Source: Geothrix oryzae (GTDB lineage Bacteria; Acidobacteriota; Holophagae; Holophagales; Holophagaceae). Taken from it: 64,000 nucleotides of DNA. Location of the stretch: the NCBI RefSeq assembly GCF_030295385.1, contig NZ_AP027079.1, positions 124,001-188,000 on the forward strand. Direction: 5' to 3'. Below the pieces are notes generated by a model. It did no database searches. It saw only the letters and a list, made by a program, of their open reading frames with translations, and was not told the origin of the DNA. The position numbers were made by a program, and so were the translations under genes. This document shows, one piece after another, positions 1-64,000 of the stretch; position 1 is the first letter of the stretch; each line of letters opens with the position of its first letter.

Positions 1-2
1 TC

Positions 3-188
3 CTGCCCTTTGCGGGCAAGGCCTACGCGCCGGCCTGGTCCCCCGATGGTGGCTGGATCGCCTTCAGCGGCCTGGTGGACGGGGAGTACGACATCCACCT
101 CCAGACGCCGGACGGCCGTGGCCTGCGGCGCATCCCGCGGGCCGGCGAGGACCGGGGCCCCAGCTGGATCCGGCGCGCGGACCCGTGA
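3..188 (+). CDS. C-terminal fragment of a TolB/PD40-type beta-propeller protein
   Basis: Only the last 61 residues are inside the window; the 5' part lies to the left. The fragment holds one clear PD40/WD40-like blade motif (APAWSPDGGWIAFSG) followed by a strand reading DIHLQTPDGRGLRRIP, the repeat pattern of TolB-like propellers. A second partial motif (GPSWIRRADP) precedes the stop. Such repeats occur in TolB, in DPP-type peptidases and in WD40-like periplasmic proteins, so the full function cannot be set from this piece. The reading frame is open to the left window edge. Confidence 0.75.
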   Translation: MPFAGKAYAPAWSPDGGWIAFSGLVDGEYDIHLQTPDGRGLRRIPRAGEDRGPSWIRRADP

Positions 189-189
189 A

Positions 190-224
190 TTCCGGCAACC
201 TGCCGGCCTTCCGGCACCCTGCCG
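190..224. repeat. Two tandem 16-bp GC-rich units forming small hairpins
   Basis: The unit TTCCGGCAMCCTGCCG occurs at 190-205 and 209-224 (15 of 16 bases identical, 19-bp period). Each copy folds on itself (CCGGCA-acc-TGCCGG in the first). It sits directly behind the stop of the propeller gene and could act as a terminator, although no T-tract follows. Confidence 0.4.
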
Positions 225-274
225 CCTAGACCGGGCGGCCCCTCGGCCGAAACCTGAAGGACTCCGGAGGCTCC

Positions 275-1357
275 ATGCGTCGCGCTCTGTTCGTCCTGCC
301 CGCTCTGGTCCTGACCCTCGCCGCCCAGGAGGCCGCCGCCCCCGCCGCGCCCCCGGTCACGGCCGACCAGCGGAAGGCCGTGGTGGAGACCCTCGCCAGG
401 GAACTGAAGGCCCGCTATGTCTTCCCCGAAGTCGCCGAGCAGACCGGCGCCGCGCTGAAGGCCAGGGCGGCCCAGGGTGCCTACGATGGGGCGGCCACGG
501 CCCAGGCCTTCGCCGAGGCCCTCTCCAGGGACCTTCGGGAGGTGGGCCGGGACGGCCACTTCCGGGTGCGCTTCGATCCGGCCTTCAAGCCCGCGAGCGA
601 CGACGACGACAAGCCGCCCACGCGCGACGAGGTGGCGCAGATGCGGCAGTTCTCCCAGCGGCGGGGCTTCGGCATCGCCAAGGTGGAGCAGCTGCCGGGC
701 AATGTGGGCTACCTGGACATCCGGGGCTTCGGCCCCACGGAATTCGTGGGACCGGCCTTCTCCGCGGCCCTCTCGCTCCTATCGGGCACCGAGGCCCTCA
801 TCCTCGACCTGCGCCAGAACGGGGGCGGCGATCCCGAGAGCGTGGCCTACCTCGTGAGCCACTTCTTCGAGGAGGGCGACACGCGGCACCTCAACTCCAT
901 CTACAACCGGCCGAAGAACACGACGCGCCAGTACTGGACGACGGCGACCGTCGCTCCGCGCTACGGGAAGCCCGTCTATGTCCTCACCTCGGCCCGCACC
1001 TTCTCCGGCGGCGAGGAATGCGCCTACGACTTCCAGACCCAGAAGCGCGCGACCCTGGTGGGCGAAACCACGGGCGGCGGCGCCAACCCCGGTGGGGCGG
1101 TGCTCCTGGGCCACGGCTTCAATGCCTTCATCCCCACGGGCCGCGCCATCAATCCCGTCACCGGCACCAACTGGGAGCATGTGGGGGTGAAACCGGACCT
1201 GGCCGTGCCCGCCGCGGAGGCGCTGAAGGCGGCCCATGGGGCCATCCTCCGCGGCATCCTCGAGAAGGAGAAGGATCCCGACTACCGCAAGCGGCTGGAG
1301 GGCATCCTGGCCCGCGTGGAAAAGGGCGAGCCGGAACCCGTCCGCTACGCCCGGTAG
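275..1357 (+). CDS. S41 family peptidase, secreted
   Basis: A 360-aa protein. Residues 1 to about 18 form a signal peptide (RRALFVLPALVLTLAA). The N-terminal 150 residues are the helical cap typical of IRBP-like S41 enzymes. The core contains LILDLRQNGGGD near residue 180 and TSARTFSGGEE with the presumed catalytic Ser244, followed by VGETTGGGANPGG. This is the S41 tail-specific/retinol-binding-protein peptidase arrangement without an obvious PDZ domain. The start at 275 has a GGAGG ribosome-binding site six bases upstream. The 3' end overlaps the convergent modC by 13 bp, so there is no room for a separate terminator. The substrate is unknown; a periplasmic role is inferred from the signal. 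Confidence 0.88.
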   Translation: MRRALFVLPALVLTLAAQEAAAPAAPPVTADQRKAVVETLARELKARYVFPEVAEQTGAALKARAAQGAYDGAATAQAFAEALSRDLREVGRDGHFRVRFDPAFKPASDDDDKPPTRDEVAQMRQFSQRRGFGIAKVEQLPGNVGYLDIRGFGPTEFVGPAFSAALSLLSGTEALILDLRQNGGGDPESVAYLVSHFFEEGDTRHLNSIYNRPKNTTRQYWTTATVAPRYGKPVYVLTSARTFSGGEECAYDFQTQKRATLVGETTGGGANPGGAVLLGHGFNAFIPTGRAINPVTGTNWEHVGVKPDLAVPAAEALKAAHGAILRGILEKEKDPDYRKRLEGILARVEKGEPEPVRYAR

Positions 1358-2025
1358 GTCTCCTCCGAGACCACGCGGCCCTCTTCAAGCTCGACGAGGT
1401 GCTCGCCGAAGGCCTCGGCGTCGCCGGGATCGTGGCTCACCACCACCAGGGGTAGGTTCTCCTGGGCGGCCAGGTCCTTCAGCTCGAGGCGCAGGCGGTC
1501 CCGCATGCGGTGGTCGAGGGCGGAGAAGGGCTCGTCCAGCAGCAGCAGGCGGGGCTTCGCAGCCAGGGCGCGGGCCAAGGCCACGCGCTGGCGCTGGCCG
1601 CCGGAGAGCTGGCCCGGGTGGGCCGCGGCGAAGCCCCCGAGACCCAGGCGGTCGAGCCAGGGCAGGGCCTGCGCCAGAGCGGCGCGGGAAGGGCGGCGCC
1701 AGGTGCGTGAGAAGCTGAAGGCCACATTCTCGGCGGCCGTGAGGTGCGGAAACAGCGCGTAGTCCTGGAAGAGGTGGCCCACTTCGCGGGCCTGGGGCGG
1801 GAGGTGCAACCCCGTGGCGCTGTCGAAGAAGGTGCGCTCGCCCAGCTGGATGCACCCGGCCTCCGGGCGCAGGAGGCCCGCGACGGCCCGGAGGGTGAGG
1901 CTCTTCCCGGCGCCTGAGGGGCCCGACAGCACCAGCGACCGGGCTGAGGTGGCGAAGGCCACTTCCAGGTGGAAGGGCCGCTCCCGACCCCGCAGGGTGC
2001 CGCGGATGTCCACGCGCAGCTTCAT
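1345..2025 (-). CDS. modC: Molybdate ABC transporter ATP-binding protein
   Basis: A 226-aa ATPase with Walker A GPSGAGKS, a Q-loop region (LFQDYALFPHL), signature LSGGQRQR and Walker B LLLLDEPFSALD. It powers molybdate (or tungstate) import with ModA and ModB. The start overlaps the modB stop by four bases (ATGA), so translation is probably coupled. The protein ends right after the ATPase domain: the C-terminal TOBE/Mop molybdate-binding domain of the roughly 350-residue Escherichia coli-type ModC is missing. Identity rests on the neighbours modA, modB and modE; the ATPase alone could belong to several importers. Confidence 0.88.
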   Translation of the reverse strand: MKLRVDIRGTLRGRERPFHLEVAFATSARSLVLSGPSGAGKSLTLRAVAGLLRPEAGCIQLGERTFFDSATGLHLPPQAREVGHLFQDYALFPHLTAAENVAFSFSRTWRRPSRAALAQALPWLDRLGLGGFAAAHPGQLSGGQRQRVALARALAAKPRLLLLDEPFSALDHRMRDRLRLELKDLAAQENLPLVVVSHDPGDAEAFGEHLVELEEGRVVSEETYRA

Positions 2026-2729
2026 GGCCAGGGCTCCCGGCCCGCGCTGCGGGCATCGTGGCCGCGGAGCAGCCGCGCCGCGACGAGGAGGACCAGCAGG
2101 CAGGTGGTGGAGGTCACGATCACCAGCGTGGTCGCCAGGCCGTCCTGGCCCGCCTGTACGGCCTCGTAGACCGCCACGGACAGCGTCTGTGTGCGGCCGG
2201 GGATGCTGCCCGCCACCATGAGGGTGGCGCCGAATTCGCCGAGGGCCCGGGCGAAGGCCAGGAGGGTGCCCGCCAGGATGCCGCGCCAGGCCAGGGGCAG
2301 GGTGACGCGGAAGAACACGCCCAGGTCAGACACGCCCAGGGTGCGGGCCGCCCGCTCGTACTGGGGATCCACCTGCTCGAAGGCCGCGCGGGCGGCCTTG
2401 AGGGCCAGGGGGAAGGAGACGATGGAGGCCGCGATCACGGCGCCCTGCCAGGTGAAGATGAGCTGGATCCCGAAGGTGCGGTCGAGGAATCCGCCCAGGG
2501 CCCCGCGTCGTCCGAGCAACACCAGGAGGTAGTAGCCGAGCACCGTGGGCGGCAGCACCATGGGCAGCGTGCAGAGGGCGTCCAGCACCTCCCGTCCGGG
2601 GAAGGGACGGCGGGCCAGGAGGAAGCCCAGGGCCGTCCCCGCCAGCAGCACCAGCAGCGTGGCCAGTCCCGCCACCTTGAGGGACAACAGCAGGGGGATC
2701 CATGCCTGGTCCATCAGGGCCCGATCCAT
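2022..2729 (-). CDS. modB: Molybdate ABC transporter permease
   Basis: A 235-aa inner-membrane permease with several hydrophobic segments. It carries the MetI-type EAA-loop region (RAARTLGVSDLGVFFRVTLP) and the ModB signature ALGEFGATLMVAGSIPG. The start at 2729 overlaps the modA stop by one base (TGATG); an internal ATG at 2714 is a possible alternative. Open reading extends further upstream in this frame, but that part is out-of-frame modA sequence and not permease-like. With ModA and ModC it forms the high-affinity molybdate importer. Confidence 0.9.
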   Translation of the reverse strand: MDRALMDQAWIPLLLSLKVAGLATLLVLLAGTALGFLLARRPFPGREVLDALCTLPMVLPPTVLGYYLLVLLGRRGALGGFLDRTFGIQLIFTWQGAVIAASIVSFPLALKAARAAFEQVDPQYERAARTLGVSDLGVFFRVTLPLAWRGILAGTLLAFARALGEFGATLMVAGSIPGRTQTLSVAVYEAVQAGQDGLATTLVIVTSTTCLLVLLVAARLLRGHDARSAGREPWP

Positions 2730-3484
2730 CAGGGGGCGGTGAAGCCGAAGCGGGCGAGGACCGCCCGGCCTTCCGGCGAGAGCACGAGGGCCACGAAGGC
2801 GCGGGCGGCCTCGGCCTGGCGGGTCCCCGTCGCGACGGCGAGGGGATAGGTGATGGGGGTGCGGGTGGGCACGGTGGCGACCACCCGCACCTTGCGAGTC
2901 TGGATGGCGGCATCCGTGGCGTAGACGAAGGCGGCATCCACTTCGCCCCGGGCCGCGTAGTCCAGGCACTGGCGGACGCTCTGGCCGAAGACGGCCTTGG
3001 CCTCGACGGCCCGCCACAGCCCCAGGGCTTCCAGGGCCTCCCGGGCATAGCGGCCCGCAGGCACGCTGGCCGGGTTGGCGATGGCCACACGGCGGACCTG
3101 AGGCCGGAGCAGCTCTGCCGGGGTGGCGGGGCTCTGCGCCCCGAGGGGGACGATCATCACCAGCGCGTTCCCCGCAAAGGTCGCGCGGGAAGCCGCGTTC
3201 ACGGCCCCCTGGGCCACGGCCCGGTCCATGGCGGCCTGATCGGCAGACGCGAACACATCCACGGGAGCCCCGGCAAGAATCTGCTGCAGCAGCTTGTCCG
3301 AGCCGCCGGTGTTGAGCACGACCCGGGTGCCCGGATGCCGGGCCTCGTGGCGCCGCCCCAGCTCCTGGAAGGCATCGGTGAGGCTCGCGGCGGCGGAGAC
3401 CACCAGATCGCCCGCCCGCCCGGCGGTGGCCAGGGACAGGGCGAGGAGGAGGCAGCGCAGCAGGGGGGATCGGGCAAGGGGCAT
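2729..3484 (-). CDS. modA: Molybdate-binding periplasmic protein
   Basis: A 251-aa substrate-binding protein. Residues 1-24 are a signal peptide (RCLLLALSLATAGRAG). The mature part has hallmarks of the ModA family: VVSAAASLTDAFQEL near the N terminus (oxyanion-binding serines), NTGGSDKLLQQI, GAPVDVFASAD, and DAAFVYATDA towards the C terminus. It delivers molybdate to ModBC. It is the first transporter gene after modE, and a ModE-type operator lies only 15 bp upstream of its start, so it is probably repressed or modulated from there. Confidence 0.93.
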   Translation of the reverse strand: MPLARSPLLRCLLLALSLATAGRAGDLVVSAAASLTDAFQELGRRHEARHPGTRVVLNTGGSDKLLQQILAGAPVDVFASADQAAMDRAVAQGAVNAASRATFAGNALVMIVPLGAQSPATPAELLRPQVRRVAIANPASVPAGRYAREALEALGLWRAVEAKAVFGQSVRQCLDYAARGEVDAAFVYATDAAIQTRKVRVVATVPTRTPITYPLAVATGTRQAEAARAFVALVLSPEGRAVLARFGFTAP

Positions 3485-3498
3485 GAGACCTTCCGGGG

Positions 3499-3528
3499 GT
3501 CCGCTATATCCCGATGAATATATCGGAC
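3499..3528. promoter_or_regulatory. ModE-type operator (inverted repeat)
   Basis: Left arm GTCCGCTATAT at 3499-3509 and right arm ATATATCGGAC at 3518-3528 are inverted with 10 of 11 positions matching and an 8-bp spacer. The core CGCTATAT-N8-ATATATCG resembles the known E. coli ModE box (a CGTTATATA-type half-site palindrome). It lies in the 58-bp gap between modE and modA, where a ModE protein would control transporter expression. Confidence 0.7.
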
Positions 3529-3542
3529 CCGAAAGCCCCGGG

Positions 3543-3926
3543 TCAAAGGCCGGGCTGCCTCGGGCCGGCCTGCCCCGACAGCAGGGCGGTCAGTGCCTTC
3601 AGGTCCGCCGCGGCAGCCCGGGCAGCCTTGGCCTCCAGGCTGCGGTAGCGCGCCAGGACCTTGATCCCCAGCGGCGTGAGCGTGGCCCCGCCCCGGGTCG
3701 CCCCGCCCTTCTCGGTGGCGACCAGGGCCTCCCGGAAGCAGCGGTTCATGGTGTCCACCAGCAGCCAGGCCCGGCGGTAGCTCATGCCCATCAGGCGGCC
3801 CGCCGCGGCGATGGAGCCCGTCTCCTGAATGGCCTCCAGCAGGTGCGCCTTCCCAGGGCCCAGGGCGATCTCGCCGCCCAGGTAGAACCGGACGCGGAGA
3901 TCGAGGGAAGGGGCGGGCTTGGGCAT
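3543..3926 (-). CDS. modE: ModE-family winged-helix regulator lacking the Mop domains
   Basis: A 127-aa protein beginning MPKPAPSLDLRVRFYL. It matches the N-terminal LysR-like winged helix of ModE: FYLGGEIALGPGKAHLLEAI, then the helix-turn-helix GSIAAAGRLMGMSYRRAW, and the wing region GGATRGGATLTPLG. The start at 3926 is chosen because GGAG stands seven bases upstream; the open frame continues to 4031 without family similarity. The protein stops after the DNA-binding domain, so it has no TOBE/Mop molybdate sensor. It is first in the mod operon and probably binds the operator at 3499-3528. Confidence 0.85.
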   Translation of the reverse strand: MPKPAPSLDLRVRFYLGGEIALGPGKAHLLEAIQETGSIAAAGRLMGMSYRRAWLLVDTMNRCFREALVATEKGGATRGGATLTPLGIKVLARYRSLEAKAARAAAADLKALTALLSGQAGPRQPGL

Positions 3927-4080
3927 GGGGTCTCCGGGGGACGGCGCGCCCCCATGATCCCCCCCGGAGGGCCATCCGTGAATCCACGGATCGCGCAGGA
4001 AACCGGATCGCGGATTCGGGATTTCCGTCATGCTGCAAGGCGAACCACGCCATCAGCCGGACCCACCCCTGGATGTGCCC

Positions 4081-6681
4081 ATGGTCTCCTTCCTGAGTCG
4101 AATCCGGATCGCCGCCAAGCTCTGGCTCGGCTACAGCATTGTCGCGGGGATCCTGGCGGGGCTCGCCCTGATCCAGCTCGGCGTGCTGCATGACGAGGAG
4201 AACCAGGCCCTCCGGATCTTCGAGAAGCGCATGGTTCCGGTGCGCCAGCTGAAGATCGTGTCGGACGCCTACAGCATCCGCATCCTCTTCGCGGCCCGCC
4301 AGGTGCGGGGCGGGACTCTGGAACCCGCCGAAGGCCTGGCCCAGGTGCGGGCGGCGCGGAGGGAGGCCGGGGAGCAGTGGGCCGCGTTCAAGGCCACCGC
4401 CCGGGACCAGTCGAACCCGGAAGCGCTGGCCCGCGTGGATGCCCTCTCCACCTACCTGATGAAGGATCTGGATTCGCTGGAACAGCTCCTGGCAGAAGCC
4501 CGGTTGCCGGCCCTCGGGCGCTTTGTGGACGACGACCTGCTGCCGCAGATCCTGCCCCTCACGAGCCTCATCTCCGGCCTCGTCCAGGTTCAGGAGGATG
4601 CCGCCCAGCGCAGCGTGGAGGCCATGTCGGAGCGGGCCTGGCGGACCCGGACCTGGTCGTACATCACCATCCTCGGGGGGCTGGTCGCAGCTCTGGTGCT
4701 GGGCTATCGGATCGCCCACGACCTGTCCGGCAGCATCCGGCGGATGGTGGAGCAGGTGCGCCGCGCCGCGGAGGGCGACCTGGAGGTCCGGGTCCACATC
4801 GGCGGCCGGGACGAACTGGCGGACATGGGGCGGGACCTGAACCGCATGATCGCGCGGCTGAGGGACACCATCCACGCCCTGGCGGAGCGTGAAGCCAGCG
4901 AACGGGCGGTGCTTCACAGCGCCCAGGTGGCCATCATCGCCCGCGACAATGATGGCACCGTGCGGCGCTTCAATCCCTACGCGGAGAAGCTCCTGGGCTT
5001 CCGGGCCGAGGACATGGTCGGCCAGACGGGCTCCCCCTGGGTCGATCCGGGGGAGATGGAGGCCTGCGCCCAGGTGCTCTCCAGGCAGGTGGGCCATCCG
5101 GTGACCTCGGAATCCGAAGTGATCCGGCTGCTCACGGAGGCGGGGCCCGACCAGCGGGAGTGGACCTTCCTGACCCGGGATGGGCGGCGCGTGCCCATGC
5201 TGGTGGCCCTTTCGACCATCAGCGGGGCCCAGGGCGAGCGGGTGGGATTCCTGAGCATCGGCTCCGATCTGACGGAACGCAAAGTCCTGGAGGCCGAGCT
5301 CCGGGCCAGCGAAGCCCGCGCCCAGGCGGCGAACCACGCCAAGAGCGCCTTCCTGTCGAACATGAGCCACGAGCTCCGCACCCCCCTGAACGCCATCCTC
5401 GGTTACGCCCAGCTGATGAATCGTCGGACGGAGCGCGGCCCCGAGGACCGCGACCAGCTCGGGCGCATCCTGTCGGCCGGCGAGCACCTGCTGTCCCTGA
5501 TCAACGATGTGCTGTCCCTCAGCAAGATCGAATCCGGGGGCCTGGAGCTGCGCCTGGGTTCCTTCCGGACCCTCGCCCTGGTGGAGAGCGTGGTGGACCT
5601 GCAGCGGATCCGGGCCGAGGCCAAGGGACTCGAGCTGAAGCTGGAGGCGGATCCCTCGCTCCCGGCCTACCTGGAGGGCGACGAGGCCAAGCTGCGCCAG
5701 GTCCTGGTGAACCTGGTGGGGAATGCGGTGAAGTTCACGGCGAAGGGAACGGTCACCCTGAGCGCCCGCTACGCGGCGGGCCGGGCCACCTTCAGCGTGG
5801 CGGACACCGGCGCGGGGATCAGCGAGGAGGATCAGCGTCAGCTGTTCCAGCCCTTCTTCCAGGCGGGGAGCCAGGCCGGGAACGCCGAGGGCACGGGGCT
5901 CGGCCTGCACATCAGCCGGTCCCTGGTGCACCTCATGGGCGGCGAGATCGCCCTGGAAAGCCGCGTGGGGCAGGGCAGCCGCTTCACCTTCAGCCTGCCC
6001 CTCCCCGAGGGGGAGCCGCCCCTGGAGCTGGAGGACCGCGGGCAGGTCGTCGGCCTGGAGCCAGGCCAGCGGAAGGTCTCGATGATGGTGGTGGACGACC
6101 GGCTGGAGAACCGGGATCTGCTGGCGCGGCTGCTCGGCTCCGTGGGGTTCCAGGTCTACAGCGCGGCCGACGGTGCCGAGGCGGTGGAACTCTGGGAGCG
6201 CCACCGGCCGGAGCTCCTCTGGATGGACCTCCGCATGCCCCGCATGAGCGGCTTCGAGGCGCTCCAGGTGATCCGGGGGAAGGAGCTGGAGCAGAACCTG
6301 CCCCACACCTTCGTCGTGGCGATCTCCGCCAGCGTCATCGACCTGGATCGCGAGACCCTGCGCAAGTCGGGGTTCGACGACTTCATGGGCAAGCCCTTCC
6401 GCGAGTCCCAGCTCTTCGAATTGGCAGGCCGCCTGCTCGGTCTCCGTTTCCTGACCCGGGAACCCGAGGCCGGGCTCCCCTCCCAGGCTGCCCTGCTGGA
6501 CAGCCTGCATCTTCAGTCTGCGACCTGGCGCGCCGATCTGAAGGAAGCGGTGTTGATCGGAGACACCGAGGCCGCCCTGGCCCTGGTGGGCCAGTTGGGG
6601 GCCAATCCCGTCGCCGAGGGTCTGCGCCAGCTGCTCAAGGCCTACAAGCTCCAGGAACTGCTCGACGCACTGAACGGATGA
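4081..6681 (+). CDS. Membrane hybrid sensor histidine kinase
   Basis: 866 residues from the start at 4081, where GGA precedes by seven bases; an ATG at 4030 would add 17 residues. Order: transmembrane helix about 10-35, a periplasmic four-helix-like sensor region, second helix about 193-212, HAMP 213-270, PAS about 275-395 (VAIIARDNDGTVRRFN), HisKA with His430 in MSHELRTP, HATPase_c with NLVGNAVKF, DTGAGI and GTGLGLHIS, then a receiver domain with Asp716 in WMDLRMP and the lysine of MGKPF. A 90-residue helical tail follows. Signal unknown. The gene overlaps the next kinase gene region by context, so the two probably form one phosphorelay. Confidence 0.9.
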   Translation: MVSFLSRIRIAAKLWLGYSIVAGILAGLALIQLGVLHDEENQALRIFEKRMVPVRQLKIVSDAYSIRILFAARQVRGGTLEPAEGLAQVRAARREAGEQWAAFKATARDQSNPEALARVDALSTYLMKDLDSLEQLLAEARLPALGRFVDDDLLPQILPLTSLISGLVQVQEDAAQRSVEAMSERAWRTRTWSYITILGGLVAALVLGYRIAHDLSGSIRRMVEQVRRAAEGDLEVRVHIGGRDELADMGRDLNRMIARLRDTIHALAEREASERAVLHSAQVAIIARDNDGTVRRFNPYAEKLLGFRAEDMVGQTGSPWVDPGEMEACAQVLSRQVGHPVTSESEVIRLLTEAGPDQREWTFLTRDGRRVPMLVALSTISGAQGERVGFLSIGSDLTERKVLEAELRASEARAQAANHAKSAFLSNMSHELRTPLNAILGYAQLMNRRTERGPEDRDQLGRILSAGEHLLSLINDVLSLSKIESGGLELRLGSFRTLALVESVVDLQRIRAEAKGLELKLEADPSLPAYLEGDEAKLRQVLVNLVGNAVKFTAKGTVTLSARYAAGRATFSVADTGAGISEEDQRQLFQPFFQAGSQAGNAEGTGLGLHISRSLVHLMGGEIALESRVGQGSRFTFSLPLPEGEPPLELEDRGQVVGLEPGQRKVSMMVVDDRLENRDLLARLLGSVGFQVYSAADGAEAVELWERHRPELLWMDLRMPRMSGFEALQVIRGKELEQNLPHTFVVAISASVIDLDRETLRKSGFDDFMGKPFRESQLFELAGRLLGLRFLTREPEAGLPSQAALLDSLHLQSATWRADLKEAVLIGDTEAALALVGQLGANPVAEGLRQLLKAYKLQELLDALNG

Positions 6682-6695
6682 AGAGGGAGATGACC

Positions 6696-7829
6696 ATGCT
6701 GGTTCCCCAGGGCGACATTCTCATCGTCGACGACAACCCCGACAATCTCGACCTGCTGAGTGCCGTCCTGCGGGAGCGGAATTACCGGGTGCGCGCCGTC
6801 CCCTCCGGGGCCATGGCCCTCGAGGCGGCCCGCCGCCACCCGCCGGAGCTGGTCATGCTGGATGTGAACATGCCCGGCATGGATGGCTACCAGGCCTGCC
6901 AGGCCTTCAAGGCGGAACCCGCGCTCCAGCGGATCCCCATCATCTTCATCAGCGCCCTCGATGACCCGCTGGACAAGGTCAAGGCCTTCCATGTGGGCGG
7001 GCGGGACTATGTCACCAAGCCCTTCAGCGCCGAGGAGGTGCTGGTGCGGGTGGAGCACCAGGTGAACCTCGGCCGCCTGCAGCGCGAGCTGGAGATCCAG
7101 AACCAGAACCTGGTGGACGCCAACCTCAAGCTGAAGGAGGTGAACACCCTCAAGACCAACTTCACATCCATGCTCGTGCACGACCTCCGCTCGCCGCTCA
7201 CGGTGCTGGGGCTCGTCCTGGAAAAAATGAAGAACGGCGGGACCGTTCGCGAGGAGGCCATCGAGAAGGCGGAGGAATCCTGCACCCGGATCAAGACGCT
7301 GCTCGACGAGATGCTGGAGATCTACCGCAGCGAGAGCGGCCAGCTCCCCATGGAGTTCTCGGAGATCGACGCGACTTCCTGGTTGTCGGCCCTGCTGGCC
7401 CCGTACAACCTGCGCGCCGCCGCCACCGGGGTGGAGTTCCAGGCGGCCGTTCCCGAGGGCCTGCCCGTGATCCAGGGAGACCGCCTGAAGCTGGACCGCG
7501 CGCTGGTCAACCTGGTGGACAATGCCTTCAAGTTCACGCCCCGGGCCGGGGCGGTGCGGGTGGAGGCGGGCGTTGAGTTCGGATCCGGCGTGGAGGCCGG
7601 CATGCGCTTCCTGAGGATGTCGGTGATCGACACGGGCCGGGGCATTCCGGCGGGGGACCTGCCCTTCATCTTCGATCCCTTCCGCCAGGCCGAGCGCAGC
7701 GACGCCGCCAGGGGCGTGGGACTCGGCCTCGCCATCGTCCAGCGTCTGGTGGCCGCCCACCGGGGCCAGATCCGGGCACAGAGCCAGCTGGGCTTCGGGT
7801 CGAACTTCACCATCCTGATCCCCTGCTGA
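6696..7829 (+). CDS. Receiver-histidine kinase (soluble two-domain signalling protein)
   Basis: 377 residues. An N-terminal receiver (ILIVDDNPDN, phosphoacceptor Asp56 in VMLDVNMPGMDG, lysine in VTKPF) is joined by a coiled-coil linker (residues about 125-150) to HisKA with His162 in LVHDLRSPL and HATPase_c (NLVDNAFKF, DTGRGIP, GVGLGLAIV). No transmembrane segment and no DNA-binding output. The start at 6696 has GAGGGAG six bases upstream; an ATG at 6678 overlapping the previous stop (ATGA) is possible. It probably receives phosphate from the upstream hybrid kinase and feeds an unlinked response regulator. Confidence 0.87.
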   Translation: MLVPQGDILIVDDNPDNLDLLSAVLRERNYRVRAVPSGAMALEAARRHPPELVMLDVNMPGMDGYQACQAFKAEPALQRIPIIFISALDDPLDKVKAFHVGGRDYVTKPFSAEEVLVRVEHQVNLGRLQRELEIQNQNLVDANLKLKEVNTLKTNFTSMLVHDLRSPLTVLGLVLEKMKNGGTVREEAIEKAEESCTRIKTLLDEMLEIYRSESGQLPMEFSEIDATSWLSALLAPYNLRAAATGVEFQAAVPEGLPVIQGDRLKLDRALVNLVDNAFKFTPRAGAVRVEAGVEFGSGVEAGMRFLRMSVIDTGRGIPAGDLPFIFDPFRQAERSDAARGVGLGLAIVQRLVAAHRGQIRAQSQLGFGSNFTILIPC

Positions 7830-7875
7830 CGATCCCGTCGGCCGAAGGCACAATAGAGGGTTCCCTGGAGCCCCC

Positions 7876-9660
7876 ATGCGCATCCTTCCAGCTCTGATCC
7901 CCAGCCTGGTGTTCGGCATTCCCCTGGTGGCCCAGATGACCGCTCCCGTGCAGGACCGTGCGGACCGCTTCCTGAAGCTCGTGAATGCGGGCTACCAGGC
8001 GCTCTACTATGTCAATTCCGAGGCCACCTGGGCGGCGGCCACGGATGTGAAGCCCGAACACGATGCCGCCGCCGAGTGGGCGGGCAAGGCCTTCGCCGCG
8101 TTCAACGGCAATCCCCTCGTCATCACCGAGGCCAAGGAGCTCCTGAAGCACCGCGCCCAGCTCGACGAGAAGACCGTGCGGCAGCTGGAGCGCGTGCTGC
8201 TCATGCCCTACGGTGCCGAGGGCCCCATGACCCAGCCCAAGCTGGTGGCCGACCGCATCGAAGCCGAGACGAAACAGGTCTCGCTCATGAACGGGTTCCA
8301 GTTCAAGGTGGCCGGGAAGCCCGTGACCGCCAACGACATCGACAACAAGCTCTCCTCCAGCCGCGACCTGGCGGAACGCCGGCTGTGGTGGGAGGCCAGC
8401 AAGGAGATCGGCCTTCCCCTCAAGGACGGCCTGGTTCGCCTGCGGGATCTCCGCAATGGCGTGGCCAGGGAGCTGGGCTACTCCGACTACTTCGCCCTGC
8501 AGGTGGCCCGCTACGGCCTGACCAAGGATGAGATGGCGGCCTTCAACCGGAAGTTCCTGGCCGAGCTGAAGCCCCTCTACCTCCAGCTGCACACCTGGGT
8601 GAAGTACGAGATGGCGAAGAAGTACGGCCAGCCCGTGCCCAAGGCCATCCCCGCCCACTGGATCAACAACCGCTGGAGCCAGAACTGGACCGGCTTCGTC
8701 AGCGCCGTGGACTTCGATCCCTACTTCAAGGGCTGGCAGCCCGAGCGCATCGTGAAGACCGCCGAGGCCTTCTACACGGGGCTGGGTTTCGACGCGCTGC
8801 CCGCCAGCTTCTGGGTCAAGTCCGACCTCTACCCCGTGAAGGCCGGCGATCCCCGCAAGAAGAACAGCCACGCCTCCTGCTGGCACCTGGACCTGGACAA
8901 GGACATCCGCTCGCTCATGAGCGTGGAGCCCAACGCCCAGTGGTTCGAGACGGTGCACCACGAGCTGGGCCACGGCTACTACTTCATGAGCTACACCAAC
9001 CCGAATGTGCCCCCCCTTCTGCGTGACGGGGCCAACCCGAGCTTCCACGAAGGCGTGGGCGAACTCATCGCCATGGCCACACGGCAGATCCCCTACCTCA
9101 AGGGTGCGGGCGTGCTGCCGGCCGACTACAAGGTCGACCAGATGCAGGTGCTGCTGAACGATGCGCTCGAGGTGGCCATCCCCTTCATGTACTGGGCCTG
9201 CGGCACCATGCCCGAGTGGGAGGCCGAGTTCTACGGGGGCATGCCCGCGGACCAGATGAACGCCAAGTGGTGGAAGCAGGTGCGCGAGCTCCAGGGCGTC
9301 GAGCCGCCCGCGCCCCGCGGCGAGCAGTTCTGCGACGCCGCCACCAAGACCCACATCAACGACAATCCGGCCTACTACTACAGCTATGGCTGGGCCACGG
9401 TCTTCAAGTTCCAGATGCACGACCACATCGCGCGGAAGATCCTCCGCCAGGATCCCCGCGCCTGCAACTACGCCGGGAACAAGGAGGTCGGCGCCTTCCT
9501 GAAGAAGATCCTGGCCAAGGGCGCCACGGAGGACTGGCGGAAAGTCCTGAAGGAGGCCACCGGCGAGGACCTGTCCACCCGGGCCATGATGGACTACTTC
9601 AAGCCACTGATGGCCTGGCTGGAGCAGCAGAACAAGGGCCGGCAGATCGGATGGGATTGA
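7876..9660 (+). CDS. M2 family zinc metallopeptidase (ACE-like peptidyl-dipeptidase)
   Basis: 594 residues with signal peptide RILPALIPSLVFGIPLVAQ. The zinc site is H362-E363-L-G-H366 in VHHELGHGYYF, with the third ligand Glu392 in NPSFHEGVGE; PPLLRDGANPSFHE is the conserved M2 stretch known from angiotensin-converting enzymes. Length and motif order fit a single-domain bacterial ACE homologue, which removes C-terminal dipeptides from periplasmic peptides. GGAG six bases upstream supports the start. It leads a rightward gene run with very short spacing to hslO. Confidence 0.93.
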   Translation: MRILPALIPSLVFGIPLVAQMTAPVQDRADRFLKLVNAGYQALYYVNSEATWAAATDVKPEHDAAAEWAGKAFAAFNGNPLVITEAKELLKHRAQLDEKTVRQLERVLLMPYGAEGPMTQPKLVADRIEAETKQVSLMNGFQFKVAGKPVTANDIDNKLSSSRDLAERRLWWEASKEIGLPLKDGLVRLRDLRNGVARELGYSDYFALQVARYGLTKDEMAAFNRKFLAELKPLYLQLHTWVKYEMAKKYGQPVPKAIPAHWINNRWSQNWTGFVSAVDFDPYFKGWQPERIVKTAEAFYTGLGFDALPASFWVKSDLYPVKAGDPRKKNSHASCWHLDLDKDIRSLMSVEPNAQWFETVHHELGHGYYFMSYTNPNVPPLLRDGANPSFHEGVGELIAMATRQIPYLKGAGVLPADYKVDQMQVLLNDALEVAIPFMYWACGTMPEWEAEFYGGMPADQMNAKWWKQVRELQGVEPPAPRGEQFCDAATKTHINDNPAYYYSYGWATVFKFQMHDHIARKILRQDPRACNYAGNKEVGAFLKKILAKGATEDWRKVLKEATGEDLSTRAMMDYFKPLMAWLEQQNKGRQIGWD

Positions 9661-9662
9661 GC

Positions 9663-10496
9663 ATGGCGGATCGCCCTCAGGCCCAGGTCACCAGGGCCCT
9701 CACGCGGGACCATCAGGTCCGCCTGTCCTCGCTGGATGCCAGCCCCCTGTGGGATGGCGTGCGGCGCGCCCATCCCCACCTGGATCCGGAGGCCTGTGCC
9801 TGCCTGACCGAGCTGCTCTCGGCCACGGCCCTGCTGCAGGGGCGGACCCTTTTCGCCGAGCGCCTGCAGCTCCTGGTGAAGGGCTCGGGCCGCGCCAAGG
9901 CCGTGGTGACGGACTGCTGGCCCGACGGCACCATCCGGGGCGTACTCGATCTGGGGAAGCTCGAAGCCCCGTCGTGGATCGCCGGACCCGGCGTGTTCCA
10001 GGTCATGCGTTCCAACGCCTCGGGCCAGCCCTATGTGGGGCACCTGCCCCTGGTCGAGGGCGGGATCCAGGTCCAGGTGGAGCACTACCTCCAGCAGTCG
10101 GAGCAGATCCAGGCCAGCCTCACCCTCTGGTGCGACCCGGGCACGGGCGAGGCCGGGGGGATGCTGGTGGAACCGCTGCCGGACTGCCCACCCGCCCGCC
10201 TGGCCCGGCTGGTCCAGGCCATCGAAGGCCTGGAAGTGGTGCCCTTCTGGGAGCGCACGCCGGGTTTCCTGGCCTCCTGGGTCTCCCAGGGCGAGGGCGT
10301 CGAGGAACTGGCCTCCTCGGATCTCTTCTACCGCTGCCGCTGCACCCGGGAGGCCCTGCTGGAGACCCTGCGCCGCTTCCCCGCCGATCAGAAGGCGGAC
10401 CTCTTCAAGGAGCCCGGTCCCCTCGAGGTCCGCTGCGACTACTGCGGCACCCTCTACCCCATCACCCGCGAGGATCTGCAGGCAGGGGAGGCCTGA
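9663..10496 (+). CDS. hslO: Hsp33 redox-regulated chaperone
   Basis: 277 residues. The C terminus carries the redox zinc switch: C225-R-C227 and, 30 residues later, C258-D-Y-C261. The N-terminal core includes GSGRAKAVVTDCWPDGTIRG and a GYVGHLPLVEGGI-like strand region (YVGHLPLVEGGIQVQVEHYL) with QSEQIQ, typical of Hsp33, a cytosolic holdase activated by disulfide formation under oxidative stress. The start at 9663 is two bases after the upstream stop with GGGA seven bases before it; an ATG at 9651 would overlap the M2 gene. Confidence 0.93.
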   Translation: MADRPQAQVTRALTRDHQVRLSSLDASPLWDGVRRAHPHLDPEACACLTELLSATALLQGRTLFAERLQLLVKGSGRAKAVVTDCWPDGTIRGVLDLGKLEAPSWIAGPGVFQVMRSNASGQPYVGHLPLVEGGIQVQVEHYLQQSEQIQASLTLWCDPGTGEAGGMLVEPLPDCPPARLARLVQAIEGLEVVPFWERTPGFLASWVSQGEGVEELASSDLFYRCRCTREALLETLRRFPADQKADLFKEPGPLEVRCDYCGTLYPITREDLQAGEA

Positions 10497-11215
10497 TGGC
10501 CGTTCGCGTGGCCATCGCCGGCCGGGGGCGGCCTCTCGGCTCGCCGGTCTCGGTGTGGTTCGCCTTCCGCGCGGTGCCCTTCCTGGTGGCGGGGATGACC
10601 AAGCTCTGGTCCTACACCCTACGGATGCGCCGGGAAGGCTTCGAGGCCGTCGAGGACCTCGTGGCCCGGGATGAGCGCGTCATCCTCAGCTTCTGGCACC
10701 GGCGCCTCTTCATGATGCCCCTGGCCTATCCCTTCCGCCGCCGGAACGCCGCCGGCGAGGTGCGGGGCGTGGCCATCCTGTCGAGCGACAGCAAGGACGG
10801 CGAGCGCAGCGCGGCCACCTGGCGCTGGTTTGGCATCCACGCGGTGCGTGGCACCGCCAGTGATGACGGCGCCAAGGCCCTGGTGCGGATGATCCAGGCC
10901 GTGAAGCAGGGCTGGGACTTCGGCATCACGCCCGACGGCCCCCGCGGCCCCCTCATGGCGCTGAAGCCCGGCACCCTCGCCCTGGCCCGCAAGACCGGCG
11001 CCTGGATCGTGCCCGTGAGCCTGGCCTTCGACCACAGCTTCCAGCTGAAGACCTGGGACCGTATGGTGATCCCCTTTCCGTTCGCCACCTGCGTGATCAA
11101 GTACGGAACGCCGTACCGGATTCCGCCGAAGGCCGATGATGCCGCTGAAGCTGTCCGGCTTCAGCGGGAGATGGATGCTCTTGAAACCTGGGCTGAAGGG
11201 ATCTCCCATGTCTGA
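10496..11215 (+). CDS. DUF374-type lysophospholipid acyltransferase family protein
   Basis: 239 residues. It has the DUF374/LPLAT pattern: ERVILSFWHRRLFMMPLAY (HxxxF acyltransferase box variant), VAILSSDSKDGE, and FGITPDGPRGPLMALKPG, the conserved DGPRGP block. A hydrophobic segment lies near residue 25. Proteins of this family transfer acyl groups to lipid A-like or phospholipid acceptors at the inner membrane; the exact acceptor is not determinable. The start overlaps the hslO stop (TGATG) and has GGGGAGG just upstream, so translation is coupled. Confidence 0.85.
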   Translation: MAVRVAIAGRGRPLGSPVSVWFAFRAVPFLVAGMTKLWSYTLRMRREGFEAVEDLVARDERVILSFWHRRLFMMPLAYPFRRRNAAGEVRGVAILSSDSKDGERSAATWRWFGIHAVRGTASDDGAKALVRMIQAVKQGWDFGITPDGPRGPLMALKPGTLALARKTGAWIVPVSLAFDHSFQLKTWDRMVIPFPFATCVIKYGTPYRIPPKADDAAEAVRLQREMDALETWAEGISHV

Positions 11216-11906
11216 ACTCGCCGTGGTCTCCCTCTCCGGCGGCATGGACTCCTGCGTGACCGCCGCCATGGCGAAGGCCCAGGGCTTCGAGCTGGCCCTG
11301 CTCCACGCCGACTACGGCCAGCGTACTCAGGAACGGGAGAAGCAGGCCTTCCGCGACATCGCCGAGTTCTACGGCGTGCCCGCCTCGCGGCGCCTGATCA
11401 TCGGCTTCGACACCCTGAAGGCCATCGGGGGCTCGGCCCTGACAGACGCCTCCATCGCCCTGCCCGAAGGGGAGCTGGACCGGCCCGGCGTGCCCGTGAG
11501 CTATGTGCCCTTCCGCAACGCGCACCTGCTGGCCACCTGCGTGAGCTGGGCCGAGGTGCTCGGAGCCACGGCCATCTTCGTGGGCTTCGTGGAGGAGGAC
11601 AGCAGCGGCTATCCCGACTGCCGCGAGGCCTTCCTCCGCAGCTTCGAGCAGACTGCCAACCTGGGCACGAAGCCCGAGACGAACCTGGCCTTCCACGCGC
11701 CGCTCCTCCACCTCCGCAAGGCCGAGATCGTGGCGAAGGGTCGGGAGCTCGGCGCGCCGCTGCACCTCACCTGGTCCTGCTACCAGAGCGAGCAGGAGGC
11801 CTGCGGCCACTGCGACTCGTGCCACCTGCGGCTGCGGGGCTTCCAGCAAGCGGGATTCCCAGATCCCATTCCGTACGCGTTCATCCCCGATTCCCTGAAG
11901 GTGTGA
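11208..11906 (+). CDS. queC: 7-cyano-7-deazaguanine synthase
   Basis: 232 residues. The PP-loop ATPase motif SGGMDS is at residues 10-15, followed by [18 protein letters not shown], the typical QueC stretch, and a C-terminal zinc-binding cysteine cluster ([19 protein letters not shown]). It makes preQ0 from 7-carboxy-7-deazaguanine and ammonia with ATP in queuosine biosynthesis. The start at 11208 overlaps the acyltransferase end by 8 bp and has AAGGGA upstream. queF follows two bases after the stop, so the two successive steps are co-transcribed. Confidence 0.95.
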
Positions 11907-11908
11907 CC

Positions 11909-12322
11909 ATGGCCATCAAGAAGACCCCCAAAGCCTCCCTCCCCGATCAGCTGCCTCAGTTCGTGGTCACGCGGCCCACGGGCAAGCTCGATACCTTCGT
12001 GAGCCCCCGGCCGGGACGGCCCTTCACCATCACTTTCGAGACGGAGGAGTTCACCTGCCTCTGCCCGCTCACGGGCCAGCCGGACTTCGCGAAGCTGCGC
12101 ATCCTCTACCAGCCGGACCAGCTCTGCGTGGAATCCAAGTCGCTCAAGCTTTACCTCTGGAGCTTCCGCGACCGGGGCGCCTTCCACGAGGCGGTGACCA
12201 ACCAGATCCTCGACGACCTGGTGACGGCCCTTCAGCCCCAGTGGATGCGCATCGAGGGCGACTTCCTCATCCGCGGCGGCATCCGGACCGTCGTCGTGGC
12301 GGAACACGGGAAGAAGCAGTAG
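11909..12322 (+). CDS. queF: NADPH-dependent 7-cyano-7-deazaguanine reductase (QueF type I)
   Basis: 137 residues, the length of short type I Que[16 protein letters not shown] carries the catalytic Cys52 that forms the thioimide with preQ0, and [22 protein letters not shown] is the QueF NADPH-binding signature with its ESKSLK motif. It reduces preQ0 to preQ1 for insertion into tRNA wobble position 34. It directly follows queC. Confidence 0.96.
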
Positions 12323-12331
12323 GCGCCGCCC

Positions 12332-12811
12332 ATGAAGGCCGTCATCGCCCTCGGCTCGAACCTCGGCGACCGCCGGGCGCACCTCGAGGCGGGGCTGGCC
12401 GCCCTGCGCACGCTCGGTCCGGTGGTGCCTTCGCCCCTGGTGATGGAAACGCCCGATGAGTCCGGTCGCGGGCCCGCCTACCTCAACACCGTGGCGGTCC
12501 TGGTGACGGGGGAAACGGACCCTCGCCGCCTGCTGGAGTCCCTGTTGCGCCTGGAGCTGGGCGAGGGGCGGGACCGCAGCGCCGGCCGGAACGCGCCCCG
12601 CACCCTGGACCTGGACCTCATCACCACGGACGGCTCGCCGGGGAGTTGGACCTGGGCGACGCCGGAGGACCTGCGCGTGCTGGGCCCCGAGCTGAACCTG
12701 GAGCTGCCCCATCCCCGCGCCTTCAGCCGGCCCTTCGTCCTCGAACCATGGCGCGCGCTGTCCGATCCCGGAGTGTGCGGCGGGGTGATTCCACGAAGAG
12801 AAAACAGCTAG
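12332..12811 (+). CDS. folK: 6-hydroxymethyl-7,8-dihydropterin pyrophosphokinase
   Basis: 159 residues starting MKAVIALGSNLGDR, the FolK N-terminal signature; RNAPRTLDLDLI is the PPPK ATP/Mg-binding motif and LELPHPRAFSRPFVLEPW the usual C-terminal block. It pyrophosphorylates the pterin in folate synthesis. Starts ten bases after queF and is last in this rightward run, before a large inverted repeat. The C-terminal ten residues (GVIPRRENS) differ from the family, as the gene runs into the repeat region. Confidence 0.93.
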   Translation: MKAVIALGSNLGDRRAHLEAGLAALRTLGPVVPSPLVMETPDESGRGPAYLNTVAVLVTGETDPRRLLESLLRLELGEGRDRSAGRNAPRTLDLDLITTDGSPGSWTWATPEDLRVLGPELNLELPHPRAFSRPFVLEPWRALSDPGVCGGVIPRRENS

Positions 12812-12876
12812 CCCCAAAGAACGCAAAGGGCGCAAAAGGAAGAGGTTCCCTTCTGTGCCCTTTGCGTTCTCTGGGG
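12812..12876. repeat. 65-bp inverted repeat between convergent genes, likely bidirectional terminator
   Basis: Left arm 12812-12834 (CCCCAAAGAACGCAAAGGG plus GCA) and right arm 12854-12876 are complementary at 21 of 23 positions with a 19-base purine-rich loop. The AACGCAAAGGGCGCAAA wording recalls dispersed intergenic repeats seen in many bacterial genomes. It lies between convergent folK and the S9 peptidase gene, where a two-way terminator would be expected. Confidence 0.6.
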
Positions 12877-12891
12877 CTGCTCAGGCCTTAT

Positions 12892-14919
12892 CTACTTCGT
12901 CCAGCGCTCGCACCAGCCGAGGACAGTCTCATACCAGAGCTTGCTGTTCTGGGGCTTGGCGACGAAGTGGGTCTCGTCAGGGAAGTAGAGCAGCTGGCTG
13001 GGGACGCCCCGCACCTGGAGGGTGTTGTAGAGCTGGAAGGCCTCGGTGACGGGCACGCGGTAGTCCAGTTCGCCGTGGATGACGAGCATGGGCTTGGTCA
13101 TCTTCGCGATGGCGCTGCTGGGGCTCTGGGACTGCCAGCGGGCCTTGGTCTCGGCGCTCTCCCAGGGCCAGCCCTTGAACTCCCAGTGGGGGAACCAGAG
13201 CTCTTCGGTGCCCAGCTGCATGGACTCGGTGTTGAAGATGCTGGCGTGGGTCACGAAGGCGGCAAAGCGCTCGGGGTAGTGCCCGGAGATCCAGTTCACG
13301 GCGTAGCCGCCGTAGCTGCCGCCGGCGGCCACCACGCGCTTGGCATCGGCGTTGGGGAACTGCTTGAGCACGGCATCCAGGGTATTCATGAGGTCGGTCA
13401 TGACCGCGCCGTTCCAGTCGCCGCTGATGGCGTCGGTGTAGGCCTGGCCGAAGCCCGTGGATCCCCGGGGATTGGGCAGCACCGTGATGAAGCCGCGGCC
13501 GGCCCAGGCCTGGGCGTTCCACCGGGGATGCCAGGCGTCGGCCCAGGCACCCTGGGGGCCACCGTGGATGACGAAGGCCACCGGGTAGGTCTTGTTGGGG
13601 TCGTAGCCCACGGGCTTCACCACGAAGGCGTGGGTCCTGGCGGGCTTGCCGTCCACGGCCACAGTGTCGATCCACAGCTCTTCGCCGGGGTTCAGGCTCA
13701 GGTCCTTGGCCAGGGCCTCGTTGTGCTTCGTGGCACGCGCGGCCTTGCCGGTCTTGAAGTCCAGGGCGTAGAGGTCCTGGGGCGTGGTGAGGCTGGTGGA
13801 GACGACGATGGCCTGGCCCTTGGCTGCGGCGGAGCCGCTCGGGCTCAACGCGAAGCCCTCGATGTGGAGGCCGGTGCTGAGGCGCTGGAGGGCCTTGCCG
13901 TCCCAGCGGAAGAGATCCGTGTGGCCCTGTTGTTCGGAGGTCCCCACGAGGTCCTGGCCCTGCCACTGGTAGTCGCCGAAGCTCTGGTCGAAAGCCTGGG
14001 TGGTGCGGACCACCTGGCCGGTGGCCCGGTCCATGACCCAGAGCTCCCACTTGTCGGCCTCGAAGCCGGGCCGGCGCTGGGCGCGCCAGGCCAGGTACTT
14101 GCCGTCCGGCGAGTAGCGGGGCGAGTTGTCCATGGCCTTGTTGGCGGACAGCAGCTTCGCGGGACCGCCCGCGAAGGCCACTTCGTAGATTTCGCCGTTG
14201 GTGCTGGTGGCCTTGGTCTGCTCGGGGGCGGATTCAAAGGCCAAGGCCTTGCCGTCCGGCGCCCAGGCGAAGCCGTCACCGGCGGAGACATCGGCGTAGT
14301 TGGGCACATCGGTGGTGAAGCCGGCCGTGAGATCCCGGGGCGCGGCGCTGCCGTCGGCGGGCACCACGAAGAGGTGGCTCACCTGCTGGGGATCCTTCCA
14401 CTCGTTCCAGTGCCGGTAGCTCAGGGTCGTGTAGAGGCGCCCGGAAACCTTGGAGGCCTCCTTGGCCTTGAGGTAGGCCGCATTCTCCGCATCGACGCCG
14501 CTGGGAACGGTGGTGCTGAGGAAGGCCAGCCACTTGCCGTCCGGACTCCAGACCTGGCCCGAGGCGCTGCCGCTCAGCTGCGTGACCTGACGCTTGGCCT
14601 TCGTGCCCAGGTCCACCACCCACACCTGGCCGCCGGACTGGTAGGCCAGCCGCTTGCCGTCAGGGCTGAAGCGGGGGCGGCTCTGGCTGCCCGAGCCGAG
14701 CTCCAGCTCCTTCGCCTCGCCGCCAGCGGGCTTGAACCAGATGCGGCTCACGGACTTGTTGGCCGCGAAGTCCACGGTACCCACCTGGTAGGCCAGGTCG
14801 CCGGAGGCCGACAGCTGGGGTTCGGTGACGCGCTTGACCTTGAACAGGTCGTCCACCTGCAAGGGGCGGCTGGCCAGCAGGGGCAGCGCCGCGGCGAGAA
14901 GAAGGATCGGGGTCTTCAT
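12892..14919 (-). CDS. S9 family serine peptidase (acylaminoacyl-peptidase/DPP-like)
   Basis: 675 residues with a signal peptide (KTPILLLAAALPLLAS). Residues about 25-400 form a WD40/PD40 propeller with repeated FSPDGKRLAYQS, WSPDGKWLAFLS and YSPDGKYLAWRA blades. The C-terminal hydrolase has the nucleophile Ser535 in GGSYGGYA, the acid in GELDYRVP and the histidine in DETHFV, the S9C order. It probably cleaves short peptides in the periplasm. It lies 14 bp downstream of the acyl-CoA dehydrogenase gene and is the last gene of the leftward run, ending at the inverted repeat. Confidence 0.93.
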   Translation of the reverse strand: MKTPILLLAAALPLLASRPLQVDDLFKVKRVTEPQLSASGDLAYQVGTVDFAANKSVSRIWFKPAGGEAKELELGSGSQSRPRFSPDGKRLAYQSGGQVWVVDLGTKAKRQVTQLSGSASGQVWSPDGKWLAFLSTTVPSGVDAENAAYLKAKEASKVSGRLYTTLSYRHWNEWKDPQQVSHLFVVPADGSAAPRDLTAGFTTDVPNYADVSAGDGFAWAPDGKALAFESAPEQTKATSTNGEIYEVAFAGGPAKLLSANKAMDNSPRYSPDGKYLAWRAQRRPGFEADKWELWVMDRATGQVVRTTQAFDQSFGDYQWQGQDLVGTSEQQGHTDLFRWDGKALQRLSTGLHIEGFALSPSGSAAAKGQAIVVSTSLTTPQDLYALDFKTGKAARATKHNEALAKDLSLNPGEELWIDTVAVDGKPARTHAFVVKPVGYDPNKTYPVAFVIHGGPQGAWADAWHPRWNAQAWAGRGFITVLPNPRGSTGFGQAYTDAISGDWNGAVMTDLMNTLDAVLKQFPNADAKRVVAAGGSYGGYAVNWISGHYPERFAAFVTHASIFNTESMQLGTEELWFPHWEFKGWPWESAETKARWQSQSPSSAIAKMTKPMLVIHGELDYRVPVTEAFQLYNTLQVRGVPSQLLYFPDETHFVAKPQNSKLWYETVLGWCERWTK

Positions 14920-14933
14920 GAGTACTCCGGAAA

Positions 14934-16091
14934 TCAGTATTCGGACTGCAGGTAACGGGCGATGACGGTGCGCTGGATCTCGCTGGTGCCTTCGCCGATG
15001 GTGCAGAGCTTCACATCCCGGTAGTACTTCTCCACCGGGTAGTCCTTGGTGTAGCCGTAGCCGCCGAGGATCTGCACCGCCTCGTTGGCCACGCGGCAGG
15101 CCACCTCGGAGCTGTAGAGCTTGGCCATGCTGGCGGCCTTGGCGTAGGGCAGGCCCTGGTCCTTCAGGCCCGCGGCGCGGTAGATGAGCAGGCGGGCGGC
15201 CTCGATCTCCGTGCCCATGTCCGCCAGCTTGAACTGGATCCCCTGATGGTCCGCCAAGGGCTTGCCGAAGGTGTAGCGGATCTTGCTGTAGCGCACGGCC
15301 TCCTCGAAGGCGCCCTGCGCCATGCCGAGGCCTAGGGCCCCGATGCTGATGCGGCCGCCGTCGAGGGTCTTCATGGCCTGCTTGAAACCCAGGCCGTCCT
15401 CGCCCAGGAGGTTGGCTTCGGGCACCTTCACATCCTCGAGGATCAGCTCGGAGGTGTCGCTGGCCCGCAGGCCCAGCTTGTTCTCCTGCTTGCCGGCCCG
15501 GAAGCCGTTCATGCCCTTCTCCAGCACGAAGGCGCTGATGCCGTCGGCGCTGCTGCGGCCGGGTTCGGAGGGGCGGGTGCGGGCCATCACCACGAAGATG
15601 TCGCCCACGGTGCCATGGGTGATGAAGGTCTTGGTGCCGTTCAGGATGTAGTGCGAGCCTTCCTTCTTGGCGGAGGTGCGGAGGGAGCCCGCGTCACTGC
15701 CCGAACCCGGCTCGGTGAGGCCCCAGGCGCCGAGGGCCTGGCCGCTGGCGAGAGGCCTCAGGTACTGCTGCTTCTGGGCCTCGCTGCCCATGGCGAAGAT
15801 GTGGTTGCTGCAGAGGCTGTTGTGCGCGGCGACGGTGATGCCCACGGAGCCGTCCACCCGGGAGAGCTCTTCGACCACCACGGCGTATTCCAGGTAGCCC
15901 ATGCCGGCGCCACCGTACTCCTCGGGGAAGATGACGCCCATCATGCCCATCTCGCCCAGCTGCTTCACCACGGCCATGGGGAAGGTCTTGGCCTCGTCCC
16001 AGGCCATGACATGGGGGCGGATCTCCTTTTCCGCGAACCTGCGCACTTCCTGGCGCAGGGCTTCAACATGCTCGGGGAGCGTGACATCCAT
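14934..16091 (-). CDS. Acyl-CoA dehydrogenase
   Basis: 385 residues, standard ACAD length. FAD and substrate motifs are clear: [24 protein letters not shown], and the C-terminal [20 protein letters not shown]. The catalytic base is Glu367 in [10 protein letters not shown], the position used by short-chain and branched-chain acyl-CoA dehydrogenases. It oxidises an acyl-CoA to the 2-enoyl-CoA and passes electrons to ETF. Chain-length preference cannot be read reliably. It sits 12 bp after the processing protease gene without other beta-oxidation genes beside it. Confidence 0.93.
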
Positions 16092-16103
16092 GGGGGCCTC
16101 GCT

Positions 16104-17684
16104 TCAGCGGAGGGTGGCGGCTGTCGTGGGGGTGGCGCGGGTGGTGAGCTGCTTCTTGTGGAGCAGGGCCTCGGCCTCCGGCATCACCTCCATGGCCCGG
16201 AGGATGGCGGGATCCTTCTCGCACTGGATCTTGAAGCCCGCCTCGATGCCGAACGCCACATTCTGCATCTCGATGGAGAGCTGCTCCTGCATGGCGGCCA
16301 GGTTGGCCTCCCACTCCTGGTCGGAGATCGTCAGCTTCTGCTCCAGGGCCCAGGCGCGGAAGCGGGCCATGACGATCTCGTCGGCGTGCTGGCCGGGCCG
16401 GATGCCGAAGTGCTCCTTCTCGTGCACGGCGTAGCGGAAGAAGGCCGAGTGGCGGAAGCGGAGGTTGACCATGAAGTCGCTGAACTTGACGGAGGGGATC
16501 GAGTAGTCGGGGTTGATGCCGCCCCCGCCGTAGACCGTACGGCCCAGATCGGTCTTGAAGGCCGGCCCCTGCGGCTTGGTGTCCTTCTCGTCTTCCGGGT
16601 TGTAGTAGTCGTCCAGGCCGTGCGAGTAGTCCCGCTGGATGCTGCGGCCCGAAGGCGTGTAGTAGCGGGCCGTGGTGAGCAGGAGGCCGCGGGAGCGGTT
16701 GATGGTCACCACGCTCTGAACGAGGCCCTTGCCCCAGCTGGTCTGGCCCACGACGAGACCCCGGTCGTGATCCTGCACGGCGCCGGTGACGATCTCGCTG
16801 GCGCTGGCCGAGCCGCGGTTGATGAGGATGACGAGGGGGAACGGGTCGAGCTGGGCGCCCTTGCTGGTGCGGGTCTGGTTCTCGTCCCGGCCGTCGCGGC
16901 CCTTCTGGCTCACGATGAGCTGGTCGGGGCCGAGGAGCTGGCGGCAGATGCCGATGGCCGCGTCGAGCACGCCCCCGCCGTTCTGCCTCAGGTCGAGGAT
17001 GAGCTGCTTCATGCCCTGCTTCTTCAGGGTGGTCACGGCCTTCTCGAACTCCTCCGAGGTGGTCTCGCCGAAGTCCTTGATGAGGATGAAGCCCGTGGTG
17101 GGGTTCAGCATGAAGCTGTAGTAGACGCTGTTGGTGGGCACTTCGGCCCGGGGGATGGAGAAGCGGAGCAGGTCGGGAACGCCGGTGCGCTGGACGGCGA
17201 TCTCCACCAGGGTGCCCTTCTCTCCGCGCAGCTTCTGGAGGGCCGCATTGGAGCTCATGCCCTCGGTATTGGCGCCGTCGATCTCCTTGATGATGTCGCC
17301 GGAGCGCACGCCCAGGCGCTCGGCCGGGCCGCCTTTCATGGGGCTGATGATGGCGATGCCCTGGTCGTGCTGCTGGATGATGGCGCCGATGCCGAAGAAG
17401 GAGCCCTTCTGCTCCTCGCGGAGCAGGCGGAACTCGCTTTCATCCATGTAATTCGAGTGGGGGTCCAGCGTGTGCAGCATGCCCTGGATGGTGGCGTGGG
17501 TGAGCTGCCGGGGGGCCGGCGGCTCGGGGCTCTGCTTCTGCACCAGGTCCATGACTTCGGTCAGGGTCTCGAGGCTGCGCTGCCGCGCGCCCTCGCCGTT
17601 GGTCCGGGCCAGCAGCGGGCCCGCCACGGCGACGGTGACCGCCATGACCATCCACATCCAATTGCGCTTGACGAAACGGGCCAT
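16104..17684 (-). CDS. S41 C-terminal processing peptidase
   Basis: 526 residues from ATG 17684; the frame stays open further upstream but without family similarity. Residues 9-26 are a membrane anchor or signal (WMWMVMAVTVAVAGPLLA). A PDZ domain follows (GIAIISPMKGGPAERLGVRSGDIIKEIDG), then the S41 core: LILDLRQNGGGVLD, catalytic Ser294 in RGSASASE and Lys319 in SWGKGLVQ. A 150-residue C-terminal helical extension is present. It is a CtpA/Prc-type periplasmic protease. It lies between gmk and the acyl-CoA dehydrogenase gene. Confidence 0.92.
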   Translation of the reverse strand: MARFVKRNWMWMVMAVTVAVAGPLLARTNGEGARQRSLETLTEVMDLVQKQSPEPPAPRQLTHATIQGMLHTLDPHSNYMDESEFRLLREEQKGSFFGIGAIIQQHDQGIAIISPMKGGPAERLGVRSGDIIKEIDGANTEGMSSNAALQKLRGEKGTLVEIAVQRTGVPDLLRFSIPRAEVPTNSVYYSFMLNPTTGFILIKDFGETTSEEFEKAVTTLKKQGMKQLILDLRQNGGGVLDAAIGICRQLLGPDQLIVSQKGRDGRDENQTRTSKGAQLDPFPLVILINRGSASASEIVTGAVQDHDRGLVVGQTSWGKGLVQSVVTINRSRGLLLTTARYYTPSGRSIQRDYSHGLDDYYNPEDEKDTKPQGPAFKTDLGRTVYGGGGINPDYSIPSVKFSDFMVNLRFRHSAFFRYAVHEKEHFGIRPGQHADEIVMARFRAWALEQKLTISDQEWEANLAAMQEQLSIEMQNVAFGIEAGFKIQCEKDPAILRAMEVMPEAEALLHKKQLTTRATPTTAATLR

Positions 17685-17727
17685 GAGGCTCCCGGGGAGA
17701 ATGCCTCCAGGATACCCCTGCTCCGGG

Positions 17728-18390
17728 CTAGAAGCCTTCCAGGATCCTCTGGGCCACGGGGGCCATGCGCTCCCGGCTGGTCCGGGTGGCGTAGACGATG
17801 CTTTCGAACTGCCGGTAGGCGAGCTCGAGGTCGTCATTCATCACCAGGTAGTCGTAGGCGTGGTAGAGCTCCATCTCGTGCCGGGCGTGCCGCATGCGGA
17901 TGCCGATCTGCTCGTCGGAATCCTTGCCGCGGCTGCGCAGGCGCTGCTCCAGGGCTGCGGCCGAGGGCGGCAGGATGAAGATCATGCGGGCATCGGGAAT
18001 GGCGCGGCGCAGGTTCAGGGCGCCCGTGGTCTCGATGTCCAGCAGGACATCCAGGCCCGTGGCCAGCACGCCGTTCAGCCACTCCTTGCCCGTGCCGTAG
18101 CGGTGGCCGTAGACCTGCACCCATTCCACGAAACCGCCCTCGCGCACCATCGCGTCGAAGCGGTCCTCGTCGATGAAGAAGTAGTCCCGGCCGTCGACCT
18201 CGCCGGGCCTCGGCTTCCGCGTGGTGAAGGAGATGGAGAAGATCAGGTCCGGCACGCTCTGCACCAGCCGCTGGGCCAGCGTGGACTTGCCCGCCCCCGA
18301 CGGGGCGGAGACCACGAATACATTGCCGGGATGGTGGATCAAGGGCCCCTCCAGCTTCCACTTTAACGGAAGGAAACCTTGGAAGCTCAT
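17728..18390 (-). CDS. gmk: Guanylate kinase
   Basis: Up to 220 residues. The P-loop is VVSAPSGAGKSTL; SFTTRKPRPGEVDGRDYFF is the GMP-binding signature, and DIETTGALNLRRAIPDARMIFI follows. It phosphorylates GMP to GDP. Family members usually start only a few residues before the P-loop; a TTG at 18342 (LIHHPGN...) with GGAG six bases upstream fits that better than the ATG at 18390, which has no visible ribosome-binding site. The true start may therefore be 18342. Confidence 0.93.
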   Translation of the reverse strand: MSFQGFLPLKWKLEGPLIHHPGNVFVVSAPSGAGKSTLAQRLVQSVPDLIFSISFTTRKPRPGEVDGRDYFFIDEDRFDAMVREGGFVEWVQVYGHRYGTGKEWLNGVLATGLDVLLDIETTGALNLRRAIPDARMIFILPPSAAALEQRLRSRGKDSDEQIGIRMRHARHEMELYHAYDYLVMNDDLELAYRQFESIVYATRTSRERMAPVAQRILEGF

Positions 18391-18408
18391 GGGGATGGGG
18401 GGCCCTGG

Positions 18409-21400
18409 CTACAACTCGTCCTCGACCTCCGGTGGAACGGGCTGAGGGGCCTGCTTGAAGATCGCCGAGGCGCTGCGCCGGCCGTCCATGACGATGTGGA
18501 CGGGGGCCTCCACCCGGCTGTGCACGAGGCAGCCCGAGCGCCAGATCTCGGGCTGCCGGCGCAGCCAATCCCAGTCCAGGAGGCTGGAGCCGCGGGGGTA
18601 GGGCACGGTGAAGTAGCCGATGTTCAGCGAAGTCACATTGTGGAAGAAGTGGGAGCCCAGCGAGGCGTCCGCCTGGAAGTTCTCCATGGCGTACTCCACG
18701 ATCACCTGGGCGCAGGAGATCATGGACCACTGGATGGGGATGCCCAGGTGGCGGTCGTTGCTGCCCCAACGGCCGGGCCCGAGGAGGACATACTTTCCGG
18801 CTTCCGCCCGGAAGCGGTCATTGAGCTTTTCCAGTTCCGCGGCGAGTGCCGGGGTCTCGAACTTGTCGAAGCCCTCGGGATCCACCCAGACGATGTCCCG
18901 CAGGCCCTCCACGATGCCGTTGCCCACGCACCGCTCAGAGAAGAGGAAGAGCTCCGCCGGGTCGAGATCCGCCGTGGAGAGGTTCACATCGCCGCTCTCG
19001 AGCAGCTGGTGCTTGATCTGCAGGAGCGTGAAGGTGGGCTTTCCCGTCTGGGGGTCGGGATCGAGGTTCACCGCGAACTCGATCTCCACGGGTGTCTCCA
19101 TGGCCTCCCGGACCAGTTCGAGCAGGCGCTGGAGGATCTGCGCCAGGGGGAACTGATCGTATTTGAGGATGTTCCGGAAGTTCACGATGCGGGGCCCCGG
19201 CGCGTCCAGTCCGTCGTGGATGCGGTCGTCGTTCCAGTCCCAGACGGACGCACAGTGGTGCAGCGCACCGTCCTTCTCCGCTTCCTGGATGTCGAGGTGG
19301 AGGAGGGTGCCATCCTCGCCGCCGTAGAGGTCCACGGAGGTCCGGCTCATGTCCAGGGCATAGAAGTGCTTCTGGGTGGTGCGCAGCTGCTCCTTGGGCG
19401 GGAGCATGTCCATCTCGGGATAGGGCGGCGCGAAGCGGTAGGCCTTCCCGCCCTCGACCACATACTTGCCCAGGCCCACGGCGATGTTGGCGATGCCGTC
19501 CTGGGGCTGGGTGTAGGCCACGGGGTAGTAGTTGAAGGATTGGGCCACTCCGGAGAGGTGCGGATAGAAGCGGTCGCCGTGGCGGCTGCCCGACACCTCC
19601 TGGATGAGGATGGCCATCTGCTCCTCCTCGATCTTGTAGTCGATGGCCTGGAAGTAGGAGCGGGAGGCCTTGGAGTAGACCGAGGCGTACACCAGCTTGA
19701 TGGCCTCGGCCAGCTGGGCTTCCCGCACGGCGGGGTCCGGGTGGTTGTTGGGCAGGAAGAAGGTGTTGTAGAGACCCGCGAAGGGATGGGAGAGGCTGTC
19801 CTCCAGCAGGCCCGAGGAGCGCACGGCCAGGGGCACCGTCGCGTGCTTGGCGAGGAAGAGGCGCAGCTTGGCCATCAGCTCCGGGGTGAGGGAGCCCGCG
19901 AGGAACCGGCGCTTGATGACATCGTCGTCCGCCTCCTCCTGGAGCATCTGCCGGAGGTCGTGGCGGTTGATGAAGTCCGTGAACTCCCCCGTGCCGATGA
20001 TGGCCGACCGCGGGATGCGGATGGTCGCCCCGGGGATCTGGCTCTCCAGATCCAGGCGCGAGAGCAGGGAGTGGGTGAAGGCCACGCCGCGGCCCTTGCC
20101 GCCCATGGAGCCGGCGGCCAGGCGGAGGATGTTGGGCTCGTCCTTGGGGGTGGAGTCGGTGAGGGGCACCACCTTCCCGAGGGTCTTCATGCGCTGCACA
20201 TAGTCGCCCACATTGATGAGGAAGGTGCGCATCTCCTCGGGGTCGCGGTAGTCCGAGATGCGGAACTTGGCGAGCACCTTGGCCACCTGGACTTCGCCGC
20301 GGGCCATGATCCATGCCGAGAAGTGGTTGCGGGAGGCGTGGTAGACCAGGGTCTCCACAGGCACGCTGCGCAGCTTCTCCCGCAGGTCCTCCATGTTCGT
20401 GGCCCGGGCGATCTCGGCGCCCAGCTTGTCGCGGAAGATGAAATCGCCGAAGCCCAGCCGCTCGTAGAAGAAGCTGGAGAGCTCGGCGCCCAGCGTGTAC
20501 GAGTTCTTGTTCAGGAAGCCGCTGTTCAGGGCCGTGGCCCAGGATTCCTTGAGGGGGTCGGAGGACTGCAGCAGGGTGGGCAGGTCGGGGATCCGCTCCT
20601 TGAGGGCGCGGATCAGCTTGATGCCGGCCTCCCGGTCCAGCACGCCGCCCTTGGGGTATTTGCGGTCGGAGATCACGCACAGCAGGCAGTCCTGGAACTG
20701 GTCGCAGAAGGCCATGGCCTCTTCGTACGAGGTGGCCAGGATGACCTTGGGCCGGACGCGCATGGCGAGCGTGCGGGCCATGCGGTCCACATTCTGGTCC
20801 TTGGCCAGGCGCGTGGTCTGCTTGAGGATCTCGCTGTAGAGGATGGGCAGGTACCGCGAGTAGTAGCGGATGCTGTCCTCCACCAGCAGGATCACGCGGG
20901 TGAGGCCGACCCGGGTGTCGTTGAGGACATTCGCGCTGTCCTCCATGAACTTCACCATGGCCATGAAGATCTCGGAATTGCCGTTCCACACGAAGATCTG
21001 GTCGTAGTGGCGCAGCAGATCCTGGCGCCGCCGGTCCATGACGCCCACCTCCACATTGTCGTTCAGCAGGAGGTAGATGGGGATCTTGGCGTCAGCCCTG
21101 CGCAGGGCGCGGGACAGCTCGACATGGCCGCCCTGGCCCAGGCGGCTCATGACGATGATCATGTCGAAGTGGCGGCTGGCGCATTTTTCCAGGGCTTCAT
21201 CCACGGTGGACACATTGGTCACCCGTGGCGGGTTGCTCATGTTGAGCTGGTAGTACCCCTCGAAGAGGATCTCCGTCAGCAGGCCGTCCTGCTCCAGCGT
21301 GAAGGCATCGAAGGCGGGCGCCACCAGCAGGATCTCCCGCGCGCGCAGGGGCATCAGGTCATGGAAGATTTCCTTGTCCGTGGCGTACTTGTGGAAGATC

Positions 21401-21423
21401 TCGTTGAATTCGCGGCTGATCAT
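18409..21423 (-). CDS. PPDK/PEP-synthase ATP-grasp protein with two receiver-like N-terminal domains
   Basis: 1004 residues. Residues about 25-130 fold like a response-regulator receiver (REILLVAPAF, FDMIIVMSRLG, PIYLLLNDN) but the phosphoacceptor position looks replaced. Residues about 175-310 form a second receiver (RVILLVEDS, LLCVISDRKYP with an aspartate in place). From about residue 470 the pyruvate phosphate dikinase nucleotide-binding domain follows: GSMGGKGRGVAFTHSLL and VPLAVRSSGLLEDSLSHPFAG. The phosphohistidine and PEP/pyruvate-barrel domains of true PPDK are absent, so it is probably not a complete dikinase. Cytosolic, function unknown. It lies 18 bp upstream of gmk in the same direction. 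Confidence 0.85.
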   Translation of the reverse strand: MISREFNEIFHKYATDKEIFHDLMPLRAREILLVAPAFDAFTLEQDGLLTEILFEGYYQLNMSNPPRVTNVSTVDEALEKCASRHFDMIIVMSRLGQGGHVELSRALRRADAKIPIYLLLNDNVEVGVMDRRRQDLLRHYDQIFVWNGNSEIFMAMVKFMEDSANVLNDTRVGLTRVILLVEDSIRYYSRYLPILYSEILKQTTRLAKDQNVDRMARTLAMRVRPKVILATSYEEAMAFCDQFQDCLLCVISDRKYPKGGVLDREAGIKLIRALKERIPDLPTLLQSSDPLKESWATALNSGFLNKNSYTLGAELSSFFYERLGFGDFIFRDKLGAEIARATNMEDLREKLRSVPVETLVYHASRNHFSAWIMARGEVQVAKVLAKFRISDYRDPEEMRTFLINVGDYVQRMKTLGKVVPLTDSTPKDEPNILRLAAGSMGGKGRGVAFTHSLLSRLDLESQIPGATIRIPRSAIIGTGEFTDFINRHDLRQMLQEEADDDVIKRRFLAGSLTPELMAKLRLFLAKHATVPLAVRSSGLLEDSLSHPFAGLYNTFFLPNNHPDPAVREAQLAEAIKLVYASVYSKASRSYFQAIDYKIEEEQMAILIQEVSGSRHGDRFYPHLSGVAQSFNYYPVAYTQPQDGIANIAVGLGKYVVEGGKAYRFAPPYPEMDMLPPKEQLRTTQKHFYALDMSRTSVDLYGGEDGTLLHLDIQEAEKDGALHHCASVWDWNDDRIHDGLDAPGPRIVNFRNILKYDQFPLAQILQRLLELVREAMETPVEIEFAVNLDPDPQTGKPTFTLLQIKHQLLESGDVNLSTADLDPAELFLFSERCVGNGIVEGLRDIVWVDPEGFDKFETPALAAELEKLNDRFRAEAGKYVLLGPGRWGSNDRHLGIPIQWSMISCAQVIVEYAMENFQADASLGSHFFHNVTSLNIGYFTVPYPRGSSLLDWDWLRRQPEIWRSGCLVHSRVEAPVHIVMDGRRSASAIFKQAPQPVPPEVEDEL

Positions 21424-21457
21424 TGGGGCCCCGGCGATTTCAGGCAGTGTAGCGATC

Positions 21458-21501
21458 TACGCAGAAAAGGGGGGCCGCATGCGGCCCCCCTTTTCTGCGT
21501 A
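21458..21501 (-). terminator. 44-bp perfect palindrome terminator of gdhA
   Basis: A perfect inverted repeat centred between 21479 and 21480; the inner stem GGGGGGCCGC/GCGGCCCCCC is followed by TTTT in both directions. It begins 17 bp after the gdhA stop and ends 35 bp before the start of the PPDK-like gene, so it separates the two transcripts. Confidence 0.85.
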
Positions 21502-21517
21502 CGGGAAAGATCGGGAA

Positions 21518-22867
<1,350 letters not shown>

Positions 22868-23268
22868 GGTTCCTCCGGTGAAGGAAGGGGGGTGGAACCG
22901 GCGCCGGAGCTCCGGTCGGAAGGGTGCATGAAGGGAAGGTCCGCGGTGCCCGTCCCGAGGCTGCGCGGCATGGTTCAATGGCCGGAAACAGGACGACATG
23001 ACTCTAGCCGCAGGAGCCGGGCCCGGGGAGAGGCGGCCCTCAAGAGGTGATGGGAAGCACTAAATCGGGGGTCTTTAGCGAGGATTTGGCTCGATTGCTT
23101 GACGGAATGTCAAGCAGTGCGAGGTCGGTTGTCCACCTGTATGTCGTGAACGGACATGGGCCCGCTTCAGGAAGCATCCTCCGTCTGATCCCGAAGTGTG
23201 ATTTCAGGACAAATGAAAGCAGCGAATAGATCATGCCGCTGACTGCCCAGGCCCCCTGATCGGCTCGG
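22868..23268. other. Intergenic gap: gdhA leader and AT-richer stretch
   Basis: No convincing gene. The first 170 bases are the GC-rich gdhA 5' leader. From about 23040 base composition shifts to lower GC and short frames exist on both strands, but none has a ribosome-binding site or recognisable protein features. Confidence 0.5.
23096..23116. repeat. Short inverted repeat TGCTTGAC-N5-GTCAAGCA
   Basis: Perfect 8-bp arms with a 5-bp spacer (ggaat). It could be an operator upstream of gdhA or a small hairpin at the end of the gene at 23269; no known regulator site is recognised. Confidence 0.4.
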
Positions 23269-23850
23269 TCATGGACGCTGGCGCTTCGGCGGGCCAGGAA
23301 CCTTCGCCAGGCCCATCAGCCGGTACAGGCGGGGAAGGTGGCCCAGGGTCCGGGGCTCGCGAGCTGATCTCCCCCAAGGAGTGCCCGCTGAGTCTTTGGC
23401 GAGAACGACGGCGATTCTCTTTTTTACTTCGACCACAAGGATCTGGTGCTGCTGGAATCGGGGATCCTTCATGACCCAGACCTGGCCCGGCTGAACAATG
23501 CGTGCTCCGACGGGAAGCCCGTTCCAGGTGACGAGGTCCCTGGCCTCACGGGCTTCAGCCAGAGCCAAGGCCCTCGCCTTCTGCGAGGCGAGCTTGGCCC
23601 TTTTTGCGTCCATCGCCCGGAGGGCCTGGTCGCGTTCCTTCTGCTGGGCGATCCGATGCTGTTCCCGGAAAGGTTCTTCAGCCCATTTCCGCGCAGCACC
23701 TGGCGTTCGGAAGGGGCCCTTGATCCCATCAGAACCCTGCCGGGAGGCCCACCAACCCTTATGGCCCTTCCAGTAGGCGGCCTTCTTCCCCCACTGAAAA
23801 GTCTCTATCCCTGCCTGTACCCAATCTGCGGTGAAGGGTGCTCGTGCCAT
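23269..23850 (-). CDS. Hypothetical protein, 193 residues, basic, unknown family
   Basis: Not recognised. The N terminus is aromatic-rich (WGKKAAYWKGHKGWWASRQG), followed by an Ala/Arg/Lys-rich helix (about residues 60-105), then a beta-rich segment (VGARIVQPGQVWVMKDPRF, ILVVEVKKRIAVVLAKD) and a basic tail PGPPKRQRP. No signal peptide or membrane segment; a nucleic-acid-binding role is only a guess from charge. AGGAGAAGG stands just upstream of the ATG, which argues for a real gene. It is divergent from the molybdenum hydroxylase genes and differs in base composition from its neighbours, suggesting transfer. Confidence 0.65.
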   Translation of the reverse strand: MARAPFTADWVQAGIETFQWGKKAAYWKGHKGWWASRQGSDGIKGPFRTPGAARKWAEEPFREQHRIAQQKERDQALRAMDAKRAKLASQKARALALAEAREARDLVTWNGLPVGARIVQPGQVWVMKDPRFQQHQILVVEVKKRIAVVLAKDSAGTPWGRSAREPRTLGHLPRLYRLMGLAKVPGPPKRQRP

Positions 23851-23907
23851 GGCCTTCTCCTATCCAGAGTGCCAATACGGTTCAGCGTTGTTCTTCGGTT
23901 CCAAGAA

Positions 23908-23913
23908 TATAAT
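23908..23913 (+). promoter_or_regulatory. Candidate -10 box (TATAAT) for the iorAB-like pair
   Basis: A perfect TATAAT lies 38 bp before the start of the (2Fe-2S) subunit gene, in the only short AT-rich stretch of this divergent gap. A -35 element at proper spacing is not convincing (TTGTTC stands only 14 bp upstream). Confidence 0.4.
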
Positions 23914-23951
23914 GTGACATTCCCGCACCATGCCCGTCCCGGAGGTTCCCG

Positions 23952-24428
23952 ATGAACGCCACCGTCTCGTTCATGCTCAACGGCAAGCCGGTTACCGTCA
24001 CGAGCCCCCGTGATCGGATGCTGGTATGGGTCCTGCGCGACGAATTGGGGCTCACGGGTACCAAGGTGGGCTGCGAGGCGGGGCTCTGCGGGGCCTGCAC
24101 GGTGCTCGTCGACTTCGAGGTGGTGCTCTCCTGTTCCACGCCGCTGGGCGATGTGGCTGGGAAATCGGTGCTCACCGTTGAAGGCCTGGCCCTGGACGGG
24201 AAGCTGAACCCGGTTCAGGAGGCCTTCCAGGAGCACCACGCCTTCCAGTGCGGCTACTGCACCTCCGGGATGATCATGGCCGCCTGGGCCTTCCTGAAGA
24301 AGAAACCGAAGGCCACGAGGGCCGAGATCGTCGACGCCATGGAGGGGAACCTCTGCCGCTGCGGGGCCCATGTGAGGATCCTGGACGCGGTCGAATCGGC
24401 CGGCAAGGCCATGGGAGGTGTGCGATGA
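23952..24428 (+). CDS. (2Fe-2S) subunit of a molybdenum hydroxylase (isoquinoline 1-oxidoreductase alpha type)
   Basis: 158 residues with two [2Fe-2S] clusters: plant-ferredoxin type C41-x4-C46-x2-C49 ... C61 (GCEAGLCGACTVL), and the C-terminal C100-GY-C103 ... C135-R-C137 (CGYCTSG, NLCRCG). It carries electrons from the molybdenum site of the next gene product to an acceptor. GGAGG seven bases upstream supports the start. The stop overlaps the large-subunit start (ATGA). Confidence 0.93.
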   Translation: MNATVSFMLNGKPVTVTSPRDRMLVWVLRDELGLTGTKVGCEAGLCGACTVLVDFEVVLSCSTPLGDVAGKSVLTVEGLALDGKLNPVQEAFQEHHAFQCGYCTSGMIMAAWAFLKKKPKATRAEIVDAMEGNLCRCGAHVRILDAVESAGKAMGGVR

Positions 24429-26518
24429 GGCGCCGGGACTTCCTCCAGGGCGCCGCCGCGGGCGCGCTCACCTTTTTCTTCACCGCCCCCTTGGGCTCGG
24501 CGCCCATCGTGCCCACCCGGCCCGGAACCTACCCCGAGGACTTCAACGCCTACCTGAAGATTTCGGCCGATGGCCGCGTGGGCTGCTTCGTGGGGAAGGT
24601 GGAGCTGGGGCAGGGCGCCATGACCGTGCTGGCCATGCTCGTGGCCGAGGAGCTGGAGCTGGATCCCGCCCAGGTGGACATGTGCCTGGGTGACACGGAC
24701 CTCTGTCCCTGGGACATGCCCACCGGCGGTTCCCTCACCATGTGGCATACGGCCCCCGTCCTGCGCGGCGCCGCTGCGGAGGCGCGGGCCGTGCTCCTGC
24801 GAATGGCCTCGAAATCGCTCAATGCCCCCGTCGCGGACCTGACCCTGAAAGATGGTGCCATCTGGGTGAAGGCGTCCCCCGCGCGCCGCACCACCTTTGG
24901 GGAGCTGGTGAAGGGCCGGAAGATGGAGCGGCACCTGGGCAAGGTCAAGCCCAAGCCCCTTACGGACTGCAGCGTGATCGGGCGCCGCGTCCCCCGCAAG
25001 GATGCCCTCGCCAAGGTCACCGGCGCCGCCAAATACGCTGGCGATCTCCGTTTCCCCGGAACGCTCCACGCCTGCATCCTGCGGCCCCCGGCCCACGGCC
25101 TCACCCTCGCATCCGCGGACACGGCGGCCGCTGAACGGATTGCTGGCGTCCGCATCGTAAGAGACGGCACCCTCCTGGCGGTGCTTCACCCCCAGCCCGA
25201 CACCGCCCGCAAGGCCCTCGCCCTCGTGAAGGGCACCTTCGAGGGGACGGAACCCGATGTGGACGATGCCCGCATCTACCAATACCTCGTGGACAAGGCC
25301 GCGCCTGGTCAGCGCGTGGTGATCTCCCGCGGCGATGTGGCCGCGGGCGAAAAGCGGGCCGCCACCGTGGTGGAAGGGGAATACCGCAACGCCTACGAAA
25401 GCCACGCCACCCTCGAGCCCCACACCTCCGTCGCCAAATGGGAGGAGGGCCGCATGACGGTCTGGGCCTCCACCCAGTCGCCCTTCGTCTTCCGCGAGGC
25501 CGTGGCCGAGGCCCTCAAGCTGGGCCAGGACAAGGTCCACATCATCGCCCAGTTCGTGGGGGGTGGTTTCGGCGGCAAGCTCGTGGGCCCCGGGGCCATC
25601 GAGGCCGCCCGCATCGCCCGTCAGGTCCCCGGCGTGCCCATCCAGGTGGCCTGGAACCGGGAGGAGGATCTCTTCCTGGACGGCTACCGGCCGGCCGCCG
25701 TGGTGAAGCTCCGCTCCGGCCTGGATGCGGGGCGCGGCGCCATCACCTTCTGGGACAGCACCGTGGCGGGCGTCTCCCAGGGCGAGGCCGAGCTCCCCTA
25801 CGACATGCAGGCGAACCGGTACCAGGCCCCGGCCGTCCCCAACCTCCATCCCCTCAAGGTCGGCGCCTGGCGCGCCCCCAACGCCCACACCAACGCGTTC
25901 GCCCGCGAAAGCCAGCTGGATGCCCTGGCGGCCATGGCCGGCGTGGATCCCGTGACCCTCCGCCGCCGTCTCATCACCGATGCCCGGCTTCTGCGCCTCC
26001 TGGATCTGGCGGTGGAGACCTTCGGCTGGGAGCCCGCACCCGGCCCCACCGGCCGGGGCATCGGCCTGGCCTGCGGCGCCTGGCGCCAGGGTCTCGTGGT
26101 GGCCCTGGCGGAGGTGGCCGTGGACAAGGCTACGGGGAAGGTCCAGACCAAGCGGTTCCTGGAGGCCGTGGATGTGGGCCTTGTTGTGAACCCCGACGGG
26201 GCCCGCCAGCAGGTGGAGGGTGCCATCACCATGTGCATCGGGCAGGCCCTCAGCGAGGAGATCCACTTCAAGGGCGGCCGCATCCTCGACAAGAACTTCG
26301 ATACCTACCTTCTGCCCCGCTTCTCCGCCATCCCCCGCATCCAGGTCGTCTTCGCGGACAACGCCACCTCGGTCTCGCAGGGCATCGGCGAACCCCCGGT
26401 GGTGCCGGTGGCCGCCGCCCTGGCCAACGCCGTGTTCGACGCCACCGGTGCGCGGGTCACGCATGTGCCCTTCACGCCCGAACGGGTCCTCGAAGCCCTG
26501 AAGCGCGTGCCGGCGTAG
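24425..26518 (+). CDS. Molybdopterin-binding subunit of a molybdenum hydroxylase (isoquinoline 1-oxidoreductase beta type)
   Basis: 697 residues. It begins with a twin-arginine-type signal (MRRRDFLQGAAAGALTFFF), so the assembled enzyme probably works in the periplasm. The xanthine-oxidase-family core is visible: KVELGQGAMTVL, FVGGGFGGKLVGPG, AWRAPNAHTNAF, and the catalytic Glu656 in QGIGEPPVVP. It hydroxylates an N-heteroaromatic or oxidises an aldehyde; the substrate is not evident. There is no FAD subunit gene, as usual for the Ior/aldehyde-oxidase group that donates to cytochromes. The molybdate importer encoded at 1345-3926 may serve it. Confidence 0.92.
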   Translation: MRRRDFLQGAAAGALTFFFTAPLGSAPIVPTRPGTYPEDFNAYLKISADGRVGCFVGKVELGQGAMTVLAMLVAEELELDPAQVDMCLGDTDLCPWDMPTGGSLTMWHTAPVLRGAAAEARAVLLRMASKSLNAPVADLTLKDGAIWVKASPARRTTFGELVKGRKMERHLGKVKPKPLTDCSVIGRRVPRKDALAKVTGAAKYAGDLRFPGTLHACILRPPAHGLTLASADTAAAERIAGVRIVRDGTLLAVLHPQPDTARKALALVKGTFEGTEPDVDDARIYQYLVDKAAPGQRVVISRGDVAAGEKRAATVVEGEYRNAYESHATLEPHTSVAKWEEGRMTVWASTQSPFVFREAVAEALKLGQDKVHIIAQFVGGGFGGKLVGPGAIEAARIARQVPGVPIQVAWNREEDLFLDGYRPAAVVKLRSGLDAGRGAITFWDSTVAGVSQGEAELPYDMQANRYQAPAVPNLHPLKVGAWRAPNAHTNAFARESQLDALAAMAGVDPVTLRRRLITDARLLRLLDLAVETFGWEPAPGPTGRGIGLACGAWRQGLVVALAEVAVDKATGKVQTKRFLEAVDVGLVVNPDGARQQVEGAITMCIGQALSEEIHFKGGRILDKNFDTYLLPRFSAIPRIQVVFADNATSVSQGIGEPPVVPVAAALANAVFDATGARVTHVPFTPERVLEALKRVPA

Positions 26519-26593
26519 GGGGGCCGAGAGGTCATCCATTTACACCAAGCAAATGTGTCGCGAATGAAAAGATGTCCGATTCAGGAAGCAGTT

Positions 26594-26633
26594 CGGCCCC
26601 GGGCCATGCAACGGATGGCCCGGGACGGGGCCG
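26594..26633 (+). terminator. GC-rich hairpin after the molybdenum hydroxylase genes
   Basis: CCCGGGCCAT (26598-26607) pairs perfectly with ATGGCCCGGG (26615-26624) around the loop GCAACGG, and outer CGGC/GCCG pairs extend it. No T-tract, so termination efficiency is uncertain. The loop with flanks (GCCATGCAACGG) recurs at 26646-26657. Confidence 0.5.
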
Positions 26634-26742
26634 CCTCTGCGGGACGCCATGCAACGGGTCATGGGCAACCGAAGTGAGCGGAACCCTTCCCGCGGCCGAG
26701 ACGAAGAGTCTTTCGGAGATCGCCTGCCGCAGCGTGAGGTAT

Positions 26743-26790
26743 TAACAAAATCCTAACGCCGCCCCTCCAAACCCTAACGCCGCCCTAATG
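26743..26790 (+). promoter_or_regulatory. Tandem TAAC/TAAT direct repeats, candidate KdpE operator
   Basis: TAAC or TAAT elements begin at 26743, 26754, 26775 and 26786 (steps of 11, 21 and 11 bp); within them CCTAACGCCGCCC occurs twice exactly, at 26752-26764 and 26773-26785. Eleven-base direct repeats on one helix face are the binding mode of OmpR/PhoB-type regulators, and the last gene of this locus is kdpE of that family. It lies 53 bp before the porin start. Confidence 0.5.
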
Positions 26791-26842
26791 TCCTGAAGCT
26801 CATTCTGCTTCGACCGGCTGGTGAGCCGGGTTTGGAGCCTCG

Positions 26843-28195
26843 ATGAAAGCCTCTCTTCTCCTGTGTGCGTTGGCAGGCTTGCCGGTGCTGGCTCAGATTC
26901 CACCTTCGGCTCCTGTCGGGCCCGGGCCAGCGAAGGCAGCGGAGCCCTTCGCCTTCGCCGACTTCACCTGGCTCAACGGGAATCCCCGCACGAAGGAGGC
27001 TGTGCTCGATTCGAAGTACTTCACGGGCGAATTCCGGGCCGATGTCAACGCGGTCTACAGCTTCAATCACCCGCAGGACCATACCCTCGTGGGCTCCTGC
27101 GAGACAGGCCGGACCAATGAGGTCCAGCTGCAGCAGCTGGGCCTCGGTGGAGACTTCCACTGGGACAATGTCCGGGGCCGCATCATGACGCAGTTCGGAA
27201 TGTACTCTACGATGACACCCCGCAATGACGCGAGCCCGAACCGGGGCCAGTGGGAGGCGGGCAACGCCTACCGCTATCTCTCCGAGGCCTACGGCGGCTA
27301 CCACTGGGATGTGATGAAGGGCATCAACCTCGATGCGGGCATTTTCATGTCCTACATCGGCCTCTTCAGCTACTACAACTTCGACAACTGGGCCTATCAA
27401 CCCTCGTATGTCTCCGCCAACACGCCCTGGTTCTTCAACGGCGTGCGCCTCCAGGTCTTCCCCACGGACAAGCTGAAGTTGGAGCTTTGGCTCGTCAACG
27501 GCTGGCAGTCCTACAACACCTTCAACAACACCCCCGGCATCGGCGCCTCTCTCAACTGGCGCCCTACGGGCAGCCTGAATGTCATCTCGAACAACTATTT
27601 TCTGGGCGCGGACACGCTGGGCAACCAGAAACGCACCCGCCGCCACACGGACAACAGCATCCAGTGGAAGTACTACGACCAGCCGGAGTCCCTCCTGAGC
27701 AAAGTGGCAGCGACACTCACCTTCGACCTGGGTGACGAACAGGGTGGCGGAGTGAGTCGTTCGGGGACTGCCGCCGAGCCCAAGCAGTATTTTGCCGGCT
27801 GGATGCTCTACAACCGATTCTGGTTCGCCCACGACCGCCATGCCATCACCATCGGCGGCGGCGCCATCACGAACCCTGGCCGGTACCTTGTCTTGGTGCC
27901 CCCAGTCAACGGGGCCACCGCGGCCTCGGGAACTCCTTATTTCACGGCCAACCCGGGCGATCCCTTCCACGCATGGGATTACTCGGTGACCTACGATTAC
28001 ATGCCCAGCCAATACATCACCTTTCGTGGCGAGTTCAACAGGCGGGGGGCCAGCGTGCCCTATTTCGCAGGCGAAAACGGCGTCACACCTCCGGGCGGCA
28101 ATCAGGGCCCCCTGGGCTCTGCCGTGGCTGGCTGGGCTCCCGATCTTCGCCGGACCGAAAGCCGTATCAACCTGGCCCTGCTTGTGAAGCTCTGA
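26843..28195 (+). CDS. Outer-membrane beta-barrel porin of the BBP2/OmpL-like type, kdp-linked
   Basis: 450 residues. Signal peptide KASLLLCALAGLPVLAQ, then alternating amphipathic strands rich in aromatic residues, for example LSEAYGGYHWDV, GIFMSYIGLFSYYNFDNW, LKLELWLVNGWQSYNTF and ITFRGEFNRRG. Two motifs, W-NG and WQSYN, resemble putative beta-barrel porin-2 proteins. The C terminus is INLALLVKL. It is the first gene behind the direct repeats and is followed in the same direction by the kdp genes, so it may let potassium cross the outer membrane when Kdp is induced; that role is inference from position. Confidence 0.75.
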   Translation: MKASLLLCALAGLPVLAQIPPSAPVGPGPAKAAEPFAFADFTWLNGNPRTKEAVLDSKYFTGEFRADVNAVYSFNHPQDHTLVGSCETGRTNEVQLQQLGLGGDFHWDNVRGRIMTQFGMYSTMTPRNDASPNRGQWEAGNAYRYLSEAYGGYHWDVMKGINLDAGIFMSYIGLFSYYNFDNWAYQPSYVSANTPWFFNGVRLQVFPTDKLKLELWLVNGWQSYNTFNNTPGIGASLNWRPTGSLNVISNNYFLGADTLGNQKRTRRHTDNSIQWKYYDQPESLLSKVAATLTFDLGDEQGGGVSRSGTAAEPKQYFAGWMLYNRFWFAHDRHAITIGGGAITNPGRYLVLVPPVNGATAASGTPYFTANPGDPFHAWDYSVTYDYMPSQYITFRGEFNRRGASVPYFAGENGVTPPGGNQGPLGSAVAGWAPDLRRTESRINLALLVKL

Positions 28196-28210
28196 TCTTG
28201 GCCCCTCCCC

Positions 28211-28390
28211 ATGCGCTTGGTCATGTCGTGGTTCCTTCCCCTCGCCGCCTTCATCGGTTGGCTGGGAACCCGCATGGCGCTGGAGATGGGGCGCCACGAC
28301 TCGAAACGGAAAGGGGAGGCGGTTTTGGCCTTGGCAATCATGTGGTTCCCCTTGGTGGCCTGGCTCCTCACTCAATTCTTTGGGGACTAA
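28211..28390 (+). CDS. Small membrane protein between porin and kdpF (59 residues)
   Basis: Not recognised. It begins MRLVMSWFLPLAAFIGWLG and has two hydrophobic segments, about residues 6-20 and 38-57 (AVLALAIMWFPLVAWLL), joined by a basic loop (GRHDSKRKGE), so a helical hairpin with a cytoplasmic loop is likely. The stop is 13 bp before kdpF. No good ribosome-binding site is seen, which lowers confidence, but the hydrophobic pattern and the tight fit into the operon support a real gene. Confidence 0.6.
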   Translation: MRLVMSWFLPLAAFIGWLGTRMALEMGRHDSKRKGEAVLALAIMWFPLVAWLLTQFFGD

Positions 28391-28403
28391 CCATGGAGCA
28401 GCC

Positions 28404-28496
28404 ATGACACCTGCTTTGTTCATCGCCGCCCTGCTGGCACTGGGCCTGCTCGCCTACCTCGCTTTCGCCCTCCTCAGCCCGGAGTCCTTTCAATGA
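28404..28496 (+). CDS. kdpF: Potassium-transporting ATPase KdpF subunit
   Basis: 30 residues, the normal KdpF size, consisting of one transmembrane helix (ALFIAALLALGLLAYLAFAL) and the short tail LSPESFQ. KdpF stabilises the KdpABC complex in the inner membrane. GGAG stands six bases before the ATG at 28404, and the stop overlaps the kdpA start (ATGA). Confidence 0.9.
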   Translation: MTPALFIAALLALGLLAYLAFALLSPESFQ

Positions 28497-30190
28497 GCTA
28501 CGCCTGGGTTCAGAACCTTGTCTTCCTGGCCGTTCTTCTCACCTTGGCTTTCCCCCTGGGTGCGCACATGGCCCAAGTTCTGGAGGGGAAACGGACCTTC
28601 CTACATCCATTGCTGGATCCGGTGGAGCGTGGCATGTATCGCCTCATGGGCCTCCGATCTCAGGAGGACATGGGCTGGAAGGCCTACGCCTGGTCCATCA
28701 CGCTCATCAAGCTGATCGGGCTTGGGGCCGTATTCCTGCTGTTGAGGACCCAGGCCGCCTTGCCGCTGAACCCTGAGGGGATGGGCAATGTCGCCAGCGA
28801 TCTATCCTTCAACACGGCCGTGAGTTTCATTACCAATACCAATTGGCAGGCCTACAGCGGCGAGAGCACCCTCAGCTACCTCACCCAGATGCTGGGCCTC
28901 GCCGTGCAGAACTTCCTGTCCGCAGCCACGGGCATGGCCGTGCTGACGGCGTTCATCCGGGGAATCACTCGCCGAAGCGCCAAGGGGCTGGGCAACGCCT
29001 GGGTGGACCTGGTCCGAAGCACCCTCTACATCCTTCTGCCCCTATCGTTCGTGTTCGCCCTGTTCCTGGTGTCTCAAGGCGTCATCCAGAATTTCAGCGC
29101 CTATGTCCATACCAGCGGCGGGCAGGTCCTGGCCATGGGGCCAGCCGCCTCCCAGGTCGCCATCAAGATGCTGGGGACCAACGGGGGAGGCTTCTTCGGG
29201 ATGAACGGTGCGCATCCATTCGAGAACAGCACACCCCTGTCGAACTTCGCACAAACCGTGAGCATCCTGCTCATTCCCGCCGGCCTTTGCGCCACCTTCG
29301 GGCGCATGGTCAAGGACCGCCGCCAGGGATGGGCCCTCCTTGCGGCCATGAGCGCCATCTTCATTCTGGCCCTGACGGTCTGCACCCAGGCAGAGACGAA
29401 AGGGAATCCGTTCCTGTCGAACGCGAGCGCCGCTCAAGCCGCCGCCCTTTCACAGACCGGCGGCAACATGGAGGGCAAGGAGGTCCGCTTCGGTGCAGGC
29501 GGGTCGGCCCTCTGGGCCACGGCCACCACCGCCGCCTCGAACGGATCCGTGAATGCGATGCACGATTCCTTCACGCCCCTGGGGGGACTCGTCCCCATGC
29601 TGCTCATGCAACTCGGTGAAGTCGTGTTCGGAGGTGTCGGTTCGGGTTTGTACGGCATGCTGATGTTCGTTCTGGTGGGCGTCTTCATCAGCGGGCTGAT
29701 GGTGGGTCGTACCCCGGAATACCTGGGGAAGAAGGTGGAGGCCTTCGACATGAAGATGGCGGCTCTCGCCATCCTCCTTCCCTGCGCCACGGTGCTGATG
29801 GGTTCCGGCATCTCCGTGCTGTCGCCTGTAGCCACCGCCTCCGTCAGCAACCCGGGGCCTCATGGGTTCAGCCAGATCCTCTACGCCTGGAGCAGCGCCG
29901 CCAACAACAACGGAAGTGCCTTCGGCGGACTGAATGCCAATACCCCCTTCTACAACTACGGGCTCGCCGTGGCCATGCTTGTGGGTCGTTTCGGTGTCAT
30001 CTGGCCGGTTCTGGCGATGGCTGGATCCCTTGTCCAGAAGAAGCACACACCCGAAGGTCTCGGGACCCTGCCCACCCACACTCCTCTTTTTGTCGGCGTG
30101 CTGATCGGGGTGGTGCTTCTGGTAGGTGCCTTGACCTTCATCCCCGCCTTGGCGCTCGGCCCCATTGCCGAGCACCTGTCCATGCATTGA
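28493..30190 (+). CDS. kdpA: Potassium-transporting ATPase KdpA subunit (K+ channel-like)
   Basis: 565 residues. It contains the four pore-loop regions that form the KdpA selectivity filter, including SFITNTNWQAYSGE, KMLGTNGGGFFGMNGAHPFEN and YAWSSAANNNGSAFGGL, and many transmembrane helices. It binds and conducts K+ in the KdpFABC pump. The length equals the family standard. Start overlaps kdpF; a 48-residue ORF, not kdpB, follows eight bases after the stop. Confidence 0.97.
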   Translation: MSYAWVQNLVFLAVLLTLAFPLGAHMAQVLEGKRTFLHPLLDPVERGMYRLMGLRSQEDMGWKAYAWSITLIKLIGLGAVFLLLRTQAALPLNPEGMGNVASDLSFNTAVSFITNTNWQAYSGESTLSYLTQMLGLAVQNFLSAATGMAVLTAFIRGITRRSAKGLGNAWVDLVRSTLYILLPLSFVFALFLVSQGVIQNFSAYVHTSGGQVLAMGPAASQVAIKMLGTNGGGFFGMNGAHPFENSTPLSNFAQTVSILLIPAGLCATFGRMVKDRRQGWALLAAMSAIFILALTVCTQAETKGNPFLSNASAAQAAALSQTGGNMEGKEVRFGAGGSALWATATTAASNGSVNAMHDSFTPLGGLVPMLLMQLGEVVFGGVGSGLYGMLMFVLVGVFISGLMVGRTPEYLGKKVEAFDMKMAALAILLPCATVLMGSGISVLSPVATASVSNPGPHGFSQILYAWSSAANNNGSAFGGLNANTPFYNYGLAVAMLVGRFGVIWPVLAMAGSLVQKKHTPEGLGTLPTHTPLFVGVLIGVVLLVGALTFIPALALGPIAEHLSMH

Positions 30191-30198
30191 GGTACGAC

Positions 30199-30345
30199 AT
30201 GGATGCTCCGCGCCACTCCCAGGATCCGGAACGCGAGATGAGGGACCTCGACACGGCTGAGCCCAAAAATCCTTGGATTCCACGGTTTCTGGTCATGACG
30301 CTTCCACTTCTCCTGATCGTGCTTGGCATCTCCTTGTCTCGATAA
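30199..30345 (+). CDS. Small single-span membrane protein between kdpA and kdpB (48 residues)
   Basis: Not recognised. Residues 1-28 are polar (MDAPRHSQDPEREMRDLDT...) and residues 30-46 form one transmembrane helix (FLVMTLPLLLIVLGISL), ending in SR. GAGG stands six bases before the ATG, and the ORF fits exactly in the gap between kdpA and kdpB, where usual kdp operons have no gene. A type II topology (N terminus inside) is plausible. It may be an accessory subunit of the Kdp pump; this is inference from position only. Confidence 0.6.
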   Translation: MDAPRHSQDPEREMRDLDTAEPKNPWIPRFLVMTLPLLLIVLGISLSR

Positions 30346-30367
30346 TGGACCCTTTTGATTGGAGGGC

Positions 30368-32458
30368 ATGGTGGTTTCCCATTCCCGGCAGGACATCCAG
30401 GCCCGCCCCCTTTTCGAACCCCGCATTGTGCGCCGTGCGGTGGCCGACGCTTTCCGGAAGCTCAATCCGCTTCACCAGCTCCGCAATCCGGTCATGTTTA
30501 CGGTGTGGGTCTGCAGCGCCTTCACCACCGGGTTGTGGATCCAGGCCCTGGGAGGCCATGGCGAGGGGCGGCCCTCCTTCATCCTGGCCATCACCTCGTG
30601 GCTCTGGTTCACCCTGCTCTTCGCCAATTTCGCCGAGGCCATGGCCGAAGGCCGGGGCAAGGCCCAGGCGGATTCCCTCAGGAAGTCGAAGAAGGATGTG
30701 AAGGCACGCCGCCTGCTCGGGAAGGAGCGGACAGGAGCTTCCGAGATGGTCGGCGCCACGGCATTGCGCATCGACGATCTTGTGCTCGTGGAGGCCGGCG
30801 AGACCATCCCGGGAGATGGAGAGGTCGTGGAAGGCGTCGCGACCGTCAACGAGAGCGCCATCACGGGCGAGAGCGCACCGGTGATCCGGGAGAGCGGCGG
30901 AGATCGCTCCGCCGTCACGGGAGGAACCCTGGTGCTTTCGGACTGGCTGCTTATCCGCATCGCCTCCAACCCCGGCGAGAGCTTCCTCGACCGCATGATC
31001 GCCATGGTGGAAGGCGCCAAACGCCAGAAGACGCCCAATGAGATTGCGTTGGACATCCTTCTCGCGGGGCTCACGATCATTTTCCTCCTGGCCACCGCCA
31101 CCCTGCTGCCCTACTCGATCTACGCCACCAAGGCGGCGGGCCAGGGCCACCCGGTGAGTCTGACGGTCCTCGTCTCCCTGCTGGTGTGCCTCATCCCCAC
31201 CACCATCGGCGGGCTCCTGAGCGCCATCGGCATCGCTGGCATGGATCGCATGATCCAGGCCAATGTCATTGCCACCTCCGGCCGAGCCGTGGAGGCGGCG
31301 GGGGATGTGGATGTGCTGCTGCTCGACAAGACCGGCACCATCACCCTGGGCAACCGCCAGGCTGTGGCGTTCTTTCCGGCGGAAGGCATCGAACTGGAAC
31401 ATCTCGCGGATGCCGCACAGCTCTCCTCTCTGGCCGATGAAACACCCGAGGGGCGGAGCATCGTCGTCCTGGCCAAGGAACAATACGGCCTCCGTGAGCG
31501 GGATCTCCAGGCCCTGGACGCCCACTTCGTACCTTTTACGGCCCAAACCCGGATGAGCGGCGTCAACCTGGGCGACCGCCAGATCCGCAAAGGCGCGGCG
31601 TCGGCCATCGAGGACTGTGTTCAGGGCCTGGGCGGCAGGTTTCCAGAGGATGTCCGGAGTACCGTCGACCAGATATCCATGGCGGGAGGGACTCCCCTCG
31701 TGGTGGCGGAGGGGCCTCTCGCCCTGGGCGTGATCCAGCTCAAGGACATCGTGAAGGGCGGCATCAAAGAGCGATTCGCTGAATTGCGTGGCATGGGCAT
31801 CAAGACCGTCATGATCACGGGTGACAACCCGCTGACGGCCGCCGCCATCGCTGCCGAGGCGGGTGTGGACGATTTCCTGGCCCAGGCCACCCCCGAGGCC
31901 AAGCTCAAGCTCATCCGGGAGTACCAGGCTGGCGGCCGGCTGGTGGCCATGACGGGCGACGGCACCAACGATGCGCCGGCCCTTGCCCAGGCCGATGTGG
32001 CCGTGGCCATGAACAGCGGCACCCAGGCGGCCAAAGAGGCCGGAAACATGGTGGACCTCGACTCGAACCCCACCAAGCTCATCGAGATCGTCGAAATCGG
32101 TAAGCAGATGCTCATGACCCGGGGATCGCTGACCACCTTCAGCATCGCCAACGATGTGGCCAAGTACTTCGCCATCCTCCCTGCGGCCTTCGTTGCCACC
32201 TATCCTGCCCTGGGGGCGCTGAACATCATGCGACTCCACAGTCCGGAGAGCGCCATCCTCTCAGCGGTGATCTTCAATGCCCTCGTCATTGTCGTGCTCA
32301 TTCCGCTGGCGCTCCGCGGCGTGACCTATCGACCGGTGGGAGCCGCTCAACTGCTTCAGCGCAACCTGCTGCTCTACGGCGCCGGCGGCCTCGCCGTTCC
32401 TTTCGTGGGCATCAAGCTCATCGATTGGTTGCTCGTCACCCTTCACCTTGCCGCCTGA
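30368..32458 (+). CDS. kdpB: Potassium-transporting ATPase KdpB subunit (P-type ATPase)
   Basis: 696 residues from ATG 30368. Phosphorylation site Asp320 in [17 protein letters not shown] loop ([16 protein letters not shown]), nucleotide domain KGAASAIED, hinge [24 protein letters not shown]-type segment (GDNPLTA) and [10 protein letters not shown]. It hydrolyses ATP to drive K+ uptake through KdpA. GGAGGG lies so close to the ATG that GTG 30371 or TTG 30359 are also possible starts. Confidence 0.97.
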
Positions 32459-32467
32459 GGCTCACCC

Positions 32468-33055
32468 ATGAACCTGCAACTACGACCGGCCGTGATCTCC
32501 TTCCTGGCGCTGAGCCTCCTGACAGGAATCGCCTATCCCCTGGTGATCACAGGGCTCGCCCGGCTTGTGTTCCCCCGCCAGGCTGCAGGCAGTCTCATCA
32601 CCAAGGATGGCCGTGTCCTCGGCTCAGAGTGGATCGGCCAATCCTTTTGTTCGCCGGGAGAGTTCTGGGGCCGCCCCTCGGCCACTGTGGATACCGCAGG
32701 GAAACCGCTTCCCTATAACGCGGCCAACAGTGGCGCTTCGAACCTAGCTCCCAGCAACCCGGCGCTGGGGAAGCTCGTCCAAGAACGGATAGCCATCCTC
32801 CGAGCCGCCGATCCGCAGGCCGCGGATCCTGTGCCAGTGGACCTGGTCACCGCTTCAGGAAGCGGCCTGGATCCCCACATCAGCCCGGCCGCGGCCGAAT
32901 TCCAGATTCCCCGGGTCGCCCGGGCCCGCGGGCTGGAGATCGGAAAGGTGAGGGCGCTGGTGGCCGCTCACACGGAAGGCCGGCAGCTCGGATGTCTCGG
33001 GGAGCCCCGCGTGAATGTCCTCAATCTGAATCTGGCACTAGCAGACTTGCGGTAA
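32468..33055 (+). CDS. kdpC: Potassium-transporting ATPase KdpC subunit
   Basis: 195 residues with an N-terminal transmembrane helix ([19 protein letters not shown]) and a periplasmic domain carrying the KdpC hallmarks [35 protein letters not shown] and [24 protein letters not shown]. It stabilises the KdpB-KdpA complex. It follows kdpB by nine bases and precedes kdpD by 39. Confidence 0.97.
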
Positions 33056-33094
33056 AAGGCAGGACACTGCGGTGACTGCGCTGCGATAGCTCCC

Positions 33095-35782
33095 ATGTCT
33101 GAACCCCGCCGGCCCGACCCCGATCAGCTGCTCCGACAGGTGCAGGAGGCGGAGGTCATCCAGCAGCGTGCCAAGCTGAAGGTGTTCTTCGGGGCGGCGC
33201 CGGGTGTCGGTAAGACCTACGCCATGCTCTCCGAGGCCCAGGAGCGCCGGGCGGAAGGGGCGGATGTGGTCATCGGTGTGGTGGAAACGCACGGCCGCAG
33301 CGAGACGGCCGCCCTGATCGAGGGGCTCGAGGTGCTTCCCCGGAAGGAGCTCGCGTATTCCGGCCAGTTCCTTCCGGAGTTCGATCTGGAGGCGGCTCTG
33401 GCGCGAAGGCCGAGTCTGATCCTCATGGACGAGTTGGCCCACACCAATGTGATGGGCTCCCGCCACGCGAAACGATGGCAGGATGTGCTCGAGCTGTTGG
33501 ACGCGGGCATCGATGTCTACACCACCATGAATGTGCAGCACTTGGAGAGCCTCAGGGATGTGGTGGCTCAGATCACGGGGATCATCGTCCGCGAGAATGT
33601 CCCCGATACGATTCTCGAACGGGCCGACGAGATCGAACTGGTGGATCTGTCTCCGGATGATCTGCTGGTTCGTCTCAAGGAGGGGAAGGTCTACCTGCCC
33701 GACCAGGCCCGACACGCGAGGGATCACTTCTTCCGGAAAGGGAACCTCCTGGCGCTTCGGGAACTTGCCCTTCGCCACACCGCGGAGAATGTGGATGTCC
33801 AGATGCGACGCTACATGGAATCCGAGGGCATCCGGAAGACCTGGGCCGCCGGTGAACGGCTGCTGGTCTGCGTCGGCCCCGACGGTCTCTCCGAGCGGCT
33901 GATCCGCGCCACTCGCCGAATGGCAGGCGCTCTTGGAGCCTCCTGGGTCGCCCTTTATGTGGAATCGCACCGACACCTCCGGTTCAGCGAGGAGGAACGC
34001 AGCCAGGTGGAGGCCAACCTGAGGCTGGCGGAGAAGCTCGGAGGCGAAACGGTCGTTCTCGAAGGCTGCGGACGGCCGGACGAAGACATTCTGACCTTCG
34101 CCCGAGATCGCAACATCACCAAGATCGTGGTGGGTAAGCCGACCCGGTCCCGCTGGCTCGATCTACTGACAGGCTCCCCCGTGGATGACCTGATCCGGAC
34201 CAGCGGCGACATCGACATCTATGTCATCACGGGCGAAGCCGCAGCCTCCAATTCCAAACCAGGCCTGCGGGCCCACATCACCAGCCCGCTGCGAAACTAT
34301 CTGTTGAGCGTCCTGGCGGTCGCCGTGTCGACCGCCCTCGCGGGGCTCGTCTTCCGTCGCGCGGAACTGGCCGACATCGTGATGGTCTACCTGCTGGGGA
34401 TCCTCATCGTGGCGACCCGGTTCGGTCGAGGACCGTCGTTGCTCGCCTCTCTGCTGAGCGTGGCCGCCTTCGACTTCATCTTCATCCCACCATATTTCAC
34501 ATTCGTTGTTTCTGATTTCCGCCATGTGGGGACCTTCTCCGTGATGCTGCTGGTGGGAGTGGTCATCGGAAACCTCACCGAGCGGATCAAGGCCCAGGCT
34601 CGCCTGGCCCGAAGCCGCGAACAGCGCACCCAGGCCCTCTACCGTCTAGGGCAGGAGCTGGCCCAGAGCGCCAGTTCCACTGCCCTCGTGGCGACCGCCA
34701 TCCAGACCGTGGCAAACCAGTTCCATAGCCATGCGGTGGTCCTCCTGCCGGAGCCCAGCGGAACCTTGGCTGCCCTCGTTCACTCCCAGGGATTTCCACT
34801 GAGCGGCCAGGAACATGGGGTGGCCCAGTGGGTTTTTGAACATGGGGAGCCCGCAGGCCTCGGGACGCTGACGCTGCCCGGTGCCCGCGCCACATACCTA
34901 CCCCTTCGGGGCACCCGCGGCACCCTAGGGGTGATGGGCGTTCTGCCCGATGGCGCCCCCCAGTGGAGCGAGCCGGATCAGCACCAGCTGTTGGAAGCCT
35001 TCGCCAACCAGACGGCCCTGGCCCTGGAGCGCGCCATTTTGGCCGAACAGAGCCATGCGGATCGCCGGCGCGCCGACGAGGAACGCTTGAGAAACGCGTT
35101 GCTCAGCTCCGTCTCGCATGATCTGCGGACCCCGCTCGGCGTCATCACGGGTGCCGTTAGTACCGCCCTGGAGACCCCCGACCTGCCGGAATCCACCCGC
35201 CGGGACCTGCTGACCACGGCCCAGGAGGAGGCCCAGCGCCTGCACCGGCTGGTCAGCAACCTCCTCGACATCACTCGCCTGGAATCGGGAGCGCTCGACC
35301 TTCAAACGGAATGGATCCCCGTGGAGGAGTTGATCGGGGCCGTGCTCAACCGCCGGGAATTGGGGTCAGATGCCGCCCGTGTCAGGATTCACCTTCCGGA
35401 GGCTCCGCCTTTCGTGTCCATGGACCCGGTCCTCATGGAACAGGTGCTCATGAACCTGCTGGACAATGCCATGAAGTATTCCCCGGCCGGATCTCCCGTG
35501 GACATTAAGGTTTGGACGACCCAGCACACCCTCACCATCTCGGTGACGGATCAAGGGCCAGGCATCGCCGAAGGTGAAGCGGAACGGATCTTCGAGAAGC
35601 TGGCCCGGGGCGAAGCCGCCGCCAGCCGCCCCGGTGCCGGCCTCGGTTTGGCCATCTGCAGAGGTATCGTGACGGCCCATGGAGGGCGCATTCAGGCGGT
35701 CAACCACCCTCAAGGTGGGGCCCAGTTCCTGGTCACTTTGCCCCTGGGAGCGCCCCCATCCCTGCCGGAGGAAGGTTCATGA
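33095..35782 (+). CDS. kdpD: Osmosensitive potassium sensor histidine kinase
   Basis: 895 residues with the full KdpD order: N-terminal KdpD domain with Walker A GAAPGVGKTY (residues 33-42), Walker B ILMDELAHTN and YTTMNVQHLESL; a universal-stress-protein-like domain about 245-380; four transmembrane helices about 400-500; a GAF domain about 510-640; HisKA with His675 in SVSHDLRTPLG; HATPase_c with NLLDNAMKYSP, DQGPGI and GAGLGLAI. It senses low K+ or high ionic strength and phosphorylates KdpE. Its stop overlaps kdpE (ATGA). Confidence 0.96.
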   Translation: MSEPRRPDPDQLLRQVQEAEVIQQRAKLKVFFGAAPGVGKTYAMLSEAQERRAEGADVVIGVVETHGRSETAALIEGLEVLPRKELAYSGQFLPEFDLEAALARRPSLILMDELAHTNVMGSRHAKRWQDVLELLDAGIDVYTTMNVQHLESLRDVVAQITGIIVRENVPDTILERADEIELVDLSPDDLLVRLKEGKVYLPDQARHARDHFFRKGNLLALRELALRHTAENVDVQMRRYMESEGIRKTWAAGERLLVCVGPDGLSERLIRATRRMAGALGASWVALYVESHRHLRFSEEERSQVEANLRLAEKLGGETVVLEGCGRPDEDILTFARDRNITKIVVGKPTRSRWLDLLTGSPVDDLIRTSGDIDIYVITGEAAASNSKPGLRAHITSPLRNYLLSVLAVAVSTALAGLVFRRAELADIVMVYLLGILIVATRFGRGPSLLASLLSVAAFDFIFIPPYFTFVVSDFRHVGTFSVMLLVGVVIGNLTERIKAQARLARSREQRTQALYRLGQELAQSASSTALVATAIQTVANQFHSHAVVLLPEPSGTLAALVHSQGFPLSGQEHGVAQWVFEHGEPAGLGTLTLPGARATYLPLRGTRGTLGVMGVLPDGAPQWSEPDQHQLLEAFANQTALALERAILAEQSHADRRRADEERLRNALLSSVSHDLRTPLGVITGAVSTALETPDLPESTRRDLLTTAQEEAQRLHRLVSNLLDITRLESGALDLQTEWIPVEELIGAVLNRRELGSDAARVRIHLPEAPPFVSMDPVLMEQVLMNLLDNAMKYSPAGSPVDIKVWTTQHTLTISVTDQGPGIAEGEAERIFEKLARGEAAASRPGAGLGLAICRGIVTAHGGRIQAVNHPQGGAQFLVTLPLGAPPSLPEEGS

Positions 35783-36474
35783 CCGCTCCGGCCCCGCTTG
35801 TCCTGCTCGTGGAGGACGAACCTCAGATGCGGCGGTTCCTCCGGGTCGCGCTTGAGGGCGGTGGCTACCGTTACCTTGAGGCCGGCACGGCAAGGGAGGG
35901 GCTTGAGCAGACGGCCCGGCACCAGCCCCAGGTCATCTTGCTGGACCTCGGCCTACCCGACCTGGATGGACTGGAAGTGCTGGCCCGCTTGCGCGAGTGG
36001 AGCCGGATTCCTGTGATCGTCATATCGGCCCGGGGTCAGGAGGCCGACAAGGTGAAGGCCCTGGACCTGGGTGCGGATGATTACCTCACCAAGCCATTCG
36101 GCACCAGCGAGTTGCTGGCCCGGGTCCGGGTGGCCCTGCGCCACACCGACCCGACCTCCCAGTCAGATCCGGTGTTCGTGCTGGATCGTTGGCGCGTCGA
36201 CTTGGGCAAGCGCCAGGTTTGGGTCGCGGGAGAGGAGATCCACCTGACGCCCTTGGAGTACAAACTCTTCACGACCCTGATCCGCCACGCGGGCAAGGTG
36301 GTCACCCAGCGGCAGCTGCTGAAGGAAGTCTGGGGTGGTGTCGCTGCGGCCCAACCGCTCTACCTGCGCGTCTACATGACCCAACTGCGGCACAAACTGG
36401 AAGTCGATCCGTCCAGACCGACCTATCTCCAGACCGAACCGGGCGTCGGCTATCGCCTGCGGACCGACGAATAG
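35779..36474 (+). CDS. kdpE: KDP operon response regulator
   Basis: 231 residues. Receiver with LLVEDEPQMRRFL, phosphoacceptor Asp56 in VILLDLGLPDLDG, and lysine in DDYLTKPFG; winged-helix OmpR/PhoB-type output domain with LTPLEYKLFTTLIRHAGKVV and YLRVYMTQLRHKLE. It activates kdp transcription when phosphorylated by KdpD. Placed at the end of the operon, it can autoregulate through the direct repeats at 26743-26790. Confidence 0.95.
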   Translation: MTAPAPLVLLVEDEPQMRRFLRVALEGGGYRYLEAGTAREGLEQTARHQPQVILLDLGLPDLDGLEVLARLREWSRIPVIVISARGQEADKVKALDLGADDYLTKPFGTSELLARVRVALRHTDPTSQSDPVFVLDRWRVDLGKRQVWVAGEEIHLTPLEYKLFTTLIRHAGKVVTQRQLLKEVWGGVAAAQPLYLRVYMTQLRHKLEVDPSRPTYLQTEPGVGYRLRTDE

Positions 36475-36565
36475 GAGGAATTCTCAACTCCTCGGTTGCT
36501 CGGCTTCGTTCAACGCCTGGGGCAGATGGACCGTGCGATTTTTGCTTGCGCAGGGGAAGGGCCTG

Positions 36566-39500
36566 TCAGTAAGTGTCTTTGCCGGGGTTGGCAAGGATGA
36601 ATTTGGCCCTGATGGCAGCGGTTTCGGCCTTCATGCTAACCAGGGTCACACCCAGCTTGCCGTCCACGGCATTGCGAATCTTATAGGTGAATTCGGAATA
36701 CAGAGGCTCGAAGCTGGCGGGGTTGAGCCATGCAAAGGAAACGGGTGTGTCAAAAGGCATGCCCGCCGGCCAGGGCGTGCCGTCGAAGTTTCTCCGCAGC
36801 AGGGTGAGGCTTGGTGGTAGCAGCGTCGCGTTGAACCAGTCCCCGTCAATCTTGGTCAACACTGAATCGGTATCGGCCATCGGTACCGCCTTGAGATCGC
36901 CGTTGACCAAGCTATCCACGATCGTATCCATTGCCGCATCGAAGGAACCTCCTGCGCGGACCGCCCGCTTGGCGCATTCGACGCCGATGATGTTGGAGCA
37001 GAGATCCTCGGGGGAGAAGGACGATTCATCTGGCCAGGTGGTGAGTTCGTGGGCCCAGGACTCGACGAAGGCAATGGCCCCGGCGAGGTCCAGGGCGGAG
37101 GCCGGGTCGGCAGGCAGGGCGAAGACGGAGGCTGTCCCCTCGTATAGCTCCAGGAGGGTGGCGCCCGTCAGGAAGGCCTCGTAGATGAACAGCGTCATAT
37201 CGGCCAGATCCCGGATGTGGCCGAGGTCGATCAAGCCGGAGGTCTTGGTATAGACATATCCGGTGGGGCCGCCCAGAGCCAAGCCACTGCCATGCCTATG
37301 CCCACCCAGTCGGGTTGGGTCCAGTGCGCCAGAGGCCCCGAGCTTCCACTGTCCGAGTGCACAGCAGGGCCGCCGCCCCGGATTCGAGAAAGTCACCTGC
37401 GCCCGTTTCACCACCGGAACGGTGCCGAGGATCATCTGCTGTACGGCCCCGAGGATGCCGCCGGGCCCTCCGCCGACAACCCCTTCCGCAGCGTTGGAGG
37501 CGGCTTCATCGCTGATCAACCCTTTGCTCTTGCCGTATTCGAGGGCCTTGAGGCGATCAACCTGCTTCGCGGCATCCGGTTCGCTGGCCGGCTCACGGCT
37601 GCTGCCCGAACCGCCGCCGCTGCTGGAACCCCCGGCTCCGGCGCCACCGCTGCCAGAGCCGCCCTTGGCGTTGTCCAATTTCTCTTTGGCCTGCAAGGCC
37701 ATGGCCTTGATGTTGGCCTCGGACGATTCCTTGGAAAGGGTTTCCAGCAGCTTGGACACTTCATCGAGGCCTGACATATTGCGGAAGATGTCGGGGGTGC
37801 CGAGCACCTTCAGTGCTGCGGCCAATCCGGTCGGGTCCGGGGCCGAGGGTGGCTGTGTGATCTGGATGACATTGCCTGGCAGCTGGCTGGGGGTGATGGA
37901 AGCAGCCTGGCCCTTGGGGCCAGGGGTGATGCCACCGATGTCCGGCGGGGTTTCGATGGTCATTTCCTTCCAGTCCCACATGCGGGTGGGGTCCCGTTCC
38001 TCGCAGGCATTGCAGTGGCCCAGTTGTGCCTCGGCGAAGACGCCCCGCGTCGGCAAAGTGACGATGTCTTCGAGAGGAAGCGCTGGATCCGTGGCCCGGC
38101 TGGGCTCCCAGTTGAGGAATGGCCCATCGTAGGCGAAGGCCACATAATTGCCCGAAATGGCCAAGGGGATGTCATCCAGGGCATCCAGCAGGTCCGGATG
38201 CTCCGACAAGGCTGCTTCCAGCCGGATGCGCCGTTCGATCGGATTCTGGAGTGCCCAGACACAACCGTTGTAGTAGCCGAGATTGCCGTTCAGGTGGGTG
38301 AGCAGCTTGGTCAGGCACAATGAATCTTCGACAAGGCTTGGAGCATGGGCGAGGGCTGCCCCCCCGCTCCCATTGGGATTGGCATTGGGATCGGCCGGGG
38401 GACCGGGGTCGGGGGTGACGATTGCGTGGGACGGATAGGTGATGCTGACCTCCCATCGATCCTTCTGCTCGCTGTGGTCGAGGGGACGGTTGTTGTCGTA
38501 GTCGTTCTTGATGTCGTTCATATTGAAGATGAGCTCACCATCCCCGTCGGCCACGACTTCGGCAAACGCCCCGGCCTGCTGCCAGGTGCCCTGTCTACCT
38601 ACTTTGCAGATGAGGGAGAACTTCCGGAGGCCCGGCGCCATGAAGTCCGCGGTGGCGGTATCCGCATGCCCATCTGGGCCGTAGGTGACAAAGCCGCCGG
38701 TGAAGGCCTCGCCCGTGGCCGAGATCCGGATCTTGTCATCCTTCTTGACCTCCACTTGAGAGCCCACCCCGCTGGGGTAGTAGGTGAACACGGTCACCTT
38801 CTTGGTCAGCGGGGCCGGGGTGGGTGGAGGCGTGGGGGCCGGGGGCTTCCCGGTTCCACCATCTCCTGGCGGGGTGTCATACACCGAGGGGACGGCTTTC
38901 AGGCGATAAATGGCATCGAAGCAGGGCTTCAGGGCTGGGTCGATCAGGACCGGTTCGAGGATGGAGCGGAACTGGAGGGCGAGTTCCCAGGTGAAGGGGA
39001 AGGGCTTGAAGGGAACGAGCAGGGCCTTCTTCCTGCCGGTGAACAAGGTGCGGATCTTGTAGTGCCGGAGCACTTCGTAGTACTGGATCGTCAGGGCGTG
39101 GCAGTGGTTGTGGTTGGCGACCTTCCTCGTTTGCAGGACATTCTGTTCCGCCTGCGAGGCCTGCACGACGACGGTGCTGTTCAGGCTGCGGGTGTACCCG
39201 CTTTGCTGGCGGATCTTGTCGTGGAGATCCTGCAGGGAATCGGCCTCGAGGTCCCGATTGCCCCAGCTGTTGCTGACGCCATAGCCGATCGCGTGGTTGA
39301 AGCTCATGGTGACATAAGCCAGGGGAATGGTCGCCTGCCCCGAGGTGCCAGCCATGAAGGAGCTGCCACCCTGTGACTCCTTAAGGGCGGAATCGATGGT
39401 CTCCTCGATGGATCGATCCCGCTTGATGGAGTGATCCATGTACTCGCCGGACAGAACCGAGTCTGTCCGGGAGATGCTGTCCTGCCTGGACCAGTCGATC

Positions 39501-40351
39501 ACCGCGATCTGGGTCGCCTCCCCGGGCGCGAGCGCAAGGCTGTACTTGATCTCCCCAAGCGAATGCCCTAAGGACAGCCACTGCTGCTGGAACTCGAGGA
39601 CCTCGGCAAATTTCAGCTTCGGGGTATGTGTGATCAGCGCATCGGTGACGCTGACCTCCCGGATGTTGCCGAGGTCCTCTACGAGGCCGAGGTCCCCCTC
39701 GTTGGCCTCCCGGCGAACGATCACTTTGAAGAACCTGTGTTCCTGAATGGGGAGCGTGGCCGGAACCATGGTTTCACAACAACCATCGCCCAGGCTCGAC
39801 GCAACGGGTGTGACGAAGGAAAAGGGCGAAGCCTGGTAGTCACAGGCGTCCGGCGACTGGATGGCGGGCAGGGTCGAACGAGAGCAGGAACTTTCTCCGG
39901 GCTGGTCACCTGGGCACGGCTTCCGGGGGACCTGGACGGGAAAGACGAGGCAGAGATTCGGAGTGGCGGCACCACCATCGCCATTGGTGCCGACTGCCCC
40001 GAGGCCGACCATGCTGATGGCGCTGATGCGGGGTGACAGGGAGGCCTCGCCACCGTCGGACTTGCCGCCGAACAGGGTGTCCAGGAGGCTGACTTCGCCG
40101 TTGGGCAGCTGGGGGCTCGTGAGGATCAACTGGTCAGCTGTCGTTATGCCCCGGGCGATCAAGCCCTTCAAGTCAAACGAGACATAGCCGGCGGCATCCG
40201 AGCACAGTGTTCCGAGCGGAACGAGGATGCGATTGGACACATCGCCCACGCCGATGGCCAGGGAGGCGACGATTCCGGCCACCGGGCCACCGGAATCTTT
40301 GCAGAGGAAGCGACAGCGGACTTTTTTGAGCAGGGCGAGTTGAATCGACAT
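36566..40351 (-). CDS. Giant multidomain orphan protein (1261 residues), lectin-like central domain
   Basis: Function unknown. From the start at 40351 (GGGAG six bases upstream; an ATG at 40438 is possible) it has no signal peptide. Residues 1-490 form an uncharacterised block with QQWLSLGHSLGEIKYSLALA and NHNHCHALTIQYYEVLRHYK. After a proline linker (about 494-511) comes a beta-rich segment, about 513-640 (DKIRISATGEAFTGGF, GELIFNMNDIKNDYDN), reminiscent of PA-IL/LecA-like galactose-binding folds. A Gly/Ser linker lies at about 895-920. Residues about 1035-1115 (LIDLGHIRDLADMTLFIYEA, FSPEDLCSNIIG) resemble DUF4056. All assignments are tentative. Base composition is lower in GC than the flanks. 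Possible cell-surface or toxin-like role cannot be shown. Confidence 0.75.
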   Translation of the reverse strand: MSIQLALLKKVRCRFLCKDSGGPVAGIVASLAIGVGDVSNRILVPLGTLCSDAAGYVSFDLKGLIARGITTADQLILTSPQLPNGEVSLLDTLFGGKSDGGEASLSPRISAISMVGLGAVGTNGDGGAATPNLCLVFPVQVPRKPCPGDQPGESSCSRSTLPAIQSPDACDYQASPFSFVTPVASSLGDGCCETMVPATLPIQEHRFFKVIVRREANEGDLGLVEDLGNIREVSVTDALITHTPKLKFAEVLEFQQQWLSLGHSLGEIKYSLALAPGEATQIAVIDWSRQDSISRTDSVLSGEYMDHSIKRDRSIEETIDSALKESQGGSSFMAGTSGQATIPLAYVTMSFNHAIGYGVSNSWGNRDLEADSLQDLHDKIRQQSGYTRSLNSTVVVQASQAEQNVLQTRKVANHNHCHALTIQYYEVLRHYKIRTLFTGRKKALLVPFKPFPFTWELALQFRSILEPVLIDPALKPCFDAIYRLKAVPSVYDTPPGDGGTGKPPAPTPPPTPAPLTKKVTVFTYYPSGVGSQVEVKKDDKIRISATGEAFTGGFVTYGPDGHADTATADFMAPGLRKFSLICKVGRQGTWQQAGAFAEVVADGDGELIFNMNDIKNDYDNNRPLDHSEQKDRWEVSITYPSHAIVTPDPGPPADPNANPNGSGGAALAHAPSLVEDSLCLTKLLTHLNGNLGYYNGCVWALQNPIERRIRLEAALSEHPDLLDALDDIPLAISGNYVAFAYDGPFLNWEPSRATDPALPLEDIVTLPTRGVFAEAQLGHCNACEERDPTRMWDWKEMTIETPPDIGGITPGPKGQAASITPSQLPGNVIQITQPPSAPDPTGLAAALKVLGTPDIFRNMSGLDEVSKLLETLSKESSEANIKAMALQAKEKLDNAKGGSGSGGAGAGGSSSGGGSGSSREPASEPDAAKQVDRLKALEYGKSKGLISDEAASNAAEGVVGGGPGGILGAVQQMILGTVPVVKRAQVTFSNPGRRPCCALGQWKLGASGALDPTRLGGHRHGSGLALGGPTGYVYTKTSGLIDLGHIRDLADMTLFIYEAFLTGATLLELYEGTASVFALPADPASALDLAGAIAFVESWAHELTTWPDESSFSPEDLCSNIIGVECAKRAVRAGGSFDAAMDTIVDSLVNGDLKAVPMADTDSVLTKIDGDWFNATLLPPSLTLLRRNFDGTPWPAGMPFDTPVSFAWLNPASFEPLYSEFTYKIRNAVDGKLGVTLVSMKAETAAIRAKFILANPGKDTY

Positions 40352-40480
40352 GGCAAGCTCCCGGGAGTCCTTCGGTGGAAGATGCTGTGAGCTCGTGCTT
40401 GGCGTGCCTGGCGGGTTTGGATGCACCTGGACGGGCATTCACATTGAAGAGAACGGCATTGATGCCGGGGCAACGATCGT

Positions 40481-40513
40481 TCACGGGCTAGGCCATCTGG
40501 GCCGGATGTCCAC
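40481..40513 (-). other. Possible leader mini-ORF (GTG, 10 codons) ahead of the giant gene
   Basis: AGGAGG at the optimal distance precedes a GTG that encodes VDIRPRWPSP and stops at TGA. It is in frame with the giant gene but separated from it by that TGA and another TGA just before the ATG at 40438. It is the best ribosome-binding site in this leader, so a translated leader peptide is conceivable. Confidence 0.35.
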
Positions 40514-40958
40514 GGTCTAACCTCCTTTCAGCTGTGGATAATTTGCCCGTAATGGTTGATCGTTTCATTCTTCGTTTCAATGTATTTTTTGAATGTTTTA
40601 TACAAGTCGTGCGTTAATCATGTAATGCTTTTAAGTGAAATGAAATCAATCAAGGCGTTCTGGTTGTTCGACCAAACTGTCGACCACGGCCCTGATTGGT
40701 CCAGCTACCCCCCTTTAGGGTTCGACTGACGGGTGCCTGGGATGCGCTCCCTGATGTGGTCCAGGAGATCGTCATGGGTCCATCCTTACCTTCATCTCTG
40801 GATGAACGAGAATGTATGTCCGCGAATGAACGAATCAAGTATAAATATTTCTGTTTTTATATTCGCAAGGGGCTTCGAAAATCGCAACGCCACTGACTGA
40901 CGACAGAGTCAGCGCCTTCGTATGGGTAGAAATATGGGCGAATCATTTACCAATAAAA
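40514..40958. other. AT-rich intergenic stretch between the giant gene and ssrA
   Basis: About 445 bases, clearly lower in GC than the rest of the window (runs such as TATTTTTTGAATG near 40583). It probably holds the promoter of the leftward giant gene. No gene, tRNA or integrase remnant could be recognised in it. Confidence 0.5.
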
Positions 40959-40984
40959 CAAACCCCTGAATTATCAGGGGTTTG
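40959..40984 (-). terminator. Rho-independent terminator of ssrA
   Basis: Perfect 11-bp arms CAAACCCCTGA/TCAGGGGTTTG with an ATTA loop; read leftward it is followed by TTTTATTG. It begins 11 bases after the 3' end of the tmRNA gene. Confidence 0.88.
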
Positions 40985-40994
40985 GATACAAAAG

Positions 40995-41386
40995 TGGTGG
41001 AGGTGGTGGGAGTCGAACCCACGTCCAAGACATGCCGGTTGGCGGTTCATCCACAGGCTTGGTCCGTTCTTGGAGCCCCCCGGCGGGGAACGGACGAGCC
41101 GCTCGGGACGCTTGCCTCCTGGATTTCGGCCACCGTCAGAAGGCGTCGCGGCAACCTATCTGGTACCTCCGTCCGGCAGGCCGAAGCCACCCTTTCGGAG
41201 GTTTAACGAGCCCGCTACCCAGAGATCGCGAGTACTCGCTCGGAGCCTAGGTTGCCCTAGGCAGCGAGAGCCAGTTCGAAGTTATCGTTGGCAGTTTGAT
41301 GTGGGCGGCTTGATGAGGGGGCCAGCCGTCCAACCCCCGCCTGCACCGGACACCCGGATCACGACCTGTCGAAACCGGTCACCCCC
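40995..41386 (-). ncRNA. ssrA: Transfer-messenger RNA (tmRNA)
   Basis: 392 bases. The 5' end GGGGGTGACCGGTTTCGACA and the 3' end with GGGTTCGACTCCCACC and terminal ACCA match the tRNA-like part; the acceptor pairs GGGGGUG (5') with CACCUCC (3') over seven pairs including one G-U. The T-arm has GTTCGACTC. The resume codon and tag reading frame are at 41292-41257. It frees stalled ribosomes together with SmpB and tags the incomplete proteins for proteolysis. A terminator follows at 40959-40984. The boundaries rest on the acceptor-stem pairing. Confidence 0.95.
41257..41292 (-). other. tmRNA tag-peptide reading frame
   Basis: Starting at the GCC resume codon, the frame reads ANDNFELALAA followed by TAG. 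The AND start and ALAA end are the usual features of bacterial tmRNA tags recognised by ClpXP-type proteases. Confidence 0.9.
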
Positions 41387-41479
41387 GTGCGTGGTGTCGC
41401 TCCACCTCGCCCCCTCGAGGGTTCGGTTGAAGCGGAGGTTGAGTATGGTGGGGGGCGGGGGGATGCACAAGCCCCGGGG

Positions 41480-41683
41480 CTACTGCCCCCGCTTCCGGCG
41501 CACGGTGACGGACTCTCCGCCGATGCCCCAGTTGTCGGTGTCCACCTCGTCGATGACCACCACGGTGGTCTGGGGGTTCTTGCCGAGCACCTCCACCAGG
41601 AGCTGGGTGGCGCCCTGGATGAGCCGGGCCTTCTGCTCGGAAGTGGCGCCTTCGCGGGTGATGCGGATGTTCACATAGGGCAT
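41480..41683 (-). CDS. 4-oxalocrotonate tautomerase family enzyme
   Basis: 67 residues, the small-tautomerase size. It begins MPYVNIRITREGATSEQK; after removal of Met the N-terminal Pro1 is the catalytic base, and the second half has TVVVIDEVDTDNWGIGGESV as in 4-OT enzymes. It is a cytosolic hexameric-type tautomerase of enol/keto acids; the physiological substrate is unknown since no catechol meta-cleavage genes are adjacent. It lies between ssrA and the DNA glycosylase gene. Confidence 0.9.
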   Translation of the reverse strand: MPYVNIRITREGATSEQKARLIQGATQLLVEVLGKNPQTTVVVIDEVDTDNWGIGGESVTVRRKRGQ

Positions 41684-41704
41684 GGCGGCCTCCTGGGGTG
41701 AAGG

Positions 41705-42283
41705 TTAGCCGGGATGGAGGGCCTTCCGCTGGAGAACGGCCCGGCTGTCCGCGTCGGCGAAGCGCCAGGGGCGGGCCTGGTCCCCGGGGGTGGCGAAGGC
41801 GATGCCGAGGCGGGGCCCGGCGAGCAGCCGGGCCGGCGGCGGCCCCGCCCGCAGCTCCAGACCGCCGGGGGCCAGCAGGTCGTGGCCGCCGAAGGTTCCG
41901 TCGAGGCCCAGGGCCTGGGCGACCTTGCCGGGCCCCGCGCAGAGCTGGGCCGTGGCCTGGGCGGCGCGCCGCCGCGCCAGCACCGTCTCCACTCCTTCGA
42001 GGACTTCCGCGCCGCGGATGAGTACGGCGGAGGGCTCGCCTTCGGGTCCGGTCACCACATTCAGCATCCAGTGCATGCCGTAGCAGAAGTAGAGGTAGGC
42101 GCGCCCCGGCGGGCCCCACATGGGGGCGTTGCGGCCCGTGCGGCCGTGGCGCGCGTGGCTGGCGCTGTCCTCCGGCCCGCCGTAGGCCTCGACTTCCGTG
42201 ATGCGGAGCGTGACGCCCTCGCGCACCAGCCGTTGGCCCAGCAGGGCGCGGGCCGCAAGCTCCACGGGGCCCTGGAGTTTCAT
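41705..42283 (-). CDS. 3-methyladenine DNA glycosylase, AAG/MPG family
   Basis: 192 residues. Family motifs: ARALLGQRLVREGVTLRITEVEAYGGPEDSASHA (near residues 10-45), GPPGRAYLYFCYGMHWMLNVVT, EPSAVLIRGAEVLEG and CAGPGKVAQALGL. It removes alkylated purines (3-methyladenine, hypoxanthine) in base excision repair. Its start overlaps the stop of the upstream membrane protein gene by four bases, so both are on one transcript. Confidence 0.93.
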   Translation of the reverse strand: MKLQGPVELAARALLGQRLVREGVTLRITEVEAYGGPEDSASHARHGRTGRNAPMWGPPGRAYLYFCYGMHWMLNVVTGPEGEPSAVLIRGAEVLEGVETVLARRRAAQATAQLCAGPGKVAQALGLDGTFGGHDLLAPGGLELRAGPPPARLLAGPRLGIAFATPGDQARPWRFADADSRAVLQRKALHPG

Positions 42284-42759
42284 CGCTTCAGCAGCTTCCG
42301 CTCCCGCAGGAAGGCCTCCAGCTCCTGGCCCGCGGGGGCCTCCAGGGCCCGCTCGGGCACCAGGACGGCCTGAGACCGGCTGATGCGGAAGATCCAGAAT
42401 CCGCTGCGCCGCTGGATGTCCGCGAAGGCGGCCCAGGGGAGGCTGCCCTCGGCGGAGTCCGTACTCAGGGTGAGGCCGTCGTCGTCGAGCCTCACTTCCA
42501 TGGGCGTGTAGGCCTGGGCGCCCCGGCGCAGCCGGGCCCAGCGGAGGACGGCTTCGGGCAGGACGACGAAGAGGAGGCCGTTGAGCATCATGAAGATGCT
42601 GAATCCCCGCTGCCCCCCGGGGGCCTGGGTGCCCGCCAGGCCCAGCAGGATCAGCACGAGTCCGGAGATCACGGACACGGCGTACCAGAGGAGCTTGAAG
42701 GCCCGGGTGCCCCGCAGGGCCTCAGCGGGGGTCAGGGTGTAGTGGGCCGTGATCTGCAT
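42280..42759 (-). CDS. YcxB-like membrane protein of unknown function
   Basis: 159 residues. The start MQITAHYTLTPAEALRGTRA, two transmembrane helices (about 24-43, LWYAVSVISGLVLILLGLAG, and 52-67), and a C-terminal beta domain (EVRLDDDGLTLSTDSAEGSLPWAAFADIQR, then FWIFRISRSQAVLVPERAL) match the general YcxB-like layout. The role of this family is not known. It is the first gene of a two-gene transcript with the DNA glycosylase. Confidence 0.7.
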   Translation of the reverse strand: MQITAHYTLTPAEALRGTRAFKLLWYAVSVISGLVLILLGLAGTQAPGGQRGFSIFMMLNGLLFVVLPEAVLRWARLRRGAQAYTPMEVRLDDDGLTLSTDSAEGSLPWAAFADIQRRSGFWIFRISRSQAVLVPERALEAPAGQELEAFLRERKLLKR

Positions 42760-42795
42760 GGTCGTTCCCGTGGGTCTGGAATAAGCATTCCATCA

Positions 42796-42822
42796 AAACG
42801 GGCCCGCACTGCGGGCCCGTTT
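42796..42822 (-). terminator. Terminator hairpin after the GAPDH gene
   Basis: Perfect 12-bp arms AAACGGGCCCGC/GCGGGCCCGTTT with an ACT loop; read leftward the stem ends in TTTT. It lies 31 bases beyond the GAPDH stop. Confidence 0.85.
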
Positions 42823-42827
42823 CACTG

Positions 42828-42850
42828 CTCGAATCGCGCCGCGATTCGAG
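42828..42850 (-). repeat. Perfect 11-bp hairpin directly after the GAPDH stop
   Basis: CTCGAATCGCG/CGCGATTCGAG separated by one base, starting three bases after the stop codon. Two strong hairpins in tandem suggest mRNA 3'-end protection together with termination. Confidence 0.7.
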
Positions 42851-42853
42851 GCC

Positions 42854-43909
42854 CTACACTTCGTCGAAGAAGTACGGCTTGAGCACCTGGATGCGCTGCT
42901 CGAAATCGTCGGGGTGGATGAAGCGCAGGGCGGCGGACACGCTGGAGAGCAGGCTGTTGCCGTCCTGGGGGGTGAAGCAGAAGCCCACCACGCGGGTCTC
43001 GCTCGGCATGGTGAGGGTGCTGAGGGGGATCACGGTCTGGTTGAGGATGCGACCGAAGTGGCCCTGGTCGCGGCCGAAGGAGAACACGGTGTTGGCGTCC
43101 TTCTTCTCGGTGATGGCGATGAGGTCGTTGGCCTTGATGCGGGCCTTGAGCGCCTCGAGGGTGGTGGGGCGCTTGAGCCGGAGGTCGAACCAGAGGCTGT
43201 GCATGTACTGGGTGGGGAGCTTCACGGCGCTGCTGAAGAGGTTCAGCTCCAGGCCCTTGGTCTGGAACAGGTGGTAGGCGTCGCGGGCGTGGTGGGTGCC
43301 GAACTTGCCGTCCTTGTGGGTGCCCACCTGGGGCGCGGGGCAGAAATCCTTCACCTGGCTGATGTCGTTGGCCCGGCGCATGCAGACGAAGCTGCCTTCG
43401 ACGAGGTTGTCGGCACCTTCCTTGAGGGCCAGGGTGTCGATGATGCAGGACAGGTTGTGGGTGTTGCAGCTGACCACCTGGACATACTGGCCGCTGCCCT
43501 TCAGCACCTCGTCGTTGATGCCGCGGGCGTACATGGTGCCGAAGCCGAACTCGCTGCCCTGGGCGATGAAGCCCTTGGTGTTGTGCTCGTACTTCGTGTA
43601 AAACTTCTCCTTCATGTCCATGCCCTTGGGGCTGCAGTCGATGACCACGGTGGCCTCGTCCAGGGCCTGGTCGTGGAGCATGGCGGGCTCGATGCCCCAG
43701 GCCTTGAAGCCCTCCACCTTGTCCGCGTCCACCACGAGCTTGGCGCCGCGCTTCAGCAGCGCCTTGACCTTGGGCCGGTCGCTGACGCTGTTCTTGTGGA
43801 AGGTGACCTCGTCGATGCCCAGTTCCTTCTTGTATTCCGTCAGCAGGCCGATCAGCGGTTCGCCGATGGTGCCCGTGCCGACCACATGCACGATGTTCTT
43901 CTTGGACAT
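42854..43909 (-). CDS. Type II (archaeal-type) glyceraldehyde-3-phosphate dehydrogenase
   Basis: 351 residues. The N-terminal nucleotide-binding motif is VVGTGTIGEPLIGLL, and the active-site cysteine is Cys148 in VVSCNTHNLSC, the SCNTxxL form of archaeal type II GAPDH rather than the SCTTNCL of ordinary bacterial enzymes. It oxidises glyceraldehyde 3-phosphate with NAD(P) and phosphate. The start at 43909 has GGAGGATCC directly upstream; the frame is open further but without similarity. It is monocistronic with its own hairpins. Such enzymes are uncommon in bacteria. Confidence 0.82.
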   Translation of the reverse strand: MSKKNIVHVVGTGTIGEPLIGLLTEYKKELGIDEVTFHKNSVSDRPKVKALLKRGAKLVVDADKVEGFKAWGIEPAMLHDQALDEATVVIDCSPKGMDMKEKFYTKYEHNTKGFIAQGSEFGFGTMYARGINDEVLKGSGQYVQVVSCNTHNLSCIIDTLALKEGADNLVEGSFVCMRRANDISQVKDFCPAPQVGTHKDGKFGTHHARDAYHLFQTKGLELNLFSSAVKLPTQYMHSLWFDLRLKRPTTLEALKARIKANDLIAITEKKDANTVFSFGRDQGHFGRILNQTVIPLSTLTMPSETRVVGFCFTPQDGNSLLSSVSAALRFIHPDDFEQRIQVLKPYFFDEV

Positions 43910-44043
43910 GGATCCTCCGCGGCCGGTCTTCTTCGGGACGCCCCCACCAGCCCAACGGATGATTTTCCCAGCCCGGGTCGGGAAAGGCCAGCCGGGAAAG
44001 GCACCCATTCTCGTCCGTAATGCAAAGCTTGATGGGAAGGCAC

Positions 44044-45291
44044 CTACCAGCCACGCAAAGAGTTGGCCTTCGTCACGCGCCCCAGGGCCAGGACCAGGGC
44101 GCCCACGCGCCAGGTGCAGCCGTGCTGCCGGACCCGCTCCTGCACATCCTGGAAGGACTGGAGCAGGATCTTCTCCTCCTTCTCGAAGACCTCGGCCTCG
44201 GTCCAGAAGAGCTGCTGGAGGTTCTGCACCCATTCGAAGTAGGAGACGATGACTCCGCCGGCGTTGGCGAGGATGTCGGGGAGCAGGAGGATGCCCTTGT
44301 CCCGGAAGATCCGGTCGGCCTCCGGGGTGGTGGGGGCGCTGGCGCCCTCCACGATCAGCCGGGCCGTCACGGCCGGCGCCGTGGCCTGGGTCAGCACACC
44401 GCTCAGGGCCGCGGGGATGAGGATGTCGCAGGGCTGGGCCCAGATCTCCGCCGGATCGAAGGCCTCGCCGCCGGGAAATCCCGCCACGGTGCCCTGGTGG
44501 CGCCGCGCGTGGTCCGAGAGGGCGGTCACCTCCAGGCCTTCGGTCCGCCGGACGGCGCCCCCGCGATCGGCCACGGCCACCACCCGGGCCCCCATCTCAC
44601 CCAGGAATGTCGCCGCGAACCCCCCCACATTGCCGAAGCCCTGGAGGGCCACCCGGGCCCCTTTCAGCTCCTTGCCCAGCACCTTCGTCCAGGCCTCCCG
44701 GGTGCAGAGGGCCACGCCCTTCCCGGTGGCCGCCTCGCGGCCCTGGCTGCCCCCCAGCTCGATGGGCTTGCCGGTGACGCAGGCGGGCTGGTAGCCGTTC
44801 TTGCGGCCGTATTCGTCCAGTACCCAGGCCATGGTCTGGGCGTTGGTGTTCAGATCCGGGGCCGGCACATCGCGCGTGGGGCCCAGCACCATGGAGAGCT
44901 TGGAGATGTAGCGGCGGGTGAGCATCTCCAATTCATGCTGGGACATCTTCGCGGGGTCGCACTGGATGCCGCCCTTGGCGCCGCCGAAGGGGATGTTCAC
45001 CACGGCGGTCTTCCAGGTCATGAGGCTGGCCAGGGCGCGCACCTCGTCCAGGTCCAGGTCCGGGTGGAAGCGGAGCCCGCCCTTCTGGGGGCCGCGCACC
45101 CCGTTGTGCTGCACGCGGTAGCCCTTGAAGACCTTCAGGGTGCCATCGTCCATGCGGATGGGCATGGCGACGGTGATCTCCCGGTAGGGGATCTTGAGGA
45201 GCTCCCGGATGTCCTGGGAGAGCCCCAGGATGTCGGCGGCCTCATCGAACTGCCGGCTGACACTGTCGAAGAGGTTCATGGCCCCGGTCAT
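44044..45291 (-). CDS. Glu/Leu/Phe/Val dehydrogenase family, probable NAD-type glutamate dehydrogenase
   Basis: 415 residues, shorter than GdhA at 21518 and of the catabolic GDH type. GVRGPQKGGLRFHPDLDLDE and VVNIPFGGAKGGIQCDP (catalytic lysine), GPTRDVPAPDLNTNAQTMAW and Rossmann motif LQGFGNVGGFAATFL identify it. PAALSGVLT and NAGGVIVSYFEW close the core. It probably deaminates glutamate. GGGGGG upstream supports ATG 45291; ATG 45279 is an alternative. Confidence 0.92.
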   Translation of the reverse strand: MTGAMNLFDSVSRQFDEAADILGLSQDIRELLKIPYREITVAMPIRMDDGTLKVFKGYRVQHNGVRGPQKGGLRFHPDLDLDEVRALASLMTWKTAVVNIPFGGAKGGIQCDPAKMSQHELEMLTRRYISKLSMVLGPTRDVPAPDLNTNAQTMAWVLDEYGRKNGYQPACVTGKPIELGGSQGREAATGKGVALCTREAWTKVLGKELKGARVALQGFGNVGGFAATFLGEMGARVVAVADRGGAVRRTEGLEVTALSDHARRHQGTVAGFPGGEAFDPAEIWAQPCDILIPAALSGVLTQATAPAVTARLIVEGASAPTTPEADRIFRDKGILLLPDILANAGGVIVSYFEWVQNLQQLFWTEAEVFEKEEKILLQSFQDVQERVRQHGCTWRVGALVLALGRVTKANSLRGW

Positions 45292-45324
45292 GGGAACCCC
45301 CCGCGTCCGCTCCGGCCTGCGGCG

Positions 45325-45348
45325 GCCGGCCCAAGCGCCGGCCCAAGC
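45325..45348. repeat. Tandem duplication of GCCGGCCCAAGC
   Basis: Two exact 12-bp copies back to back in the leader of the glutamate dehydrogenase gene, 34 bp upstream of its start. Copy number may vary between strains. Confidence 0.6.
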
Positions 45349-45352
45349 ATAG

Positions 45353-45384
45353 CGCGCCCCGGAATCCGTGGACTCCGGGGCGCG
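45353..45384 (-). terminator. GC-rich hairpin after the lipoprotein gene
   Basis: CGCGCCCCGGA/TCCGGGGCGCG arms of 11 bp around a 10-base loop, 27 bases past the lipoprotein stop. No T-tract, so it may act partly as a transcript-stabilising hairpin. Confidence 0.6.
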
Positions 45385-45411
45385 GCGAAAGAGCGGGAAG
45401 GCGGGAGGGGC

Positions 45412-46020
45412 CTACTGCTTCAGGCTCTTGAGGGCCACTTCATAGCGCAGGTAGGAGACGCCCCAGGTGCCATCGGGCTTCTTGAGGCAGCTGACGGTGA
45501 GGACCTTCGTGCCATCGAAGCCCAGGGCCATGTCCTTCACGATGGTGGAGGACCCGAACTGGCGGGCGGCGGAGTTGTCGGTGATGCCCATGTGGCGCAT
45601 CTTGCCCCAGGACTTGTCCGTGATGCCCTTCAGCAGGCGGTAGAGGCCGGCATTGAAGGCCAGGCGGGCGTCCTTCACCGGGTAGTCGTCGGTGGGACCG
45701 CCCGGCAGCTCGTCGAGCTTGGCGGCCAGGTGCTCGATGCCCAGGCCCTTGATCTCTTCGGGCGTGAGGGTGATGCCCAGTTCCTTCGCCTGCTTGTGGA
45801 AGTGCATGGCGGAGGGATAGACCACATCCGGCGTGATGGGGGCGATGAGGGCGGCGTGCTTGTAGTCCTTGCGCACCACCAGGTACTGCAGGTGGTAGAG
45901 GATGTCGGCGGGCTCCTTCGCCGCGGCGGGCGCGGTGGTGGGAATCGCGTCGCCGCCGCACCCGACGAAGGCGGGTACGAGGAGCAGGCTGGCGAGGGGC
46001 AATGCGAGAGAACGACGCAT
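45412..46020 (-). CDS. Putative lipoprotein of unknown function
   Basis: 202 residues. The N terminus MRRSLALPLASLLLVPAFVG is a lipoprotein signal with the lipidated Cys21 in a VGC lipobox. The mature part is predicted mainly helical (ADILYHLQYLVVRKDYKHAAL, LTPEEIKGLGIEHLAAKLDEL, FNAGLYRLLKGITDKSWGKM) with a C-terminal strand pair (KVLTVSCLKKPDGTWGVSYLRYEV) reminiscent of DUF4878/lumazine-like scaffold folds, but I do not recognise a family. Transcribed alone, divergent from the repeat-flanked region before rlmH. Confidence 0.75.
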   Translation of the reverse strand: MRRSLALPLASLLLVPAFVGCGGDAIPTTAPAAAKEPADILYHLQYLVVRKDYKHAALIAPITPDVVYPSAMHFHKQAKELGITLTPEEIKGLGIEHLAAKLDELPGGPTDDYPVKDARLAFNAGLYRLLKGITDKSWGKMRHMGITDNSAARQFGSSTIVKDMALGFDGTKVLTVSCLKKPDGTWGVSYLRYEVALKSLKQ

Positions 46021-46105
46021 GGAACTACCTCCGGGACGGGATGGTCAGGATGACAAGGATGGTGGAGCCAACCCGCTAGGCTGCCAAGGGAAATTCATCA
46101 CAATC

Positions 46106-46360
46106 AGATCTCATATCAGAATCCGACCCCGCCGCGATGATGCCAGGCAGGATGCACCGCAAGGCAACATGGTTTGTTGTTCAAGGGCCCTGACGCCGCG
46201 GGGCGCCTGCCTGGCTTCATCCCTGCGGGCGAGGGGTGGCGGGCGTCGCGATGCCGTGTCACGCTCGGATCGCCTAGTACCCGCTAGGCTTCCCTCGCGT
46301 TCCTTGCCTCGCTCGCCCGGCGCTCCTCGCGCGGCGGAGTGGGATTCTGATGTGAGATCT
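46106..46360. mobile_element. MITE-like 255-bp segment with terminal inverted repeats
   Basis: The outer ends AGATCTCATATCAGAATCC (46106-46124) and, inverted, 46342-46360 match at 18 of 19 bases; continuing inward (GACCCCGCCGCG against CACTCCGCCGCG) the match extends to about 31 bp with three mismatches. The interior of about 190 bp has no gene. No convincing target-site duplication is seen. The element ends three bases before the rlmH start codon and therefore supplies its leader and ribosome-binding region. A structured RNA is the alternative reading. Confidence 0.55.
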
Positions 46361-46363
46361 CTC

Positions 46364-46822
46364 ATGTATCCCATCTCCCTCATTGCTTTCGGACGCCTGC
46401 GCCTGGATCCCTGCCGGGATCTGGAGCGTCACTACCTCGACATGCTCCGGCCCTATGCGCGGCTGGAGGTGACGGAACTGACCGAGGGTAAGGGGGATCC
46501 GGCCCGCCAGCTGCGGGAGGAGGCCGAGCGCCTCCGGCCGAAGCTGAAGGCCGTGAAATGCCCGGTGCTCCTCACGCCGGAGGGAAAACTCCGGGACAGC
46601 GAGGCCCTGGCCAAGTGGCTGGGCGAGCGCATGGACCGGGGCGACAGCCTGGCCTTTGCCCTGGGCAGCAGCCACGGCTTCGATCCCGGCTTGAAGGCGG
46701 AGATCCGGGAGCAGCTGAGCCTGTCGCCCCTGACCTTCCCCCACGAACTGAGCCGGGTGATGCTCCTGGAGCAGCTCTACCGGGCGTTCACCATCCTCCG
46801 GGGCAAGGAATATCACAAGTAA
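46364..46822 (+). CDS. rlmH: 23S rRNA (pseudouridine-1915 N3)-methyltransferase
   Basis: 152 residues, family length. The SPOUT-fold SAM site is seen in LAFALGSSHGFDPGL, preceded by VLLTPEGKLRDSEALAKWL, and the C-terminal signature LSRVMLLEQLYRAFTILRGKEYHK is diagnostic for RlmH. It methylates pseudouridine 1915 in helix 69 of 23S rRNA. The ATG at 46364 gives the family N terminus MYPISLIAFGRLR; no strong ribosome-binding site stands before it because the repeat element ends there. Confidence 0.94.
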   Translation: MYPISLIAFGRLRLDPCRDLERHYLDMLRPYARLEVTELTEGKGDPARQLREEAERLRPKLKAVKCPVLLTPEGKLRDSEALAKWLGERMDRGDSLAFALGSSHGFDPGLKAEIREQLSLSPLTFPHELSRVMLLEQLYRAFTILRGKEYHK

Positions 46823-46984
46823 TCAAGGGGGACCGCCCGGCGGTTGCGCCGCCTCTGCGTCCCCCTTGGACCCCGCGGCCGGGCCGGGCGGAGCCCGCCC
46901 CGGCCGCCGAGGTGCCGCCGATCCCTGCAATCCAAACGAGCAAGGTCATTCGCCCTTTTTCCGCCTTTGCTCCACACTGATTCG

Positions 46985-49033
46985 ATGGCGCATCCCATGG
47001 ACCGCTACTTCGCCCCGTCGGAGGGCCGGATCTTCGCCTGCTTCCCGGGGGCCGAGGACCGGCCCGGCCAGCGGCGCATGGCCGAGCTGGTGCACAACGC
47101 CGTGGTGGACGGTACCGCCCGCTTCCAGAAGTGGCGCGACGGAGGCGGCGAACCCGAGGCCCGGCCGGAAGCCGTGATCCAGGCGGTGGAGGCGGGCACA
47201 GGCACGGGCAAGAGCCTGGGCTACCTGATCCCGGCCCTGGCCGCCGGTCGCCATCCCATCCTGGTGGCCACCCGCACCAAGCAGCTCCAGCGGCAGCTGC
47301 TGGAGGAGGATGTGCCCCGGGCGGCGGGCATCCTGGGCCGGCCCATCAAGGCCGTGCTGGCCAAGGGCCGCGCCAACTACCTCTGCCGCACGGCCTGGGA
47401 GGCCGTCTCCACGGATGCCCACCTGGAGTTCAGCCGGGCCGACCAGCAGCTCTGGCTGGCCCTGCAGCGCTGGACCCGCGAGACCCAGGATGGGGATCGA
47501 GAGGGGCTGGGCCGCTTCGGAGAGGGCGAGTCGCCCCTGTGGGACAAGATCAACGCGCGGGCCGAGCGCTGCACGGGCCGCCAGTGCCCCCGCTACGAGG
47601 ACTGCTTCCTCACCAAGCTGCGGGCGGAGGTGGCCGAGGCCGACCTCATCATCGTCAACCATGCGCTCCTGCTGGCCGACCGTGTGCTGCGCGAATCCGC
47701 CTTCGGCCAGGTGCTGCCCGACGCACCCGTGCTCATCCTCGATGAGGCCCACGACCTGGAGGAACAGCTCACGGAGAGCTGCGCCGAGGCCTGGTCCAGC
47801 CGCGCCATGAACCTGCTCTTCACGGATCTGCGGGACGCCGCCAAGGGGCAGGGCGCGGGCCTGGCGGCTCTGCTGGAACCCTGGGAGCGGGCCTGGGCCG
47901 ACATTCTCGCCTGGGTGCCCCTCGAAGGCGGTGTGCTGCCTCTGCTGAGCCCCGGCCCCGAGATGAAGGCCTTGGCGGATGCCGTGGGTGCCTGGGTGGA
48001 GGCGGGGCACCCCCTGTGGATGGAGGCGCGCCGCCTCGGTTCGGCCGATCCCGAGAACCCGCTGTGGATGCGCCTCGCGGAGCGGGTGGGCACGGCCTTC
48101 TCGCGCATGGAGCAGATCTTCGCCCAGCCCGAAGGCTGGGTCTCCACCCTCAACCGGGAGGGCCCGAGCCTCGTCCACTTCAAGTCGAACCCGGTGGATG
48201 TCCGCCCCTTCTTCCATCAGCATGTGCGCCGCGGCTTCGAGAGCGTGATCCTCACCAGCGCCACCCTGCGGGATGGCCGCGGCTTCAATGGCCTGGGGCT
48301 GCGCCTGGGATTCACGCGGCCCGAGGTGGAGGTCGCCGAGCATGTGGAGAGCCCCTTCGACTTCGAGGCCCAGGGCCTGCTCTTCGTGCCGCCGGGCCTG
48401 CCCGAGCGCCGCGCGGGCGGCGGGGGCGTGGGCGATCCGGCCTGGATCGAGGCCTCGCTTTCGGCCATGGAGCGCATGCTGCGGGCCAGCCGGGGCCGGG
48501 CCCTGCTGCTCTTCACCAGCCGCAAGATGCTGGCGGCCTTCCGGCCCCGGCTGGAGGACGCGCTGCCCGAGCTCACCTTCTTCGTGCAGGGCGATGGCCT
48601 CTCCCGCACCCAGCTGCTGGACCGCTTCCGCGCCACGCCCTCGGCGGTGCTGCTGGGCCTGGCCAGCTTCTGGCAGGGCGTGGACCTGCCCGGCGAGGCA
48701 CTCAGCCTGGTGGTGGTCTCCGCGCTGCCCTTCGCGCCTCCGGACGACCCCGTGCTGCAGGCCCGCATCCGCGAGGCGGACGCCCAGCGCGACGGCCTGG
48801 GCTTCATCGGCATCCAGGTGCCCCAGATGACGCTCAAGCTGAAGCAGGGCATCGGCCGGCTCATCCGCACCCGCACCGACCGCGGCGTGGTGGCGGTGCT
48901 GGATCCGCGCCTCATGCTGCCCAGCGAGGACCGCCTGGGCAAGCGCTACGCCGCCCAGGTGCGGGCGGCGCTGCCTCCCTTCCCCGTGACCCGGGATTGG
49001 GACCGGGTGGAGGCCTTCTTGCATCAGCTGTGA
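46985..49033 (+). CDS. dinG: DinG/Rad3-type ATP-dependent DNA helicase
   Basis: 682 residues. Walker A AGTGTGKS (residues 70-77), four cysteines for an iron-sulfur cluster (Cys133, Cys195, Cys200, Cys206), DEAH box at 252-255, and the C-terminal helicase motifs SRKMLAAF, SFWQGVDLPGEAL and QGIGRLIRTRTDRGVV. This is the XPD/DinG family, 5'-3' helicases with a 4Fe-4S cluster acting on forks, R-loops or G-quadruplexes. No N-terminal exonuclease domain. An ATG at 46997 is an alternative start. It follows rlmH after 160 bases. Confidence 0.9.
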   Translation: MAHPMDRYFAPSEGRIFACFPGAEDRPGQRRMAELVHNAVVDGTARFQKWRDGGGEPEARPEAVIQAVEAGTGTGKSLGYLIPALAAGRHPILVATRTKQLQRQLLEEDVPRAAGILGRPIKAVLAKGRANYLCRTAWEAVSTDAHLEFSRADQQLWLALQRWTRETQDGDREGLGRFGEGESPLWDKINARAERCTGRQCPRYEDCFLTKLRAEVAEADLIIVNHALLLADRVLRESAFGQVLPDAPVLILDEAHDLEEQLTESCAEAWSSRAMNLLFTDLRDAAKGQGAGLAALLEPWERAWADILAWVPLEGGVLPLLSPGPEMKALADAVGAWVEAGHPLWMEARRLGSADPENPLWMRLAERVGTAFSRMEQIFAQPEGWVSTLNREGPSLVHFKSNPVDVRPFFHQHVRRGFESVILTSATLRDGRGFNGLGLRLGFTRPEVEVAEHVESPFDFEAQGLLFVPPGLPERRAGGGGVGDPAWIEASLSAMERMLRASRGRALLLFTSRKMLAAFRPRLEDALPELTFFVQGDGLSRTQLLDRFRATPSAVLLGLASFWQGVDLPGEALSLVVVSALPFAPPDDPVLQARIREADAQRDGLGFIGIQVPQMTLKLKQGIGRLIRTRTDRGVVAVLDPRLMLPSEDRLGKRYAAQVRAALPPFPVTRDWDRVEAFLHQL

Positions 49034-49060
49034 GAAGGGCCCGCATGGCGGGCCCTTCTT
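49033..49060. terminator. Bidirectional terminator hairpin between the helicase and M56 genes
   Basis: GAAGGGCCCGC (49034-49044) pairs with GCGGGCCCTTC (49048-49058) around ATG; it starts at the helicase stop codon and lies 20 bases beyond the convergent M56 peptidase stop. Confidence 0.75.
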
Positions 49061-49080
49061 CCGGGAAAAGAAAATTCAGG

Positions 49081-51243
49081 TCAGCGATGGGGGTCTTCGG
49101 GCGGCGCGGGCGGGGCCGGGGGGGCTTCCGGCGCGGGCGGCGGTGGAGGCGGAGGCGGCGGGAGGGGCGCCATGGGGGCCAGGGGGGTCATGGGCGCCAG
49201 CCGGGGCTGTTTCGTCGCCTTGGGGGCCTTCGGTGCCGTGGCCATCTGCTTTTGCAGCTGGTCGAGGCGCTTCTGCATCGACTTCATGGCCGACTGCAGG
49301 GCCCGGATCTCCACCTGCGGATCGACTCCCGGGTCCGGCGCCGAGTGCTTGAAGCGCATCCGGGGCATGGGGACGGGCGGAATGTGGATCTCCTTGTCCA
49401 TGCCTTCGACGATCACGGTCTCCTCGTCGGAGGCCTCAGGCCCGATGAAGGCCCAGGTGCCGCCTTCCTTGGGGTCACCGCCCTCCTGGATCACCTTCAG
49501 CCGCTTTTCCACGACGCCCTTGCCGTCCTCGTGGCGCCGGATCACCACGGTCCCGGGAGGACCGTCCTGATGCTTGCGAACTTCCATGTGCACCCTGTGG
49601 CCCTCAGCCTCCGCCTTGGCGATGAGGGCCTGCATCTCGGGGTCGGCCTTGAGGCGTTCAGCCTCAGCCTTCCAGCGTTCCCCTTTGACCTTCAGTTTTT
49701 CACCCTCGGCCTTCAGACGATCGGCCTCCGTCTGAAGTTTGGCTCGCTCTTCCGGCGTCATGCTCTGGGCGCGGTGTTCCAGGTCCTTCGTCCTGATCTC
49801 CATGTCGCGCGAACGGGCATCCAGCTCCCGCTCGCGGGCTTCCATATCCCGGGTGCGGCCCTCGAAATGCCGGGTGCGAATCTCGATGCGGTGGGCCTTG
49901 TCGCGTCCTGCCTGCGCCTTGGCGGCCTCCTTCACGGCGTCGCGCAGCCAGGCTTCACCCTCGGCGTCCAGGGCCTTCTCCTGGCCATCCACGGTGTAGG
50001 TCTTCTTGTCCTTCGTGGCGGCATAGGTCCGGAGCTTCCCGCCCTTCTTCTCTTCGATGCGGAAGCTGCCGTCGCCGGGCACGGTCACGGGTTCCTGGGC
50101 GGAAGGGTCGAGCTTGACCTCGCCTTTCAGGCGCACATCCACCTGGCGGTCGCCGTCGAGAACCTTCATGCGGGTGCTGGAGCCGCCCTTGGGGGTGGTT
50201 TCCTTGTCTTTGTCCTGGAGGACGACGCCCGCCGCGCCCAGCAGAGAGGCCGCCAGCAGGACGAGGGTCGTGGCGCGGACACCGCCGGGGATGGGCAGGG
50301 AGGGTTGGAGCAGGTGGCGGATGCGATGCATGAGGGAGCCTCCATTGGCGGCCATGGCCAGGTGGGTGGGGGATGCGGCGGCGGGTTCGCGCAGGGCCTC
50401 GAGGTCGGTGAGGGCCCGGGCCAGGATCAGGGGGTCGCCGCAGAGCTCGGCGGCCACATCGTCGCAGCAGTGTTCGCGCTCGGCGCGGATGCGGGCCGAC
50501 AGCCACCAGACGGCGGGGTGGTAGAAGAACAGCACTTCGACGAGGGATTGGAGCAGGTTCACCAGGAAATCACCCCGGCGGATGTGGGCCAGCTCGTGGG
50601 CCAGGATGGCCTCTAGCTGCAAGGGCGTCAGGCCCGACAGGGCGCAGGCGGGCAGCAGGATCACGGGACGCAGCCAGCCCAGGGCCGTGGGCACCTCCAC
50701 TGCGGCGGACTGGAGCAGCCGCACGGCGCGGGCGAGCTTCAGGTCCCGGCAGAGCCGCGACACGACCAGGTGCCATTCGGCAGGAACGGGCGTGGCGCCG
50801 AGCCGGCGCAGGCGCTGCACGCGGACCCAGCTCCCCAGGAACCGGGTAGACAGCAGCAGGACCCCGACGGCCCATCCGGCCAGCAGCCAGGGCAAGACCG
50901 GATCCAGGGTGGCCTTGACCCGCTGGGGCAGCGGCGCATCCGGAACCGCCGCCCCCGTTCTCGCGGCCGTGGCTGCAGATGCCTCCAGGCTCAGGCGCAA
51001 GGGCTCGGCCAGGGCCGCCGAGGACTGCTGAAGCAGCAGGAAGGTCCCCGTGGGGGCGGCCACCATGAGCAGCAGGAAGGCGCAGGCCACGCCATAGCGG
51101 GCCTTGGCGCTGGCGCCACGCATGAGCAGGAGGCCCATCCAGGCCAGCAGGCCCAGGGCCGCCCCCTGCCAGAGGAAGTGGATCAGGGTCCAGCCCAGGG
51201 TCTGGGCCAGGGGGTGTTGCACGAGCGACAGGAGCGTGGTCAT
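49081..51243 (-). CDS. M56 family (BlaR1/MecR1-like) membrane metallopeptidase with long charged C-terminal region
   Basis: 720 residues. Four hydrophobic segments flank the zinc motif HELAH at residues 216-220 (ILAHELAHIRRGDF), with the third ligand in AEREHCCDD. After a fifth hydrophobic segment (about 315-335) comes a 380-residue periplasmic region: a beta part, then a charged coiled coil about residues 430-560 with repeated DMEARERELDARSRDMEIRT and LKAEGEKLK units, and a Pro/Ala-rich tail. It lacks the penicillin-binding domain of BlaR1. It probably degrades the BlaI-like repressor encoded upstream when the periplasmic part senses a signal. Start overlaps blaI-like stop by four bases. Confidence 0.88.
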   Translation of the reverse strand: MTTLLSLVQHPLAQTLGWTLIHFLWQGAALGLLAWMGLLLMRGASAKARYGVACAFLLLMVAAPTGTFLLLQQSSAALAEPLRLSLEASAATAARTGAAVPDAPLPQRVKATLDPVLPWLLAGWAVGVLLLSTRFLGSWVRVQRLRRLGATPVPAEWHLVVSRLCRDLKLARAVRLLQSAAVEVPTALGWLRPVILLPACALSGLTPLQLEAILAHELAHIRRGDFLVNLLQSLVEVLFFYHPAVWWLSARIRAEREHCCDDVAAELCGDPLILARALTDLEALREPAAASPTHLAMAANGGSLMHRIRHLLQPSLPIPGGVRATTLVLLAASLLGAAGVVLQDKDKETTPKGGSSTRMKVLDGDRQVDVRLKGEVKLDPSAQEPVTVPGDGSFRIEEKKGGKLRTYAATKDKKTYTVDGQEKALDAEGEAWLRDAVKEAAKAQAGRDKAHRIEIRTRHFEGRTRDMEARERELDARSRDMEIRTKDLEHRAQSMTPEERAKLQTEADRLKAEGEKLKVKGERWKAEAERLKADPEMQALIAKAEAEGHRVHMEVRKHQDGPPGTVVIRRHEDGKGVVEKRLKVIQEGGDPKEGGTWAFIGPEASDEETVIVEGMDKEIHIPPVPMPRMRFKHSAPDPGVDPQVEIRALQSAMKSMQKRLDQLQKQMATAPKAPKATKQPRLAPMTPLAPMAPLPPPPPPPPPAPEAPPAPPAPPEDPHR

Positions 51244-51623
51244 CGCTTCCTCCCTTCCGCCTGGTCGAGCATCTTCCGGATTTCCGCCAATTCCTCCCGG
51301 CTGGCTTTGCGCGTGGCGAGCGCCTGCATCACCAGGTTCGAGGAGGACCCCCCGAAGGCCTTGTCCAGCAGGTCGTCGAGCATGGTCCGCTGGGTCTCGG
51401 CCTGGGTCTGGGTGGCCGAGAAGACATGCGTGCGATCCGTGGCGTCCCGCTGAACCAGGCCCTTCTCATCCATGATCTGCAGCATCTTCAGTGCCGTCGT
51501 ATAGCCGAGCTCCCGCTCCGCCGACAGCACCTCGAAGACCTGCCGCACCGTGCTCGGTCCCCGCTCCCAGAGGACTCGGAGGATGGCGAGTTCGGCATCG
51601 GTGGGGCGGACGGAAGGCTGCAT
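51240..51623 (-). CDS. BlaI/MecI/CopY family transcriptional repressor
   Basis: 127 residues. The winged-helix pattern is PTDAELAILRVLWERGPSTVRQVFEVLS and YTTALKMLQIMDEKGLVQRD, then the dimerisation helices MLDDLLDKAFGGSSSNLVMQAL. BlaI-type repressors are cleaved on a signal relayed by the partner M56 peptidase, whose gene directly follows with a four-base overlap. Inverted repeats upstream are likely operators. No beta-lactamase gene lies nearby, so the regulated stress is unknown. Confidence 0.93.
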   Translation of the reverse strand: MQPSVRPTDAELAILRVLWERGPSTVRQVFEVLSAERELGYTTALKMLQIMDEKGLVQRDATDRTHVFSATQTQAETQRTMLDDLLDKAFGGSSSNLVMQALATRKASREELAEIRKMLDQAEGRKR

Positions 51624-51657
51624 GAGAAAGGGCTCCGGAAGGGGAATGCCGAAAAGA

Positions 51658-51694
51658 TACGATAGGTTTCGTAGTCGTCAACGAAAATCTTCGT
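51658..51694 (-). promoter_or_regulatory. Candidate operators of the BlaI-like repressor
   Basis: TACGA-N6-TCGTA at 51658-51673 and ACGAA-N4-TTCGT at 51681-51694 are two inverted repeats 35-70 bp upstream of the repressor start. The TACGA/TCGTA half-sites resemble the TACA/TGTA palindromes of known Bla/Mec operators in layout. Confidence 0.55.
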
Positions 51695-51704
51695 AATTGG
51701 TTTA

Positions 51705-51952
51705 GTGGTCGGGGCGGGTGCCCGTTCTCCGATGTCCATTTTTCCGTCGCCCGTTGCCATCGGAGTTGCCGGGGGCGGACGGTGGCATGGGGAAATCCAC
51801 GGTCCCGGGGCTGTTGGGTACAGGCACCCGGGGCGGCCTTTGCAGGCTGCCATCCGAACCTACGGCACGAAGTCGCCCGGGGTTACCGGCTCGATGTCAG
51901 CCCACTCGCCTCCGCCCGTCCCAGCTTCAACCGGAGACGCCTACCCCAGGGC
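51705..51952. other. Intergenic gap without recognisable gene
   Basis: About 250 bp of GC-rich sequence between the divergent BlaI-like operator region and the end of the alpha/beta hydrolase gene. Short frames exist but have no protein-like pattern. Confidence 0.4.
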
Positions 51953-52858
51953 TTATCCCAGGGCCTGCCGTAGCGCCGCCAGGAAGCGCTCGGGGGCCTC
52001 CTGCTGGGGGACATGCCCACAGCGTTCCAGCGGGAAGAGCTCGACATCGGGCAGGGCCGCCCGCATGCGCTCGGCGTAGGCCAGGGGCATCAGTCCATCC
52101 GAGACACCCCAGATCAGCCGCACCGGAACCTGGATGGTGGCGAGCTGGGCCTCGGTGAGTGCCCAGGCCCCCATGGTGGGGGTGGTGGCCACGAAGCGGG
52201 CGAAGGGCCCGCTTCGGGAGCGGCGCACCAGATCATCCAGGACATGGTTGGGGATGGCGGGACTGCTGGCATCCCGCAGCCGGGCCATGGTCTCGCGGGC
52301 CTCCTCACGGGTGGCCGGCAGCATGCGCACGCTCGCATCGGTGCCTGCCAGGGGGCCGCCGTTGACGGCGACGATCCGTTCCACCCATTCGGGGTGCCGG
52401 GTGGCCAGCACCATCGCCATCCAGCCGCCCAGCGAGTTGCCGATGAGGGTGACCGGACGGCCCTGGGCCTGGCTGGCGATCACGGCCTCCAGTCCACCCA
52501 CGATGTCCGAGGCCTGGATGGGGCCCGTGACGGGGGCGCTCTCGCCGTGGCCCGCGAGGTCCGGGATGATCAGGGTGTAGTCTGTACCGAGGGCCCGGAC
52601 GGACTGCAGCCAGGTCCCGGCCTGGTGACCGGCGCCGTGCAGGAACACCAGCAAGGGCCCCGTGCCCCCCACGAAGACAGTCTGGGGGCCCACCGGCGAG
52701 GGGACGACGCACTTCTCCAGGCCGGCCCGGCCCAAGGCCCGCCGCGTGCCCCAATCCAAGAGTTCCAGCGGCCGCTTGAGCATCAGCCAGCCGAAGGCGA
52801 GAACGATGATGAGCAACGCGCCCAGCGCCAGGGCACCCAGGATCCATCCCAAAAACAT
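51953..52858 (-). CDS. Membrane-anchored alpha/beta hydrolase
   Basis: 301 residues. The N terminus is a transmembrane helix (LGWILGALALGALLIIVLAF). The hydrolase core has the oxyanion motif LVFLHGAGHQAGTW, the nucleophile elbow GNSLGGWM, the acid in WGVSDGLMPL and the histidine in ERCGHVPQQEAP, a complete catalytic triad. It probably cleaves an ester or thioester at the inner membrane. It is the last gene of the leftward cluster, nine bases after the FabH-like gene. Confidence 0.85.
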   Translation of the reverse strand: MFLGWILGALALGALLIIVLAFGWLMLKRPLELLDWGTRRALGRAGLEKCVVPSPVGPQTVFVGGTGPLLVFLHGAGHQAGTWLQSVRALGTDYTLIIPDLAGHGESAPVTGPIQASDIVGGLEAVIASQAQGRPVTLIGNSLGGWMAMVLATRHPEWVERIVAVNGGPLAGTDASVRMLPATREEARETMARLRDASSPAIPNHVLDDLVRRSRSGPFARFVATTPTMGAWALTEAQLATIQVPVRLIWGVSDGLMPLAYAERMRAALPDVELFPLERCGHVPQQEAPERFLAALRQALG

Positions 52859-52867
52859 GTGACCTCC

Positions 52868-53881
52868 CTACTCCGAATACGGGCCCCACTGGATGGTGGT
52901 GGCGGCCCAAACGAACCCGAGTCCGGCGCCCACGAACACCAAGCGGGAGCCGTCGTGGATCTTTCCGTCCCTCAGCCCAAGCTCAAGCGAGAGCACTTGG
53001 TCGTTCTGGCCCAGATGGCCGTACTCGTCCAGGTAGGTGCTCTGGTCTTGCCGGAGGCCCAGCTCGGCCAGGACCGCATCGTGGGCGCTGCGCTTGAAGT
53101 GGAGGATGGCGAGGTAGTCGAGCTCCCGCTCCGACAGGCCGGACAGCTTCAGCGATTCGCGGATCACGGCGTAGAAGTTGGGCATGGTCACCTCGCCCAG
53201 CTTGGCCTTGAAGGCCGGCTCGTCCGGCACCACGAAGTGAGCCCGCGCCAGATCGCCGGATGCAGGGGGCCAGGCCTTGGAACCCAGGGCCGGCACGATG
53301 CACATCTCGGACAGGGAGCCATCGCCGCGGAAGGCCGAGGCTAGGATGGCGTTCCGGCCGGCATTCTTCTTCAGCACCAGGGCGGAGCCGCCGGAGCCGA
53401 TGTCGAGCATGAACCGGGTCTCGGGCACGGCCGGGTCGATGAGGTCGTTGTTGCGGTAGCCCGAGACGAGGAGAACGGTTCCCAGCTCGGGGTGCGTGGT
53501 CATGAGGGCCTTGGCCACATCCAGGGCGGCCATCATGGAGCCGCACATGGCCTCCATGTCGAAGCTCCAGGCGTTCTTTGCGCCGATCTGGTTGGCCACA
53601 TAGAGGCCGGCCAGCCAGCAGGGGTAGTCCTTGTGCTGGGCGCCGCACCAGATCACCAGATCCACGGCGCCCCCCTCGATCCCGGCGCTGGCCAGCGCTT
53701 TGTTGGCAGCGGCCAGCCCCATGAAGGCCGTGGTCTCGCCGGGCCCGGCGATGGGCTTGCCCTTCACGCCGAACTTCAGGGCGATGACCTCCTCGGGGAT
53801 GCCGGTGGCAGCGGCCAGATCCGCGGCCGTCACCCTGCCCGAGGGGATCCAGTTTCCGTACCCGATGATGCCTACATGCAT
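52868..53881 (-). CDS. FabH-like 3-oxoacyl-ACP synthase III family protein
   Basis: 337 residues. Thiolase fold with MHVGIIGYGNWIPSGRVTA at the N terminus, the active-site Cys113 in DMEAMCGSMMAAL, SGGSALVLKKN-like DIGSGGSALVL, and an Asn/His region YLDEYGHLGQNDQVLSLELGL. The GNWIP and KFGVKGK stretches match KASIII/HMG-CoA-synthase-like members. The start at 53881 has GGAG upstream. Its place between a CoA-transferase and a hydrolase in a transport operon suggests condensation or cleavage of a CoA-ester in catabolism, not fatty-acid synthesis; this is inference. Confidence 0.82.
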   Translation of the reverse strand: MHVGIIGYGNWIPSGRVTAADLAAATGIPEEVIALKFGVKGKPIAGPGETTAFMGLAAANKALASAGIEGGAVDLVIWCGAQHKDYPCWLAGLYVANQIGAKNAWSFDMEAMCGSMMAALDVAKALMTTHPELGTVLLVSGYRNNDLIDPAVPETRFMLDIGSGGSALVLKKNAGRNAILASAFRGDGSLSEMCIVPALGSKAWPPASGDLARAHFVVPDEPAFKAKLGEVTMPNFYAVIRESLKLSGLSERELDYLAILHFKRSAHDAVLAELGLRQDQSTYLDEYGHLGQNDQVLSLELGLRDGKIHDGSRLVFVGAGLGFVWAATTIQWGPYSE

Positions 53882-53924
53882 GGCACACGCTCCATTCAAG
53901 ATTGAGTTGAGACGCCCAGCCTGG

Positions 53925-55232
53925 TCACAGGTAGCCGAGCTTCCGGGCCTGCTCGATGAGCTCGGCGCGGAAGTCCGGGTGGGCGATGCTGATGAGCTCC
54001 TGGGTCCGCTCGCGCACGGTCCGGCCGCGCAGCCGCGCCACGCCATGCTCGGTGACGACATGGTCCACATGGGAGCGGTGCAGGGTCACGGCCGAGCCCA
54101 GGGGCAGCGTCGGGGTGATGGTGGAGACGGTGCCGTTCTTGGCGGTGCTGTAGCAGGCGATGATGCTCTTGCCCAGGCCATCGAAGCCGGCCACCGCCCC
54201 CTGAGCCGTGTCGGACTGGCCGCCGGTGCCCGAGTACTGGCTGGTGCCGATGGATTCGCTGGCCACCTGCCCCGTGAAATCCACCGAGATGCAGGTGTTG
54301 ACCGAGACCATCCTGGAGTTCTGCGCGACGATGGCGGGATTGTTCACCCAGCTGCCGCGCTGGAACTCCACGGCCACATTGTCGTCCAGCCAGTCGTAGA
54401 ACTTCCGCGAGCCCATGGCGAAGGTCGTAAGGAACTTTCCCGGCTTCAGCGCCTTCCGGGCGTTCGTGATGACGCCCATCTGGTAGAGCTCCATCATCGA
54501 ATCCACAAGCATCTCGGTGTGGACGCCGAGGTCCTTCTTGCCCTTGAGGGCGAGGGCCGCGGCGTTGGGGATGCCGCCGATACCCAGCTGGAGGGTGGAG
54601 CCGTCCTCCACGAGGTCCGCGATGTAGGCGCCGATTTGGAGGTCGGTCGCGTTGGGTACGGGAGCGGGCAGGGAGGGAACTTCCTGGTCGTGCTCGACGA
54701 AGTAGTCCACCTCGGATACATGGACCTGGGTGTCGCCGAAGGTCCGCGGAAGGCGCGGGTTCACCTCGAGGACGACCAGGCGGGCGTGGTCCATGATGTC
54801 CTTCTCGTAGGTGATGCCCAGCGAGAGGGAGACGAAGCCGTGCTTGTCCGGCGGCGTGCAGGTGCCGAAGAAGATGTCGGGCCGGTGGGCATGGATGCGA
54901 TCCGTGGCCGCGCGGTGGAGCATGTTCGGCACATAGGTCACGGTGCCCGTACCGGCCTTGAGGGCGGCGCGGGAGCCCGGCGCGTGGAACCAAGAGGCCA
55001 GCTCAAAGTGGCCCTGCATCTCCTTCTTCATGTAGAAGTCGTATTCCTTGAGGGTCAGCACCGAGAACACGCGGACATTCCGCACACGGTCCCCGACGAT
55101 GTGGAAGCGCGACATGCAGCCCTGGGGCTCCGAGGCGCACTGGGCGACGATCACATCGTTGTCGCTCTGAATGTGGGAGACGGCCTCGTCGATGGTGATC
55201 CGCTTGCTGCGGTAGATATCCTGGGCATTCAT
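53925..55232 (-). CDS. Acetyl-CoA hydrolase/4-hydroxybutyrate-type CoA-transferase
   Basis: 435 residues, family length. FFGTCTPPDKHGFVSLSLG and LQLGIGGIPNAAALALKGKKDLGVHTEMLVDS carry the CoA-binding GIGGIP and the catalytic Glu240 in HTEM; HVDHVVTEHGVARLRGRT is the C-terminal signature. It moves CoA between acetyl-CoA (or another donor) and a carboxylic acid, activating the imported acid. AGGAG six bases upstream supports ATG 55232. It lies between an alpha/beta hydrolase and a FabH-like gene. Confidence 0.92.
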   Translation of the reverse strand: MNAQDIYRSKRITIDEAVSHIQSDNDVIVAQCASEPQGCMSRFHIVGDRVRNVRVFSVLTLKEYDFYMKKEMQGHFELASWFHAPGSRAALKAGTGTVTYVPNMLHRAATDRIHAHRPDIFFGTCTPPDKHGFVSLSLGITYEKDIMDHARLVVLEVNPRLPRTFGDTQVHVSEVDYFVEHDQEVPSLPAPVPNATDLQIGAYIADLVEDGSTLQLGIGGIPNAAALALKGKKDLGVHTEMLVDSMMELYQMGVITNARKALKPGKFLTTFAMGSRKFYDWLDDNVAVEFQRGSWVNNPAIVAQNSRMVSVNTCISVDFTGQVASESIGTSQYSGTGGQSDTAQGAVAGFDGLGKSIIACYSTAKNGTVSTITPTLPLGSAVTLHRSHVDHVVTEHGVARLRGRTVRERTQELISIAHPDFRAELIEQARKLGYL

Positions 55233-55270
55233 GGCAACTCCTGAAAGATACCTGGGGCTTCCCGGTGCGC

Positions 55271-56068
55271 TCACGCGGCGTGCTTGGCCAGGAAGCCGAG
55301 AATGAGGGTGTTGACCTCTGCCGCCCGCTCCACGACGACGACATGGCCGGCCCCTGCGATCAGGTGGAACTCGGCTCCGGGAATGGCCCGGTGCATGATC
55401 TCCCCGTACTTCCGGGGCTTGAGGAGATCGAGCTCCGCCGAAACGATGCAGGTGGGCACCTGGATGCGGTGCAGATCCGAAGTGATGTTGAACTTCTGGA
55501 AACTCTCGATGAGGCGTACGGCGGCGGGCAGGTCGAGGGCGGCGTACCGGGCCTCGGCCAGGGGGACCAAGTCGGGGCGCTCCGTCAGGAAGGCTTCGGA
55601 GTAGACATCGGCGTAGATGAGTCGGAAGAAGGCCTGTCCGTCGCCGAGCTGGGCCGCCAGCCGCCACCGCTCCACCATGGCCGCGCACAGCGCATCACTG
55701 TGGGAAACCGAGGCGATGATCACCAGGCTGCGGCAGCGCTCCGGATGCCGGAGGCCCATGAGCAGGTTCAGCTCGCCGCCGTAGGAGGTGCCGACCATGT
55801 GGGCCGGGCCGAGCTTCAGGGCATCCATCAGGGCCGCCAGGTCCGCGGCGTGCAGCTCCAGGGAATACTCGCCCTCGGGGTGCCCGCTTTTGCCCTGGCC
55901 TCGCATGTCGTAGGCCAGCACCCGGTACCGTCGGGCCAGCTCGGGCAGCTGGAATCCCCAGGCGGCCGTGCTCATGAAGATGCCGTTGTTGAGCACGAGG
56001 AGCTCGCCGGATTCGGGACCGTGGAATTCGTAGTGGAGATCAACGCCGTTGGCGCGCAGGTGGGGCAT
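55271..56068 (-). CDS. Alpha/beta hydrolase, enol-lactonase-like
   Basis: 265 residues, no signal peptide. MPHLRANGVDLHYEFHGP at the N terminus, YDMRGQGKSGHPEGEYSLE, nucleophile in GTSYGGELNLLMGL, the acid in SAELDLLKPRKY and histidine in GAGHVVVVE. The arrangement resembles 3-oxoadipate enol-lactonase and related C-C hydrolases (PcaD/BphD-like), but the substrate is open. It follows livM by 36 bp in the same direction and is clearly part of the transport operon. Confidence 0.87.
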   Translation of the reverse strand: MPHLRANGVDLHYEFHGPESGELLVLNNGIFMSTAAWGFQLPELARRYRVLAYDMRGQGKSGHPEGEYSLELHAADLAALMDALKLGPAHMVGTSYGGELNLLMGLRHPERCRSLVIIASVSHSDALCAAMVERWRLAAQLGDGQAFFRLIYADVYSEAFLTERPDLVPLAEARYAALDLPAAVRLIESFQKFNITSDLHRIQVPTCIVSAELDLLKPRKYGEIMHRAIPGAEFHLIAGAGHVVVVERAAEVNTLILGFLAKHAA

Positions 56069-56104
56069 GGTGGATCACCTCCCGGAGATCCGAAATGTCG
56101 GGAA

Positions 56105-57178
56105 TCAGGCCTTGGCGCGGGCCTTGGCCCGGAGCTTCCCGACGATGCCGGTGGGGAAGCGGTAGACACTCAGGACGAAGAGGATGCCGAGCCAGAGCAG
56201 CCAACGGTCGGGGTGGAGGAGGTCTCGCACCAGGGGCACCTTGCTCATCCCCTCGCTGGCCAGCTTCATCAGATCCTGCAGGTAGTTCTGCACGATGATG
56301 AACAGCGTGGCCCCCACCACCGAGCCGTAGAGGGTGCCCATGCCGCCGATCACCACCATGAGCAGGATGTCGATCATGATCTCGAAAGAGAGCGAGGTGT
56401 CGGGGCCGTTGTAGCGCAGCCAGAGGGCCAGCAGGGCGCCCGCCAGGGTGGCGAAGCAGGCGGAAAGGACATTCGAATAGGTGCGGTACACCACGGTCCG
56501 GTAGCCCAGGGCCTCCGCCCGGAAGGCATTCTCGCGGATCGCCTGCAGCACGCGGCCGAAGGGCGAGTTGACGATGCGGAGCATGAGGAGGAAGAGCACC
56601 AGCATGACGGCCACCAGCAGGTAGAAGGCGATCAGGCGCCCGTCCAGGGATACGCCCAGGAAGGGGTGCTCCGAGAGGGAGAAGCCCGGCGACAGCAACT
56701 CCGGGACTTTGAAGGTGAGTCCGTCTTCGCCCCCGGTGAAGTCCGATAGCTGGGAGGCGAAGGTCTGAAAGGCCGTCGCCACGGCCAAGGTGATCATGGC
56801 GTAGAACATGGCCTTCACCCGCAGGCTGAACAGGCCGATCAGCAGGGACAGCACGAGCGAGAGGAGGAGGGCTGCGGCCACACCCACCGCCACGCCGGTC
56901 CAGGTGGGCCCCATGCGGTTCAGGGCGATGGCGACACCGTAGGCGCCGATGCCGAAGAACATGGTGTGGGCGAAGGAGACGATGCCGGTGTAGCCCAGCA
57001 GCAGGTCGAAGCTCGACACCAGGACGATGAAGATGCAGATCTTGGCGGCGACATTCAGGGCCTTGGCCCCGGGAAAGGCGAAGGGGGTGAGCAGGAGCCC
57101 GGCCAGGATGGCCAGCAGGAGCACCGCGAGCACGCGGCTGCGGGGCAGGTCACCGGAAAGCAGACGGCTGAAGATCAT
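56105..57178 (-). CDS. livM: Branched-chain-type ABC transporter permease (LivM)
   Basis: 357 residues, many transmembrane helices. The LivM family pattern is visible: LLLGYTGIVSFAHTMFFGIGAYGVA, PFGRVLQAIRENAFRAEALGYR and IGGMGTLYGSVVGATLFI. It pairs with LivH in the inner membrane to import an amino acid or other small acid. The start overlaps the livH stop (ATGA). Confidence 0.93.
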   Translation of the reverse strand: MIFSRLLSGDLPRSRVLAVLLLAILAGLLLTPFAFPGAKALNVAAKICIFIVLVSSFDLLLGYTGIVSFAHTMFFGIGAYGVAIALNRMGPTWTGVAVGVAAALLLSLVLSLLIGLFSLRVKAMFYAMITLAVATAFQTFASQLSDFTGGEDGLTFKVPELLSPGFSLSEHPFLGVSLDGRLIAFYLLVAVMLVLFLLMLRIVNSPFGRVLQAIRENAFRAEALGYRTVVYRTYSNVLSACFATLAGALLALWLRYNGPDTSLSFEIMIDILLMVVIGGMGTLYGSVVGATLFIIVQNYLQDLMKLASEGMSKVPLVRDLLHPDRWLLWLGILFVLSVYRFPTGIVGKLRAKARAKA

Positions 57179-58197
57179 CGCTTCCCCACCGGATAGAGCC
57201 CCTCAGGTCGCCACATCAGGACGATCACCATCAGGAGGATGTTGGAGAAGAGGGCCACCTTGGGGGCGAGGAAGCCGGCGTAGTTCGCCATCAGGCCCAC
57301 CAGCAGGGAGCCGATGAAGCATCCGCCCACGGAGCCCATGCCGCCGATGATGATGACGATGAAGAGCAGCACATTGATCTGGCCGCCCATCTCGGGCGTG
57401 ACGGTCTGCTGGTAGAGGCCCCACATGACGCCGCCCAGGCCCGCCAGGGCGGACCCCGCCACGAAGACGCCGATGAACAGCCGGCCGATGCGGTAGCCCA
57501 GGCTCTCCACCATCTCGCGGTCCTGCACGCCGGCCCGGATCAGGAGGCCGACCTTGGTGCGGCTGAGCACCCAGAACATCACGGCGAACACGCAGAGGCC
57601 GATGACCACGGAGATCAGCCGGTACTTCTCCACGGCCGCCTCGCCGAACAGCAGGGAGCCGCGGAAGGCCACCGGCAGGGGCAGCGGGATGGCCTGCGCC
57701 CCCCAGATGACCTTGATCAGCTCGACGCCGACAATCATCCCGCCCATGGTGATCATGATCTGTTTCAGGGGCTGGCCGTAGACCGGCCGGATGATCAGCC
57801 GCTCGAAGGCGAGACCCACGCCCCCGGCCACCGCCATGGCTGCGGCCATGGCCGGCAGCACGGCCAGGAGGTTGCGGGCCAGGGATTCGCTCTCGGTCCA
57901 GCCGGTCATGCGGCCCAGGACCGAGGTGGCGAGGAAGGCCCCGAGGGTGATGAACACGCCGTGGCCGAAGTTGAGCACATCCATGAGGCCGAAGACCAGG
58001 GTCAGGCCCGAGGCGATGATGAAGATGATCATGCCCATGGCCAGGCCGGCGAAGGTGAGCGTGACCCAGGTGGAGAAGGATCCGGTGAGCGGGATGGCTA
58101 CGAGGGCCAGCACGGGGAGCAGCAGCAGCGGGATCCGGTCCGGACGCACCGTCGGCAGCGCGTCCAGGGCCAGGGTTGAGGGGGTGACAGCGTTCAT
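57175..58197 (-). CDS. livH: Branched-chain-type ABC transporter permease (LivH)
   Basis: 340 residues from ATG 58197, which has GAGGAA seven bases upstream; the frame is open to 58293 without permease similarity. SGLTLVFGLMDVLNFGHGVFITLGAF is the LivH signature, with GIRAGVQDREMVESLGYRIG-type EAA region (LIRAGVQDREMVESLGYR) and IIGGMGSVGGCFIGSLLVG. It forms the transport channel with LivM. Confidence 0.92.
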   Translation of the reverse strand: MNAVTPSTLALDALPTVRPDRIPLLLLPVLALVAIPLTGSFSTWVTLTFAGLAMGMIIFIIASGLTLVFGLMDVLNFGHGVFITLGAFLATSVLGRMTGWTESESLARNLLAVLPAMAAAMAVAGGVGLAFERLIIRPVYGQPLKQIMITMGGMIVGVELIKVIWGAQAIPLPLPVAFRGSLLFGEAAVEKYRLISVVIGLCVFAVMFWVLSRTKVGLLIRAGVQDREMVESLGYRIGRLFIGVFVAGSALAGLGGVMWGLYQQTVTPEMGGQINVLLFIVIIIGGMGSVGGCFIGSLLVGLMANYAGFLAPKVALFSNILLMVIVLMWRPEGLYPVGKR

Positions 58198-58210
58198 CGG
58201 CGGTTCCTCA

Positions 58211-58948
58211 TCACTGATGGGCCGCGAGGGAGAGGCCCAGCAGGCGCTGCTGCAGGCCCTCGTCCCCGGCGAGGTCGGCCATGGTGCCCGCATGCACGAT
58301 GCGGCCGCCGTCCATCACGGCCACCTTGTCTCCAAGCTGGCGGGCGAAATTGAAGTTCTGCTCCACGAGCAGGATGGTGGTGTCGGTCTGCTTGAGCTCG
58401 CGGAAGGCCGCGATCATGTTCTGGATGATGGCCGGCGCCAGGCCCTTGCTGGGCTCGTCGATCAGCAGGAGCTGGCGCGGCTCGATGATGGCCCGGGCCA
58501 CCGCCAGCATCTGCTTCTGGCCGCCGGAGAGCAGCCCGGCAGGGTGCTGCCAGAAGCGCTTCAGGGCCGGGAACAGGCCGAAGACCCGGTCCAGGCAAGC
58601 GGTGTCGATGTCCTCGACGCGCTTGGCGCCCCGGGCGGCGAGGAGCATGTTCTCGCGCACGGTCAGGTCGCCGAAGATCCCCATGTTCTCGGGGACATAG
58701 GCGATGCCCCGATGCGCGATCTCCGGCGTGCTGAGGGCGCCGATCTCCGCGCCGTCGAAGCGGATGGCTCCGGAGGAGGCGGGCCAGAGGCCCATGATGG
58801 TGCGCAGGGTGGTGGTCTTGCCGGCGCCGTTGCGGCCCAGCAGGACCGTGAGCTCCCCGCGGGCGACCTGGAGGTCCACCCCGTGCAGGATGTGGTAGGC
58901 GCCGATGTGGGTGTGCACTCCGTCGAGCTGCAGCAGGGGTGCGCTCAT
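58211..58948 (-). CDS. livF: Branched-chain-type ABC transporter ATP-binding protein (LivF)
   Basis: 245 residues. Walker A LGRNGAGKTTTLR, signature LLSGGQKQMLAVARA, Walker B LLLIDEPSKGLAP and switch histidine region TILLVEQNFNFA are the LivF pattern, including YVPENMGIFGDLTVRENM. One of the two ATPases of the transporter. The start overlaps the livG stop by four bases. Confidence 0.93.
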   Translation of the reverse strand: MSAPLLQLDGVHTHIGAYHILHGVDLQVARGELTVLLGRNGAGKTTTLRTIMGLWPASSGAIRFDGAEIGALSTPEIAHRGIAYVPENMGIFGDLTVRENMLLAARGAKRVEDIDTACLDRVFGLFPALKRFWQHPAGLLSGGQKQMLAVARAIIEPRQLLLIDEPSKGLAPAIIQNMIAAFRELKQTDTTILLVEQNFNFARQLGDKVAVMDGGRIVHAGTMADLAGDEGLQQRLLGLSLAAHQ

Positions 58949-59700
58949 TTCGCCACCTCGATTCCCAGGTAGGCTTCCTGGACGATGGGCGAGGCGATCA
59001 CCTCGGCGGGCTCTCCATCGGCCACCAGGGCCCCGTTGTGGAGCACGATGATTCGGTCGGCCAGCTCCCGCACCACATCCATCTTGTGCTCGACCAGCAG
59101 GATGGTTTTGTCCCGCCGGGCCTTGAGCGAACGGATCAGGTCAAGGATCACCGGCACTTCGTCCACGCTCATGCCTGCCGTGGGCTCGTCGAACATGAAG
59201 ATGTCGGGTTCGAGAGCCATGAGGATGGCCACCTCCAGCTTGCGCTGATCGCCGTGGGGCAGGGCGGCCGCGGCAAGGTCCCGCTTGGCCGTGAGGGCCA
59301 CGGTCTCAAGCACCTCCTCGGCGCGGCCGGTGAGCTCGCGGTGGCTGCTCCAGATGCTCCAGAGGTTGAGGCCCACCCCGGCCCGCGACTGGACGGCGAG
59401 GCGGATGTTTTCCAGGACGGTCAGATTCGGGAAGAGGTTGGTCAGCTGGAAGGCCCGGCCGATGCCGCGGCGGCTGCGCTGCGGGGCGGAACAGCCGCTG
59501 ATGTCCTCACCATGGAGGAGCACGCGGCCGGCGGTGGCCCTGAGCTGTCCTGAGATCAGGTTGAAGTAGGTGGTCTTGCCCGCGCCGTTGGGGCCGACGA
59601 TGGCGGTCAGCGTGCCAGGCGCGAAGGCGCAGGACACGGCGCTGACGGCCACATGGCCACCGAAGCGGATCGTGAGGTCTTGCGTTTCCAGGGCGAACAT
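58945..59700 (-). CDS. livG: Branched-chain-type ABC transporter ATP-binding protein (LivG)
   Basis: 251 residues from ATG 59700 (MFALETQDLTIRFGGH); longer readings upstream have no family support. Walker A VGPNGAGKTTYFNLISG, the LivG insertion with GIGRAFQLTNLFPNLTVLENI, Walker B EPDIFMFDEPTAGMS, and ILLVEHKMDVV. In place of the usual LSYGQQR signature it has AAALPHGDQRKLEVAILMAL, a normal LivG variant. It partners LivF. Confidence 0.93.
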   Translation of the reverse strand: MFALETQDLTIRFGGHVAVSAVSCAFAPGTLTAIVGPNGAGKTTYFNLISGQLRATAGRVLLHGEDISGCSAPQRSRRGIGRAFQLTNLFPNLTVLENIRLAVQSRAGVGLNLWSIWSSHRELTGRAEEVLETVALTAKRDLAAAALPHGDQRKLEVAILMALEPDIFMFDEPTAGMSVDEVPVILDLIRSLKARRDKTILLVEHKMDVVRELADRIIVLHNGALVADGEPAEVIASPIVQEAYLGIEVAK

Positions 59701-59785
59701 GAGGGTCACTCGAAAGGGGGCGGAGGTCGGGGAAGGCGGCCGGGTCCGGCCGCGCCCCGAAGGACGCGACCGGACCCGGAGGGCT

Positions 59786-60967
59786 TCAGCGCTTGTTGGT
59801 GATCGGGATCTGCATGTCCTCGGCCTTGATCTCACGCACCAGCTCAGGCACGGCCCAGGCGACCTTGGGATCGACCTTGATCTTGAAGTGGTACATGGTC
59901 TGCATGGCCTGATGGTCTTCCTTGCGGAAGGTCATCTTGCCCTTGGGGGTCTCGAAGGACATGCCTTCCATGGTGGCGATGAGCTTCTCAGTGCTGGCAT
60001 CGCCCTTGGTCTTCTTGAGGGCTTCCACCACCGCGAGCCCGGCCGACATGCCACCGGCCGTGAAGAAGTCCGGCGGCGCGTTGAAGCGCTTGAAGTGCTC
60101 TTTCACCAGCCATTCGTTGATCTTGTTCTTGGGGATCTCGTAGTAGTAGTAGGCGGAGCCCTCCAGGCCGGGGAAGGCCTTGTAGGCCGCCAGCGCTGGC
60201 AGGATGTTGCCGCCGGTGGCGATCTCGATGCCGAAGCGCTTGGGATTCAGATCGGCGATCTTGAAGGGATTGCCGCCGCCGGCCCAGTTGATGAAGATGA
60301 TCTTGCGGCCAGGCAGGTTCTTCAGCTTGTCGAAGAGCCGCTGAGCTCCGGCGGTGAAGTCGGTGGTGGTGGCGGGCAGGTACTCCTCGTGCACGAGCTT
60401 GGCCTGCTTGAGGGCGCCCCGGAAGGCCTTCACGAAGTCCTTGCCGAAGGCGTAGTCCTGGGCCAGGGTGGCGATGTTCACGCCGGCCTTGTCCAGGGCC
60501 ACGGCATTGGAGATGGCGTCCTGGGACGAGTTGCGACCCGTGCGGAAGATGAAGCGGTTCCACTTGTCGCCGGTGATGGAATCGGCCACGGCCGGCTCCA
60601 CCAGCAGGATCCGCTTGTATTCCTCGGCCACGGGCAGCATCGCCAGGGCGGCACCCGAGCTGGTGGGGCCCACGGCCAGGGCGACCTTGTCATCGGCATA
60701 GGCCGAGGCCAGCTGGGACTTGGCCACATCCGGCTTGCCCTGGGTGTCCTTCTCGACGACTACCAGTTTGTGGCCGTTGACCATCATCGTGCCGCCGGTG
60801 GCGTACTCCAGGCCCATCATCAGGCCGGCGTGGGTCTGCTTGGCGTAGGCTTCCAGCACGCCCGTCTTATCGTAGACATGGGCGATCTTGATGTCCTGGG
60901 CCACGGCGAGTCCTGTGCCCAGAACCGCCGCGGCGAGGCCGCTCATGAGGGTTCGTCTGAGTTGCAT
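59786..60967 (-). CDS. Branched-chain amino acid-type ABC transporter substrate-binding protein
   Basis: 393 residues with signal peptide QLRRTLMSGLAAAVLGTGLAVAQ. Type I periplasmic-binding fold: DIKIAHVYDKTGVLEAYAKQ, GLEYATGGTMMVNGHKLVVV, VGPTSSGAALAMLPVAEEYKR and DYAFGKDFVKAFRGALKQA. It captures the imported substrate for LivHMFG. Sequences of this look are common in Betaproteobacteria, which, together with the downstream porin type, hints at transfer. 85 bp separate it from livG. Confidence 0.9.
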   Translation of the reverse strand: MQLRRTLMSGLAAAVLGTGLAVAQDIKIAHVYDKTGVLEAYAKQTHAGLMMGLEYATGGTMMVNGHKLVVVEKDTQGKPDVAKSQLASAYADDKVALAVGPTSSGAALAMLPVAEEYKRILLVEPAVADSITGDKWNRFIFRTGRNSSQDAISNAVALDKAGVNIATLAQDYAFGKDFVKAFRGALKQAKLVHEEYLPATTTDFTAGAQRLFDKLKNLPGRKIIFINWAGGGNPFKIADLNPKRFGIEIATGGNILPALAAYKAFPGLEGSAYYYYEIPKNKINEWLVKEHFKRFNAPPDFFTAGGMSAGLAVVEALKKTKGDASTEKLIATMEGMSFETPKGKMTFRKEDHQAMQTMYHFKIKVDPKVAWAVPELVREIKAEDMQIPITNKR

Positions 60968-61084
60968 GGTGTCTCCTTGGGTTTCGGTGAAGCGGGACGC
61001 CAGCCCCCCCGGGGTCCAGCGTCCCTTGATCCAGCTTGGGGGCGGTAGGATGCCTGGGCAAAGCCCCGGTCACCCTCCTCCAGG

Positions 61085-62380
61085 CTAGAACCAGTAGTTG
61101 ATGTTGAAGCCGATCTGGCGCCAGTTCTCGCCGGTCACGGAGTTGGTCGTGCCGCCGAGCGAGGAGCCGGAGAGGAAGGGCGTGTAGTGGGCCTTGGCCT
61201 CGTTCTTGATCGCGGTGTAGAAGACACCGATGAACGCCCGCTTGGTCATGGCGTAGTCGTAGCCGAGGTTCAACTGCGTCGCGCCCGTGTCCGCGCGGGA
61301 GGAGGTGTCGCCGGCCTTGGAGTAGGTCAGGTAGACCGCGTGATCGCCCCAGCCGTAGGAGATGGGAACCTCAAAGACGGAGCGCTTGGCGGCCTCGGAG
61401 GTCGCGACGGTGCCGATCACGGCGTTGTCGATGGAGGTGTTGTCGTAGACGACGCCCACCTTCAGGTTGATGGGGAACTTGTAGGACACGCCGGCGCGAA
61501 CAGCCTGGAGATCCTGGGGTCCGGCGTACCCGGCGGCGGTCACCCCGCCATTGACCTTCTTGTCCAGGTAGCTCAGAGAGGCCGAGATGGGGCCCTTGTT
61601 GTAGCGGGCACCTGCGTAGATGGTGCCACCGGCATTGTAGGCCCGCGTGAGGTAGCCGGCGGTGCCGGGGACGGCGGTCGGTGCGTTGACCGTGTACTTG
61701 AGCTCATCCCCATCGGGGTTCTTGCTGTAGGCCAGGGAGAAATCGAAGCCGCTGTAGTTGATGGAATTGAAGCGGATCACATTCCTGGAGCGGGTGTTGC
61801 CCAGGGTGAAGCTGCTGCCCACGGCGGCGCCCGTGGTCTTGTTGATGGGGGTGACCTGGTCGAGCATGTTGAAGGTGCCCAGGCCGTTGTCATCCCAAAT
61901 CCGGTAGCTCTCGCCGGGAGCCTCGAGGGAGGGGGCCAGGTAGCCGACGGAAATGGTATCGGTGTAGTAGAGGGTGGACTTGCCGAACATGAGCGATCCG
62001 TAGGGGGAGGAGATGCCGCCCCAGGTGTCGCCATCCGCCCAACCCGTGATGTTGCCGCTGTAGAGGGTGGTGCCGGGGAAAGCCGGGTCCACGGGGCGCA
62101 CATCAGCCTGGAAGCGGCTCTCGATGCGGAAGATCACATTCCAGCCGTCCGTGATCTTGGAGGTGCTGCTGATGATGACGCGGGAGGTGTTGTCATCCAG
62201 GCGCAGTTCCTTGCCCATGCCAGGGCGCGCCGTGTTGGTGACCTCGCTCTGCTTCACTCCGACGGCGAGCAGGCCCGAGAGCGTGATGTTGGTTCCGGCA
62301 CCCACCTGGAGACCCTGGCCCCAGCTGGGCAAGGCCGCGAAGGCCGAAGCGGCTGCAACGACAGCGAAACGAATGTTCAT
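61085..62380 (-). CDS. Gram-negative porin (Burkholderia/Neisseria-type, Porin_4-like)
   Basis: 431 residues. Signal peptide NIRFAVVAAASAFAALPSWGQ, then a beta-barrel with GTNITLSGLLAVGVKQSEV at the start, repeated amphipathic strands (WNVIFRIESRFQADV, YGSLMFGKSTLYYTDT, FDFSLAYSKNPDGDELKY), eyelet-type loops, and the C-terminal NINYWF ending in phenylalanine as required for BAM assembly. It is a general or substrate-specific porin. Its position ahead of the ABC transporter suggests it brings the substrate across the outer membrane. Confidence 0.88.
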   Translation of the reverse strand: MNIRFAVVAAASAFAALPSWGQGLQVGAGTNITLSGLLAVGVKQSEVTNTARPGMGKELRLDDNTSRVIISSTSKITDGWNVIFRIESRFQADVRPVDPAFPGTTLYSGNITGWADGDTWGGISSPYGSLMFGKSTLYYTDTISVGYLAPSLEAPGESYRIWDDNGLGTFNMLDQVTPINKTTGAAVGSSFTLGNTRSRNVIRFNSINYSGFDFSLAYSKNPDGDELKYTVNAPTAVPGTAGYLTRAYNAGGTIYAGARYNKGPISASLSYLDKKVNGGVTAAGYAGPQDLQAVRAGVSYKFPINLKVGVVYDNTSIDNAVIGTVATSEAAKRSVFEVPISYGWGDHAVYLTYSKAGDTSSRADTGATQLNLGYDYAMTKRAFIGVFYTAIKNEAKAHYTPFLSGSSLGGTTNSVTGENWRQIGFNINYWF

Positions 62381-62514
62381 GACCTGTCCTTTATGTGAGT
62401 GATGGAAGGGGCGCTTGGCCCACGATCCAAGGGGTTAGGGAGGAAGAAAAGGGGAGAGTTGCGGGGTGACGGGTCTGGCTGAAGTCCGGCACCTGCTCGA
62501 GGGCAGGGAGATGC

Positions 62515-63309
62515 TTACTTGGCGATCCCCTTCGGGTAGCAGAGGCCGCCGGTGATCTCGATGGTGGTGGCATTCAAGGCCTGGTTCTCGACGCAGTAGC
62601 CGATGAGGGAGGCGATCTCCTCGGGGGCCACCAGGCGGCCGAGGTGCACATCCTCGAGGATCGCCTTCAGGGCATCCTGGTTCATGCCCGTGAGCATGGG
62701 CGTGGCGGTGTAGCCGGGGGCGATGGCCACGCAGCGGATGTTGCGGATCCCGCGCATGAGGAACTCGCCCACGATGATCTTGGGCATCAGGGCATCCGCG
62801 ACCTTGGCCGAGGAGTAGTTGAGCTGGCCGACCTGACCCGCCTTGTTCACGGAGGAGATCGGCACCAGCAGGCCCTCCCAGCCGCCGTTCACCATGGCCT
62901 CGGCGGCGTCCCGCATGGTGAGGAAGGTGCCCGTGAGGTTGGTGTCGATGACGGCCTGCCACTTGGCGAGGTCCAGCTTCTTGGAGACCTGGCCCGTCTC
63001 CTTGTCCAGGCTGAGCATCGTCCCGTCCCGGATGATGCCGGCGCAGGAGACGGCGATGTTGAGCTTCCCGAAGGCCTCGATCGTGCCCTTGATGTACCGG
63101 GCGGTGTCGGCCTCGCTGGTCACGTTGGCCTGGATGCCGATGGCCTCGCCGCCCATCTCTTTGATGTCCTTGACCACGCGGTCGATGTTCTTCTGCGCCA
63201 TGTCGACCACGGCGACCTGGGCGCCCTGCTTGGCGAGGTGCTTCACCACCGCCTCGCCGATGCCGTTGCCGCCGCCCGTCACGAGGGCCACGCTGCCTTT
63301 GATGTCCAT
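62515..63309 (-). CDS. Short-chain dehydrogenase/reductase (3-hydroxyacyl-CoA dehydrogenase-like)
   Basis: 264 residues. Cofactor motif TGGGNGIGEA (residues 11-20), VDMAQKNIDRV, NVTSEADT, SCAGII, catalytic Ser in VPISSVNKAGQVG, and Tyr-x3-Lys in NYSSAKVA. AIAPGYTATPML is the classical SDR loop. It is similar in build to 3-hydroxyacyl-CoA or acetoacetyl-CoA dehydrogenases. The insertion before the active site (DGTMLSLDKETGQVSKKLDLAKW) is slightly longer than usual. Start 63309 has AAGGA upstream. It lies between a 105-residue orphan gene and the porin. Confidence 0.9.
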   Translation of the reverse strand: MDIKGSVALVTGGGNGIGEAVVKHLAKQGAQVAVVDMAQKNIDRVVKDIKEMGGEAIGIQANVTSEADTARYIKGTIEAFGKLNIAVSCAGIIRDGTMLSLDKETGQVSKKLDLAKWQAVIDTNLTGTFLTMRDAAEAMVNGGWEGLLVPISSVNKAGQVGQLNYSSAKVADALMPKIIVGEFLMRGIRNIRCVAIAPGYTATPMLTGMNQDALKAILEDVHLGRLVAPEEIASLIGYCVENQALNATTIEITGGLCYPKGIAK

Positions 63310-63346
63310 GTGAATCGTCCTTATGAATGGAGGGAATGGAGCCGGA

Positions 63347-63664
63347 TCAGAGCTGTTTGGGGCAGGACACGCTGTCCTTGTTCCAGTAGATGAAGTTCGG
63401 GTGCGTGACATCGGGGCCGACGATCTTCAGGTCCCCGATGGTGCTGGGGTGTGCCACATCGGGGCCCACCGACTTGATGCCGACGGGGAAGATGGTCTTG
63501 ACCAGGGTCAGGGCCCGGGCGGCCGCTTCGGCTTCGGCCAGGCCTGCGAAGAGGCCGGCTCCCACGATGGCGCTGGAACCATTGGGCAGGGCGTAGCTGA
63601 TATCCCAGCGATCGCCCCGGGGCTCGACCGTGAAGGTCATGTCGTTGTAGGTGAGGGTGGGCAT
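63347..63664 (-). CDS. Hypothetical 105-residue protein with a duplicated GPDVxHP motif
   Basis: Not recognised. The N-terminal half (MPTLTYNDMTFTVEPRGDRWDISY) is beta-rich, followed by an alanine-rich helix (GLFAGLAEAEAAARALTLVKTI). The C-terminal part contains two copies of a short motif, SVGPDVAHP and IVGPDVTHP, 18 residues apart, each with a conserved histidine. No signal peptide. It is enclosed between the thiolase and SDR genes with 15 and 37 bp gaps and is probably co-transcribed, perhaps as an accessory subunit of one of them; this is inference. Confidence 0.7.
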   Translation of the reverse strand: MPTLTYNDMTFTVEPRGDRWDISYALPNGSSAIVGAGLFAGLAEAEAAARALTLVKTIFPVGIKSVGPDVAHPSTIGDLKIVGPDVTHPNFIYWNKDSVSCPKQL

Positions 63665-63679
63665 GGTCGGCCTCCGTCC

Positions 63680-64000
63680 CTACAGCTTCTTCAGAACGGT
63701 GACGCAGTTGGTGACGGCGGAGCCTCCGACATTGAAGGCCACGCCGATGTCGGCCTTCTTGGCCTTGACGCCGATGGGCTCGCCGATGAGCTGCTTGTAG
63801 ATCAGGGCATGCATGGAGGCCCCGGTGGCGCCCACGGGATGGCCCTTGGATTTCAAGCCGCCGGAGAGGTTGATGGCCACCTGGTCATCCCGCGTGAAGC
63901 GGCCATCCAGGTAGTCGTAGCCGCCGCGGCCATCCATGGAGAGGCCGAGCGCCTCGGTGGAGAGGATCTGGTTGATGGTGAAGCAGTCATGCACCTCGGC
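63680..64000 (-). CDS. Thiolase/SCP-x-type acyltransferase, C-terminal part (cut by window edge)
   Basis: The last 106 residues; the 5' part lies beyond the right edge. The C-terminal thiolase block is seen: CFTINQILSTEALGL, VAINLSGGLKSKGHPVGATGAS with the active-site histidine of GHPxGATG, and AFNVGGSAVTNCVTVLKKL. The CxG loop of classical thiolases is replaced by NVGG, which is the SCP-x/lipid-transfer-like thiolase form, related also to the benzoylsuccinyl-CoA thiolase family. It probably performs CoA-dependent C-C cleavage and heads the cluster in this window. Confidence 0.85.
   Translation of the reverse strand, partial: AEVHDCFTINQILSTEALGLSMDGRGGYDYLDGRFTRDDQVAINLSGGLKSKGHPVGATGASMHALIYKQLIGEPIGVKAKKADIGVAFNVGGSAVTNCVTVLKKL

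Follow-up and report, generated by a model that had tools for sequence, protein, structure and literature searches.

A MITE ahead of rlmH in Geothrix oryzae, its several end types and its paired changes

MITEs are commonly regarded as deletion remnants that are bound to one IS and are lost with it. Passages of one account of bacterial MITEs, among them Chunjie of Geobacter uraniireducens and the QMITEs of Coxiella, describe short, gene-less elements with inverted ends and target duplications that are mostly intergenic and yield stem-loop transcripts, and they note that type II MITEs share only their ends with their IS (PMC10969869). Whereas those passages present bacterial MITEs as related to given ISs, the element considered here has one core with ends like those of two IS families, and its old copies stay paired (PMC10969869).

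Several other small elements invite comparison. TIMEs, the miniature elements derived from Tn3, offer a likeness in being about 262 bp long, non-autonomous, moved in trans and prone to mosaic derivatives; however, in the part of the source devoted to them it is their Tn3-like ends that are constant and their inner part that varies, whereas in the Holophagaceae element the core is constant and the ends vary (PMC4133298). The CIR repeats of Caulobacter and Brucella are likewise two-armed RNA structures with a linker and are conserved between genera but, as portrayed in the relevant passage, they are partly MITE-like at most and have no stem formed from the two ends, unlike the element described here (PMC2229807). 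RUP of Streptococcus pneumoniae resembles it in its IS-like ends, TA-containing target and proposed movement in trans; the passage on RUP names a single helper family, IS630, and describes no end change, whereas our element has several end types (PMC2229807). Three of these end types resemble the ends of IS5- and IS1182-family ISs in related genomes (G028, G020 and G065), as do the TNA triplets, but unlike those ISs the element carries no transposase. Among open-licence papers, judged by title or abstract opening, we found no description of the element or of a MITE with one core and the ends of several IS families.

If our reading is correct, a core that retains its identity as the ends come to match IS5 and IS1182 would represent another persistence route for non-autonomous elements, and the palindrome would supply a testable mechanism for the joint change of both ends. 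It would also carry a warning, namely that paired substitutions, the usual sign of a functional RNA, can accumulate in palindromes that are apparently immobile.

Structure of the element and its place at rlmH

The window, meaning the whole stretch of 64,000 nucleotides that was analysed, contains the element as a 255-bp segment directly ahead of rlmH (Table 1). The first-pass annotation had described inverted ends of 31 bp with three mismatches and 18 of the outermost 19 bases in agreement, and both counts hold: the arms at 46106-46136 and 46330-46360 are 31 nt each, 90% complementary (28/31 matching) and separated by 193 nt. Its description of an interior without a gene also stands, given that a 90-aa ORF lying over the element has no Pfam match and none of the reading frames stays open in more than 26 of 87 copies. 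The interior forms two long hairpins rather than plain spacer, and therefore the element as a whole folds as a three-way junction in which the inverted ends are the closing stem. Relative to 200 dinucleotide shuffles, of which none folds equally well in either case, the segment reaches z = -8.73 when folded as DNA and z = -9.65 when folded as RNA. About 14 bases of the usual left arm are missing from this copy.

Table 1. Coordinates of the element, its parts and the neighbouring rlmH features in the window
Feature	Positions	Strand	Basis or remark
Whole element (MITE copy, 255 bp)	46106..46360	.	Inverted ends, copies, empty site in 37/42 genus genomes
Left terminal inverted repeat, outer 19 bp, AGATCTCATATCAGAATCC	46106..46124	+	End comparison
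Right terminal inverted repeat, outer 19 bp	46342..46360	-	One mismatch to left repeat
Left core arm, hairpin modelled as R1	46133..46221	+	R1 score 66 bits for L001
Right core arm, second hairpin	46229..46330	+	Borders approximate, from alignment
rlmH coding sequence including stop codon	46364..46822	+	ATG three bases past element; PF02590
Conserved block upstream of rlmH	46082..46104	+	Present in genomes with and without element; possible promoter region

The proposed position of the element, ending three bases before the rlmH start codon, is likewise upheld, as the protein read from the ATG at 46364 matches PF02590 (RlmH family) at 136.6 bits against a cut-off of 27. Comparison with genomes that lack the element, which had been suggested as a check, finds the rlmH site empty in 37 of the 42 genomes, out of 47 searched in the genus, that gave an rlmH match; G002, whose RlmH is 97% identical, is among the 37. 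In five species (5/42 genomes) the element lies in identical orientation between the conserved block and the start codon. The claim that the element forms the rlmH leader and brings its expression signals is thus sustained in part: its right end supplies the sequence directly before the ATG, but the conserved block still lies upstream, and a search of 45900-46500 found neither a promoter nor a terminator consensus. Judged from its position in the sequence, the element is a candidate leader of rlmH. Throughout the genus the block itself is conserved, and in most empty sites its end lies six bases short of the ATG, so the rlmH mRNA might be leaderless at those sites.

Of the first eighteen left-end positions, five vary among the five rlmH copies, each time with the matching partner base in the right end; the single mismatch, in the G000 copy, lies elsewhere. 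This five-species series could serve as a natural case for separating selection from strand switching. The species with a filled site are dispersed across a tree built from flank and gene, which needs four changes of element presence (at least three by the starred branches), and the empty sequence differs from what precise excision would leave. Recombination between species at the rlmH site is therefore likely, and the scatter might reflect either losses or transfer.

Copies, host range and membership

The genome of the window (3,265,981 bp, one contig) yields nine matches, comprising eight copies (L001-L008) and one 65-base partial match. When the rlmH-side copy was searched against 60 genomes, 32 gave a match, namely its own and 31 of the 36 others of the genus, with 0 of 23 matching outside Geothrix. 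A covariance model built on the left arm was used for the wider searches and matches 41 of 47 genus genomes, its own included; across the class, under stricter filters by which weak matches may be lost, it matches 60 of 93 genomes (41 Geothrix and 19 of 30 from other Holophagaceae genera) and 0 of 16 from other families. These are the further copies in the genome and its relatives that the first-pass annotation had proposed to look for. One of the 19 matches, in G095, is probably a stray, misplaced Geothrix contig, since its copy L279 and copy L146 of Geothrix genome G017 are 99.8% identical over 1451 bases, flanks included, even though the two genomes are placed in different genera. The core pattern is present in 73 stretches of GTDB contigs, titled Geothrix, Holophagaceae or Acidobacteria except for one from Pseudomonas migulae (L249), which scores 14.2 bits (E 0.48) by the model and was taken as chance. 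Viral contigs gave 0 exact matches to the core pattern, and plasmids gave no match to one copy used as query.

Comparisons within the genus rest on 90 delimited Geothrix loci, chosen among the matches listed. The two ends match at 17-20 of 20 bases in 87 of these; the other three, partial as delimited, were dropped, although two of them are rlmH copies that were later delimited separately. A further 70 loci come from other genera and divergent Geothrix, with a detectable end pair in 58 (several of the remaining 12 are cut by contig ends or have a shortened right arm). After two elements were left out for length, the combined set holds 143 elements, one near-duplicate included; this sample favours high scores, and its wider part is also tilted towards elements with matching ends.

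TNA triplets flank 52 of the 87 Geothrix copies on the left and 48 on the right, and the two triplets are identical in 25 copies, 24 of which carry TNA. A control at shifted positions gives 5.2% TNA on the left, 3.6% on the right and 2.5% identical triplets. Target-site duplication is thereby shown for the family, while the triplets of the rlmH-side copy itself are unlike (TCA and TCT). In size, both this copy and the 87, which are mostly 270-272 bp, stay under about 500 bp. Short and gene-less, with terminal inverted repeats, target duplications, multiple copies and empty sites, the element is a MITE. The earlier description of it as MITE-like is borne out by these features and by ISs with matching ends in relatives, except that no such IS was found for the end type of the rlmH copy.

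REP and REPIN sequences are short, GTAG-tagged palindromes with a linked RAYT gene, and are moved by RAYT. Given the lengths and the TNA-flanked, IS-like ends found here, membership in that group is unlikely.

The borders of the element often coincide with the ends of genes. Rough gene calls located a stop on 84 gene 3' sides, and in 43 of these the stop codon falls at -3 to 0 relative to the border; an insertion into TNA on a stop codon would do little harm, fitting that border position. Gene orientation around 83 elements, from a rough codon score and without a genome-wide control, is convergent in 24, same-direction in 42 and divergent in 17, and we do not propose a preference for convergent genes from these counts.

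Some variants deserve mention in their own right. Bare palindromes, consisting of two ends and little between, occur in G093, G019, G028 and G074 (L385, L393, L394, L396 and L397, with L395 slightly longer) and look like deletion remnants that lost the core. An extra segment of ~42 bases with its own small hairpin occupies the same left-arm place in L003, L118, L129 and L142, from four genomes. It is present in L129 and absent from the orthologues L110 and L128; hence it either moves or is copied from one element to another. Finally, one copy (L281 in G076) adjoins a cluster of three tRNA genes, all of which passed Rfam gathering scores.

Paired change in the stems

We consider it probable that the rlmH-side element is an old resident MITE copy of the Holophagaceae, with helpers acting in trans and strand switching at its palindrome. 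To judge from the sequences of its ends, transposases of different IS families would move it in trans by those ends alone. Its palindromic form would allow strand switching during replication to copy changes at the stem from one side to the other, such that both ends change together, and occasionally to invert the core. In this way, old copies would stay paired, and a core might be handed on to a new transposase. At rlmH, one end type and one orientation are shared by all five species, and the copy has since undergone paired change in situ.

Pairing in the left arm is beyond doubt. Among 117 distinct rows of an alignment fitted to the model, opposite-strand matches included, 92.6% of cells are paired compared with 34.9-41.4% for slid partners, and each of the 36 pairs shows change on both sides in at least one place. 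At the terminal stem, Geothrix copies were grouped by the state of their flanking triplets, using 72 of the 87 (one per orthologous site, leaving out six copies with unrelated or misdelimited ends): identical TNA (n=22), non-identical triplets with TNA on one or both sides (n=34), and neither (n=16). Paired substitutions in the ten inner end pairs rise through these groups as the triplets decay (0.36, 0.74 and 2.31 per copy), whereas one-sided substitutions do not (0.45, 0.59 and 0.56). Between the first and last groups, the paired difference was reached in 0 of 20,000 permutations and the one-sided comparison gave p 0.40; the paired trend was repeated with 81 copies. Thus, old-looking copies have an altered terminal stem and yet stayed paired. 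Alternatively, copies without TNA triplets may owe their insertion to another transposase and need not be old.

Flanking sequence identified six orthologous sites, and at two of these the core is inverted in place. L013 and L092 are identical at 0.641 as they lie and at 0.955 with the core turned, and L093 and L124 at 0.649 and 0.874, respectively; in both flips the break falls inside the stem and the flanks are kept. By comparison, the four same-way orthologous pairs reach 0.84-0.97 as lying and 0.61-0.65 turned. Six same-way comparisons at four orthologous sites other than rlmH contain 0 paired changes and three to eight one-sided changes each. Since these recent orthologues differ by one-sided changes alone, either the process that keeps pairs is slow or paired differences were inherited from other copies.

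As the source of paired change we prefer strand switching at the palindrome, with selection on RNA as the main rival. According to this alternative, the element is equally mobile, but its resident copies are structured RNAs in which mutations are compensated rather than copied, with suggested roles in transcript-end protection or insulation and, at rlmH, as a 5' leader. The two-sided variation and high pairing of the left arm, as well as the frequent placement of borders at stop codons, speak for it. RNA constraint predicts G-T in excess of A-C, and over 73 left arms the 36 pairs comprise 2290 Watson-Crick, 192 G-T, 36 A-C and 89 other cells, with G-T conserved at three pairs. However, these three columns contribute 130 of the left-arm G-T, and the remainder stands at 62 G-T versus 35 A-C. 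Over all stems of the 87 Geothrix copies the count of 278 G-T versus 82 A-C falls to 116 versus 82 outside two nearly invariant G-T columns, which is near strand symmetry. Furthermore, the core flips require strand exchange regardless, and presence of the element at rlmH is not conserved. We therefore regard selection on RNA as an unlikely source of the paired changes overall, albeit one to be taken seriously, and we read the data as a mostly DNA-level process with possible RNA constraint in the left arm. The first-pass annotation had treated compensatory changes as favouring a structured RNA instead of a mobile element, which proves to be a false choice because such changes are seen here on a multi-copy mobile element.

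End types, candidate helper ISs and the remaining alternatives

The eight copies in the genome of the window carry four end types, GATCTCATATCAGA (the rlmH copy), GAGGTCGTAACAAAACCC, GAGCGCCTAACAAAACCC and GGGTCTGTTTTCAAATTCC, and the wider set has at least 15 as counted by eye, the inverted ends that frame the core being about 17-20 bp long. Three end types resemble the ends of complete ISs, twice from the IS5 family and once from IS1182. The first is an 869-bp IS5-type IS in G028 with ends GAACGGCTAACAAAACCC and GAGTGCCTAACAATAC and flanks TTA/TTA; it exceeds the cut-offs for PF13340 and PF01609, and its first frame, at 104.2, falls below the cut-off of 110 for the NCBIfam IS5 family NF033580. 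An 865-bp IS5-family IS with GGCCTGTTTTCAAAGTC is found in G020, where there are ten PF13340 matches and a score of 141.9 bits for NF033580, and G065 has a 1480-bp IS1182-family IS with GAGCCTGTCCAAGTA (381.9 bits for NF033551, cut-off 270). A transposase with the same ends, which had been proposed as a check, was therefore encountered for three end types in other genomes, but not for the rlmH end type and not in the element's own genome. The latter has no PF13340 or PF01609 match, and a search there with two end types found no autonomous partner and three 3-mismatch sites, of which one was inspected. The 3-mismatch match at position 26736 of the window was rejected, as the 501 bases read contain neither a second end nor the core.

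A broader proposal, to which we would assign somewhat less than an even chance, casts the element as a transposable passenger able to outlast its helpers. A single ancient core would have repeatedly taken the ends of unrelated transposase families, with both ends renewed by strand switching, and immobile copies would have been kept paired, with flipped cores, as lasting hairpins beside host genes such as rlmH. The cores of L134, with an IS1182-type end, and L002, with an IS5-type end, are 84-85% identical despite their unlike ends, and in a single genome (G093) L312 and L314 have cores that are 87% identical and different ends. Within each of the 143 elements the two ends agree at 14-16 of 16 bases, partly owing to the way in which elements were chosen, whereas in the listed pairs with 93-96% identical cores the ends agree at just 7-10 of 16, a level that shuffled ends also reach (mean 7.6 of 16, 95% at most 10). 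These odd ends, which have no known helper, may have arisen in place.

In a tree of 75 elements, left arms and right arms form two clades, with the exception of L314 and L315, which had been anchored on the opposite arm. Thus, the two-armed plan looks like the product of one origin, with ends that changed later. A repeated origin of arms by foldback duplication is unsupported given these two clades; similarity is 0.748 between an element's own arms and 0.747 between arms of different elements (shuffled, 0.766), and one earlier set of arm identities was excluded because free-end gapped alignment inflates identities.

It is also conceivable that ends drift stepwise with the evolving transposases of one broad superfamily and are never exchanged between IS families, which would suit the 56 distinct 16-base left ends of the 87 Geothrix copies, many of them one substitution from another, and the steady length near 270 bp (270 in 34/87 and 272 in 26/87). 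We find this doubtful because the helpers fall in two named families, because the GGGTCTGTTTTC and GAGCCTGTCCAAG ends are separated by 8 of 16 bases from every other left end among the 87 copies, and because the L134/L002 and L312/L314 pairs combine similar cores with unlike ends. The explanation that we prefer, a resident MITE with helpers in trans and strand switching, has points against it as well: no IS with the rlmH end type was found, recent orthologues show one-sided changes alone, the left arm has a G-T excess, and the triplets beside the rlmH copy are unlike. A non-mobile cis-acting regulatory RNA of rlmH, whether attenuator or riboswitch, might be suspected from the position three bases before the start codon and the paired changes between five species, but we consider it extremely improbable because the element is missing at rlmH in 37/42 genomes, occupies many other sites and brings no Rfam family near its gathering score; these other copies refute the strict form of that reading, and a secondary role at rlmH could still exist.

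End pairs like GGAGCCTG also occur ~500 bp apart in G089 (L389 and L390) with a different inner repeat alongside, and these are perhaps another gene-less element with the same end type.
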